The notes beneath the pieces were generated by a model. The model was not told the DNA's origin and did not search any database. It saw only the letters and a program-made list of their open reading frames with translations. 64,000 nucleotides of DNA from Bolinopsis microptera (lineage: Eukaryota > Ctenophora > Tentaculata > Lobata > Bolinopsidae), in contig NC_087079.1 of the NCBI RefSeq assembly GCF_026151205.1, positions 15,004,445 through 15,068,444 on the forward strand, read 5' to 3'. Every line of letters begins with the position of its first letter. Position 1 is the stretch's first letter. The position numbers were made by a program, and so were the translations under genes. Positions 1 to 64,000 of this stretch are shown here, in pieces.

Positions 1-1900
1 CGAAGGCGCCAAAAAAGGGCGATGTCAATTGCGCAAAACTGTACCATACTTATAGTCAAAATTTCTACCCAAGTTAAATTTGTTTTTGATGGGTCCCTTG
101 AGTTATCCCAAGTATCAAACCCCGGGGTGGAAGTATTTTAGACGGGAATGTTTTCGGATCCTTGATTACTTTTAATTTTCGATAATTTTCGTAATTTATT
201 TGGTTGTAATGACAAAAATTCAAAACATTCTCAAAAACTGACGAATAATGACAGGTGAGGCTGGAGTAATAGCACTTAAAAGGAATTCATTACTTACTAA
301 AGAATGCAGCACTCGGTGGAGGAATATCCGTAAACTCACAGTAAACTCTGGTGCAGATCCTCCCCAGTAAACTCACAGTAAACTCTGGTTCAGATCCTCG
401 GATGGGCGTGGTCTAGGGGCGTGGTTACTCTGTAATGTGGGCCTGCTCGTGCGAATAGTCTGCTAACAATCCTTATCATAAAGCGTTCACTCCTAGAGGC
501 AGTGGTGGGTTAACATTCAGTGTACAATAACTACATAATATGGGGATTACTGAGATTACTATAAAGCAGTTCCAGATAATATGTCATTATGTAGGGCTCA
601 CCTTTATAACTTTATAATAACTCTGTGTTGCTCTGTCACATCATTTGTATGTCAGAATTACTGAAAAACTGTGGGAATAATTGTTAATAAACACGATTTA
701 TTCAGTATCCAGTTCTTCAAACTTGTATTAGTTATGTAATTGTAAGGATAGCCAATAACCATACGATTGCAGCAATAAATTTATCAAATTAGTACAGCTT
801 TTAATTGATGTTTTGGGACAAAGTGAGAGTCTCCACTCAGTTTTTCGAACAAACATTTTGTCCCAAAACATCAATTATATGATCAACCCACTCAAAAGAG
901 CGAATACAGATTATCAGTGCAGTTTTTGTTTAGTTAGAAAATTGTACGACTTAATTATTTTTCTCTGTTCAACGAATCAATGATTATTATATTAATTATA
1001 GTGGTTCGATAAATAGTTTTGAAATAATCATTTAACCAAATCTGCCTTCGTGAAGCCTGACCCCAATGTGATAATTATGGACATTTTAACGTCCAACATT
1101 AGCGCTTAGCTCCCATTACATCGGCATTAGAAACCAGGATATCTTGTATTAAATGCTGTAATTGCTACTCACGAGAGCGCAAAAAGGCGTGGTTACATAA
1201 CTCATGCTCTACCCCTACAAGTGGAGCTCTAATCAGACGCGGAGTGATTTTGAATTAGATGTCGCGAAGGCGCCAAAAAAGGGCGATGTCAATTGCGCAA
1301 AACTGTACCATACTTATAGTCAAAATTTCTACCCAAGTTAAATTTGTTTTTGATGGGTCCCTTGAGATATCCCAAGTATCAAACCCCGGGGTGGAAGTAT
1401 TTTAGACGGGAATGTTTTCAGATCCTTGATTACTTTTAATTTTCGATAATTTTCGTAATTTATTTGGTTGTAATGACAAAAATTCAAAACATTCTCAAAA
1501 ACTGACGAATAATGACAGGTGAGGCTGGAGTAATAGCACTTAAAAGGAATTCATTACTTACTAAAGAATGCAGCACTCGGTGGAGGAATATCCGTAAACT
1601 CACAGTAAACTCTGGTTCAGATCCTCCCCAGTAAACTCACAGTAAACTCTGGTTCAGATCCTCGGATGGGCGTGGTCTAGGGGCGTGGTTACTCTGTAAT
1701 GTGGGCCTGCTCGTGCGAATAGTCTGCTAACAATCCTTATCATAAAGGGTTCACTCCTAAATCCTAGAGGCAGTGGTGGGTTAACATTCAGTGTACAATA
1801 ACTACATAATATGGGGATTACTGAGATTACTATAAAGCAGTTCCAGATAATATGTCATTATGTAGGGCTCACCTTTATAATAACTCTGTGTTGCTCTTTT
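1..1900. repeat. 1264-bp tandem repeat, about 1.5 copies
   Basis: The sequence beginning at position 1 starts again at 1265 and runs nearly identically to about 1890, giving a period of 1264 bp. The second copy carries a few substitutions and a short insertion near 1760. Inside each copy a 35-bp block with the core GTAAACTCACAGTAAACTC is itself repeated twice (around 330-400 and 1595-1660). No open reading frame of interest is present. The left edge of the window cuts the array, so the true copy number is unknown. It is either a satellite-like array or a recent segmental duplication. Confidence 0.85.
803..876. repeat. Perfect 20-bp inverted repeat (hairpin)
   Basis: Arms 803-822 and 857-876 are perfect reverse complements around a 34-base loop. 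The left arm contains GATGTTTTGGGACAAA. It lies inside the 1264-bp repeat unit, beyond the part covered by the second copy. It could be the stem of a small foldback element. Confidence 0.8.
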
Positions 1901-1992
1901 GAACTTTTGAATAACTATCGTATCGTTTCTTATTGTCACGTCATGATATTATAAGTTATAATTAATACAGGTAAACCTCAAACTTTGGCGCG

Positions 1993-2051
1993 TAATAATT
2001 CAGCAACGTAAGGTCAGATTTTTATTCTGACCTTACGTTGCTGAATTATTA
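1993..2051. repeat. Perfect 26-bp inverted repeat (hairpin)
   Basis: Arms 1993-2018 and 2026-2051 are perfect reverse complements with a 7-base T-rich loop. The arm core is GCAACGTAAGGTCAGA. This is a very stable potential cruciform or hairpin. It sits just after the 1264-bp repeats and just before a dispersed repeat shared with 29 kb. Confidence 0.85.
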
Positions 2052-2180
2052 ATTACAACACTACTAATCTATTACATTTATTGAGAATTATGTAATGTAA
2101 TGTGATGGAAATATTATAAACGGGCATATCCTGTCCAAACCCAGGATGCACTACATGAAGAATTCGTTATAGCTTTGTTT
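2048..2180. repeat. Dispersed repeat, copy A (second copy at 29035-29160)
   Basis: About 115 bp here match 29035-29160 at high identity, including the shared core CATATCCTGTCCAAACCCAG. The homology begins near ATTACATTTATTGAGAATT and ends near the TTTG after the AAGAATT block. No coding potential is seen. It is probably a short interspersed or MITE-like family member. Confidence 0.75.
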
Positions 2181-2631
2181 GAAAAGCATTAATAAGTATT
2201 CTTCCATCTCTGCGCCCCTCACAGTGACCAAAATTAATTAACATATATTATATCGAATGAGTATTGAGTACTGCTGTGTAATGATGGGTTATGCTATCAG
2301 TAAGGATACTGACTCAGTATTCTTGTTGTATCCTTGATGTGTAAATGACATTACATCAAGAAAGGGGATATTTTCTGCCATTGCCTCATTGTAAACACAA
2401 TTTATAATTAAGTATTACGCAAATTGTTTATGTTATGTACATTTGAGTACACTATACTATACAGAGTTCACAAATCAGACTGGCCCTTGGGATCAGTGAT
2501 CACTTAAAATTCAACACTTTCATTTTTCATAAGCTTTTTAATTGTGTTAAGTCCGTATGTGACAGGGGTATTTTGAGCTATACCAACTAAGTGGCCAATT
2601 AGATTTACCAATAGTTCGGTTACGTTAGAAT

Positions 2632-2726
2632 TCTAGTCAGTGACAGAATGTAGCAAGTCCTGCAAGTCCAGCTGTTCACGCTATGTTTCTAGTCAGTGAC
2701 AGAATGTAGCAAGTCCTGCAAGTCCA
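2632..2726. repeat. 39-bp direct repeat, 56-bp period
   Basis: A 39-bp block containing AGTCAGTGACAGAATGTAGC occurs at 2632-2670 and again at 2688-2726, directly before the CTGT microsatellite. Confidence 0.85.
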
Positions 2727-2728
2727 CA

Positions 2729-3011
<283 letters not shown>

Positions 3012-3524
3012 GGTTAATCAAGAAGACGGTAAGAGTTACGGGGCTGGTTTTTTTCGGTATAGTGCCGACAAAACTATGAGGAAGCCAAATGATTAAGGTT
3101 TTTTAAATCTGCCGGTGGTAAGTTTTGTACCACAAATGTGACATAAAATGGCTCACATTTTCTTCCTCCTCGCTCTCTCTCCCATTACTGCATATTATGT
3201 AGCGTTGGTAAATATATCATAATTAGGTTAGCCTCGATATATATACTGTCATGACCGCAAACGTCAGATTTATGTACAACTTATAAAGCAATATGATCCC
3301 TTAAATACTTATTTGTAGAGATATTGACAAAAATCAGTTATTTTGGCTACACGCATGAGGAAAGATACCAAATTGGGCAACTACTTTGGTCTTTTTTTGC
3401 CGAGTATTGTGCTCAAGTTATCAAAATGTGCAGTTGTAGATCGGGTGTTCTCTTCCAACATGGGTTTTCGGCATAAATCCAGAAGCACCCGGTTCATGGG
3501 TACATAATTTCTACAAGTTCTTAA

Positions 3525-4700
3525 AGTTAGATCCGGCATGGTGTAAAGTCTATATCATAGTGTTATCTGGTCCTAAAAAGTTGCAAGATATTCAAGTTCA
3601 CCATTTAACGAAGATTGTAGGTTATCTATTATTCTTTACATGATTATTGACTCAACTTCATAGTCGAAACCTGTATTCTTTAAAATATTTAACGGATGGG
3701 CTTTCAAGCTCCAGACAGTAGAAAGGTAGAAGTTGGAGTTCAAGGCATTTACAACTACAGCCTCCAAACCTTTATGAACCACCTAAACGTAAACACTAAA
3801 GAAAAAAAGGGCTGTATGAAGATCGTTAAAATTAGCATGAGGGCATCGTACACCATCTATCTGTCCAGAAACACTATCTATATCGTATGGGCAGATGATT
3901 GGGAGTTAGTCAAGAGGCTAGTAATAGCATAGTAGGAGAGTATTTGGACCCATAAAACATGTTTGATACCGTTATGAAATATGAACCCCTCATAACCGGG
4001 GACTACCATGAAAGTGATATCGCTGTGTCGTTGAAAGACCGTACTACCCGTCAAAGATGTACCTCATCACGACAAGCAGTTATGCTTGTAGGTGAATACT
4101 GAATATGCACTAATATAGTTGAACTACTGTATAATACTCCATTCAAAATAAACCGATTCAAAATATTTAATAATATGAAGTAGCTATTGAATGGTGAAAA
4201 TTCTAATATGGTGAGCAACGAAAGCTCACTTTGGCAATTCATTTACCAATAACGTTTACTTGCAATCAATATAAGATATCACTAAATCTGCGATCCTGAA
4301 GCCCGCAGTCACTGGGCACGAGGTCATTGGGCATAATACTCATTTATGCTCTATAGCACGAAGCACTGCATAGCAGGGCCGGGCACAATTATATTACAAC
4401 GTCCTGGGGTCAGTTTTGTTCCTAAAAATCAGGTGTATGCGTCTTGAATCAGGATGCCATGAATCTGTATAAGTTTTAAGTAGTTTCATTCTACGTTTAA
4501 TATTATTATTTGGTCGTTTACGTTAAAGTTATATTTGACCATCTTATAGCCTCACCCTAAAAAATCCCACTTACTCAATATGTAAAGGCAGGATAACCTA
4601 CAATCTTTGTTTTATTAGTAAACTTGAATATCTTGCAATATCTTGAATATCTAATGCTATAATATAGACTTTAAACCATGCCGGATGTAACTTTAAGAAA
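3525..4700. mobile_element. Foldback/MITE-like element with about 100-bp inverted ends (copy 1)
   Basis: Bases about 3525-3626 and 4592-4700 are imperfect inverted repeats sharing GATCCGGCATGG, TTGCAAGATATTCAAG and AAGATTGTAGGTTATC in opposite orientation. The interior holds a 78-codon plus-strand frame (3696-3932) that I do not recognise. The element is repeated in the second duplication copy at about 7931-9106. Exact ends and target-site duplications could not be fixed by eye. Confidence 0.6.
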
Positions 4701-5002
4701 TCATGGATCTAAAAGAGAATGATGTGGAGGTAAGAGGGGGTATTTAGTAGTTAGAAATCAGATCGATGTAGCGGAAAAAAGCAAACCCTAGCATTTAGTA
4801 AAGAGAGCAAAAAGTGATTTTATAACCAAACTCATACAATTGTCTCGCCCATCGCCTGACATTTTAGGGTTTTTAGCCCCTATCAACTCTAATTTAAAAC
4901 TTAATTGAAGCAAATATTTGTCGCTTTGCCCTTATCAGAGGGTCTATCATTTTGAAGTACAATCGAGATCGGCTTTTATCTCCTCTGAGTAACACAAGTT
5001 AT

Positions 5003-5036
5003 TGCCGACGTTTCGCCCACATGGCTCCTTCAAGTT
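5003..5036 (-). ncRNA. Weak hammerhead-ribozyme-like motif
   Basis: The minus strand reads TTGAAGGAGCC, a short loop, then GGGCGAAACGTCGG. The GAAAC-GTC part and the small stem before it resemble the 3' half of hammerhead ribozymes carried by some retroelements. The first conserved box (CTGATGA) is not intact. The duplicate near 9409-9442 has a substitution in the stem. It could equally be chance. Confidence 0.2.
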
Positions 5037-5544
5037 CAAAGGCGGAAACATATACTTCGTTACGTAATAATGTCCTGGTAAATATCCATATGAAGGTAAA
5101 ACTCTAAATAATAATAATATGGTCTGTTAAAAGGGAAAAGGTTTTAAAATGTACAAAAGGTACAAAAGTTCAAAGCAATAAATTGAGGTTAGGCCATAGA
5201 ATCTAAAATTACTGTCCATTATTTTAGAGCTAAAACTACGCCCACACACAGCGTCCAAATAACAGGTACAACACACAGTGTGACTGTACTTCCTTCTTCC
5301 TATCACTTTCAAGAAATCTTTCGAGGACTTCATATTTGAACGGTTCATCAGGAATTTCTTTTATGTCAGAGTGTGAGATAATTTAAAACGTTTAAAATGA
5401 TACTTCATGCTTGACCCGTGCTGTTCTCTAGAACTTTAAGGGTGTGAATTGTGAATCTAATTTTGCTTAAGCATGAAATCCAGCCCTTCTCGTTGGCTAA
5501 TATTGGTCACGTTATCTATCAGCTGACCGTACCTCGTGACTGGG

Positions 5545-7400
5545 TCACTCGGTGACCACGTGCCCGACTGACTGGTGCCGTACCATAACGTTAGGTGTGG
5601 CTTCTTCAACAATGTCAGGGTGAAGTGTGACGGGTGGGTCTTTATCGATGTTACTTGAACTGTCCAGGTGTGTGGTATCTTCCTTCTCCTGTTTAAAGAT
5701 CAATTCAGCCCCTGGCTCTGATGATACATGAGTCTTTTCTGTAGAAGGCTGATTAGGTGGAGATATGACAGTAACGAGATTTGGTGAATAATTACTACAG
5801 TCATATCTCTTCAGCTTGGAGATATTTACCACCTTTTCTAAGACGAGTCTCAAACTTTGGTTTAGCCGTTTGTTGGTCCGCTCAGCTTCCGATGAAGATC
5901 AACACTCATAAACCATATGTGTATTTGCAGTTCAGAGACTTCAGCACGGCTTGATAGAATGTTGCGCGGAAACCACGGGCATTATCGCTGATTATCTCCC
6001 TCGGGACACCATGAATCAGTACCCATTTATGCATAATCAAAGCAATGTTTTGTTCTGCTTTCTGACTGTTGTTGGCTGTAGCAACAACGTATCCGTAGTA
6101 AGCATCGGTCATGCTGATTGCTGAGGATATTATACTTGTTTCCTGAAGCTGCCAGACCAAGCTTCTCTGGTTCTATGTGGTCTAACACGAGAATGTCGTT
6201 GAATTGATGAGCTATGATGTGCTTTCTTTTGGCCTTGGAGTAAGCCTGCGGTTGTTTTACTCTTCCGCACGTGATGCAAGCTTTGACAAACAACTCTACG
6301 TCTGGGGACATTCCAGGCCAATAATAGTGTCTGCGACTAATGTCCAGTGTCAATTTTATTCTTGGGTGGTTTCCCATCAATGAGGCGTGGCACATCTGCA
6401 GAACGGCTTCTTTATTCTCATCGGGTAAGCAGATAAGCCATACATCTTCCTCCTGCACTTTGTTTTTCACAGGCACCCATTTCCGCATTATAATGCCGTT
6501 CGTTAGTTTCAACAAACTCAATTGTTTGAAGTAAGAAACCATTTCTTTAGGCGCTCTGAATTTTTGAATAGTTGGTGGCTTTTGTCCGTTGAGAAGCCAT
6601 TGCTTGACCACGCTTAAAATGGTGTCGCAACTTTGAGTATTTTGTATCGCTGAGATGAGATCGTCGGAAAAAAGTCGGGCATCTGATCTTCAGGGGACTG
6701 GTTCACTGGAGTTTCAATCGGCGGTGATATTACATTGTTAGGAATGGCATTGACTTTGACTGAACATCAATCAGATTGCACAAACATTTTTCCTGATCCA
6801 GTTTAGGAGGTTGAAGGCTGTGTGTATTGCTGACTCCGTTCAGCTTCAGTGTTTTGTTCCGTTGAGAGAAGAAACTGGGCGGTATGAGCCTCTGATTATC
6901 AGTTGATGTCACTTCCTCAGAGTTATTAGTCGACGACTTTCCATCGTTATATTCAAGTTTAGAGCTATCGTACGTCCCTGTGTGGTTAACCTTACCTTGG
7001 GCAGGTCTCTTCTCTTTTGGTATTCTTTTAAGCTCGTTCTGCGCATCGAAAATCGTAGTAACTCGATTAAAAAATTCTTCGTGCTTTCGTTGTTTCATGA
7101 TTATGAATCTGTGATACGGCTTCGTCCTCTTCGACCGGATCCTTCTCCCGATCGCACTGGGTTGCCACTTCTCTGAACTGTTTCTTGAACGGGAAACGGG
7201 AAATAAAATCAGCAATTGAGTTCTTGGCTCCTGAGAGATGCTCGAAGTCGAAGGAGTAGTCAGCAAGCGCTTATAATATCTTTCTTCTGAGTGTGGGGTT
7301 GTTCTTCGAGAATATCGTGTCGAGCCTGGTGATCAAACAAAGACAGTCAGTTTTAACTTTGAAATGGGTTCCTTTTTGATAAAGTTTCCAAAACTTAAAA
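5545..7400 (-). pseudogene. Ty3/gypsy-like pol relic: RNase H end, integrase and C-terminal part (copy 1)
   Basis: Read on the minus strand, this stretch encodes broken pieces of an LTR-retrotransposon polyprotein. Near 7210-7260 a frame gives the end of RNase H (FEHLSGAKNSIADFISR, the usual H-x-x-G-x-x-N-x-x-A-D-x-x-S-R pattern). Bases 6027-6611 give the integrase zinc-binding H-H-C-C module (GNHP, YYWPGM, CITCGR). Bases 5906-6160 give part of the integrase core, with the D-N-x-x-x-x-F pattern. Bases 5545-5853 give the linker after the core, containing SKLKRYD. Frameshifts and stops separate the pieces, so it is not functional. Gag and LTRs were not recognised. Family assignment is by motif only. 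Confidence 0.8.
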
Positions 7401-10400
7401 GTCTGTCTGTCTGTCTGGGTTAATCAAGAAGACGGTAAGAGTTACGGGGCTGGTTTTTTTCGGTATAGTGCCGACAAAACTATGAGGAAGCCAAATGATT
7501 AAGGTTTTTTAAATCTGCCAGTGGTAAGTTTTGTACCACAAATGTGACATAAAATGGCTCACATTTTCTTCCTCCTCGCTCTCTCTCCCATTACTGCATA
7601 TTATGTAGCGTTGGTAAATATATCATAATTAGGTTAGCCTCGATATATATACTGTCATGACCGCAAACGTCAGATTTATGTACAACTTATAAAGCAATAT
7701 GATCCCTTAAATACTTATTTGTAGAGATATTGACAAAAATCAGTTATTTTGGCTACACGCATGAGGAAAGATACCAAATTGGGCAACTACTTTGGTCTTT
7801 TTTTGCCGAGTATTGTGCTCAAGTTATCAAAATGTGCAGTTGTAGATCGGGTGTTCTCTTCCAACATGGGTTTTCGGCATAAATCCAGAAGCACCCGGTT
7901 CATGGGTACATAATTTCTACAAGTTCTTAAAGTTAGATCCGGCATGGTGTAAAGTCTATATCATAGTGTTATCTGGTCCTAAAAAGTTGCAAGATATTCA
8001 AGTTCACCATTTAACGAAGATTGTAGGTTATCTATTATTCTTTACATGATTATTGACTCAACTTCATAGTCGAAACCTGTATTCTTTAAAATATTTAACG
8101 GATGGGCTTTCAAGCTCCAGACAGTAGAAAGGTAGAAGTTGGAGTTCAAGGCATTTACAACTACAGCCTCCAAACCTTTATGAACCACCTAAACGTAAAC
8201 ACTAAAGAAAAAAAGGGCTGTATGAAGATCGTTAAAATTAGCATGAGGGCATCGTACACCATCTATCTGTCCAGAAACACTATCTATATCGTATGGGCAG
8301 ATGATTGGGAGTTAGTCAAGAGGCTAGTAATAGCATAGTAGGAGAGTATTTGGACCCATAAAACATGTTTGATACCGTTATGAAATATGAACCCCTCATA
8401 ACCGGGGACTACCATGAAAGTGATATCGCTGTGTCGTTGAAAGACCGTACTACCCGTCAAAGATGTACCTCATCACGACAAGCAGTTATGCTTGTAGGTG
8501 AATACTGAATATGCACTAATATAGTTGAACTACTGTATAATACTCCATTCAAAATAAACCGATTCAAAATATTTAATAATATGAAGTAGCTATTGAATGG
8601 TGAAAATTCTAATATGGTGAGCAACGAAAGCTCACTTTGGCAATTCAAACCAATAACGTTTACTTGCAATCAATATAAGATATCACTAAATCTGCGATCC
8701 TGAAGCCCGCAGTCACTGGGCACGAGGTCATTGGGCATAATACTCATTTATGCTCTATAGCACGAAGCACTGCATAGCAGGGCCGGGCACAATTATATTA
8801 CAACGTCCTGGGGTCAGTTTTGTTCCTAAAAATCAGGTGTATGCGTCTTGAATCAGGATGCCATGAATCTGTATAAGTTTTAAGTAGTTTCATTCTACGT
8901 TTAATATTATTATTTGGTCGTTTACGTTAAAGTTATATTTGACCATCTTATAGCCTCACCCTAAAAAATCCCACTTACTCAATATGTAAAGGCAGGATAA
9001 CCTACAATCTTTGTTTTATTAGTAAACTTGAATATCTTGCAATATCTTGAATATCTAATGCTATAATATAGACTTTAAACCATGCCGGATGTAACTTTAA
9101 GAAATCATGGATCTAAAAGAGAATGATGTGGAGGTAAGAGGGGGTATTTAGTAGTTAGAAATCAGATCGATGTAGCGGAAAAAAGCAAACCCTAGCATTT
9201 AGTAAAGAGAGCAAAAAGTGATTTTATAACCAAACTCATACAATTGTCTCGCCCATCGCCTGACATTTTAGGGTTTTTAGCCCCTATCAACTCTAATTTA
9301 AAACTTAATTGAAGCAAATATTTGTCGCTTTGCCCTTATCAGAGGGTCTATCATTTTGAAGTACAATCGAGATCGGCTTTTATCTCCTCTGAGTAACACA
9401 AGTTATTGCCGACGTTTCGTCCACATGGCTCCTTCAAGTTCAAAGGCGGAAACATATACTTCGTTACGTAATAATGTCCTGGTAAATATCCATATGAAGG
9501 TAAAACTCTAAATAACAATAATATGGTCTGTTAAAAGGGAAAAGGTTTCAAAATGTACAAAAGGTACAAAAGTTCAAAGCAATAAATTGAGGTTAGGCCA
9601 TAGAATCTAAAATTACTGTCCATTATTTTAGAGCTAAAACTACGCCCACACACAGCGTCCAAATAACAGGTACAACACACAGTGTGACTGTACTTCCTTC
9701 TTCCTATCACTTTCAAGAAATCTTTCGAGGACTTCATATTTGAACGGTTCATCAGGAATTTCTTTTATGTCAGAGTGTGAGATAATTTAAAACGTTTAAA
9801 ATGATACTTCATGCTTGACCCGTGCTGTTCTCTAGAACTTTAAGGGTGTGAATTGTGAATCTAATTTTGCTTAAGCATGAAATCCAGCCCTTCTCGTTGG
9901 CTAATATTGGTCACGTTATCTATCAGCTGACCGTACCTCGTGACTGGGTCACTCGGTGACCACGTGCCCGACTGACTGGTGCCGTACCATAACGTTAGGT
10001 GTGGCTTCTTCAACAATGTCAGGGTGAAGTGTGACGGGTGGGTCTTTATCGATGTTACTTGAACTGTCCAGGTGTGTGGTATCTTCCTTCTCCTGTTTAA
10101 AGATCAATTCAGCCCCTGGCTCTGATGATACATGAGTCTTTTCTGTAGAAGGCTGATTAGGTGGAGATATGACAGTAACGAGATTTGGTGAATAATTACT
10201 ACAGTCATATCTCTTCAGCTTGGAGATATCTACCACCTTTTCTAAGACGAGTCTCAAACTTTGGTTTATCCGTTTGTTGGTCCGCTCAGCTTCCGATGAA
10301 GATCAACATTCATGAACCATATGTGTATTTGCAGTTCAGAGACTTCAGCACGGCTTGATAGAATGTTGCGTGGAAACCACGGGCATTATCGCTGATTATC

Positions 10401-11788
10401 TCCCTCGGGACACCATGAATCAGTACCCATTTATGCATAATCAAAGCAATGTTTTGTTCTGCTTTCTGACTGTTGGTGGCTGCAACAACAACGTATCCGT
10501 AGTAAGCATCGGTCATGCTGAGGATATTATACTTGTTTCCTGAAGCTGCCAGACCAAGCTTCTCTGGTTCTATGTGGTCTAACACGAGAATGTCGTTGAA
10601 ATGATCTGTGCTTTCTTTTGGCCTTGGAGTAAGCCTACGGTTGTTTTACTCTTCCGCACGTGATGCAAGCTTTGACAAACAACTCTACGTCTGGGGACAT
10701 TCCAGGCCAATAATAGTGTCTGCGACTAATGTCCAGTGTCAATTTTATTCTTGGGTGGTTTCCCATCAATGAGGCGTGGCACATCTGCAGAACGGCTTCT
10801 TTATTCTCATCGGGTAAGCAGATAAGCCATACATCTTCCTCCTGCACTTTGTTTTTCACAGGCACCCATTTCCGCATTATAATGCCGTTCGTTAGTTTCA
10901 ACAAACTCAATTGTTTGAAGTAAGAAACCATTTCTTTAGGCGCTCTGAATTTTTGAATAGTTGGTGGCTTTTGTCCGTTGAGAAGCCATTGCTTGACCAC
11001 GCTTAAAATGGTGTCGCAACTTTGAGTATTTTGTATCGCTGAGATGAGATCGTCGGAAAAAAGTCGGGCATCTGATCTTCAGGGGACTGGTTCACTGGAG
11101 TTTCAATCGGCGGTGATATTACATTGTTAGAATGGCATTGACTTTGACTGAACATCAATCAGATTGCACAAACATTTTTCCTGATCCAGTTTAGGAGGTT
11201 GAAGGCTGTGTGTATTGCTGACTCCGTTCAGCTTCAGTGTTTTGTTCCGTTGAGAGAAGAAACTGGGCGGTATGAGCCTCTGATTATCAGTTGATGTCAC
11301 TTCCTCAGAGTTATTAGTCGACGACTTTCCATCGTTATATTCAAGTTTAGAGCTATCGTACGTCCCTGTGTGGTTAACCTTACCTTGGGCAGGTCTCTTC
11401 TCTTTTGGTATTCTTTTAAGCTCGTTCTGCGCATCGAAAATCGTAGTAACTCGATTAAAAAATTCTTCGTGCTTTCGTTGTTTCATGATTATGAATCTGT
11501 GATACGGCTTCGTCCTCTTCGACCGGATCCTTCTCCCGATCGCACTGGGTTGCCACTTCTCTGAACTGTTTCTTGAACGGGAAACGGGAAATAAAATCAG
11601 CAATTGAGTTCTTGGCTCCTGAGAGATGCTCGAAGTCGAAGGAGTAGTCAGCAAGCGCTTATAATATCTTTCCTCTGAGTGTGGGGTTGTTCTTCGAGAA
11701 TATCGTGTCGAGCCTGGTGATCAAACAAAGACAGTCAGTTTTAACTTTGAAATGGGTTCCTTTTTGATAAAGTTTCCAAAACTTAAAA
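7401..11788. repeat. 4.4-kb tandem duplication, copy 2
   Basis: This is the second copy of the 3011-7400 block, preceded by four remaining CTGT units (7402-7417). Identity is high enough for the same small reading frames to be present in both copies (for example 3696-3932 and 8102-8338). Either the duplication is recent or the assembly placed two haplotypes in tandem. Confidence 0.92.
7931..9106. mobile_element. Foldback/MITE-like element (copy 2)
   Basis: This is the duplicate of the element at 3525-4700, carried along by the 4.4-kb tandem duplication. It has the same inverted ends and the same internal 78-codon frame (8102-8338). Confidence 0.6.
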
Positions 11789-12660
11789 GCGTTGACCAGA
11801 GTGAGTAGTTCTAACTTGGTCTGTCCCCAGTTTGGAGGAATAGACTTTGAAAATTATCCAGCTACTCGCTGTTCACCGTTGATTCTTTGTGATAAGTGGG
11901 CTCCCATCCCAAACTTATTTCCCTCAACAACTAGTTCGTAGGACTGTTCCTTGTCGTGCAGGTCGGGTATACACAAGGTAATGCTGTTCGTCACAGCATC
12001 CTTCAACTTCTGCAGATTTTCTTCACATGCCTGAGTCCATCTGAATGTGACTCCTTTCCGCAATAACTGGTACATACAGTGAGTAAGACCAGCATATTGG
12101 GGAATCCATTTCCGATTGAAACCGAAGAACCCGAGCAAGCTTTGCAGGGACTTTCTATCTGTAAGGGCCTTTAAATCAGTAAGAGCCTTGACCCTGTCTT
12201 TGGTTATTCGCAATCCTTCTCCCGATTGTGTGATTCCGACAAAGTTAACTTCTTTTCGAAGGAATTAGTGAGATCTTCCTGGAGAAAGCTTCATTCCAGC
12301 TGCAGTGAGTCGTTGAAACACTATCTCAAGTCTGGATAATTAAGTGAGAGTATACTGTATCAGATGCTAACAATAAATCGTCTAGGAAGTAGACAATCGT
12401 CTAGGAAGTAGACAATTCCTAAGGCATTCCTGTGGGATACTGAAGGGAAAGGAAGCAGTTCTAACGAGCTCTTCTCAAACACAAGGATATAACTTGTGAA
12501 CTCGGCTAGTATATATGAAACATTTGTCATGGAGTTGTAGAGGGAGTTATGTGCCTCGCCGGGCTAAAGTAGTGGATGACCTTGCTGTACGGCAAGTTAA
12601 ACAAGGATCTGAAACTACTAGGTTTCGTACAGACTCAACTCTGCACCCGTGTCAATATGT
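9949..12660 (-). pseudogene. Ty3/gypsy-like pol relic: reverse transcriptase, RNase H and integrase (copy 2)
   Basis: This is the longer of the two relics. On the minus strand it starts with degenerate reverse-transcriptase sequence: an FLDD catalytic box near 12400, disturbed by a 19-bp duplication at 12376-12413. The RT thumb and RNase H onset follow at 11854-12213, with LLGFFGFNRKWIPQYA and FRWTQACEENLQKLKDAV, typical of Ty3/gypsy connection regions. The RNase H tail (about 11600), the integrase zinc module (10635-11000), the integrase core (10310-10585) and the C-terminal linker (9949-10257) come after it. Stops and frameshifts interrupt it throughout. The part after 11788 is unique to this copy. 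Its upstream end fades out around 12.6 kb. Confidence 0.82.
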
Positions 12661-12699
12661 TCATTATATGCAAGCCTCTTGATTTATATTACCTTTTAC

Positions 12700-13500
12700 G
12701 AGAGCTATGGGCAAGTCCCCATACAACGTAGTCCGATATAGTTCCACTGCGTCATAATATATCTGAATCTGGTATATATCTGAATCAGTATAAATGTAAT
12801 AAACAAGAACCTTATCAGGTCAAATAACATCGGGAACAACATCTGGCGTTAAGATATAAGAGGTCAAGTTACTTTTGCCAGACTACTTATCGAAACCGAC
12901 GACCTCTGCAAGAAACCCCAGATATGGATGGATGACAGTTTTGATTTTATTTTAGACTTTTCAATCTGTTTCTAAGGCCGATAAGCGAGTAATATTCTTG
13001 TTACGATGAGTAGTAACTGTTTTGCCTTTATTTATCCAAGTTCGGACAGCATGTTTAATATGGAGCGCGCTGAGTGTCTATCGCCATTTTCTGGTTAAAT
13101 ATATAAAGTTCTATGTCATTATTGCGGCGCAATCTAGCTAACCTGCCGCCATGCGTTTGATATGCGGCGCGCGCTGCATCATGCATGCAATCTATTTATA
13201 GAAAGCATATGGTACTTTTCATACCATTAAGTACTTAGTATGAACTTGAAGATTCAAACTATTACTTGCAAACTGCACCTTTCTCGTTTTTCGTATAAGA
13301 TCAGAAATGCCTTTCAATTAGTATAGCCGTCAGCTCAGCGGCGCTAAGCCTACCATTCTCAATTCTGCTACACAACCTCAATTGTGTTATTGAACATAAA
13401 AGCAGGAGGTCAGCAAGCTCCAAATTCAAAATATGAAATATAGCTAATGCCGAAACTATCGTTAGTGCCAAAACTATCGTTTTTGTGTTATGTAGTGCCG
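12700..13500. other. Unassigned AT-rich DNA
   Basis: No gene, splice-site-supported exon or recognisable repeat was seen here. It separates the retroelement relic from the palindrome/foldback zone. Confidence 0.5.
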
Positions 13501-13524
13501 CAACCACCATTATATTAGTGCCGC

Positions 13525-13592
13525 AGCTATTGCTAGTGCCGCAGCTATTGCTAGTTACGTAACTAGCAATAGCTGCGGCACTAGCAATAGCT
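13525..13592. repeat. Perfect 68-bp palindrome built of GTGCCGCAGC repeats
   Basis: Bases 13525-13558 and 13559-13592 are perfect reverse complements with no spacer, centred on TACGTA. Each arm contains GTGCCGCAGCTATTGCTAGT. The same GTGCCGCA motif recurs at 14765-14860 (as a second inverted repeat) and in the array at 15660-15815. Confidence 0.9.
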
Positions 13593-13770
13593 TTTTGCTG
13601 CAGGACTAATATCAATGGTATTTGTGGCACAATTGATATTTTATTATGTGTCGAGGCGACATATTGTTTATTTATTGTAAACTGCTAGGCCAGTGTTATA
13701 CATCAATGATAACTGAATCATTTGAGTTTGCACTTATCGATGAATGATAAAAATATAATTACTACAAGTA

Positions 13771-14734
13771 CAGGTTGGTCCAGAAGTAACTGCACACACG
13801 CAACCCTTTAACACGTAATTCTTCTTAGAATTGCACAGAAATTTTAGAGATTATAGATATAAGTCAAACTTAGATTTCCTGAAAGTTTCGTCAAATTTAA
13901 TCAATTACAGTGGGTGTGGCTTTCAGCTAGAAACTTCAAATTTCTAGACACATTTAGTTTGATAATTGAAGTGCTTTCTCAAAATTTCAAGTTGGTTGTT
14001 CACAATTTAACCGAGTTATGACCCTTTTAAGATCTTGCAGATACATGATCCAGCACTTACTTAGGGTGCTGGGTTTTAATACTTTCAACACTACTATATC
14101 AAACTGTATCAATTTGTATATAACAAATAATTTGAGATCATGAATACGATGTAGTTACATTGAAACGTCGAGTAATCTCCTTTCCCTAATAAGAGCATTT
14201 TTACTTGTCGCAACAACCGGGATAAAGATAATTTTACCCAGAATACACTTACTTAGGGCAAGTTAATCAGTGATATGTTCACTCAATCAATGCCCTGATT
14301 GGTTGGAGACTGATTGTACGACAGCAACCGAAGCGCTATAACGCGAATTTCTTCGGTTTTAAGAAACGTCACTATCAGTATTCACTCAAAGTTATCAGAT
14401 CGTCATCCACTAACATGCTCGTTACCGTTATGAGGCTCATTGTTGCTCGCAAGCAAATTATAGCTCCCGATGAGATTACTGATTGGGTGACGAAATCACT
14501 GATTAAGTGCCGAGATCACGTATCTGCAATATCTTAAAAGGGTCATAACTCTGTTAAATTGTGAACAACCAACTTGAATAGCGAAAAAGAGTAATTAATT
14601 GAATTAGACGAAACTTTCAGGAAATCTAAGTTTGACCCATATCTATAATCTCTGAAATTTCTGTGCAATTCCAAGAAGAATTACGTCAGTTTATTGAAGG
14701 GTTGAGTGTGGGCAATTACTTCTGGGCCACCCTG
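13771..14734. mobile_element. Foldback element with long TIRs and TA target sites (Tc1/mariner-type MITE)
   Basis: The left end CAGGTTGGTCCAGAAGTAA (13771) and the reverse complement of the right end (CAGGGTGGCCCAGAAGTAA, ending 14734) start long inverted repeats that continue for roughly 230-290 bp, with about 60 bp extra in the left arm. Both ends abut TA dinucleotides (13769-13770 and 14735-14736), as expected for Tc1/mariner-type insertion. No transposase frame is present. Part of the interior (about 14074-14215) matches 57530-57645 elsewhere in the window. Confidence 0.75.
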
Positions 14735-14759
14735 TATTACATAATATAGAAATACCATT

Positions 14760-14865
14760 ATATTAGTGCCGCCACCACCATATTTATATTAGTGCCGCAG
14801 CTATTGCTAGTTACGTATAGCTGTACACTGTTATAGTAACTAGCAATCGCTGCGGCAGTGATTTA
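14760..14865. repeat. Inverted repeat with GTGCCGCAGC motif
   Basis: The block around 14793-14815 (GTGCCGCAGCTATTGCTAGT) is followed, after a short loop, by its near reverse complement at about 14836-14858. It is a second, diverged copy of the palindrome at 13525-13592. Confidence 0.75.
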
Positions 14866-15340
14866 AAATTCAATGATAGTATTAGTTGCGGCACCAATTT
14901 TGAATGTCGAGGAAATATTTTGTTTATTTGTTGTCACTTGTACACTACTACTACTATTGTAGGGTTGAATACAAAGTACTATACTACATACTGTTTGTTC
15001 AGTGTTTTTGATAGATGTTTTAAATATGAAATATGGGTATGAATTATGATAAATTTGTTATAATTGACTGTAATTATTTAATTTATACATTATATGTTCT
15101 AGTTATGTAAGTAAAGAGCGGTTTTCTTTTGTTCATTGTTTTCGATGCTAATATAAAATGAAAAAAATTTCGATACCTGCAAATACATATCACATATTGC
15201 ATATGCTAAAACCGATTACGTTGCAGCGCCGCGCACTCAATGAGGCTTCTCACGGCGAGGGTTCTTACTAATTTGCTCGCCCAAAAATTTTACGTGACTT
15301 TGGTTTTTTATGGTTTTGCAGCCGTACAAAACGGTTTTAC

Positions 15341-15417
15341 ATAAACCCTAATCCCAACCCTAACCATAACCCCGAAGCTATCCATAACCCTTACCACAAC
15401 CTTAACCCTAATCCGAG
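15341..15417. repeat. Degenerate telomere-like CCCTAA stretch
   Basis: Several imperfect CCCTAA/CCTAACC units run in tandem, for example AACCCTAATCCCAACCCTAA. They look like an old interstitial telomeric sequence or simple sequence. The array is short and degenerate, so a telomere is excluded. Confidence 0.5.
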
Positions 15418-15659
15418 CCCTAAACAATCGAATTCATGTTTTACTAGCCTGTCACGTGACCAAAAAGCATTTTTACCCTACGTCATGGGGGGTGATTCGG
15501 AATCAGCGTCCAAAATTACATCGATTCAGATCAATTTCATACCCAAAGGGCCTTTTAACAAGAATTTTCTTAAAATTTGGGCGAGCGATTTAGTAGGAGC
15601 GCACGACGAGATGCGCTACTGTGCCGCGCCGAGCTGCCATGAATTGACATCGTCAATTA

Positions 15660-15815
15660 ACCGATTACGGAGGAATTAGCGAGTGCCACAAACGTCAAAC
15701 GTGTGCCGCAGTGCCGCACACCGACATCGTGTGCCGCAGTGCCGCAATCGTGTGCCGCAGTGCCGCACACCGACATCGTGTGCCGCAGTGCCGCAATCGT
15801 GTGCCGCAGTGCCGC
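15660..15815. repeat. GTGCCGCA tandem repeat array
   Basis: Blocks of GTGTGCCGCAGTGCCGCA alternate with CACCGACATC and ATC spacers and form a higher-order unit of roughly 54 bp that occurs about three times. GC content is well above the surroundings. A minus-strand reading frame through it (CGTAAHD-type repeats) is a by-product of the repeat. Confidence 0.85.
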
Positions 15816-16094
15816 AATAACGTGACAAGGTTGTCTCGCATTAAGACTCATCGAAAGTAGTTCAGCAGGTATATATTTAAGTTTAAGGTATATATTTAAG
15901 TTTAAATCATTATAATTCAATGTTAAAGGTGACAGGAATAAGAAATAGTTATGCGGAGGTTTTTAATGTTTAAGAAATTTGCGCAAAATACGCGCCATGA
16001 GCAGCAGCTGTCATTCCGCTGAATCTCTATTCTATTATATGTTTATATATGTTTATGAACATAATAGCCTGAGGTCCCTTAACGGGTGATACTC

Positions 16095-17060
16095 GTAAAA
16101 TATCTGTTCCATATATTGACCGGCGCGCGTCCTGGTAGGTTGTAAACCTACAAGAGGTCCCCAGGTAAAAAAATATAAAAGCATATCCAACCATCAAACA
16201 TTATGTTACAGTTAAAAGCATCGAATTTTGCCCCATTTTGCTCTATTTTGATTATTTTATCAAGCAACTCCAATATCCACCAAATTTTTCGGACAGTTGT
16301 AGATAAAAAGTTGTCATACGTTGTATGACCCGCCGCGCACGAAGTGCGCGGCTCCCCCTGTAGCGTCGAAGACCGTGGGGGTCACCACGTGATACAAATA
16401 AAAAGCCCTATTGAAAGGTTTTCACAAATTTTCAGAATGATCTCATTTAAGGAACTAAAGATATGACAGAATAATACGACAAAAATCAACGAATTTTGTC
16501 AAATTACGCGACTTTTACACATAACATACTTTTGCTCAAAAAACCGCGCACGTCACCATCAAACATGGCACGAGTATCACCCGTAAAATATCTGTTCCAT
16601 ATATTGACCGGCGCGCGTCCTGGTAGGTTGTAAACCTACAAAAGGTCCCCAGGTAAAAAAATATAAAAGCATATCCAACCATCAAACATTATGTTACAGT
16701 TAAAAGCATCGAATTTTGCCCCATTTTGCTCTATTTTGATTATTTTATCAAGCAACTCCAATATCCACCAAATTTTTCGGACAGTTGTAGATAAAAAGTT
16801 GTCATACGTTGTATGACCCGCCGCGCACGAAGTGCGCGGCTCCCCCTGTAGCGTCGAAGACCGTGGGGGTCACCACGTGATAAATATAAAAAGCCCTATT
16901 GAAAGGTTTTCACAAATTTTCAGAATGATCTCATTTAAGGAACTAAAGATATGACAGAATAATACGACAAAAATCAACGAATTTTGTCAAATTACGCGAC
17001 TTTTACACATAACATACTTTTGCTCAAAAAGCCGCGCACGTCACCATCAAACATGGCACC
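16095..17060. repeat. 488-bp tandem repeat, two copies
   Basis: The unit starting GTAAAATATCTGTTCCAT at 16095 is repeated at 16583 with only a few changes and ends near 17060. Each copy contains a GC-rich hairpin, GCCGCGCAC-GAA-GTGCGCGGC, embedded in AT-rich DNA, and a GGTCCCCAGG motif also found at the ends of the neighbouring inverted-repeat element. Confidence 0.9.
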
Positions 17061-17275
17061 TAGGCAAAACTCACTGATCATTCCAAAAATAGGTATGACA
17101 AATTTGGTACTGTGAAAATTCTCACAGTCTCTAGAAAACAATGGTACAAAAATTTTAAAAATCTGAGCAAGTTTATTTTTATCGTGCACCCCCTAGCTAA
17201 AGGCAAATATAAAGATGCAGTTTATAGTTTATATCTCCGCCAAAAGCACACTCCCCCAAATTGTGCGCATTACTG

Positions 17276-17686
17276 TTACCTGGGGACCGAATAGAGATTC
17301 GGCGGAATGACACGCTGAGCGCCGCCCAGTAAGAGATCGACCATGATACATGATAGACGAAACAAATATGTTAGTTTTGAGAATGCCCGTTGACTTGCTC
17401 TTACCAGATGAGCCATGGTCGCGCTTGCAGTAGCGCGCGCCCGCCGTGATATAAACCGGTTGGACTTGAGGTCTAGAGCTCCCTTAAACCAAAGTTTAGT
17501 TACTTTTTGACGGTTAACTGACATGCTTATGATGAAGCCAAATATTGTTATATATTACTATTAGCTCAGTGCATGTTATTGTTTGAGTGTAGGACACTGT
17601 TTGTGCTTACTGGGCCGCGCTCAGCCTGTCATTCCGCCAAATCTTTATTCGGTTAATGAACATAATAGCCTGGGGTCCTCAGGTAA
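17276..17686. mobile_element. Short inverted-repeat element (about 410 bp)
   Basis: The left end (TTACCTGGGGACC, then AGATTCGGCGGAATGACA) matches the reverse complement of the right end (TTACCTGAGGACC, then AGATTTGGCGGAATGACA), with about 32 extra bases in the right arm. A relative of the arm also occurs at 15990-16080. The interior has no transposase. I interpret it as a non-autonomous foldback element, and its ends are approximate. Confidence 0.6.
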
Positions 17687-17689
17687 TGT

Positions 17690-18608
17690 TTGTGCAAGCA
17701 AGTGAAATCATAACATTAACAAGGTGACAAGGTTGCATCTAATAAATGTTCTTAAAAGATATAACCAGTTATGTTACCCTCATAATATTTATTGTCTGTA
17801 AGAAGTAAAAGTATTGAAAAAATAACAAATCAAAAAGGCGGTATTGTTACTTCAAGTTCAATGGTTTTCGTAAGAAATGCAATGTATAATTAGCAACATG
17901 GTAAATCAATAAATATAAAATTAAAATTTACAACAAACTCGGTTAATGAATTACAATTTAACAAATACACTCACTTTAAGGAAGACCATGTGTTCCTCAA
18001 AACATTTGTCTAACGTTGAATCGTGGTGACGTTTTGTAACACTCACAGTGACCCACGTTGTTCCCCATTAACCAAACCGCATACAACAAACCAGTGCAGT
18101 TGTGACCAAATCTTACAAACAATAGCTACTGTTAATTAAGCTGACAGTGAACGCTACATCCTAATATTTCATCCCTAACCTAAATGATGACCCCAGATAT
18201 AAGCTGACAGCTCTATTTGTAGTCTATCTGTAGGGCCTGTCGTGAGATCATGGATCGCTTAGGTTACACAGATAGACTCTATCTGTTAACTCGTTTTTCC
18301 TTCTTCTTTTAGAACGAAAAAGCAGCGAGTATGTTAATCTTAAAATGATTTAAATGATTTACGATAAATAAAAATGCTCCAATACAAATACAGTCCTTTT
18401 TTAAACATCCAATGTTTCACGTTGTGTAGCTGCTTGATCGTGATGACGCCTCTTTATGACGTGGTCACATGGCGGTCACGTGACATGACGGTCACTCGGA
18501 TCAAATCTTTATCAGCACAAGTGTACCACTTATTCTGTGACATGAAACATATCGAATCAATAAAACAAGAGAGTCAGAGGATTCTCTCTCAGGTTTATCA
18601 GGTTACTC
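17690..18608. other. AT-rich DNA downstream of MAGI
   Basis: The 3' UTR of the minus-strand MAGI gene must start at 18608 and extend leftward for an unknown distance. I see no clear AATAAA on the minus strand to fix the end. A plus-strand frame at 18374-18691 overlaps the last MAGI exon and is not supported. Confidence 0.45.
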
Positions 18609-18915
18609 TCAGTCGACGGGAGAGGACCCAGCGCTCAGTTCACAATCCGGCTCGTACTTGTCGTACTCGTGGCGCGCGTCACGTGGCGTGATGACGTCAC
18701 GTGATTGTGGTGTGATGACGTCATGTGATTGTGGTGTGATGACGTCACGTGACTGTTCCGTTTCATCATGCGAAGGCGCTGTTTCCACCGGAGAGGCGGG
18801 TAATTCATCGCGTGTTACTTGATCCATACTCGGCTCCGTAGGTGTATCGATGTGGAGGGGGATAGGCGAACTGCTTGGTGTGGGGTCCTTCTCTGGAGTA
18901 TCACCATTCTTTGAC
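18609..18915 (-). CDS. MAGI: MAGI last coding exon, disordered tail with CRE-containing repeats
   Basis: Acceptor ACTCCCAG. It encodes a 101-residue disordered tail rich in Pro, Ser, Thr and Asp, with three DVITPQS-type repeats and a terminal GSSPVD before the stop at 18609. The repeats come from a 24-bp unit, each with a perfect TGACGTCA (18692, 18716, 18740). Confidence 0.88.
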
Positions 18916-21900
18916 CTGGGAGTACAAATTGTCAAAATCTTAGCTATTGATGTCATTTATAGCGTTACTAATGTCATAAGTCATGACACAGTTGACAATT
19001 CTACAGAGTGACAGGCTAAAAAATAGGTCGATTAGACTTCGGTTCTATTCCTACTGAGGGTTCGGTATCATTAAAAATGTCACAAACCTCGAATCAGATA
19101 TTATTTCAGTTCTGTCTGGATACTGTAAAACCTCCGGCTTGTCCTCCAAACCGAGTTGAATAATTGGGGGCATCTCCAACTTGCGTCTTCTGATCACTAA
19201 GTTAAGAGTGCTTCCACCGCTCTTTATCTTATCCACTGCTTCCTGGTGCGACACCTGATAATTCAATTATCAGTACAAATTATTGGGAACTGAGTATGGT
19301 GACATGCCAAAGACAGGTCAAATAAACGGCTGAATCTGAATCTGAAAGGTAGCAAATTCTTCTTACCTCGTACATACTCTGTCCGTTAATCTCAATAATC
19401 TCGTCACCTCTTCTCAATCGGCCGTCTCTGTCAGCTACTCCTCCTTTACCTATCCTCAGAACGAACAGAGTGTCCTCCTCTTCGAAGGCTTTACCACCCC
19501 GGATACTGAACCCGAACCCTCGCTCGTCTCTTTCCAGCGCAATGGCAAGCTGGGGTGAAAGGAATGTTAACGGTAAGATGTAACTGGAGGTCGACTCTCA
19601 AGGATGCTTGTACTTGTAGTTTGTCATTTTTCATTTGCCAAACATGATGATGATGCCTGATAGGAAAACCAGCAGAATTCAGATAGAATATTCACCTCTT
19701 CAGTTTGATTTCTCCATTCGGAATCTTCGTCCTCCTCCACAAGTTGAGGAGTCCCAACACCTAGGACCACGGAAGTTCCGCACTTCTTGATCAGTTCCAC
19801 AACTGTTCTGTGTTGCAGTCCGGTGATAACAGTTCCTGGGTTAAACTTTCATGATGCCTCTTTTACTTTGGTCTTGGTGATTGTGTACCGTGTGTGTGTG
19901 TGTGGTTTTGGGTGTTTATTATCTGTGCCTGTGAGTTATGACAGGTGGTTAGTAAAAATCTGAGCTAAAGAGTGAAAATTGCACAATTTGATCTGAAACC
20001 TTGCAAATCTCATATCACTTATACGTTAAAGTTCCCTCACCATTGACAGTAATCACACTATCTCCCTCCAACAGATCTGCGCACCTTCCAGCCGGACTGC
20101 CTGCAACCACCTTTCCAATCTTGAAAGTGTCCTCTGCGCGCAGCGAGCTGTGGATCACAAATCCGAAGCCGTCTTCAGGCTCCTTGGTCAATGTTACGTT
20201 CCGCATGTTTACTAGTTTATACCTGCAGTATGAATTATATATCACCCGGTATTGAAATTGAATATTTTTATCTGCGTTCTAAATTGATTTATACTGTTCA
20301 ATATCAGCCGGTATTGGAGAAATTTATCTGCGTTCTGTAATAAATTTATAGTGTTCAATATCAGCCGGTATTGAATATGTTTATCTGCGTTCTGAAATTG
20401 ATTTATAGTGTTCAATATCAGCCGGTATTGGAGAAATTTATCTGCGTTCTGTAATAGATTTAAGTAATGACTGGGATGGGAAAATGTCTGCGTAAAAAAG
20501 AAACGGACAGCAGCACCGAATACCGATAGAAACCGTCAGAAACTGGATTTATTAATCATTAATCACGCGATGTAACGTACCTGGACAAGTCTACATTAAT
20601 GTCAGCAGGAGGTTGGAGACCGGACACATTAAAGAGAAGTTCTGGGTTCTTGTGTCTCCTCACCACTAGAGATATCTTACCCTGGAACGATGCTGCTTGT
20701 CCTATCAGGGACAGGACACCCGTGTGGTATGCCCCTAATACGCTCTGACCTGGGGAGAGATTGTGGTGAAATATTAGATATGATTTTTATCTGATTAACT
20801 GAAGCTGAAGATAAGTCTGTTTGGTTTGCGTTGTTTTAATTTGATATTCATAGTTCATATTCTGTTCTATCGACATCAAATGTTGATTATTTGCAATAAA
20901 GTTAATCAAGACTGCCTTGGTAGATAAGATAAAACAACGAGGTTATTTAAAAATTGCGGCGGTGACATGTCGTTTGTATGTCCACGAAATGCTCATATTT
21001 TTACTGTTTTTCGTTTTGCTACGCCATGTGGCTATTCTGGAGCTGAAGGTTAGTTGGACTGACGCCGCCGTTAAAGTGAATTTAAGTTTTTGATCCAGGA
21101 ATATAGCATGGTTTAGTACACTGTTCACTTCTATCTAACTGTGGTACAAATTGCAATGTGATGGCAGCTGGCGTTTTATCTAGGTCAAAATTTTATAGTT
21201 AAGGCAATTTACTACGTGTTTATTTAATTCTAATAACGGTTAATTAATCTTTAGTAGGAGTAAGTATTATAAAACTTAATCATATTAAATATTAATTAGC
21301 TGTTGGTCTGTTACTTAAATTTACTTATAAAACTAAGTAAGTAGTTATGTGGTATTTTCTGTGTAGCGAGCTTTTTATCTTAATATCTCTAATCTTATCT
21401 CTAATATCTCTTAATATCCCTGATTGTATAAAGTCATTTTTATTAGGATACGGATAGTTTATCATTGACCGGCAAATCCCAATCATTTCCAGTTACTTTA
21501 TAACAAAACGCTATTTTTACAAATGTTTGCATTTAAATTTTATTTCATCATTCGATTTCTGTGGCCTTACAACGTATTTCATTTTTGTAAAGTAGTGTGT
21601 GATTGGATAAATAGTTATAAATTGGGTTTCATTCGATATTTGCTGTATTTCACTTGGCAGCGTAGAGATGAAACATAACGAGAAGAAATACGAGTATGAC
21701 GTCATACCTGGTGAAGATGATATATTCGATGATACAAGTTCACACAAGGAATCTTGGACAAAAATGGATAAGCTCTTGTTGATATTTGGTTGCCTGTGCG
21801 ATTTTTCAGATGGAACAGAACTTGATTTACCTGGTTTGTATAACACTTAAAGTTTTAACTTGTTACAATTTTATATGCCCATATAGGGTATTACTGATCA

Positions 21901-24900
21901 CGTGATGAAATGCCCATATAAGGTAACAAACAACTGTAGAAGTGTGATAACCATCCTCCATATCTTCAGGAATGATGACACAACAAGTTTCGTGTGACAT
22001 TGAACTGTCTTCATGGAAAGAAGGATTATTGGAATGCAGTGTGTACTTAGCCTTAGCCATTTCAACTTTCATTGCAGGACCATTGTCGATAAGGTAAGGT
22101 CACAAATTGCTGTATTTTGCCCAATGATTTCAATTGCTATCGTCTATGTTGTAGAAGCAGTCAACCATAGGCAAGTGCAAATATTCGAAATAAGTATGTA
22201 ATGAACTTTCATCTCAGATTTGGAAGACGAAGGTTGATTCTAATCTCGCTCTACCTGAGCGCTTTGAGTACAATAATCTGTGCTATAGTTGCAAACTTCA
22301 CCACTCTCCTTCTGTCTCGGGCTCTCCTCGGCTTTTGCTGTGGACTCAGATTCAGCACTCTTTATGTTTGGGCTGCTGAACTGGTCTCTAGTAAAGAGAT
22401 TATAGCCAAAATATTGATGATAACAGGCATAATGTTCCATATCGGGGGAATGTGGTCCTCAGTGTTGGGATATTTGCTGCTTGAAAGGGTTGGATGGAGA
22501 GTGTTCCTTCTTTTCTCGTCATTACCCGTCGTCATTCCGCCAATCTTCATGCTTCACTTCTGTTTCACAGAGAAGGTATGTCCACAAATAGAAGATGATC
22601 AAAACAAGAAAGAAACAGTGACCACCGTTCCAAACTTTGCTGCCAGAACTGCAAAACTCGGGCTGTTCATAGCTTTAGTCACTTTCAATGGCTGGCTCAC
22701 CACCCTCCTCGTTCCAGCGTTGATCCAGCTGCTAAATATCAAGGAAGCAGGACCAAACAGTGACTGCTCTATCACAATGACTCAAGGGCCGGAACTCTTG
22801 TTACTGGGACTCGTTACCTTCGCAGCCATACCCGCTTCATTACTCACGCACTGGATAAAAGATAAGATCGCATTTCGCAAACTGCAGGGTATAATTGCAT
22901 TGATTTACACGGGAAATTTTGCACTGATGCTCGCACAACAAAGCTTAGCAGTAGCGATTTTGACAAACTTCATAGCTAAGTTCTTGTACGGAATTACTAG
23001 TTTGAGCTACTGTTATGTCCTCTTCGACGTTGACTACTATGGAACAGATAAATTTGTGCTAGGCTCTAGTATTTCGTCCTCAATGGGCTTGATAGGAGGA
23101 ATGGCTGGGTCGGCTATGATCGCGTTTGCTCCCATATCGTCTGTTATAATCACTGCCTTGGTGCTCAGTGCTGTTCAGATGATAGTGATTCTTTCTATGA
23201 CAGAGCTATGACATAGAAATGTTGAGCTGTTCAATAGAGATGGACAGAAGGTATACAAACAGACATTTTGATTTAAGTGTTTCATAAAATTTATGTGTTT
23301 TATTTCCCCCCGATCCATGAATCTTTTGCTGTTAGGCACAAAAGATTCAAGGACAAGGGTTAGCGAACGAAGTGTTTTATTTTGTTGTATATTATATATA
23401 TTTTTGTTTGCGTCCGCGCGCACATTTCTCTGATATGAACAATCAAAATTTCTACGAAAATCTTGTCTGATGTCACGACCGAAAATGATATTCTTGATAA
23501 AGGAGCATTTTCAAAAAAGCTATTAATATTTAGCCCTCTACTGCCCTCATTTATCATCAAGTGGTTTTTAAAAACATATACATTTATACGTTACCATCGT
23601 GGTCCTTGAGCACCCTCAGTTGATATATTTATAATTTTTGAATAACAACTAATATTTGACGTAATTTGGAGGAACAAAAGCCGATCAAATATGAAACTAG
23701 TAGGCTTACTAATATGGCAAACATTACTTTTGGTAACAGTGCAGAGTAGCGAGATATTCGAGATCTATAAAGAGCAGTACGACGAGGCAGGATGGAACGT
23801 TGCTAGGGAAATGATCGGAGACATCATCTCAGAGGATGGTCAAACTTTCCGACCAAGTTATAGGCGAATTCTCTCCACGATAGAGTCTCAACTCTGTTTC
23901 GAAGAAGATCTAAGTAAGGATGATAGTTGCGACCCAATACGAAACTGGATACCTGGATGCAAGTGTAAAGATGAATTCGCTGCTCTAAAAGGGGACTGCA
24001 AAAACGCACCCTGCAAAATTCTACGACTAATCAAGACAAACGGTCCCAACATACTACAGGGTGTCGCATCCGCTGAAAGTTACGAAGAACGCTTCAGAGT
24101 TCTCATGGATTTGATTGAACAAATTTGGAGGATTCTCTGCGAATGTCGAGGCGTAGTAGGGGCAACAATTAACTGCATCAAGGGTTACAACGGCTCAATC
24201 TTACTACGGCTCCTCCACGTTGATCTCTCAAAGTTTGAAGAAATCGTGAATCATCTGGACTGGGATAATATGGGAGAAATAGTACACGGTTATTTAGACG
24301 CTATCTGTGGACAGCACAAAGGTGAAGACTGTCTTGATGTTTTCAAAACATGGCAGATCAATATAGGAGCCCTCTTTGATAACACGTTTAATAACACGGA
24401 CACTTGTCTTTCTTTAATTCGAGTTGAGGAAGATGTAGAAAAATACCTCAACTCCCAGATCTACAATAGCGATATGTCTAACACCACGGTCTACGTCAAC
24501 GGGATCGCAGATGCTCACGTGAAAGTGGAGGAAAAGCTTCGCTGTGATGCTGACTGTGCGGAAGATATGCGGGACGCGTTCTACTTCAGCTGTTGTATAA
24601 AACGGGTCGGGGAGACGCTCACTTCCGAGGAGATGAAGGAAAAGTTTATGAAACTGTTTGAGAACGTTTGGAGTCTAAACCACGCAGGGACACCGCCCAA
24701 TTTGCGGGGAGCTGTGAACAAGTGCTTCTCTATCCACAGACCAGCAAGCTTCTGTGGAGATAAAACCGATGTGTACAGAAACATGGACCAGAAGTGCGAT
24801 GCTATGGGAAATTGAGCAAGCGTATTTTGTTTTATATGATAACTTCGATGGATAACAAACGTTTATTGACAAGAGTCTATTGTTTTCAAAGGAATTGGGG

Positions 24901-27900
24901 ACTCACTTTTCATGATTGAATATATTATGATTTTATGAGGGAAATCTTTCAGCGCAGTAAGTTGGCAGAAGAGTTGAATGTTTTATTGTATTACAAATCG
25001 TCATCAAATTTAATTGTCTCGTACGTTACAGTATTGAATAAGAGATAATAATACAACTTTCTTATAACCTAGATCTAGATCTCGGCTTGAATTGTAATTT
25101 GTACAATTAAATGCACATCGTAGATTTGATAACTTGGAGAAAAGTCAGGAGATCAAAACAGAGCATACCGTTTACGGTGCGAATTTCATCGTAGATTTGT
25201 AAGAGACCCTCCGCAGGACCCTCCGGAGTCACGTGACCGATAGCAACAGGGATACCTTGCTCTTCTCCACCAATAACCTAATGGAAAGGGTTGGGTTAAT
25301 TACAAATAAGCTGAATTAATGAACCGATTAATCAAAAATTGAGATTCGTTTGCGACCAAAAACTATCATTATTAACTCGAATGAATATGCGTTAAATACT
25401 AAAAATCATGCAAACGTGAACTTACCTTGAAGCCGAACCCATTGTTATCCTTCTGCAAGTTGACCTGAACATCCTGGTACTCGCCCGTGCTGTCCCACGA
25501 GTGAGCCCCCTGGTTAAACTGGGTGATGGGGTCCCAGCCCCCAGAACCAGCTGACCTAACAGGACTCTCCCAGAGTTGATGGTGCTGGCGATCACTGCCA
25601 CTCTGCACCGAACCATGGTCTGATATCCTGTTGGAGTCCATCCCGTAAACGGGGACTGTAAGCGGCATGCGCGGCTGAGTCAGAGGATTTATCTGGGGTG
25701 GGTTGGCGCGCGAAGACGTCATGACGTGGTTGTTGTGGGGGAGGAGTGGTTGAGGAGGGAGGGGCTGTGGAGGAGGCGGTGGAGGGGGAGGTTGCCGTGA
25801 TCTGAAGGAACGGTTTTTCTTGTCTTTCCGTTTTGTTTCCGGGTCCGCCCTGCTGACGAGAAGCAGGGTTCGAGTGTGAGGTGGAATCCCCTTTAACAGG
25901 TGAACCGTTTCTCCGTGGGACTTGTTCGCTAACGGCTCGCTGTTTATCTGAAATGAGTTGTGTTAGTACTTATTTTGTCCAACCTTTTTTTTTCTTAAAA
26001 AAGTTTAAGATGATAAGAATTGAGAATAGATATAGTAGGTAGGTAGGTTTTTTGTGTCACGTGAGTCGTGTCACATGGACAAAGGAAAACATCTTAATCA
26101 TCTGTTAATTTTTTGGAAAACAAATAGAATAATATATAGCAATATAATTTACAACAATGTATATTATATATATATATAATCGACCAGATTTGAATCAACA
26201 ATTAATTGAGTCCATAGGACTCATAATTAGCTAAGCTTTGATACAAAGCATGCGAACTCAAAGTCGCTTTCACAACTTTTGTCAACTGAATTGACAGAAG
26301 ATCTGGTTCCTCTTATACACAGGAGAACCAGCTTCCTGATAATAAATGATAATTTACATTTAAAAAAATTGACAACATCTGAATAATTTTGTTGGGTCTT
26401 ATAAGATATATATCTCCGCATACGTTTGCACTATTTGACGATTGATTAAATTATGCACTTTCAAATGCGCGCGCCAAGCATTCAATTTGAATTCTATGGT
26501 AATTGATTTGAATAAAAAGCAATTTCCCGGATCTTATACATGTGTTAAGTAGTTCATGCTTTTCTTTACTTGATCATTGATCATGATGCGCTACAACATA
26601 CTAACTTATCGTTTTGTTGTGAGTGCTTGGTGCAACCACCGACTTGGCTCCCGATAATGATATTAGTAATCCGTTATATCGTTGAACGAATTATGATGCT
26701 GATATTATGTTGAACATGATTGTCGAGTAATACGAAATGGACCATATAAATGTTATTATGACTTACATTACCTACTACGGATTTCACGACAGCCATTTTA
26801 TTTAATCTTACAACTTATGTTAACTTGTAAACAACTATTCCTTCGCTTCACATGGCTTTTGTTCTTTTAACTGCATATCACCACACAGGCGCAGGCTACG
26901 GTATCCGGTCATTTAACTTTTTAAATTCGAATAATTAACAATGGCAACCCCTCCATTTGGTGCTCCGTATCGCCCCAAGAATGATGAATAAAGAACCATT
27001 ATTTGATATTTTGACCAACATGAAACGATCATTAATTGTAATTTTAAATGGCAATGCGTACGGTTGATTGTTGATGGAAATCTAGCGTCCGCTAACCGGC
27101 GCAATTCTTGTTTGTTTTATTTCACTCATTATATTTTTAAATCAAGTCACTGTGGGTACACAGTGAGATTCGCAGCCTCGTCCACTAGCTGCTGTAAGCT
27201 CGATATATCTCCATTGAATGTCACCGGTACCTCCCTTCAACATGATATAACCAGTATCTGCTATATCATCTCGCTGAGGAAACCTTTCAGATAACTCTTT
27301 GCCATTGTACGACATTTTATATTTTCTCTTGAGAACTTCTATCGTGAAATCGAATGTCGTCTGTTTCTCAAAGTTTAAAAAATTGAACGACGGATGGACT
27401 TCACTACCCCATTGAGGATAATCAGGACTTTTGTTGTTTATGATAAGCGGGTAAAAGCCCAGCGGCCTGAATTCAACATGAACCAGATAGTATTCGTCCC
27501 GTAATGGATCAACAGGTCCCATGATATTGATACTGAATCTCTCTGTAATTCGATCTTTGTAGGATGCCGACACTTTCAAAACATCTCCCACACGTAGTGG
27601 TCTGTTAAGTGGATATTTCTCGACAGCAATTCCATCTTGTGACTGAGCCGAGGAGTGGATCTGAGATTAGGAGGAGTGGATATAAATTTACACAATCCTC
27701 TGTACAAAGGTCGTCTTTTATCTCGTTGGACAGTTTGGCCGTGGGCTTGATTGTTATCTTCACTTTCTACCCCTCATTTACACATTGATATCCACATTTG
27801 TTTAGGTACCTCTCTGAAGTACCACACTTTGAAATTTCTTTCCTCGTGATCCCATTGTTTTTATTCTTGTCGCGTTTATACCAGCATCCAATCTTGGAGT

Positions 27901-30900
27901 TAAATCCCATATTCACACAGTTTCTGTATCGTTTCTTTTGCTTCAGGAGTCTGCTTTTATTGTAACTGGCTGTAGCAGCAGAATATACAACTGTAAACGC
28001 AAGAAATAGAACTAAGAAAGTCTTGTACATCAGCTTATCGGTCTGCAAATAGCAATATTACTACTACTATGTCGGAGCTAAGTCCGATCTACGCCAGAAA
28101 ACCCCCTCCATACATCCCTGTCCCGCATCAGGGTTCGCAGTTCCTCTTTAGAGTTTGTCCCAACTTCCTTCAGTAACATAGACAAGTAGCTTTGTCTTGG
28201 TCGGCCTTGCTGTGCTCTACCGTGCGTAGGTTCCCATAAGACTAAATCACTGGCAAGTAGCTCAGGATGTCGGATGCAGTGTCCCGCCATTTTTAATCTC
28301 CTGCTTCGTAACTTGTTTGACAGCCTTGGGAGGCTACCATACAAAGTTATATTGCTGACCTTGTCCTTCCATGAGATACCCAGCACCATACGCAACATCT
28401 TTGTGTATGTCCCGTCCAAACTTTTCTCTTGAGCCTTTGTCAGTGTCCAGGTTTCTGATCCGTAGAGCAGTACTGATTCACAAGCCGCTATGAACAATCT
28501 AATCTTTAGGCTCTTTGAGAGTTTGGATTTCCAGATATCCTTCAGTCTATGTAGGGCACCCCACGCTTTTTACCCCACGCAATATTAAAAGTTAAAAAAG
28601 AAGGGGAACAAACTCCCATAAAAAGCATCAAATGTGAACGTGACTCTTATTCAATTATTATTCGCATAAATATCTTATAAAAGGCGTGGTGGTATCTGCT
28701 ATACCGGACTTCCATTAGCAAGGTGACCATTCATAACCAAGTAATCTTCGCCCTAGCATTAATCATAAAATCAAGCATTAATCCGGCAAAAGAAAATGAT
28801 AAACAAACAAATTGATAATGTTAGAGAATAGCGGAGTCGAATTTCAATTATTTAGTACAAGGACGAACTAAAAGTCATTAAGTTTAACAGAGTTATAGAA
28901 TCACGAAACAAAATGTTTTAAATATCAGAGCAGATGAGTAAACAGGCAAATAAACGACAGAACAAAAAATAAACAAACCAACATCAAATATACAGCAATA
29001 AATCCATATTATTCATAGTTTTAAACTTATCACAACACTACAAATCCATTACATTTATTGAGAATTATGTAATGTAACGTGATGGAAATATTTTAAGCGG
29101 GCATATCCTGTCCAAACCCAGGATGCACTACAAGAAGAATTTGTTATAACTTTGTATGAATGAAAAGTATTATTAGAATATGCACGAACCTGAACTATAA
29201 GATCGCCCTCCATAAGATAAGCACACCTGCTCCGGTCCATCACCGTCTTTATTCTCTGGCCGGCGTTACTCTGGTGGATTGTAAACCCAAACCCATTATC
29301 TCCCTGAGAAGACAATGTTTTATCTGTACATGCCGATTGCCGGGTAGTTAATTTAAAATTGTCATCTTTTTGGTAGATTTGGAAGAAATAAAAACATCAA
29401 CTGTACCACGATGTTTTAATTGTTATTGTTAAGTCTTGATGGAATATGCAGCTCTCTCAGTTCTCTTACCTTGTCTATGTAGATTGGAATGAGGTCCCCG
29501 TGGGGGTTGTTTACACTTCCTGTTGACCTGCTGGAACTGCTCTCCGCACCTTGGTCGGGGTATCCCTGGGCCTGTGGAAGTGGTTGCTAGTTATTTGTTT
29601 AATTTGATTTGATGTATTCAAAATGTACTTTTGAAATTACGTAGATGGGCTGGATTAAATTTGGCAACTTACCAAAATTTTGGAGTACTAAGGGGCGGTT
29701 TCTGTACACATTTTACAGCAGTGATCAAAATAGAAATGTTTTAAAGAATTAATATTTTTGAACTGATTATTGGACCACGAGAAACAAGATGGACATACTC
29801 TGCCATTGGTGTAAGGCTGCTGTTGAAAGGGTGGTTGTTGAAAGGGTGGTTGCTGTTGATACGGTACAGGCTGTTGTTGATAAGGTTGCTGTTGATACGG
29901 TTGCTGCTGGTAGGGTTGCTGTTGAAAAGGTTGCTGTTGTTGATGCGGCTGATATGGTTGTGGTTGATGGTTGTGTCCAGGTATATCATTTCTCCGCAGC
30001 TCTAACCTAGCTTCTGCTCCGTTGGGTATAGCTTTAAAGAGCTGAACCACTCCGGAGTGCGTCAGGTTACTCACTATCTGACCGTTCACTTTCACTAGGA
30101 TATCACCCGCCTGAACAGTGAAATATTGTAGGGGGTGTAGGGTAAACTATGTGAGGAATGATGCTGGGCGAGTTTTAAATAGTCTACACTCTATGATCAT
30201 TATGAATCGCCTACTAAGCAACTAAAATTGTAACAACCGTTGAGTGTGGACTACAATGCTCGAACACACTAAAATATCGCTAGAACCAATAAAACTAACC
30301 AGAAGACCTCCCTGGGTGTCAGCAGGAGATCCCTGCTTTACACTCTTGATAAGGACAGGCTGCCCACTCTTGTCACCACCAGAGAGCGTGAAACCGAACC
30401 CTTTGGTGGTTTTGTAGAGAGTAGCCGTGACAATACGCCCCGGAGCTTGTACTGGTGACCCGTATCCACTCTGAGAGGAGTTATGTGGTTATGTGTGGAA
30501 ATATTTAGGAACTTATGAGATAAATAATTAGTGTGTAACGTTGAACTGTATAGTGATTTTTTGTACTGAATCAAATATTTGGATCTGTGCCAGGAGACTT
30601 AAAAAAGCCAGTAACTTTGCCTTCAGCACCTTGAACTGTGCTCTTAGTTGACAATTATAAAATAATTGGCATTGCTTCATTACAAAAACATGAGTTTGGA
30701 GAGAAAAAATATTTAAAAAGAATTTTGACTCTAACCAGCATGGTTTCGTTAGGAGGATGTTGTAGGTTAGGGAGCGTGCTGGGATGTTGGGTGGTCGTTC
30801 GTTTGTTTATGTAACTGAAATAACAAATTAGGTCAGCATCAACAGTGAACCTAGACAGTAGACACAGAACCAGGTTACACTAGAATACAAGTAATACAGT

Positions 30901-33900
30901 ACATGGTTCAGTGTGTCGAGACATTATGCGTGTTATGACAGAACATTGTAGACGAGATATTAACAACATTTATTAAATTATTTTAAACATACATTAACTG
31001 AAACGAACAACAGGTACAAATAACTTTAGCATCAGGAAACATCGCTATACAATATAAGATCTCATGCTACCCGTATGTTCTTACACGAAAATCCTGGACT
31101 AAATTCCCGTACCAACGGCCACAATGTTAAACTAAATACCGCAATAGCGACAACATTAAATTAAGTACTAATCCCTAGAGAAAATTATGGGGAATATGTG
31201 AAAACACAGCACTCAGGAATGTAAACTTGAAATACGATAGTGAGGATTAAGGTAGACTTTGTCTGCAATCCTTAACCTTACTAACGGACTAATAATAGGA
31301 ATAACATTAACAATGAATTGTCTGATCAAAATGTATGAAATTGAAAGTTAAATTACCAATAGCTATATTCAAATAGTCGATTAATTAAGTTAACTGACTA
31401 CAACCACAAACGTACCCATTAGAACCGTGACTAGAAGATAACGGGTCACTGTGATAAGCTGGAGGCGGGGTACTTGAGCTCATATAACTGGCTACAAAGG
31501 GGTGTTGTCTGCTGCTGTCCGTAGAGGAAACATTCCCACAGCTCGACTTCAGGGACTTGGTGGAGGACTTGGGGGGCGGATCCCCCACTCCCCGGTACGT
31601 GGTATAGGGTATCTGGGCGGATGAGAGGACGGGGGGTTTGGTGTCCTGTCTTCTGGGGCCGATATCCACATTCCACTCCCTAACTCGCTTCCTCTCAGTA
31701 GCGAGACTGTAGTTTGACCTGTTTCTACTGTTAACTGACTCGTTGGAGGTCCAGGATCCAGAGAACTTTGTGTCTGGGATCCTGACAGAGTTCTTGAACT
31801 GCTCTGACTTGGTGCTGTAACAGGAATCGACAGACGAGGCTTGACTCTTCACACTCCCCGCGCTGTTGGACCGTATCACGGCCGGGTTGTGTCCTCGGGA
31901 TCTCCTCCCTTTCCGTACGTTCTGCTTTGGATCATCCAGGTTGACCCATTTGTTCTGGACCGGAGGTGGTCCAATGTTGATGTGGTTGTGTTTGGTTAGG
32001 TGGTGGTTTTGGGAGGGAACCCCGCCGTTCTTGTGGGAGGTGGAGCCGTTAACAAGGTTTGGTGGACCTCCGTTTTGATGGTAGTGCGGTCTTATATCAG
32101 GTTGATAAAGGCTTCCTCCATTTTGGTAATATGGCTGGGCCCCGTTCTGGTGGGCCCCGTTCTGGTGGACCCCGTTCTGGTGGACCCCGTTGTGGTGGCC
32201 GTTGTGGTGAGGTCTTGATCCAGGTCCGGTAACATACATCACAGGGTTGAAGACCTGCTGTTGGTGACCATGGTGACCGTTCTTCTGATGGAGCTGAGGG
32301 TCGTAGGGTGGTTGCTGAGAGTGGGGAGGGGGTGGGGAGGGGACGGTCTTGCTACTCTTCTTGTGTTTGCGGAACACTCCAAACATAACACCAAACGATG
32401 TGATCTCTCTCTACTGCTGGTGGCTACTGTTTACACAGCAACAGCACTGTCATGTCGAGTGTGCAGGGCGTACCTATCACGTGGTCCCTCCGGAGCCTGC
32501 TGATTGGTTCATGGTCGTGTTTAACAGCTGGTTTCCTAGTGAGTTGTTGGTTGGTAAGTGTCAAAAAATGTTGATCATGACAAGAAAAAACTAACTACGG
32601 AAGTGACGACGAGAGTGCAAGTTTTCTATGCGAGCACTAAAAGTCACGAGTAAAACTAGATACGGATCAACAAGCAAGCTAAGAATTATCGGTTAGCGGT
32701 TGCAAAACTAAAAACAAGCTAATCTTCAACGCGGACTGCACAGCAGACTGTGCATATGAACAGGAAATGGTGCATTAATTAAGTACAATTAAACAAAGAT
32801 GTAGTGCTTGTCCCGTGGCAGGAGAGATCACCAAAGCAGAGCATGTCATTACACTTACAGAGCAGCAACCTTGCCATGCTCCTCACAAGTACACTGAGTT
32901 TAGTACAATATCCGCTAATTATACTGTTTAAGGAATAAACGATGCGGATTACTTTGCGTTAACTCACTAAAACCAATCAACCACTATCAGCAAGCAAAAA
33001 ACAAAGAAAAGGAGAGCGTGTGAGAAGGAGATTTAGACCAAGCAATGAAAAGAGCAGTTCGATTAGGAATGTAGGAAAAATCTAGATCAAGCAAAAGTGA
33101 TCTGTGTAGGATATCTGGTTATGATGAACACATACATACTGCTGTAAACCCTGTCCTGTGTAAACTACTGATCGAATTACTGAAGCACAAACAAACAATA
33201 CTTATCATGGCTCGTAGCCAGGAGATGTATAGAGTTGTCAGGGGAAGAACCTGATTGGTTCAGCCAGATCTCTGATTCGATGAAGCCGGAAGAGGGAAAT
33301 ATGGAAGGAGGGTGGCAGTGTAAACACGAAGTTACGAATCTGGTGAAGCGTGTAAAAGTTTCTAATTGAGTGAGATGAAGCTTCATTGGACTGGCTTGCG
33401 GTGTGGTGTACATGTTAGGTGATTGGCTGCAACTTCGATTGATAGTAACAGAGCTTGAGAGTTTGATTGGATTAGGCGGATCATGAGAAAGAAACGAGGC
33501 GATGTGATTGGATGATGTTGAGCACGTGATTGCTATTCAGTGATTTGATTGGACGAGGACTTTTAACGTGCATACCTCATACTGAGTTCGCAATCAAAAG
33601 CTTTACGGGTGGGAAATACAAATCGTATCAATATGACTGGTAAATAAATATGATGAATATTTACATATTGTGTGATAACCTCGGTCATTTGTTGACAAAT
33701 AAATAAACCACGTTACATACAAGAGTTCAGAAACTTAAAGTAACTGACAGTAAAGGAATTATCGACAGATGAAAGGAGACAAGGTAACTCAAAAATAATG
33801 AATACCAAAGAAAGTTCTCGTTCATTCCTATTCACAACGTGCAACAACAAAGAACAGTCCGAAAACTGGAAAATATGGATAAAGTGATGAAAATTGGAAG

Positions 33901-36900
33901 AAAACGAGCTATCGGGCATAATTAGATATAACCAGTCTGATGCTAACAACACAGAGTAATAGGCAAGGGTAAGGAGAGTGTATTGTTGGATATATAATAC
34001 GTGAAGCTTTAAACAACTGTCAACACAACAGCAAGCTAATTGTTAAGGTATGCACTTCTTAAACGTCATTTTAGCAGCTTAGTTTTTACGGTACGCACTT
34101 CTTAAACGTCATTTTAGCAGCTTAGTTTTTACGGTATGTGCTTCTTCAACTTCATCTTCCCAACCCTACTGATTGATTTCATGCTCTATCGCCAGAAGAA
34201 CTGTATAGTAAAAGCTTTAAATTAATTAGCATCCCTCAGATTCCCAGAAAATAGAGACTTGCTTATATTTTTATTAGGGCTACAGGCTTCACGCTAAATC
34301 GAGGAAGGTTATCTGGCACTGAAATTACAAAAAGTATGAAAGTTGTAAGGCCACTGACACTGAAAATAGTATAAAAGTTACAATAGCAGGGGTAACAGTA
34401 TAAAGTGATGGGAGCCAGGGGTAAACGACTATTGTACTATTATTCATACACCGGAAACACTTGGAAACTGGGACCCTAACAAAAGACCGCGCCCCATATC
34501 ACAGTTAAAAAGGGGAGCTCCAAACAAACAGCTCTCACACAATCTGACACATCAGAACAATACTAACTATGGGAACTATGTTCAGTTTATGTAGACGTGC
34601 AGAGATTGACAACTATGTTTTGATCAACAAGCAAGCTTTGAACGTCTTATTCAGCAAGCTGTTCAACTAAAATTACAAAATTAAAATGTCTGGATGTCTC
34701 GTTTGTCTGAAAATTGTGCAAGATAATTTTGATGGATTTTAACGTTGGATAATTTAAACATCGGGTGGATTTGACAGAACAGAATCCAGCAAGCTGTTTA
34801 ACTAAAATTATGAAATTAAAATGTCTGGATTGCGTCTGAACATTGTGAGATGATTCGAAGTACGAATTTTAACGTTCGAGAATTCAGACATCATGTGCAA
34901 TGTGAGGGACCACTGCTAGATGTGGATTTGACAGAACTACGACAGAAGCTCCACCAACAGAGTTCCAGCAGTATAGCTCCACTGCAATTCCAGTACAACA
35001 TATTAGATTAACAAATAGTGGGCCAGCTCCTCTGCAGCCAGGAAACAGCAAGATAATTCAGTTACAGAGCTAGAGCTACTAGATACATACATTAGGGCCA
35101 TCAACTTAGCTGGGGCGGGGTCAACTGTTAAATAGTGGGACCCTGGAAGCTAACAATCCTAGTAATTAAGGTGCAGTGGCCCTTGTTGTGTCACGTGTTA
35201 AACTACGGTGTTAGTTATACAGAGCAGCTAAACAGGGTCACTCAAACGTTACTAACACAACTAAATACTAATACTGTAATACTGTAATACTGCAATAGGT
35301 TTGCCGCCGTCCCAAGCAAATCAGCAAGTATTAACTGTTAAATAAATAAGTTAACTGTTAAATCCAAGTAGTACATAGCAAGATGTACATTGTACTGCGT
35401 GCTACTATACACTGAATTACACAGAGGTAGGGGGACCTTCAACAACAACCAAATCAGGAGGATATCAGCAAGTGGGTCGCCGTCCCACACCTATCATCAA
35501 GTAACAAGTGTCTCGAGTTGTGACTATACAAGGAAGCAGGGCCCGGCAGGGGGCAGCAACAACAACTAAATCTGCTCGTCACTTGCATCATACCAATGAT
35601 AAGTGGGGTGTAATTAACTGGTGGCCGGTGTACAATCAATCAACAATAGTGTATACCAACACGGGGATTGTACACAGAGTGTAAGAGTATAATTACACGA
35701 TTTAAGATTACGTGAGTACAACAAATGAAATTGTGTGTTAAAACGGTACGGATTCTTATAAGGGGCAGATTTGTAGATTAAACACTGCTTATTATAATTA
35801 CGGTGAAGTATACATTTGAAGAAGGCTTGGAACGGATTAACGGAGGGCTGTTCAGTCCTAGGAATTAGAACAACCACGGAAGTAATGCTTATAACTGATA
35901 GTCAGGGTACAATCACATGAGAGGATGGAGTGTGATAGCCAATCAAATTCGGCAGAACGAGGGAAAGGACCAATCAGAAAGCAGACAATGTGGACTAGCT
36001 AATCAGGCAGCAATACGAGGTCCAGCAGTCAATTAAAATCCCAATGAGGTATGTGAAATTGGGGACTTTAACATACTCCAATCAAAAGTCTAGATCAAGA
36101 TGTACAGTGAAAAATGGAAATAATCATTAAGAATTAAGATACACGGTGTTCACACGGAAAGGAGATAAAACAAAGGTATTAAGAACGTGAAGGTATTTAA
36201 TGAAGGTATCTAATGTAATGTTGATAGGTACATATCATGGGTTGAGTGTGTACTGAGGAGTTGTGGCTTTACTTCCCAGAAATTGTGAGGTAATGTAGGG
36301 GTAATTAGATCATGCTAATGAGATAATTAGATTAATTATATTCTACAAAACTGATGTGATATGAGGTAGTGCAGACTGTGCGGAGAGTAGATTATTTCTT
36401 TGGAAGATTGGAAGGTGATAATGAATTCTGGCAGATATTTTTAATTGCTAGGATATCGGCACGTCATTTTACAATACCAGGTTAAATCGAGGGTTTGGTA
36501 ACGCCCAATGTTTAAGCAAGTGTTGGATATATCCGAATACAAAACATCAGCAATTCACAAGTAAATGTAAGCGTAAAAGACACGATGACCAGCAGAAAAC
36601 TACACCCAATGTAAAATTCAGATTTCCACGAACTCACAGTTCCACAAAACATTAGCTTTGACAAGCATGGCCCCTCAAGCTCACCCAGACCTCACAAACA
36701 CGGGACCACAGCCAGGGAGCAGGCAGGCGTGACACATAAATAACATTAGAACAGAGTATGATACCAGTTAAGAGACCTGAACAGTGTATGAAGAGAGTTG
36801 CCACGGTATTGTGGTGTGCTCTTTAGCCTCTTATTGACACCAGATACCACGGGCCCTGCCACGGGGCTGAGCAGGTTTAAATCTGCCCCTCTCAGACACA

Positions 36901-39900
36901 GGAGATTTAATGGGGTGTAAATATAATCCGGATATTGAGGGGCAGCTAATTGGCTGACGTCTAGACACGTGATATTGAGGGGCAGCTAATTGGCTGACGG
37001 CTAGACACGTGATATTGAGGGGCAGCTAATTGGCTGACGGCTAGACACGTGATATTGAGGGGCAGCTAATTGGCTGACGGCTAGACACGTGATATTGAGG
37101 GGCAGCTAATTGGCTGACGTCTAGACACGTGATATTGAGGGGCAGCTAATTGGCTGACGTCTAGACACGTGATATTGAGGGGCAGCTAATTGGCTGACGG
37201 CTAGACACGTGATATTGAGGGGCAGCTAATTGGCTGACGTCTAGACACGTGATATTGAGGGGCAGCTAATTGGCTGACGTCTAGACACGTGATATTGAGG
37301 GGCAGCTAATTGGCTGACGTCTAGACACGTGATATTGAGGGGCAGCTAATTGGCTGACGTCTAGACACGTAATATTGAGGGGCAGCTAATTGGCTGACGT
37401 CTAGACACGTAATATTGAGGGGCAGCTAATTGGCTGACGTCTAGACACGTGATATTGAGGGGCAGCTAATTGGCTGACGTCTAGACACGTGATATTGAGG
37501 GGCAGCTAATTGGCTGACGTCTAGACACGTGATATTGAGGGGCAGCTAATTGGCTGACGTCTAGACACGTGATATTGAGGGGCAGCTAATTGGCTGACGT
37601 CTAGACACGTGATATTGAGGGGCAGCTAATTGGCTGACGTCTAGACACGTGATATTGAGGGGCAGCTAATTGGCTGACGTCTAGACACGTGATATTGAGG
37701 GGCAGCTAATTGGCTGACGTCTAGACACGTGATATTGAGGGGCAGCTAATTGGCTGACGTCTAGACACGTGATATTGAGGGGCAGCTAATTGGCTGACGT
37801 CTAGACACGTGATATTGAGGGGCAGCTAATTGGCTGACGTCTAGACACGTGATATTGAGGGGCAGCTAATTGGCTGACGTCTAGACGCGTGATATTGAGG
37901 GGCAGCTAATTGGCTGACGTCTAGACACGTGATATTGAGGGGCAGCTAATTGGCTGACGTCTAGACACGTGATAAGATGAGTGTCTGTGAGCATGAAAAG
38001 GGAGTGGAAGGGAGAAGCTCTAGCTCCCAGCAAAATTAGAAATTGAGAGAGTAAAATGGGAGGATCAGGACTGTAGCTCGCGTTATATCCCCTTATATGG
38101 GCACCACGTGGCAGTAACGCCTACTAGATACATACTTTATTTCATGGTATTAACTAACCTATCTACTACCTATTACAACCTATTTATTGATTTGTTTTAG
38201 TCTACCCTCTAAACGTAGGCTCTTAGTCTAGACGCTGCTCAGTAGAATGCCGTGTGGTTTAGTAATTCTGGGCAGATCCGTATTAAACTTGCAGGGTTCA
38301 TGTTTTGGTATTAGACAAACTATAAACTACCAACATTATGTATAACTATAATATAGAGTGACTAGGTGAAACCCGCATCAATATTGTGATGTGATTCTTG
38401 CAGCCCGTGCCCAATTATTTTATTACGAGTTACTATTCCAGGTACATGATGCTTAATTAGTTAATTGAGTATCAGTAATCTTATTCCTCTTGTTGAACTT
38501 CTGTACTCTTCGAACTACAGGCCAGATAGCGTGAGGAAGTTTGACAAACTATAATTTCTCGAAACTATAACAGTACACTACTACAGTGCGTACGCGTATT
38601 ACAAGCCTGCAGCTGACGTACTTATACATATCATTAATACGTTAATGGTATAATTAACCAATAACCAGGACCCGAAAAAACCTAAGGGATCTATAATACT
38701 ACTTCTACTTTCTTTGTAGTGCAGGTTGCTTGACGTAACATGAATAATGTATTTGGGATTATTTAAATCACAATCACCATCCCTCCTTCAGCTGAAAGAA
38801 CGAAACAATGTAGCATCAAGCAGCCAATAATCTTGCCTTACAGCGATCATATAAAACAATGACAATTTTAGATTCCAATTGCGATTTCATTTTGGCAAAT
38901 ACGACAACCCCGTACGGCCAGTTCGCAGATTAAAGGTTTAATGTTCTTGCCTCTACTTTATCTCCTGATATCCAGAGTCATAGCAAGACATCAGCTGCTC
39001 AACCTCACCCGAATGTCCGAGCTATCCGCAGACCACCGGCGTCCTTCAACGTCCCTCCGCTCAACCAGCGTTACGAGCGGTTAACATGCTCAGGACGTGA
39101 ACAAAGAGAGATCACAGAGTATAACTTGTGGAGAGACGGGGCCTGGTTGTAGCCTCCCTCGGGGAAACATCTAGAGACGTTACCACCAGGCTAACCACCG
39201 TAGGTATGCTAACGAGACATCAAAACTCGCACCTGTCAACAACAAGACCACCCCTGGGAGCAACTTCCTGTTTGTTTCATTTGCCACAACAGGAGTAGAT
39301 TTGATGGTTTCTCAGTTGTCTTGATGACGAGTGTGGGTGTGATCAGGAACATTTCAAGTGCGCACGTGGGGAAAGGGTGCATCATGTTAATCAAGGTAAA
39401 TTACAAGTAGAAATAGAAGCTGAGATCACTACATGGTTTTTGTGATCTCTCAACTGCAGTCAACAGAGTTTTGAAAGTCTTGAGTTGCGGCTTTTGGCAA
39501 AATATTTTAATTGTATTAATTATAATATCTTATCAGGTGTGTGATACAGAGGGTGACTGTGCGGATGTAGTGCGAGTGTCCTGCAGTCTTTTCAGTGATG
39601 TTCAGCAAACTTTGCTGCACCCCCCCCCCCCCGGGTTAGTGATGTGTGTTGGGGTTATGAGGAGTAACTGCTCTTTTCAATCATACCGCTAAGCACCAAA
39701 GTTATCCAGGAAAATCAGGCAGATAACCAAAAGGACGGCAGCTCTAGGGGAACAAGTCGCACTGTAAACGAGGGCCATTGCAAGGTATCCCAGTTCAAGT
39801 TCCAGTTTTCAAGAGGTACAGCTACAGGCACCCTGACGGGATTACCCATGAATATTAGCTTGGAATTAATTAATCTATTAAGGAGAAAGCCCAAGCTTAC

Positions 39901-42900
39901 AACTGCCAGATTCCACTTTCATAGAGCTACACAGACCACTTGTACAAGCGATACTGCAACGGGCGAGAGAAACTGGTATAAATGTGATTGTCGAGCAGCA
40001 ACTGTCCTCATTATTCTATGCAAGTCTGACAGTAAGGCCCATCCCTAAGGAGTTGGTGTGTGACAGGGTCCCCACCTCTGCCACCGACTCCTTCTGTTGA
40101 ATGCCAGGGACCGTCCAGGCCAAGGGTATTCTCTTCCAGGGAGAACATTGTTGGGAAACAAGGGACTCGAGTTTATTATAGTATTCCAGATCGTGCTCTA
40201 CTGTTGGTTGAACGGATTGCGGGTCGCTTCCCAACACAAACGTGCAAGTTAACGGGCCTAAGTACGGGATAGATCAGTCCTGTGTTTTAACCTCCTTATT
40301 CTATGACCTCCAGATGTGCACTTATCTTCCTGATCTTCACATGATGCAGCTAGATTACAGAGGGGTGTTCAGCGAGCAATGAACTGACTGGAGGGCATCC
40401 AATCTGTGTCAGATAAGTGGGTTCCTGTCTCTTTCTCAACTAATGGTTCCTTGAAGGGTGGTCTTCTTAACGAGCAGTAGCGGGTTTTTGGCGTTAAAGA
40501 TTCCCTTTTCAGATGGGATCTAAAAAGGCTAAAAGTTTGCTGTGCTTGCTTGGAGTGATGAATGTAGCTAACTTGGTACTATTCCTTCTTCCAATCATCT
40601 CCACAAAGTTTAGATTAGCCCTCTCCCCGACATGTTCCTTTATGAATATTTCTTGACCAACAATCCCTTCATTGCAAGGGAAACAAGGCGGATTTGGCAT
40701 TTGTACTTTCTGCATACATGAAAATAACCTTCAAGAAAAAGTCTTTCCATAACAATTCAAACCTTACAGATTCTCACAAAGACGAGGAGTTTGTATCGAG
40801 AGGGTTCCATCTTCACAACCAAGCACATCAAATAATCGGTTTACTACGGCAAATCCTCAATGTGTTATCCCGACCTGTTCTCTGGACCGACCAGAATCTT
40901 TAGTTCAAAGTGGTATTATCATGACAGTGGTGTTTGAAGAAATGTGTGCATTGGGTTATGTTACCGGCTGATCCTCGTCACTTCAAGATGAGCAGTCTGG
41001 AGGTAGGTAAAGACTCTCATATCTTCTGACCATCTGTTCTTTCTGTCAGCTAAAGTTTACCCATTTCCTCATCACTGCTCAGATACTATCCTGGGTACCT
41101 ATGTCATGGCGATGATTTACATCTGGGGGTGGCATAAGTGCAGTTGTTTTTGATGAGTTGGTTATAGCTGTAATTTCCCTGCTTTCTCTGGCCTTAATCC
41201 CTGACTTACACTGCATCGTCAAAACCGACATGTTCCTTTATGAACATTTCTTGACCAACAATCCCTTCATTGCAAAGGGAAACAAGGCGGATTTGGCATT
41301 TGTACTTTCTGCATACATGAACATAACCTTTCAAGAAAAAGACTTCCATAACAATTCAACCTTACAGATTCTCACAAAGCTGAGGAGTTTGTTCGAGAAG
41401 GGTTCCATCTTCACAACCAAGCACATCAAATCAATCGGTTACTACGGCAAATCCTCAATGTGTATCCCGGATCTGTTCTCCAACCGACCAGAACTCTTTA
41501 GGTTCAAAGTGGCTATTATCATTACAGTGGTGTTAGAAATGTGTGCCATTGGGTTATGTTACCTGCTGATCCTCCGCCACTTCAAGATGAGCAGTCTGGA
41601 GGTAGGTAAAGCTCTCAAATCTTCTGACCATCTGTTCTTTCTGTCAGCTAAGGTTTACATCCTCATCACTGCTCAGATACTATCCTGGGTACCTAATGTC
41701 ATGGCGATGATTTACAGTCTGGCGGGTGGCAAAGTGCCAGATGTTTTTGATGAGGTGGTTATAGCTGTCATATCCCCTGCTTACTCTGTCCTTAATCCCT
41801 GTCTTCACACTGACATCGTCAAAAGAGTGGTCACTTTCGGGAGAGGGGTGGTCGTGATGTGGCGCAGCAGAAATGGTAAAAATTGTCAGCCGAGGGAAGA
41901 TCAACTAACCACCAAGGATGGTCTGGTAATGGTAAGATTGGAAATGATCAAAAATGTTGAAATTGATGATGGTATAAGTTCACCAAATGACATCGAGAAA
42001 GAGGAGAATGTTAGAACAGATCCTTCCGACATAAAAGAGATAAAGAATCATGACTGAAGGTGAACAGTAGTGAAACCCTTGGACTTTATTATGGGTGGTA
42101 GACACTGATTACACTAGGAGTACAAGTACGAAGAAATACCGTCAAGACAGTGCTGCTATCTATATTCTGGGATACTGAATACACGATAGACACCAATTTT
42201 TATATATTGAACAGGTTTTTAAAAATTTTCGGAGTTCAATTTTTGATTAGATTTCTTGCATAAAGCATAAAATAATTTTATCAAGTGGGATTGAAAAGTG
42301 GTAAAGAAATACCATCACGCTTTTTCAAACTTATGATTATAATATGTAACTCTGTAATGCTTTTAATTTTACGATCTTACGATTTCAGTTCAAAGAGGTC
42401 AACAAATTATGACGGAAAGCTTTTTCATGCAATTGCTGTCATTTGATCAAACGTTTTATAATCTTGGATTTAATCTGTTGAAATAAGAGTCACGTTTCAA
42501 TTTGAAGATCTGGGAGTATTGTGTCGTCTCTGAAACAATGTAGCAACAAGCAGCCAATAATCTTGCCTTACAGCGATCATATAAAACAATGACAATTTTA
42601 GATTCCAATTGCAATTGAGTGCATTCCCATTTTGGCAAATTTGATTGGTCATCACCACAAATCCCTGACGCCGGGATCTGAGATAATTACAACAACTCCG
42701 TACGGCCAGTTCGCATATTAAAGCTTTAATGTTCTTGCTTCTACTTTATCTCCTGATATTCAGAGTCATTGCAAGACATCAGCTGCTCAACCTCACCCGA
42801 CTGTCCGAGCTATCCGCAGACCACCGAGAGTCTTTCAACGACCTCCTGCTAAACCAGCGTTACGAGCGGATAACATGCTCGGACGTGAACCAAGAGAGAT

Positions 42901-45900
42901 CACAGAGTAAAACCTTGTGGAGAGAGCGGGGCCTGGTTGTAGCCTCACCCGGGAAAGATCAAGAGACGTACACCAGGCTAACCACCGTAGGGTATGATAA
43001 CGAGACACAAACTCGCACCTGCCTCAACAACAAGACCACCTCTGGAGCACTTCCTGTTTGTTTCATTGCCACAACAGAGAGATGTGATGGTTTCTCCAGT
43101 TGTCTTGATGACGAGTGTGGGTGTGATCAGGAACATTTCAAGTGCGCCAGTGGGGAAGGGTGCATCACTGTTAATCAGGTGAAATTACAAGTAGAAATAG
43201 TAAGCTGAGATCACTACATGTTTTTGTGCTCTCTCAACTGCAGTCAACAGTGTTTTGAAAGTCTTGAGTTGCTGCTTTTGGCAAAATATTTAATTGTAAT
43301 AATTATAATTATCTTATCAGGTGTGTGATAACAGAGCTGACTGTGCGGATGCTAGTGACGAGTGTCCCTGCAGCTCTTTTCAGAGTTGTATCAGCAACTT
43401 TGCTGGTAGTGAAGTGTGTGGGGTTAGGAGGAGTAACTGCTCCTTCAACTCATCCGCTCAGCACAAAGTTATCCAGGAAATCAGGCAGATAACAAAGGAC
43501 GGCAGCATCTACGGGAACAAGTCGGCACTGAACGAGGCCATTGCAAGGTATCCCAAGTTCAAGTTCCAGTTTTCAAGAGTTACAGCTACAGGCACCATGA
43601 CAGGATTACCCATGAATATTAGCTTGGAATTAATTAATCTATTTAAAGAGAAAGGCCCAAGCTACAACTGCACAGATTCCACTTTCATAGAGCTACACAG
43701 ACCACTGTACCAAGCGATCTGCAACGGGGAGAGAAACTGTATAAATGGAATTGACGAGCAGCACTGTCCTCATCTATTCTACTGCAAGTCTGACAGTAAG
43801 CCCATCCCTAAGGAGATGGTGTGTGACAGGGTCCCACACTGCACCGACTCCTCTGATGAATGCCAGGACTGTCCAGGCCATGGTATCTCTTCCAGGGAGA
43901 ACATTGTTGGGAACAAGGGACTAGAGTTTATTATAGTATTCCAGATCGTGCTCATACTGTGGTTGAACGGATATGCGTGTCGCTTCCAACACAAACGTGA
44001 AGTTAACGGGCCTAAGATACGGATAGATCAGATCCTGTGTTTTAACCTCATATTCTATGACCTCCAGATGGCCACTTATCTCCTGATCATCACATGGAAG
44101 CAGCTAGAATACAGAGGGGTGTTCTGCGAGCATGAAACTGACTGGAGGGCATCCAATCTGTGTCAGATAAGTGGGTTCCTGTTCTTCTTCTCAACTAATG
44201 GTTCCTTGCAGGTGGTCTTCTTAACGAGCATTAGCAGGGTTTTTGGCGTAAAAGATTCCTTTTCAGATGGATCTAAAAAGGCTAAACAGTTTGCTGTGCT
44301 GCTTGGAGTGATGAATGTAGCTAACTTGGTACTCTCCCTTCTTCCAATCATCTCCACAAAGTTAGATAGCCCTCTCACCGACATGTTCCTTTATGAACAT
44401 TTCTTGACCAACAATCCCTTCATTGCAAAGGGAAACAAGGCGGATTTGGCATTTGTACTTTCTGCATACATGAACATAACCTTTCAAGAAAAAGTCTTCC
44501 ATAACAATTCAACCTTACAGATTCTCACAAAGCTGAGGAGTTTGTTCGAGAAGGGTTCCATCTTCACAACCAAGCACATCAAATCAATCGGTTACTACGG
44601 CAAATCCTCAATGTGTATCCCGGACCTGTTCTCTGACCGACCAGAACTCTTTAGGTTCAAAGTGGCTATTATCATGACAGTGGTGTTAGAAATGTGTGCC
44701 ATTGGGTTATGTTACCTGCTGATCCTCCGTCACTTCAAGATGAGCAGTCTGGAGGTAGGTAAAGCTCTCAAATCTTCTGACCATCTGTTCTTTCTGTCAG
44801 CTAAAGTTTACATCCTCATCACTGCTCAGATACTATCCTGGGTACCTAATGTCATGGCGATGATTTACAGTCTGGCGGGTGGCAAAGTGCCAGATATTTT
44901 TGATGAGGTGGTTATAGCTGTCATATCCCCTGCTTACTCTGTCCTTAATCCCTGTCTTCACACTGACATCGTCAAAAGAGTGGTCACTTTCGGGAGAGGG
45001 GTGGTCGTGATGTGGCGCAGCAGAAATGGTAAAAATTGTCAGCCGAGGGAAGATCAACTAACCACCAAGGATGGTCTGGTAATGGTAAGATTGGAAATGA
45101 TCAAAAATGTTGAAATTGATGATGGTATAAGTTCACCAAACGTCATCGAGAAAGATGAGAATGTTAGAACAGATCCTTCCGACATAAAAGAGATAAAGAA
45201 TCACATGACTGAAGGTGAACAGTAGTGAAACCCTTGGACTTTATTATGGGTGGTAGACACTGATTACACTAGGAGTACAAGTACGAAGAAATACCGTCAA
45301 GACAGTGCTGCTATCTATATTCTGGGATACTGAATACACGATAGACACCGATTTCTATATATTGAACAGGTTTTTAAAAATTTTCGGAGTTCAATTTTTT
45401 ATTAGATTTCTTGCATAAAGCATAAAATAATTTTATCAAGTGGGATTGAAAAGTGGTAACGAAATACCATCACGCTTTTTCAAACTCATGATTACAATAT
45501 GTAACTCTGTAATGCTTTTAATTTTATGATCTTACGATTTCAGTTCAAAGAGGTCAACAAATTATGACGGAAAGCTTTTTTATGCAATTGCTGTCATTTG
45601 ATCAAACGTTTTATAATCTTGGATTTAATCTGTTGAAATAAGTGTCACGTTTCAATTTGAAGATCTGGGAGTATTGTGTCGTCTCTGAATCATTTGTTCC
45701 GAAGGTTTTGGTAATTGGTACCAAACTGTATCGGATAAAAAGTATGGTACACTGGTTTAATGTTATTTAAAACTACAAGAGCAGTATTCAATTTGAATAT
45801 TAGATTTTAAATGACCTTGACAACCTAAAAAACAAAAATATCCCTCTTTCGAAAACTGAAGGAGCTAATAAAACATCCAAGTATGTACTGAGTAAGAAGG

Positions 45901-48900
45901 ACCAACTATAACTATCAACAAAACCCCGCAATGAGATCAAACCCCGCGGTAACACTGAATCCCACTCTGGTGCATAGCCAGGACTACATTTCTAACAAAA
46001 CTAGTAACAAAATACACTTGACTCAAGTTAAATATTTACTTTACTTTACGCGATTCAGGGGTTGTTACAAGTTGGTACGAAATATTGTGTAACTATGGTG
46101 TGGTGCCGGATACTGGAGAAGGAGTATTATAAAGGAGTAATATTATAAAGGAGTATTTATATATGGTGCGGTGCAAATATGCAGCTGAGTCTAGCTTTAC
46201 AAGTAGCCTTATAAGTAAGAGCAAGATGAGTCAAATTTTTGAAGAATGTTTTGATGAAACTGATAAAGAAGTTACGGCTCATCAGCAGGCTCTGGTAATT
46301 AGTCACTGTTCATCTTAAAGTGGAGAAGATTTAAGGTTGGTACCTAAACAGATTATGATTAAATGATGAGTGACATGTTACCAGGAACTGGGCTGATTTG
46401 GATAATCATTAAACTAAAGATCGGCCGCGAAACGCTCGCCGCTGAAAGTCCAAAACAACAGTAATATAACACTAAAAATTCGCAATTTAGGAACCAGCTT
46501 TTCACGGTCGAGGTATACGGCTGCTTAAACGGAAACACAAACAATAACTATTATCGTCTCATCATCCTCGCACGCAAGAAAATACTTTTCCGGAACGCAA
46601 AATACAGAATGTAATGAAACACGTAACTTAGAGACATAACCAAAGACATATAAACATTATGTAACTCTATCTCTTATTATAGCGTTATGAGCCTCCGGCA
46701 TAGTAACTAATTTCCTTGCCTTCTTAAACACGGCAAACCAAACAAAGTTACAATAGTATTATTGTGATTATATAATAAGACTGTGGAGGGCTAACAAGGG
46801 CTGAGTGGAACCCCCGGAACCCCCTGGAATGCCAAAAATGGGGCACCCTACTTAGAACTGGAGCTCAACTCTCAAGTATTATATAGAGAAACGGAGAAAC
46901 CTTGCTGTAACCCAGTTATTAAATTATTAATTAATTACGTTCTAAATACAGCAGATAGGGTATGGTAACAGGTTACTGGACCCTGGTGATAACCCGTGAA
47001 TTGGAGTATAATTAGCTGATTACGCAATGTGATGAGGTCCACATGTCATCTCCGCATAATGTAATAATATGTTAAGTTGGTAAACATATTATAATGCCCT
47101 GGTGTACGTGCATTATGAGACCGGCTAACGTGCCTGTAGGTTAGGTCGACAGTATTTCTAGTTAGGTTTGCGGGGGAGTAGATATATGGAACAATATGGA
47201 TAAATTCTCGTTATAATGAACTAGGGATAGGTTGCTATTCACAATAATAACCCTTATTGATTTATACTGTGGTGAAGTGGTGCTCGGATTCCGCGACAAA
47301 GCACTACACTAATCGTCCAATTAGTTTGCTAACTTTGCTGGAGGGCGGAGGCAACCGTACTTATTGATAATCATTAATCACGCGTTAATAAAATCACAAA
47401 TCGTTACATGCACTAAGTATCAAAACAAAAACTAAAGATCACAGTGAAAAGGCAAACAATATGTGTCGATGGAAAGTGCGAGAAAACATATTCACTACGC
47501 AGCGCATGGTCAGGAGGGGAAGAGAGAATCCTGATAAAAGCCAGCAATTACACTCATGACATAGTAACGACACCTCATCTCCCCCGGTCCCAGACTCAGC
47601 CTGGTGTTAAGGCAGACAGGATCTACTGTGGATATCCTGACAACTTCCAACTAACAGCTAGATACAAATTATTATTTGAGAGGGTTCTGGTAGGATGATT
47701 GAATTGAAGATGCTAATAACCTGGACCTGTGCATTGAGTCGCCTCTACAAACACAATTCTGAAAACTGGAAAAAGACTGACTAGTGACTGACTAGACTGC
47801 TTCCGCTTATTTGAGCCGTGGGCGTATCACTATATTGGCGATTTACGGCATAAATTTGGACGGCGTCAAATATTAAGAACAATAGGAAGATTGCAGTACG
47901 CCAGTACTCGACAATAGTATTATTCACTGAACGTGCCACTAAACGAGCCGGCAAACAATCCAATCATTTGACCAATAATCACGAATTCTGGTCGATTCAG
48001 GATCTCTGGTATTTCGTTAATTGACTGAAAATCAGGTAAAATCAGGTAAAATCAGGTAAAATCAGGTTCACTCCAATCAAGTTAACGTTTGGAGGGCACC
48101 TTCTTGGTATTAAAAGCTGGTTAAGTTATTAGGAGTTAAGATGGAATTGTGTAGCAGATGATTGACAGTAGAAGATGGAGGATATTGTTAGGTGACAGTC
48201 TCCAAATACTCAGACAGGACCCCGAGAAAAAAGGAGAAAACAGGGAGGTAAATGTCTGAGGTTTGAAAATCAAATCTCTGGCGAGATTATGGATTTACAG
48301 CATTTTTCTGGGGTTTATAGAAACCGCAGAGCAACAGCGTGGGGAGGTGGGTTAATATCGTCATCTGGGATTTATTAAAAACACATCTGTCCATGTTTAA
48401 TGGTGTGAGACCAACGTATGACTTCGCAATTTTAAAGTTCTCAGCTCAAGCTGGTCAGGACATTTTCAGGTGTTTAAAAAACGACCACTTTTCTCACAAC
48501 TATGAAAGGTTTCGACTATCTGAAACTTGGCAAGAAAAACAAGAAAAAACCACAACGAATATATTTCATCTCAACAAAAAATATGCCATATAACTAGAAC
48601 CAAATATTAAAATATACTGGGTACATAACGGCAGTAAGACAACACAACATGTCAAACATATTATAAAGGAGTATTTTATAAAGGAGTATTATAAACATGT
48701 GTGGACACGAAACTAGAGTAGGCCAGTGGAAACGTGAGTGAAGACTAGTTAGAGTCCTGACCGAGCAGACGTAGTAATACAGTATCAGATATCAACACTT
48801 GCTGCACGCTCAACACGTCATACAAGATCATATCTCTGATATTATCTCGTGAGGAGAGATTAGATAACGATATCTGGTAACCTGATTCTGTTCAAACGTT

Positions 48901-51900
48901 TGAGTCAGAAAACAGGGTTCCGATGTGATTGCGTCGTTCCTATTTATAGACTACAAGGTCCCGCTGTTTTGGAAGGTTGGCAAGAATGTTGGCAAGAGAA
49001 AGACAGCCGGACTCTGGAGGAATAGCAGTTATTGTGGCCAATACCATATGTTAGGGTCAATACCATGTATATTTATATTTACTACCGAGATTACGCATTT
49101 AGTACCGTTTAGTACCGTTTAACGCATTGAGTTAGAGTATCATGTACACAGTTATAACTATTTCTGGACACCATTTACGCTGTCAAATCTTGGCCTAACG
49201 CCAAAACAGATAATAATGTTGTCGCTGATTTAATTAGAAAATGAACGACCAGATGAGACTTTCCATCCACCCAGTGTGTCTTACAAACTGATAGCGGCGA
49301 AATATCAGGGAAATTATAGAGAGATATTTGCGACTGTTTTCTTATACGCCTTGCGACAAAATCACCATGTCAGGAATATCGGCATAATATGCTGTACAGA
49401 TGTTGATTAATGGTATACATTTTGTTCAAGAATTCCGTTAAGTTTCACTAAATTTGTAAGTTTCATTAGACTAAGGAATTAGATTTTATGTTACATTTGG
49501 AAAAGTTACTGTTTATTAATTACTGGGTATAAGTAACGGGATTTTCTGCTACTATCTCTGTAACACTCACGAGAATGCAACCCTCTAGAAGAAGGAATAT
49601 TCAGCTGATATTCTTGACCGTGGATACCATGGAATCATGTGTTATTGAGCTGGTTTATCTTATAAAGAAACAAAATCTTTAGCCATAGAGTTTAACTAAA
49701 CAAAAAAATACACCGTCCTATCTTGTATCCATGTGAAAATCTTAATGAGTCGTAGGGCTCAAGACTTTGTTTCAAAGGGTTTCAAGGGTGAACCCTAATG
49801 TAATGAATTTAATTGCCGAAGTGCCGACTTAGGGAAACATTTCCTAAATCACAATTTGAATTCAATGCTAACTAATGAGCTGAAATAAATGCTCATGAAT
49901 GACCGAGTAAAATTGTATTTAAGCAACACAAAACAAGAGAAATGAGGAAAGGGCGATATAAAAATTAAACTCGTTATGGCTTAAAATTTAGACTCATTTT
50001 GGTTTGAAATATCACAATATTTAAACGATGAAAAGCGGTTTGTGAACTGTTCAGTGAGGCATGCACTGAGGTAAACGAGTGATTTAGATTGTTCTAGAAT
50101 AAAGCCTGAGTGCTAAGTATTGCTAAGTAGTAAGTACAGCACTCCCGCAAATATCACAGTGTGTTAGAATGCACTAATGGTCACTCCATTGTAACATGGG
50201 TGTATTAATGCAGTACATTTATTATCGAATGGAGAGCACTGTTAACTACTATCCGAGATAACTTATTCCAGGTTATAATAACACAGCTCGTCTTTTTAGC
50301 GGAACGAACAGCAGCCTAACAAGAAGAAAACCAGAGTCATAGAAAACCTGCCCCTGAGCAGTGTTCGCCGTAAAACCGCAAGTAAAAACTACGTGAAAAT
50401 TGAAATGCACGAGAAATGGCAGCGGTTTCCTCGCAGCTCACAGCATGTCACGGAGAGTTGTTGTAAACATTTGTGTGACCAGGATAATTCTAGAACATGG
50501 CGCCATGTAGCCTGGGCTAGCCCGTAGCCGCCATGTAGCTGTAACTTTTAAGCTAGGCTAGCCGTCATGTAGCCTGCGCTGGCCGCTATGTAGCCGGGCG
50601 TGGCTATTGACATACAATAGTGTTTAACATAACAACGAACAGACATACTAACAAACAAATCTAACACGCTGAACCATGTATATATTTGTTCAATTATTTA
50701 ACATTTAAAAGCCATTCATTATGTATAATATCTATGTACACGAAGAGAATATAACTTGTGACTAGGATTATTCTAGAACCTGGCGACGTGTAGCCTGTGG
50801 CTGACTAGGCTCCATCTAGCTGTGCTGCAGCTGGCTGTGGAAACCGTGGTGGAACGAGCCATAACGAACAAACATAGTGACAAACAAATTAATACAAGGT
50901 CACTGAACTATGTTTAGACATTGAATTAATCAAAATTTAAAAAGTTAATATATTACTCAGTTAATCAATATTAATACAAATAAAAGGTTACATTACACAA
51001 GTAAAGTGCATCTATTATGTATGTCTATGAGTATTGCTGATGTACTTACTCAATGTAATAAACTCCGTTGTCGTTTTGTATCTCCTCCCATCCATACGGC
51101 AACTCTAGGGAAAACAAATATCAGTAAGCAAATCGTTCATAAAACTAGGGAGTAACTGCACTCTAAATAGAAAACTTTGAGAAGGAATATTTGGTGTATG
51201 TACCTCGGAGGAACTGCATAGGCCGTGAGTACTCAAATGAGAATCATCCTATCAAAGAGAAAACAAAAAATTAAACAGTTATTTCCAGCATGTTCAAGCA
51301 AGAGCAACGGACATAAAATAGTGGATAAATGGTGGATAAATAACTTTGCAAAGGTCAATAATAGACCCAAGAATGAAGGAAGTTCGACAATCCTTCTCAC
51401 TACAAAGGCAGCCCCTGCAGCCGCGAGTGATAAGCGTTACATGCCACACGCAACCAATACACTATTATATGCACTGAATATATTACGTGACATATTATGC
51501 TACAATACGTATTAAAGCACACTCCTGAGAGTTAGATTGGTATGTAGAGGAAGCTTATATTGGTGTACTTGGCAAGCAGCTATATGGGCAATTATTACAT
51601 GAATTTACGGAATATTTCTAGCAAGTCACAAGCATGTAATATAAAGGGTTAATTATGATTATAGTACAATGTGTGGATCATAGCCAGATATAAACCTTTA
51701 GAATGTCAGGTACTTTAATAAGATTTTAGATTTAATGAGGATATAATTGTTGGCAAGGGAAGGCAAAATTATCTCCACAATAATGCGACCAAACGGCTAT
51801 GAAAAAGGCGTGAATTGAAGATTTCTGAAATACACACAAAAATGTTGTTATTTTTCGAGAACAACTGAAGAGTTAATGAACAGATGCAAAAGTACGATAG

Positions 51901-54900
51901 AGGCAGATAAACTATAAACATGCAAGATTTAACTTTATACATGTTAATGCAATATAGCAAACTCGCTTGAACATGACACGCGTTTAATTAGATATTCTAC
52001 ATCTTCATCTTCATGTTCTGTACGGCAAAAATTGATCTGGCACTCGAAATCTAAAACGTTTCAAAGGTGCGATATCTAATTAATGAAGCAACATTTATAA
52101 ACAGAATACATTTGAAAATAATACCGCTGTAAAGATGTCTGATTTTGTTCGATTTCAAAACTGTATTTATGTAAACAATGAATAAACACATAAAGTAAAA
52201 TATAGATCTGTCTCAACAAAATTATAACCTAAAGCAAAGCTATCAGCATTTCGTAAATCGTTTCCAAAAATAACCCATCTGCAAGAAACTGCAGCTGCCC
52301 TTATGGAAATTCTTTGCTGGACTGGAGTACGAACAAGGCAGCAGCGATGCTGCAATTAGGGCGGTCGAACTATTCGATGACCCATTAGAGTAATCTACGA
52401 ATCCCTCCTAAATATTCTATGCTAAGTAAATAATCGTTTTTAAGTAAACGAGCAAAAGTGTAGATGGTGAACCCTAAATCGTGACGAACTAAAAAATAGA
52501 GTCGATCGTTGATGATAAAAATATCAAGCACGAAAGTTAAAGATGGAATGTAATCTTAAGAAAAGGAACCTATAAATATAAAATATGGAAATAATTGAAA
52601 GGCGGAAGCACATTCAAAAATTACACAGCAGTATCGATTACGTGTTACTGTATTGTTTTTAATGATAATATTATATGTAAAAAGAAAAAGGGTCGTATTT
52701 TAATTAACAATAACTTTTCGTCACGCTGGATGAAAAGCCCTGGTAAAAAATATTCACGGTTGAAGCCGTGAACAAGGATCTATTAAAATTATCATAAATT
52801 ACAGGGCCTGCGCGTGCGTTCGGAAACCAGAAAATAAAACCGAATGAAAAGCCTGTCACACAAACATTGAACTCAAAAAAATATGTGCATACTTGACAGA
52901 TAACATGTGCATACTGGACAGATAATGTCTGTAATTCCGTACGCTACAGACGGTTATGGTCAGACAGACGGACAAACACTAAAGGCTTAAGTGCAGGGAT
53001 ATTAAGTGATCTGGGAGTGGGTTGCCGTGACAACACTGCAGTTCTCTAGGTTCTAAACCAAAATAAGGACCTATCAGGAATGTCCAGAGAGAAGTGTGAC
53101 AGTTAATTACTCTACAGATTCAGGAGCAACTGGAATGAATCTATACATAGTTCGTGATAAGGAAATACCGGTATAAGAATTCCGCGACAAATTAAAGATT
53201 CGCGACCTAAGTTTTACAGTTCAACAAAATATCACATAATATACTGAGCCCCGATTGTTTGGAAAGCGGATACTACAGTGACACTTTTCACACACGAGGG
53301 CGGACAAGCGGAACATCTCCATTTCTATGAATAGCAGTTTGTCGTGATGAACATACATAGTTCATGGCGAAGGAATTGCTGGCTCCAGGATTCTACGACC
53401 TATTAAAGTATTAAACGTTCGCGACAAATGTTTTACCGAGCGCAAAGAGATATAATGTGTAATTTGTGCCGTGCCCCCATTATTATTCAGCAGAAAGCAG
53501 CGCATTTAGGAGACTGTCGAGTCAGAGAAATAGCAGAATAGAGACAAGCAAGAAATATAACTGTCATAATTTGACAAAGCTGCTGCACCGCCAACAAACT
53601 ATAGGCTAATAGCGTATAAAAACAGTTGATAGCGTATATAGTAAAGTAGAAGCCGTCTCAGCGACTATAATGTCGACAAAAGCTGCCAACTAAACCGTCC
53701 AACAAAAAGCTTCGAAAACAATCACGTGACACGTTGAAAATGCCAGATTGGCCTTTCAAAGTATTAAGGAACTGCTTTAGACTGGGGGTTAGAAGAACAA
53801 CATAACAACGGATATCACACTTTTCAGCAATAACAAGTACAAGGGAAATGTGGTCAACAAGCAGCTGTGAGTACTGAGTTTTATTATATGTGACCCTACT
53901 ATATCACAGCAATAACAAGTACACGGCAGAATGTGGTCAAGCAGTGAGATATGTAAGATATGTGACCCATCCTACTGTGAGATATGTGAGTATGTGACCC
54001 ATCCTACAGTGAGATATGTGACTCACCCTACCGCCTACACTACTAATGTTCTGCACAGAGTTTGACAAATTGGTCGTAGTTCTAATTTAGTTATTACTAG
54101 GTATTAACTGCACTGTATGTCACGTGACATGTACACTGCAGTCTGTCCTGAGCAGCACGAGCAGTAATAGATATAAGGACACTTCATTAGTACACGAATA
54201 TGGGCGAAATTGGTACAGAAAATGGAGAAAATTGCTTGGCATAGTCTAATTGCGTGTAAATGTCCGCTACAGGAATTATAGGTCAGGGTTGGGATGACGG
54301 AGCAGTGACATTAATAGCGATTCTGTCATACTGTTCACCCTTCACAGATCATTGACGAAACTGATCAAAATGACGAGATGGAAAATGAAAATAAGGGGTT
54401 GAACTAGCAGTCAAAGTGATCACACACATCGTACATGATGGATCATTGTAGGTAAACTGATATAACACAGGGACTGTAACAGGACAAACTGTGTTACCTG
54501 ATATTCAGGACTCAGCACTGCAAACTGCTGAACAACTGTTCATTGTGACGTCATATACCTAGACGACTCGTACCACGTGACATGACGTCATAACACGTGA
54601 AGTGACGTCATGCAGCACTGCAAACTGCTGAACAACTGTTAATTGTGACGTCATATACCTTGACGACTCGTACCCCTACCTGCGCTGGACTTGCTAACAA
54701 TCGCTAATGGTTGACTAAGGAGTTTTCAATCAAACATGGCTTTATTCAATGTCAAACACTTTCAGCAAACAAATTATGAAATGTATGTCATTGTATGTAC
54801 GCAGTGAAATATGTATGAAATATGTTTATATTGTATAGCCTCTTAGAGTTATCACAAGGAGAACGAATAACAATAACAATATAGTTGGTAAAGAACATAT

Positions 54901-57900
54901 TATCAAGAAATGGGATCAAAACTGAGTTAAAACTTGTAGTAAAAACAAAATAAAACGGAGAAAACTAAAATATTTAGCGCGGCCATCATCACACCGACAC
55001 TTACCAATTCACAAAATTGCAAACATCGAATTTGTGTTCCTACCTTCCCAGATATACGGTAGAACATAGAATATATAACACGATTACAAAATATATCACA
55101 AAAATATTCACACATTTTGTAAATACCACAAGTGAATTTCAATTTGTCCAACGTGAAGGTGATAAGAAACTTGAAGGGTCAAAAAGAGAAGCGCGTCAGG
55201 GTTGGGTTTCATATCGACGCAATTATGAATTATCGTTGTATTATCAATGTTTATAGGTGCAAACTAGAAAATGAACTAGGATTATATGACTAGACGTCGT
55301 TATCAATAAATCAATGAATTTTATCGGGAAATTGTATAAATCTGTTCACCGAGTGATCGGTAAAATCAGATACAGTTAATCGAGGGAACAAAGGCGCCCG
55401 TTCCTGTATACTCTGTAAAAAAACTCATACAAAAGCATAATTACGGATAAAATACAGTCTAACCGAATTTACAAAATCAATGAGGCTCGTGAGGTTGAAC
55501 AGAAAAATGAATCATAATCTGAATAAATTAAATCTTAAATTAAATTACGACTCATAACAGCAGGACCAGAGGAAATAAAAGAAACATAACGGAAGGTAAT
55601 AAAATATAAAGGAAATAAGCCTTCTACAGTGATGAAAATTAATTTAAGATCATTGGTAAGGAAACCAATATTCTTACCTCAAACCACCGACGTTTGAGGA
55701 CGACAATAATGAGCATCAGATAACGTGAATGTAATATTAAAGAAAACTGTTAAGTTAATGGACAAATGAATATAAAAGTTAATGTGTATAAAATTTAATA
55801 AAAGAATCTCACCGCCGAATTTGCTCGTTTTCGCACTGTGGTATTGCAAAGCAACCAGTCTAGGATCGGACCAGGTCGTCGAACCGTCGTTGTGACTGAA
55901 AATATTACAATCAAAAAATGGGAATAAGAAAATATTTGGGGTTGTATTCATTCAATTGTGCAGAAATTATCTAAATATTTCTGTCGGTATTTTATCGAAT
56001 TGGCGACAGAAAACTTTAAAATAAAGACAAGTAAAGGCGCTTCCTTGCCCTTATCGATTGCTCCAAAGTTAATTAGGTAGATACGGCTGAACTTACGCGG
56101 ATATAGATACTCTCCTCGCAGGTAGGGACACCCTCCGTTTAGGCTTTGAATTATCAATTAATGCCATCAAGATTAACTGATTAAAGATAGTAACTCAATT
56201 TAGAACAAGTTTATAGCTCACACGCCATGAAATACACACGAAAAGTAAGTAAAATATAGCGACTATTTTAGTTTGTAGGTAAAATGGTGACATCCTCTGG
56301 ATCCTATTACCTTAGTATTGCTGTACAACTACTACATAATATTTTAGTATGTCTAAAATTATAAATATATTATTACAGTAGGTTGTATCCTTGTTAGCTG
56401 CAATATATAACTACTCTCACTACAATTAAACAATCTTTGCAAAAAACGGTAATAAAGGTCTAACGATACAATAACTCCAACAATACAAGGCTCGACAGTT
56501 ATACAAGGAGTTGCGAATTTGGAATCGTGCTAATAAAACTATGTGCCGGATATACGATTGGACAGAACCTAGAATCGCAAACATACGACAACAAGCAAAG
56601 ATACGACAACACGCCAACATACACCAAGAAACCAACGATTATAACTGAGACAAATAGACTGTGTCACGTCTAAACTTTGACCGTAACCGGGAATACGGCA
56701 GAAAAAACTTATGTTTTATTAATTACGCATAGTTAGATCTGAGATTACGGGCTTGGTGTACCAGTTAAGTCTTGGTTTTAAAAGATCTAATAGTCGCTGG
56801 ATCATAATTAAATATTTTCAATCATCAGTCCAGGGGTAACCAGCAATTATAAGCGACCTTACTACCTGGGAAAATAGTTAAATCATCGTATTGCCAAGCA
56901 TGTATCGTTTTATCTTTCTGTAGCGTTCACATTTTAGACTGCCAAAAATTGAGTTTTTGTAATGATGTTCCCTGGTTCAATCGTAAAAAAGTTTGCCCAT
57001 AAGAAAAATTCATAACGTAATTAAGCAGAAGGCTTCTGGCCCTAATATTCAAATGATCATCTCCGGAAGGAAAAAGCAAACCGAACCTGGGCTAAAAGAA
57101 CTTAAACTTAAAGATTAAAAAAATAAAATTTTAGAGCGGGGCCGGAGTTGGTATCGGATAGAAAAAGCAAACCACACTTGCAGAATGAGTCAAGAAAATA
57201 TCGCAGGGGAGGCAATATACCACAATTATAGTCAGTAACTCCTAGTCACTAGCGTTAGTACGGGTTACTAGATTACTAGGGCGGTTTCTAGGAGGTTACT
57301 AGTGCGGTTACTGGTGCGGTTACTAGGTGCACTACTTCACAACAACTCACTTGATAAAGTACTTCTGCCCGTACTGCGTGTACGCTGTCTCCCAGCCCGG
57401 TGGTAATTTGCCCACCTGACGCGGTCCCAACTGTCTGCCTCCCCCTTGGTTGTGCCTGCGGGTACGGCCACGGTGAGGTGTAAACTAAACACTTGTTTAA
57501 CACGTGTTGCTTTCTTGTAACGACGAAGTTTTTAATACTTTCAACACTACTATATAACAAATAATTTGAGCATGAATAAGAAGTTGTTACTTTGAAACGT
57601 CGTTTATCCTAACAGTGCAATATCATTTGTCGCAAATCAGAATAATCAGAAACTATTTGGAAAAACCCAAAAACTGTCTATTATTATGAAGGAGTCAGAA
57701 TTGGTTTTTGGGTGTGACGTCATCTTGCCACATAAATCATTTAGAGGTCTAAACTGGGAGTTTTGTCTGGGGTGTATTCTTCTCGACAAGCAGTGTAAGC
57801 AGTTGTAGGGCTAAACACAGTTCAGTATCAGACGCTAGGATTGACCAGATAACAGTATAAACTTGGTTTGTGGGCAGTCAGAAGAGTGATCTGTGGGCTG

Positions 57901-60900
57901 TGTGATCTGTGTGATCTGTGAGCTGTGTTATACGTCCTACGAGCTTACAAGTCACCAGCTTCTGACGGCAACTTGAATTCTAGATCTGATGATGACCATA
58001 ACCTTATTCATGTAATCATGTGTACGGTATATATATAATATCAGTGTCAGCTAATGCAATGACATGATATAATATCAGTTAATTCAATATTGCTGTCAGT
58101 ATCTGAGATAGCAGTGACCACAATCCCTTACGAAGAAGAAGATAGCAGTTACTCACATGTTGGGGTCGTAGGGTTCGGGGCGGGGTGTGCCGTACATGTG
58201 ACCCCCGTACGAACCTTTCTCTAGTAGGACACCTGAGGGAAGATGTGGTTCTAAAAAGGTACGCCAGGGGGGGGTGGTTATAATAAGGTACGCCAAGGGG
58301 GAGGGGGTGGTTTTAAGGCATGTCTGGAAGGGACTTGGTTGACCGAGAGAGTCATAACGAGGTTGGTTATATCATGATCAGATACTATCATCAATATTCA
58401 ATATTTGCTCAACTCACTAGTTGTTTTTGTACCACAAAGCACTGACTAATGACATTCGAGCTATTATAATCTAATGATTAAAATTTGAATGTAAATTTGA
58501 AATGAAAACGATAACACCTAAATAATAGAGATCCACATAAAAACTAGTGAGATCTCAGTAACTGTAGTTAACAGTAGTTAAGTTAAAGTGGTTAACTAAG
58601 TAACAAAGTTACTGACCTTTCTCTTCGAGTTCGTTAAACTCCTCCTCACTGACAAATATGTAATCTAACCCCGGCTTCTCATCTACCCGCGGGGGCCTTG
58701 TCGTGTCTAGATTAGTTTGGGGTTAACTAAAATCACTCACAAACTTAGCTGGTTTTAATTGACGTCTTTAAAACTAAGTTCATTCAAATAAATAATAGTC
58801 ACATTTAGCATATTCAAATTTAAAACAGTCAAAGGTAATTAAAATCGTGAGTAGAATACAGATGCATGTCTGTCAATGACCAAGCTTCTACACACTTTTT
58901 ACAACAAAGAGAGGCGGCCTTTCAAGTAAGAAGTCAAAAACAAGCGGTCTAAAAACTTCCAGACAAATGATTTCCTATCTTTACCCAAATATATGATTGA
59001 GTAGGTAGTGTTATGAAATTCTAGATTGGAAGTAAGATCACTTTTCAATAGGCAGAAAACTAAACCCATACCCAGATTATATGTTTAAATCTTGAGTTTA
59101 ATTCGTGTAAAATGGACGTGAAAATGTTGGTTACCATGGATTATAAAACTTTTTCCCTAGATGGAATGTATACTGCAACCAACCGATGTAAAGTCGCATT
59201 AACTGTCACAATTGGCGAGGAATTTGGGCGGAAATAAGGAATATTCATTATTCTTACTGTTAAATAGGGACTATTGAATGTAAATGTGTAGTTTTTGTTT
59301 GGTTGAAAGGATTTGCAAAGCTGTCACCCTTCACTTCGATCAGATTTTTGAAAGTGTCAAAACACCATTGTTATCGTAAATAACAAACTCCACTGAAAAT
59401 AAAAGATAAAGATGACTTCTTTGGTAGTCCTCTGTCTGATAAAGATAATATTACTAGATGAAAGATTATCACATTCTGACTAGCTACACTGGCTCACACA
59501 GGAATGTATAATCTAACGAGGTAACAAGGGAACGGAGTAGACATTCTGCAAATACCTAAAACTAGAAGTTCCCAACATCATGCCCTGAGGACACGTGATG
59601 CCCATATAAGGAGCGGTGCCCTAATGACCAGGGAGAGTTCATAAGTCATCTGAATTATACACAAGTTCCCAATGACCATTGTATCGACGCACAAATGCTC
59701 AAGACAAAACAGGATTAAGGAAAATACCTGAGATATCTTAATGCTTAAACTACAAGACAAATCAGTTGACATCGTCAATTTAGGATCCTTATCTCGTAGT
59801 TCAACTAATAAAAGCTTCCGAACTATAAATTAAGTTAGACATCTAAACTGCACTCATTTACTCAGACATTTCAACTATTTAGATAATTTCAGCAAGCTAA
59901 TAATATTAATTGCACTAAAATAAAGTCCAGTAAACGATAGCGAGCTTGTACCAACTAGAGAATTATATCCAGCAGACAGCGAATAAGAGAGGGCTTACAC
60001 ATGGTCCAAAACAAAGTTTTATAGATCTACAGTCTTATAGTAGTAATTACACACAATACATAATGACTGACAATAGAACGTGAAACATAGAACAACATAC
60101 ACATTGCACAGGGTACTGTTATATCACACATGTGATATACAATTATAATTTGCATGATGACACTCCATTCAATGTAAGAGACAATACGGAAACACCAAAT
60201 ATGAAGACCTAGAATAAGAACAAGAAACCTGGATTCCAGTAGTTTCCAGTAGTCCTGGTAACATAGAGATGCCACAGTGCTATGTATTGTACATCATTAT
60301 GTACAAAGCAGTGCCTGGAATTACCAGGTGTGTATTATTTGCCATGATGCTAAGTAATAGATATTTAAAGTTTAAACCACATATTGTGCCGTTGTCTTTC
60401 ATAAAATATATTTGATTTTTGTACGGTAAGCCTCACATGACGGTGTTACACTTAGAGTTTTTGTGGAGGAAGTAATACTTCCGTTCCATTTAACATGCCG
60501 TAAATAGAAGAGTCCAAGTTTAAAAGCCACATGCACAAACAACAACAAAAACTTATACTGACGATACAAATCAGAGATCGAACTAGTGTTAGATGACTGA
60601 CACATCTTTAAAAGTTCTTGATAATGTACTGAAAAATTTGTGAACGAATTAAATGTACACAGAAAATGAAAGGATCTATTTTTAGCAAAGAAGCTGCTAA
60701 AAAGGACCCATCGCAGGTATCACCAAATAATGTCAACAGCTACAGCGAACAGAGGAATTACCGCGTCACTGTTTTATATATATTCGCAGGAATTCCACTC
60801 TTATACCGTCAAATTAACGTTCTAGACCTCGCAACGAACTTGGGCAGCTAGAGATCTCATGATATGAAACAATACAAATCCTTAATAGGAAAATGTAACA

Positions 60901-63776
60901 AAGTTAAATATACCAAACAATTAAAACATTTGAATCTACAAAAAACACAACTTAAGATACCATACAGGAGAGTTAGAAAACATAACTTACATCATAACAT
61001 ACAATACTCCTTACAGACTCCCAGTCCCCACATACCACTGTAAGATAATGGATAATACATGTCTGATAATAATAGGACAGAGAGAGAGAAAGGGGTCAGG
61101 CTTGTTATATAAAACATTCAGCTCAGCAGGGGAGATGTTATTACCCCGCTAATTTACATGTAATTACCATATTATAAACTGCGATAATAAGGGGAGGTAT
61201 TTGTGGAGAGATCGGAATCATGAGATAATAGATGTCAGTTTAAACAAGGGTATTAGTCGAGGGTTAAATTGCGGGAAATTCCCCGTCTGCGTGTCAATAG
61301 TTATTGAAAAATGGTAGGAATTTCGTCTGATGATTGCACGCATACCAGACAGCCGTTTAAGTTTTAACAAGCGATCATGCGTGGATTATAATACCTCTAA
61401 AATCTAGACGGACCATTTAAAAAGGTACAAAAGATGGAGGAACCACGAGGATTGTAACGAGGCAGCTATTAGTATTAGCACAATGATATACTGTAACAAG
61501 TCTGACAAACTACGTCACGGGGAACTTAATACTACTTACTTTTGTATATTATATGCAGCATGTAACACGTTATATAACATCTGTTTCAATCGAGCATAAT
61601 CTAGTCATAGGGGGAGAACTTAATGAAGGTGTAGAGCTGTTGAATATGGTGCACCGTAAATATTTTTCATACGATCGCGTCGGTTGGGTCGTGGTGAAAC
61701 GTGGGGGCTGTAATGCTTTGAGACGTCCTTAATTCATTCAATATGAGCCTGAGCTATGAGAATTGAATCGTACAAGGTGTTTCAGTTCGATTCAACCAAG
61801 ATATTCAATACAATTCAGGATTCAACAGTATTAGAATATCAAGCGTCTGCAGCTATAATCCAGGGCAGTCTCCAAGAAGCTCGACTGGTCCATGGACCAG
61901 TGGTCCATGGACCACTATAGGTGGTCCATGGACCACTTCACCAAGGTACAGTGGTCCATGGACCACCATAAGTCAACTCATGAAGATTATATCTAATTTT
62001 TTATTATCAATTGAAATTGGCATCTTTATGATTGCAATATGTATAATAAGTATTACAAAAGTAAATAACATACAATTTACATAGATAGAGGGAGAAGGTC
62101 GGAGCTCTTCACTATCCGTTTGTATGTTCCTAAACCTTGAGCAGGGTGAACACCGCCAGATGAGAAGGTCTGAGGACTTCTTAGAGGAGCAGGGTACAAG
62201 GTTCATAGCAGAAGAGCAGCCAGGACAGGAAAGAGAGGACTTCAGAATACCACGTTGAAAGAGGAAATCCCTTGCATGCTCATCAGTATTTGTAATCCGA
62301 TGGATTTCGTTGTGTAGTGAGTGGCTCATATTGAAAACACAGTAGTGGTGTACAAGTATCTGTCTTGTATATCGAAAACGACGATGGCTGTGTACCACAA
62401 TTCATCTTATATATCTCTGCGACGTTTTTCGTAGTTAATACTGACATCTTGCAATCTTAGCGAAGAAGTCTACCGTATGATTGGATCATATGATAATGGA
62501 AGCTAAAGTGCTTGCTGATACCATGGACCTTGTTAAAGTGGTCCATGGACCACTTATTCAGTGATAAGGTGGTCCATGGACCAGTGGTCCATGGACCACC
62601 TAGAGTGGTCCATAGACCAGTGGTCCATGGACCAGTCGGGCTTCTTGTAAACTGCCTAATCCAGTAATGTCCGCAAAACGAACAATAAACCACGGAAATC
62701 AGTTCTAATCGCAGACAGCATTGTTGCAAGATATAATTCTGTTACAATCTATAATCGCATTGTAATCTGACAAAAACCAAGATTAACAATGACTAATATG
62801 ACTGTACTTAGCACTGCATTGCGGACACGTGATGTGGGGAAGGAGAAGACAAATTGCGAGATCCGTTGAAGGGTGTTATCGGCTGTTACCGGAAAATCTT
62901 GGCACCTTTGAGGAATTACAGTAAAAAATAAATAACAAATAAATAAAAAAGGACGTCCGTTTTATAACGTTCATACTGTGTAGACTGTAGAAAGATGGCG
63001 TTTTTAAGACTGAGGTACAGGAAAAATACAAACTGGGGATTCATCAGAACGGCCGTAAAATATAACTGATTAGTAGCAATCTAACATATGAAGTACATAA
63101 CTTAATTTTACACGAATGCCCCTTTAAATGACCGTGGAATAGCCCTCCCATCTCAATGACAAGGTAATTCCAACTACCAGACATGCAATTAACCTAAAAG
63201 CTAAAATTGGCAAACTTCATTTGACAAAATCCAAATATACGTTCGATGATAGTTTAACTCAGCCACTGAAGTAAATGTTCAACCAATCACTGAGTCAAAT
63301 GAGAGTCACGTGAGTTGATTGGACCAATGTGTAGGTCAAACGGAAAGAAGCAGCAAGGTAACAAAAGGGACAAGGATATAACTCGATATGTGTGCAGTTG
63401 ACATTAATCAATTAGAAGTTTTGTAGCAGAACGTGGAAGTTGCCAAACGTCTAAACACGCAGCACCTCCAACTGTTGCCAAATAAACCAGCCATGAATTA
63501 AATATAAAGCAAGGGCCCTAGCTTTCAGTCTTACAGCTCTAAAGGAAATGCCAACGCCCTACAGGTTTAGTTTGAAGATTAAGTTTAGTGTGAAGAAATA
63601 TTCGAAATATTTATCGATCCTGCATAGTGATAAGAGAACAATGTGTTAAAGAAACTCACATGGTAGAGTTTTGTTGTAGATGTTGTGTCGGACTACTTTC
63701 TGTAGTTTAAAATCTTCAGATTCTTCGTCAAACTTTTGCACTAGAAAATCGCTGAGTTCCAGGGGGAGCCCTTTTC
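18609..63776 (-). CDS. MAGI: MAGI-family membrane-associated guanylate kinase, inverted (5' end beyond window)
   Basis: This is a multidomain scaffold of cell junctions. MAGI proteins bind the C-terminal tails of receptors, adhesion proteins and PTEN-like partners under the plasma membrane. Joining exons by splice site and phase gives, for the long form, 63660-63776, 58617-58706, 58157-58232, 57351-57455, 55813-55895, 51050-51104, 30736-30814, 30300-30470, 29799-30110, 29470-29571, 29190-29303, 25426-25947, 25169-25277, 20581-20749, 20041-20222, 19696-19835, 19367-19549, 19088-19254 and 18609-18915. All 18 junctions keep phase, and 1027 codons (including the stop) lie inside the window. Domain order is guanylate-kinase-like, WW1, WW2, PDZ1 to PDZ5, then a disordered tail. 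This is the diagnostic MAGI order (guanylate kinase before the PDZ array). The N-terminal PDZ0 is expected beyond 64000. The gene exceeds 45 kb, and several other genes lie in its introns. Confidence 0.93.
18680..18760. repeat. 24-bp coding minisatellite with three CRE palindromes
   Basis: Three units 24 bp apart each contain TGACGTCA, flanked by CACGTGA or CATGTGA. The period is a multiple of three, so the unit adds eight residues to the MAGI tail without breaking frame. Confidence 0.85.
19088..19254 (-). CDS. MAGI: MAGI exon: PDZ5 end
   Basis: It encodes VSHQEAVDKIKSGGSTLNLV followed by IRRRKLEMPP, closing PDZ5, and a short linker. Acceptor TTATCAG, donor CGAG|GTTTGT, leaving in phase 2. 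Confidence 0.93.
19367..19549 (-). CDS. MAGI: MAGI exon: PDZ5, first part
   Basis: It encodes RGFGFSIRGGKAFEEED, then LFVLRIGKGGVADRDGRLRR and GDEIIEINGQSM, nearly diagnostic for MAGI PDZ5. Acceptor CACCCCAG, donor GAG|GTAAGA, phase 0. Confidence 0.95.
19696..19835 (-). CDS. MAGI: MAGI exon: PDZ4 end and acidic linker
   Basis: It encodes GLQHRTVVELIKKCGTSVVL, the end of PDZ4, and an acidic stretch (VEEDEDSEWRNQTEE). Acceptor ACCCAG, donor GAG|GTGAAT. Confidence 0.9.
20041..20222 (-). CDS. MAGI: MAGI exon: PDZ4, first part
   Basis: It encodes NVTLTKEPEDGFGFVIHSSL, then KIGKVVAGSPAGRC and EGDSVITVNG, matching MAGI PDZ4 (the IGR-x-x-x-G-S-P-A-D-R-C pattern). Acceptor TACTGCAG, donor AATG|GTGAGG. 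A 57-bp minisatellite starts about 25 bp upstream of the acceptor. Confidence 0.94.
20246..20463. repeat. 57-bp minisatellite, four units, at a MAGI acceptor
   Basis: Units start with CGGTATTG at about 20247, 20309, 20366 and 20423 and share TTTATCTGCGTTCT and TTCAATATCAGC. Units 1/3 and 2/4 resemble each other more closely, suggesting growth by duplication of a dimer. It lies immediately upstream of the PDZ4 exon acceptor. Confidence 0.88.
20581..20749 (-). CDS. MAGI: MAGI exon: PDZ3 end
   Basis: It encodes QSVLGAYHTGVLSLIGQAA and GKISLVVRRHKN, closing PDZ3, then a short linker. Acceptor TCCCCAG, donor CAG|GTACGT. The 4.4-kb intron before it contains the MFS transporter and the secreted orphan gene on the opposite strand. 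Confidence 0.92.
21668..23211 (+). CDS. MFS transporter, SV2/SVOP-like (SLC22-type)
   Basis: Three exons, 21668-21833, 21970-22093 and 22218-23211, join in phase into 427 residues. Splice sites are G|GTTTGT and CTTCAG, then AAG|GTAAGG and TCTCAG. The protein is a 12-helix major facilitator. The acidic N-terminus leads to helix 1 (KLLLIFGCLCDFSDGTEL). The SSWKEGLLECSVYLALA segment is typical of SV2/SVOP proteins. Helix 2 runs into the A-motif loop RFGRRR. A charged loop (EDDQNKKE) separates the two six-helix halves. The substrate cannot be read from sequence; relatives carry organic ions or sit on synaptic-type vesicles. It lies on the strand opposite MAGI inside the intron between exons 20749 and 25169. 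The ATG at 21668 is the first in frame; an earlier non-coding exon is possible. Confidence 0.88.
21834..21969 (+). other. MFS gene intron 1 with E-box plus CArG composite
   Basis: This 136-bp intron contains CACGTG at 21899 and CCATATAAGG at 21914. The combination recurs at 38.1 kb and 59.6 kb. Confidence 0.6.
23691..24815 (+). CDS. Secreted cysteine-rich orphan protein
   Basis: A single uninterrupted frame of 374 residues, starting MKLVGLLIWQTLLLVTVQSS, a clear signal peptide. The mature part has 19 cysteines (pairs such as GCKCK, LCECR and SCCIK), several N-glycosylation sequons (NGS, NNT, NTT-type) and predicted amphipathic helical stretches. I do not recognise a domain. The even Cys spacing and lack of membrane helices point to an extracellular disulphide-bonded protein. 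It lies 480 bp downstream of the MFS gene on the same strand, both nested in a MAGI intron. The absence of introns next to intron-bearing neighbours leaves open origin by retroposition. Function is unknown. Confidence 0.75.
   Translation: MKLVGLLIWQTLLLVTVQSSEIFEIYKEQYDEAGWNVAREMIGDIISEDGQTFRPSYRRILSTIESQLCFEEDLSKDDSCDPIRNWIPGCKCKDEFAALKGDCKNAPCKILRLIKTNGPNILQGVASAESYEERFRVLMDLIEQIWRILCECRGVVGATINCIKGYNGSILLRLLHVDLSKFEEIVNHLDWDNMGEIVHGYLDAICGQHKGEDCLDVFKTWQINIGALFDNTFNNTDTCLSLIRVEEDVEKYLNSQIYNSDMSNTTVYVNGIADAHVKVEEKLRCDADCAEDMRDAFYFSCCIKRVGETLTSEEMKEKFMKLFENVWSLNHAGTPPNLRGAVNKCFSIHRPASFCGDKTDVYRNMDQKCDAMGN
25169..25277 (-). CDS. MAGI: MAGI exon: PDZ3, middle
   Basis: It encodes VIGGEEQGIPVAIGHVTPEG and QIYDEIRTVN. 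Acceptor CATTAG, donor AACG|GTATGC, leaving in phase 1. Confidence 0.92.
25426..25947 (-). CDS. MAGI: MAGI exon: PDZ2 end, proline-rich linker, PDZ3 start
   Basis: It encodes the end of PDZ2 (INSEPLANKSHGETVHLLKG), a basic and poly-proline linker, a low-complexity segment with HNNHVM and MDSNRISDHGS, and the start of PDZ3 (NLQKDNNGFGFK). Acceptor ATTTCAG, donor AAG|GTAAGT. It is separated from the previous exon by a 3.2-kb intron holding the galectin gene and a LINE fragment. Confidence 0.92.
26150..26180. repeat. Short AT dinucleotide tract
   Basis: A small (AT)n run inside the MAGI intron between exons 25947 and 29190. The rest of 25960-27140 shows nothing I can support. Confidence 0.7.
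27142..28030 (-). CDS. Secreted galectin-domain protein with Cys-rich N-terminus
   Basis: Two exons, 27782-28030 and 27142-27642 (donor TGT|GTAAAT, acceptor GGCTCAG, phase 0), make 249 residues. Residues 1-20 (MYKTFLVLFLAFTVVYSAAT) are a signal peptide. Residues about 22-83 form a basic segment with six cysteines. The second exon is one galectin carbohydrate-recognition domain: PLNRPLRVGDVLKVS, RFSINIMG, HVEFRP, INN, QWGSEV, FNFLNF and FTIEVLKRKYKMSYNGK. Of the sugar-binding set, His, Arg, Asn, Trp and Glu are present, but the last Arg is replaced by Val-His, so binding may differ from that of classical galectins. A signal peptide is unusual, since most galectins are exported without one. The gene sits on the MAGI strand inside the intron between 25947 and 29190. 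A 5' non-coding exon is possible because a CAG acceptor lies just before the start. Confidence 0.82.
28078..28569 (-). pseudogene. 5'-truncated non-LTR retrotransposon (LINE), reverse transcriptase C-terminus
   Basis: The minus strand encodes the carboxy end of a LINE reverse transcriptase: WGALHRLKDIWKSKLSKSLK, LLYGSETWTLT, RMVLGISWKDK, LKMAGHCIRHPEL and GRPRQSY, a combination widespread in animal LINEs. A TAA precedes it near 28570, so the upstream part is missing, as is usual for 5'-truncated insertions. The copy ends about 50 bp before the galectin ATG. The preserved frame suggests a fairly young insertion. Confidence 0.85.
28580..29030. other. MAGI intron segment, AT-rich, nothing recognised
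   Basis: Between the LINE fragment and the dispersed repeat I see no exon, TIR or tandem repeat. Confidence 0.5.
29035..29160. repeat. Dispersed repeat, copy B
   Basis: It matches 2048-2180 over about 115 bp, sharing CATATCCTGTCCAAACCCAG. It lies in the MAGI intron, 30 bp from the PDZ2 exon donor. Confidence 0.75.
29190..29303 (-). CDS. MAGI: MAGI exon: PDZ2, first part
   Basis: It encodes NGFGFTIHQSNAGQRIK and then CAYLMEGDLIVQ, close to MAGI PDZ2 (GFGFTIAD... GQRVK... C.. L.EGDLIVEV). Acceptor TTCTCAG, donor CAG|GTTCGT. A dispersed repeat (29035-29160) lies only about 30 bp inside the following intron. Confidence 0.93.
29470..29571 (-). CDS. MAGI: MAGI exon: linker leading into PDZ2
   Basis: It encodes a 34-residue Ser/Asn-rich linker ending in GDLIPIYIDK, the first strand of PDZ2. 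Acceptor TTCCACAG, donor AAG|GTAAGA, phase 0. Confidence 0.9.
29799..30110 (-). CDS. MAGI: MAGI exon: PDZ1 end and Gln/Pro-rich linker
   Basis: It encodes AGDILVKVNGQIV and HSGVVQLFKAIPNGAEARLE, the end of PDZ1, and then a 50-residue Gln/Pro/Tyr-rich repeat linker (QQPYQQQPY type). Acceptor CTGTTCAG, donor GCAGA|GTATGT. The repeat is likely to vary in length between alleles. Confidence 0.92.
30300..30470 (-). CDS. MAGI: MAGI exon: PDZ1, first part
   Basis: It encodes the carboxylate-binding loop KGFGFTLSGGDKSGQP and the following strands up to GGLL. Acceptor CTCTCAG, donor CTG|GTTAG, phase 0 at both ends. Confidence 0.93.
30736..30814 (-). CDS. MAGI: MAGI exon: second half of WW2, shared by both isoforms
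   Basis: A 79-base exon, acceptor TTTCAG, donor CTG|GTTAG. It encodes YINKRTTTQHPSTLPNLQHP. Joined to the 51050-51104 exon it completes D-Y-I-N-K-R-T-T-T-Q-H-P, the WW2 tail, with Thr at the place of the second aromatic residue. Joined to the alternative first exon it gives only half a WW fold. Confidence 0.9.
31416..32386 (-). CDS. MAGI: MAGI alternative first exon (short isoform N-terminus)
   Basis: The frame opens with ATG at 32386 (MFGVFRKHKKSSKT), preceded in frame by a TAG about 24 bases upstream and without a plausible acceptor between. It therefore starts a transcript and is not an internal exon. It encodes a 323-residue disordered segment rich in Pro, His, Asn, Gly and Ser, with NGVHQNG-type repeats near 32140-32200 and a basic start. 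The end is donor GG|GTACGT at 31416 (phase 2), which joins in frame to 30736-30814, as the WW2 exon does. The short product would be 1175 residues with five PDZ domains and without guanylate-kinase or WW1. The reading frame continues 31 bases past the donor to a stop at 31385, so an unspliced form would be truncated. Confidence 0.82.
32387..33600 (-). promoter_or_regulatory. Candidate internal MAGI promoter with CCAAT cluster
   Basis: This region is upstream of the alternative first exon. The minus strand has CCAAT boxes (ATTGG on plus) near 32500, 33254, 33367, 33424, 33466, 33512 and 33551, several in the form CCAATCA. The one near 32500 is about 115 bp from the ATG. No TATA box stands out. 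The function is inferred from motifs and position only. Confidence 0.4.
34047..34138. repeat. 43-bp tandem repeat, about two units
   Basis: The block with CACTTCTTAAACGTCATTTT is repeated at 34047 and 34090, with a third partial start at 34133. It lies within the long MAGI intron. Confidence 0.85.
34648..34930. repeat. Imperfect tandem duplication of about 140 bp
   Basis: Two blocks beginning CAGCAAGCTGTT (about 34651 and 34789) share AACTAAAATTA, AAATTAAAATGTCTGGAT, TTTTAACGTT and GTGGATTTGACAGAAC. The CAGCAAGCT motif recurs many times between 32.6 and 35.5 kb. Confidence 0.7.
35000..36930. other. MAGI intron segment, no gene seen
   Basis: AT-rich non-coding DNA with no splice-supported exon on either strand. 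A few CCAATCA motifs occur on the plus strand near 35938 and 35971. Confidence 0.5.
36931..37970. repeat. 40-bp minisatellite, 26 units
   Basis: Twenty-six nearly perfect copies of a 40-bp unit, with variation mainly at one G/T position, one G/A position and one A/G. Each unit contains ATTGG (inverted CCAAT), TGACGTCT (CRE-like, TGACGGCT in some), TCTAGA and ACACGTGATA (E-box). There are no spacers between units. It lies in the 20-kb MAGI intron, about 4.5 kb upstream of the internal promoter. Confidence 0.98.
38091..38110. promoter_or_regulatory. CArG box plus E-box composite (inverted)
   Basis: CCTTATATGG at 38091 is followed by GCAC and CACGTG at 38105, the reverse complement of the arrangement at 59.6 kb. 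It lies just after the 40-bp minisatellite. Confidence 0.4.
38941..42057 (+). pseudogene. LDLa-7TM receptor, upstream copy, broken (probably assembly error)
   Basis: This is a tandem copy of the receptor at 42729-45225. From 38941 to about 41226 it follows that gene base by base but with many single-base insertions and deletions, a C15-type run near 39619 and a loss of about 70 bp upstream of the ATG, so no frame survives. At about 41227 it jumps back to sequence already covered at 40628 and repeats it cleanly to 42057. The clean part (41229-42057) encodes the second half of the receptor, intact from the large extracellular loop to the C-terminus. A 2-bp loss near the end shortens the tail. 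The error pattern resembles uncorrected long reads used to fill a gap. The real copy may be intact. Confidence 0.85.
42058..42728 (+). repeat. Tandem-duplication spacer of the receptor pair
   Basis: The downstream flank 42058-42530 matches 45226-45690, and 42536-42728 matches the start of the noisy copy (38802-38940), which fixes a duplication unit of about 3.16 kb. The upstream copy measures about 600 bp more because of the redundant segment. Confidence 0.85.
42729..45225 (+). CDS. LDLa-domain seven-transmembrane receptor (class A-like GPCR)
   Basis: Exons 42729-43178 and 43321-45225 (donor CAG|GTGAAA, acceptor TTATCAG, phase 0) give 784 residues. The signal peptide is MFLLLLYLLIFRVIA. The ectodomain has two LDL receptor class A modules, one made across the intron (FKCASGEGCITVNQ plus VCDNRADCADASDEC) and one near residues 302-331 (CDRVPHCTDSSDEC), with a CNGERNCINGIDEQHC fragment between. 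Seven helices follow from about residue 350: TM1 (FIIVFQIVLILWL), TM3 ending in TSISRVF where class A receptors have DRY, a very long second extracellular loop of about 100 residues, TM6 with SWVP, and TM7 with SPAYSVLNPCLHT, a variant of NPxxY. LDLa modules before class A helices recall relaxin- and LGR-type receptors, but no leucine-rich repeats were seen. The ligand is unknown. It lies on the strand opposite MAGI, inside the intron that splits WW2. Confidence 0.88.
45700..51040. other. MAGI intron segment, no gene seen
   Basis: AT-rich non-coding DNA. Minor items: ATTATAAAGGAGTA repeats at 46124-46160 and again at 48658-48692, a four-fold AAAATCAGGT repeat at 48029-48066, and TAGCC/GCTAGC-rich short repeats at 50500-50610. 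Short frames (for example 47444-47698) have no domain or splice support. Confidence 0.5.
51050..51104 (-). CDS. MAGI: MAGI exon: first half of WW2
   Basis: This is a 55-base exon encoding ELPYGWEEIQNDNGVYYI. Acceptor TTCCCTAG, donor GA|GTAAGT. It ends in phase 2 and continues in phase with the exon at 30736-30814 across a 20-kb intron, where GA plus T makes the conserved Asp of the WW fold. Confidence 0.92.
51105..55812. other. MAGI intron between WW1 and WW2
   Basis: No exon was recognised on either strand. It contains a 22-bp direct repeat at about 52884-52928, short GTGAGATATGTGACCC repeats at 53940-54020, and the CRE cluster at 54513-54674. Confidence 0.55.
54513..54674. promoter_or_regulatory. 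Duplicated block with four perfect CRE octamers
   Basis: A block of about 62 bp starting CAGCACTGCAAACTGCTGAA occurs at 54513 and at 54613. TGACGTCA occurs at 54546, 54583, 54603 and 54646, and CACGTGA lies next to the two middle sites. Dense CREs suggest a CREB/ATF-responsive enhancer in the MAGI intron, although function is inferred from motif only. Confidence 0.55.
55813..55895 (-). CDS. MAGI: MAGI exon: second half of WW1
   Basis: It encodes HNDGSTTWSDPR, giving WW1 its second tryptophan and terminal proline, and then a short linker (LVALQYHSAKTSKFG). Acceptor TTTTCAG, donor G|GTGAGA. WW1 is therefore intact and should bind proline-tyrosine motifs. Confidence 0.93.
57240..57340. repeat. 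Short GGTTACTAG-type tandem repeat at a MAGI donor
   Basis: Imperfect copies of GCGGTTACTAG/GTTACTGGT run up to the donor side of the WW1 exon (57351). Confidence 0.6.
57351..57455 (-). CDS. MAGI: MAGI exon: first half of WW1
   Basis: Acceptor CCCGCAG completes a Met codon with the previous exon. The exon encodes a Gly/Gln-rich linker and then KLPPGWETAYTQYGQKYFI, the first strands of a WW domain with its first tryptophan. Donor AA|GTGAGT. Confidence 0.93.
57530..57645. repeat. Relic related to the interior of the 13771-14734 foldback element
   Basis: It shares TTTAATACTTTCAACACTAC, AACAAATAATTTGAG and GAAACGTCG in the same order with 14074-14215. It is a fragment of the same repeat family inside a MAGI intron. 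Confidence 0.6.
58157..58232 (-). CDS. MAGI: MAGI exon: end of guanylate-kinase-like domain
   Basis: It encodes VLLEKGSYGGHMYGTPRPEP, matching the conserved GxYxxxxYGTP segment of MAGI. The domain ends early here, as in other MAGI proteins, so it has no nucleotide-kinase activity expected. Acceptor CCCTCAG, donor AT|GTGAGT. Confidence 0.93.
58617..58706 (-). CDS. MAGI: MAGI exon: guanylate-kinase-like core (TTRPPR)
   Basis: It encodes YTTRPPRVDEKPGLDYIFVS followed by EEEFNELEEKG. TTRPPR and G-x-D-Y-x-F are hallmark guanylate-kinase-like motifs. Acceptor CTAG, donor AAAG|GTCAGT, entering and leaving in phase 1. Confidence 0.93.
58707..61855. other. MAGI intron segment, no gene seen
   Basis: Non-coding AT-rich DNA. 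The only item of note is the E-box plus CArG composite at 59592-59611. Confidence 0.5.
59592..59611. promoter_or_regulatory. E-box plus CArG box composite
   Basis: CACGTGATGCCCATATAAGG: a perfect CACGTG followed, after a 4-base spacer, by CCATATAAGG, which fits the CC(A/T)6GG binding consensus of SRF/MADS proteins. Similar composites lie at 21899-21923 and, inverted, at 38091-38110. Confidence 0.4.
61864..62656 (-). mobile_element. Merlin-type (IS1016/ISXO2-like) DNA transposon relic
   Basis: A 793-bp element flanked by the 8-bp target duplication TAATCCAG (61856-61863 and 62657-62664). The ends are inverted repeats of at least 50 bp starting GGCAGT and sharing CAAGAAG and GACTGGTCCATGGACCA. 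Several GTGGTCCATGGACCAC palindromes cluster inside both ends. The interior has a minus-strand frame for the transposase N-terminal zinc ribbon. The 8-bp target site and the domain both fit the Merlin superfamily. Confidence 0.85.
61973..62398 (-). pseudogene. Merlin transposase fragment (N-terminal zinc ribbon)
   Basis: A 141-codon frame inside the TIR element. The middle reads ARDFLFQRGILKSSLSCPGC and then LIWRCSPC, a two-CxxC zinc ribbon spaced as in ISXO2/IS1595-like transposases, where it precedes the DDE catalytic domain. No DDE domain follows: after NIQTDSEELRPSPSIYVNC the sequence turns hydrophobic and stops. The element is therefore not autonomous. The first ATG may not be the original start. 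Confidence 0.72.
62665..63659. other. MAGI intron segment, no gene seen
   Basis: Between the Merlin relic and the guanylate-kinase exon I see only AT-rich non-coding DNA. Confidence 0.5.
63660..63776 (-). CDS. MAGI: MAGI exon: start of guanylate-kinase-like domain
   Basis: The exon follows acceptor TTAATTCCAG and ends at donor T|GTGAGT. It encodes GLPLELSDFLVQKF and then KVVRHNIYNKTLP, the equivalent of the segment that links PDZ0 to the guanylate-kinase-like core in MAGI proteins. It enters with two bases of a split codon, so at least one more exon lies to the right of the window. Confidence 0.88.
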
Positions 63777-64000
63777 CTGGAATTAAACATGGTAAACCGG
63801 TGACAAAACGATTCACGTAGTACTCTAGTTCGACACGCACTATAGTTCGCCAGATATCACCCCTGTTGAACTTCGGTACGTGTTGAACTAGAGTCCAGGT
63901 AGCGTACTTTAGTTCGACAAATAGTTTCTGCTTGTGATCCAATGGCTATTGAGTATTGCTGGGTCCTTATCATAGGATCACACTCACTGGGTTCAATGGC

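Follow-up and report, generated by a model that had tools for sequence, protein, structure and literature searches.

A broken upstream receptor copy in the Bolinopsis microptera genome is almost certainly a noisy sequencing read placed in an assembly gap

How should a frame-broken gene copy lying beside an intact one be read in a long-read assembly? Besides pseudogenes left by tandem duplication, two kinds of assembly product are pertinent. The Vertebrate Genomes Project report names false duplications where contigs meet, and sequence left unpolished where reads prefer the better copy (PMC8081667). The gap-closing tool TGS-GapCloser gives each gap the best-scoring long-read fragment after error-correcting the candidates, and its authors caution that small shared overlaps lead to alignment errors (PMC7476103). 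The second process concerns Bolinopsis microptera, a ctenophore with a genome of 265 Mb in 13 chromosomes (largest 26.2 Mb, N50 20.8 Mb; PMC11797021), because its published methods name PacBio reads, wtdbg2, HiRise, TGS-GapCloser 1.1.1, Purge Haplotigs, and pilon, with gap closing placed before pilon (PMC10232365), a series of steps by which a fill of this kind could be left behind. CLR and HiFi libraries are named there jointly for the species studied; we take the B. microptera library to have been CLR, because the sponges were assembled with hifiasm (PMC10232365). The assembly (265 Mb) is larger than the k-mer estimate of ~254 Mb (PMC10232365, PMC11797021), which leaves room for false duplications.

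The assembly that we analyzed comprises 264.65 Mb in 232 contigs (346 scaffolds and 38.5% GC in the published table; PMC11797021); 13 contigs of 15–26 Mb hold 97.5% of the bases (97.23% in 13 scaffolds according to PMC10232365). Its largest contig is 26.2 Mb and its N50 20.8 Mb, and the only other contigs examined, C14–C16, are below 0.2 Mb. Our window, the whole 64,000-nucleotide stretch under analysis, has a GC content of 39.7% for the window alone. Self-BLAST reveals a direct duplication within it, with an upstream copy X1 (38802–42537) and a downstream copy X2 (Table 1). X1 falls into three pieces—a clean 82-bp start, a noisy middle, and a clean end. The first two (38802–41224) match X2 42532–44977 at 88.5% identity, with 99 mismatches and 193 gap bases, while the end (41224–42537) matches 44377–45692 at 98.3%, with 21 mismatches and 2 gap bases. 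At 41224/41225 the sequence steps back: the noisy middle ends at the equivalent of X2 44977, and the clean end starts at the equivalent of X2 44378, leaving ~600 bp present twice, as an overlap with the next contig that was not merged. An earlier note, made from the letters alone, had recognized the backward jump and the 600-bp repeat; the repeat stands, and the jump lies at 41224|41225 rather than where the note had put it. X1 is joined cleanly to its surroundings on either side, with a 3-base GAA common to both copies where it meets X2. About 1 kb upstream of X1, the window also holds a clean tandem array (36931–37974; 80-bp unit, ~13 copies).

Table 1. Positions of the duplicated unit and its parts in the window
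Feature	Position	Strand	Basis
X1 clean start	38802-38883	+	1 substitution in 82 bp vs X2; left contig extends into the copy
Noisy fill, X2-like, dense single-base indels	38884-41224	+	Alignment, error spectrum, alleles in the overlap
Fill end within the overlap (X2 equivalent, 44378-44977)	40627-41224	+	Cleanly repeated by 41225-41824
X1 clean 3' part	41225-42537	+	98.3% identity to X2 44378-45692
X2, whole duplicated unit	42532-45692	+	Self-BLAST
X2 gene, exon 1 (150 aa)	42729-43178	+	Open frame, GT donor at 43179
X2 gene, exon 2 (634 aa + stop)	43321-45225	+	Open frame; Ldl_recept_a + 7tm_1

How noisy is the middle piece, and where does the noise begin and end? It tracks X2 42614–44977 with about one difference per 12 bases. 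A global alignment of 38802–41224 with X2 contains 77 substitutions, 67 insertions (60 of a single base), and 58 deletions (52 of a single base), and differences occur in every 200-bp bin. The dense single-base indels that had been reported for 38.8–41.2 kb relative to 42.5–45.0 kb are thus real (125 indel events at 88.5% identity), as is the long poly-C run, which consists of 13 C at 39620–39632 within a 17-base insertion. Total noise is ~8.5 events per 100 bases, spread irrespective of coding status: 45 events per kb in the UTR (the 82 clean bases counted in), 58 in the intron, and 95 and 86 in the two exons. Its limits are sharp. The onset lies near 38884, the single substitution in the first 82 bp having P = 0.007 at the noisy rate, and the larger deletions (8, 27, and 21 bases) all follow directly after it; on the other side, the 125 indel events of the noisy part compare with 1 in the clean end of X1 (p = 3e-23).

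The kinds of change differ as well. Transitions make up 16 of the 77 noisy substitutions but 13 of the 21 clean-end ones (p = 0.0007), and 8 of 48 when only isolated substitutions, with no other event nearby, are counted (p = 0.0004); only 4 of the 77 are C>T or G>A. Single-base insertions double a neighboring base in 46 of 60 cases, where 44% is expected (p = 4e-7), and such insertions are usual for PacBio polymerase reads. Single-base deletions, however, show no enrichment in runs (22 of 52, 44% expected), which counts against a read-error origin. Strand asymmetry is weak, with p < 0.05 in two of seven tests, uncorrected. The overall rate and the near-equal numbers of insertions and deletions are compatible with CLR reads without being diagnostic of them. 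A neutral-decay spectrum spread over the whole copy is not what we find, given the 16 of 77 transitions and the concentration of indels in one part.

Are such patterns common in the neighborhood? Our repeat control covered 264 contiguous kb—the window plus 200 kb upstream, on which the base rate rests—and yielded 35 local direct-repeat matches of at least 300 bp, 33 of which, with at least 80% identity, were listed. Gap openings ranged from 0 to 10.6 per kb in 24 of the 33 and reached 43–44 in the two matches of the noisy copy; seven, from two low-complexity arrays, had 37–59. These two stretches resemble the noisy fill, and more such fills may exist. One, at C8:14964110-14965060 (~40 kb upstream of the window), is a CT-repeat array of 0.8 kb broken by numerous irregular single-base interruptions, adjoined by GGCCATGGCC-type repeats that seemingly carry single-base changes too; it may be another unpolished stretch. 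The other, at C8:14931730-14932293, is made up of ~26 tandem 21-bp units that are by turns exact and altered by single-base indels (37–40 gap openings per kb), either an unpolished read or real variation. Cleaner duplications are also present. An abutting 4.4-kb direct duplication at 2995–11789 of the window (99.2% identity, 17 mismatches, 4 gap openings) is either the product of recent tandem duplication or an allelic overlap left unmerged. Another, of 1.27 kb and 98.0% identity, starts upstream of the window (C8:15003814-15006341), and its end is visible within it as 1–634 / 1265–1897. A third, of 481 bp at 16091–17059, has 99.0% identity, 7 bp between its copies, and no indels.

What does the unit encode? 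The X2 gene is intact in the assembly, with two exons and 784 aa. Exon 2 matches the LDL-receptor class A domain (PF00057, Ldl_recept_a; E = 6.5e-8) and the rhodopsin-type seven-transmembrane domain (PF00001, 7tm_1; E = 2.5e-7), the latter barely above its cut-off (30.9 vs 30.5 bits); with both domains over the Pfam cut-offs in one open protein, X2 is a predicted LDLa-7TM receptor. Exon 1, for which 42729–43181 was searched, had no Pfam match at E ≤ 0.001. Over 1311 columns, the clean end of X1 differs from X2 by 21 substitutions and a single 2-bp deletion; 11 of the substitutions affect coding sequence, 5 of them synonymous and 6 nonsynonymous, and the frame is open, but the deletion, near 42049, alters and shortens the C-terminus. 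In the genome, the X2 exon-2 protein has 71 listed matches on all 13 large contigs (C1–C13), mostly at 24–44% identity, and thus appears to belong to a large 7TM-type family in B. microptera; the matches, for which the best 70 of 471 first-look candidates were scored, are not gene counts. This family serves as a control: 65 of the 71 matches contain no stop codon and three contain one or two, and the three that fall in the noisy copy contain 24, 19, and 3.

Which sequence was read to give the noisy middle? Within the 600-bp overlap, clean X1 and X2 differ at eight sites. At six of them the noisy stretch agrees with X2, at one with X1, and at one with neither; at this last site the alignment is shifted, and by eye it matches X2. 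With the error rate set to 1, 3, or 5%, X2 is favored over X1 as donor by odds above 10^8, even when the "neither" site is excluded. What had been taken for a clean re-reading of the same segment is therefore two readings with different alleles. Nor is the repetition almost perfect, as had been claimed: the noisy piece is only 91.3% identical to the clean re-reading (91.4% by self-BLAST), and the near-identity to X2 belongs to the clean re-reading. If all eight isolated transitions were real, the divergence of the fill from X2 would be at most ~0.55%, and the same sum gives ~1.1% with all 16 transitions; the clean end of X1 diverges by 1.6% (21 of 1311 columns). Judged by these alleles, the noisy fill reads like X2, or like a haplotype resembling X2, joined onto another allele or copy. 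Because of its X2 alleles, it does not read like the missing half of X1 and says nothing sure about the X1 interior. The expectation that the upstream gene is probably intact is consequently unsupported as stated, and the gene that is certainly intact in the assembly is X2. A third copy elsewhere was considered as donor and is unsupported: the 598-bp piece has three genome matches, all in the window, in a search that skips very common words and so is no proof of absence. By the same search, the 1845-bp upstream part has 12 matches, the two long ones in the window and the other ten, of 50–137 bp at 71–86% identity, outside it.

X1 might still be a genuine second gene of full length, read noisily to give the fill, with X2-like alleles at its 3' end derived from the other haplotype or by gene conversion. 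We consider this unlikely: the left join is clean, with 38000–38801, which had no other match in the genome search, running into 82 clean bp, and so is the X1/X2 join with its shared GAA, but the fill prefers the X2 base six to one at the diagnostic sites, and its scarcity of transitions holds it closer to X2 than the clean end of X1 is.

We therefore favor a raw or barely corrected PacBio CLR fragment, from X2 or an X2-like haplotype, as the very probable source of 38884–41224, put between two contigs by the gap closer. The fragment's insertion would belong to the gap-closing step, and ~600 bp of it, lying over the beginning of the right-hand contig, would have been retained, producing the stutter at 41224/41225. 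The fill would probably have stayed unpolished as accurate reads mapped better to X2 and the clean X1 end; by analogy with the vertebrate assemblies, short reads of the gene that mapped to either place may have left it noisy. The use of a long-read gap closer is documented for the assembly and not for this particular gap. Moreover, since the tool as published corrects its fragments, the noise requires that correction was off or failed here, which counts against a gap-closer origin. The stretch could alternatively be an unpolished contig end or assembler consensus. The Vertebrate Genomes Project does describe unpolished sequence and homotype duplications at contig boundaries (PMC8081667), but noise flanked by clean sequence to its left and right, with the overlap unmerged, is more insert-like, and we regard this origin as improbable. 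That an upstream tandem copy truly decayed and also duplicated 600 bp internally has a negligible probability: tandem copies do decay and reading through the noisy copy meets those 24, 19, and 3 stops, but indels exceed substitutions, transversions exceed transitions, the noise stops at one point with the remainder of X1 almost indel-free, and the "decayed" part carries X2 alleles that its own continuation lacks.

The excess of indels, the few transitions, the neighbor-doubling insertions, the sharp limits, the X2 alleles, and the family control together make the broken upstream copy almost certainly a noisy sequencing read placed in an assembly gap and not a decayed gene. The earlier note had proposed just such an unmerged noisy long-read fill in place of a pseudogene, and the spectrum, the limits, the family control, and the gap closer in the published method bear it out. 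It is an ordinary assembly artefact. How many copies does the animal have? The clean joins at either end of X1 and the GAA shared where it meets X2 lean toward a genuine tandem duplication on one haplotype or more, although a pair of contigs that overlapped and were put end to end could give the same picture. One tentative scenario, which we rate as possible but doubtful, is that the animal sequenced has unequal copy numbers on its two haplotypes, with a recent LDLa-7TM tandem duplication on one haplotype and a single X2-like gene, read as the fill, on the other, so that the assembly blends both into an apparent pseudogene. It is safe to say that the noisy middle is evidence neither for a pseudogene nor for a second intact gene.

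Thus, the upstream copy is neither to be listed as a pseudogene nor cited as proof that a second gene exists, and errors would arise at this locus in gene counts, pseudogene lists, and copy-number claims for the receptor family. Where only the assembly is to hand and not its reads, a pasted read can be flagged by its share of transitions, its neighbor-doubling insertions, and its alleles in an unmerged overlap. A title-level literature search returned nothing on this locus among the matches listed, which does not establish its absence from print.

How, then, does the locus compare with described systems? Like the homotype false duplications in the Vertebrate Genomes Project report (PMC8081667), it has a second copy beside the first at a contig boundary, of lower consensus quality and of about read length or less. 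Unlike them, no N gap is left, and the outer parts (38802–38883 and 41225–42537) are clean. Because they are clean and 41225–42537 is 1.6% off X2, part of the X1/X2 duplication may be real or allelic; the noisy part has the X2 base at those six of eight sites, and the clean X1 end differs from X2 at 21. With a TGS-GapCloser fill (PMC7476103), the locus shares a single long-read fragment between two contigs and an unresolved contig–fragment overlap; it differs in that the published tool corrects the fragment, whereas ~8.5 differences per 100 bases remain here. A pseudogene left by tandem duplication would likewise be an adjacent copy with a disrupted reading frame, but the spectrum, the sharp limits, and the donor alleles found here are at odds with decay.
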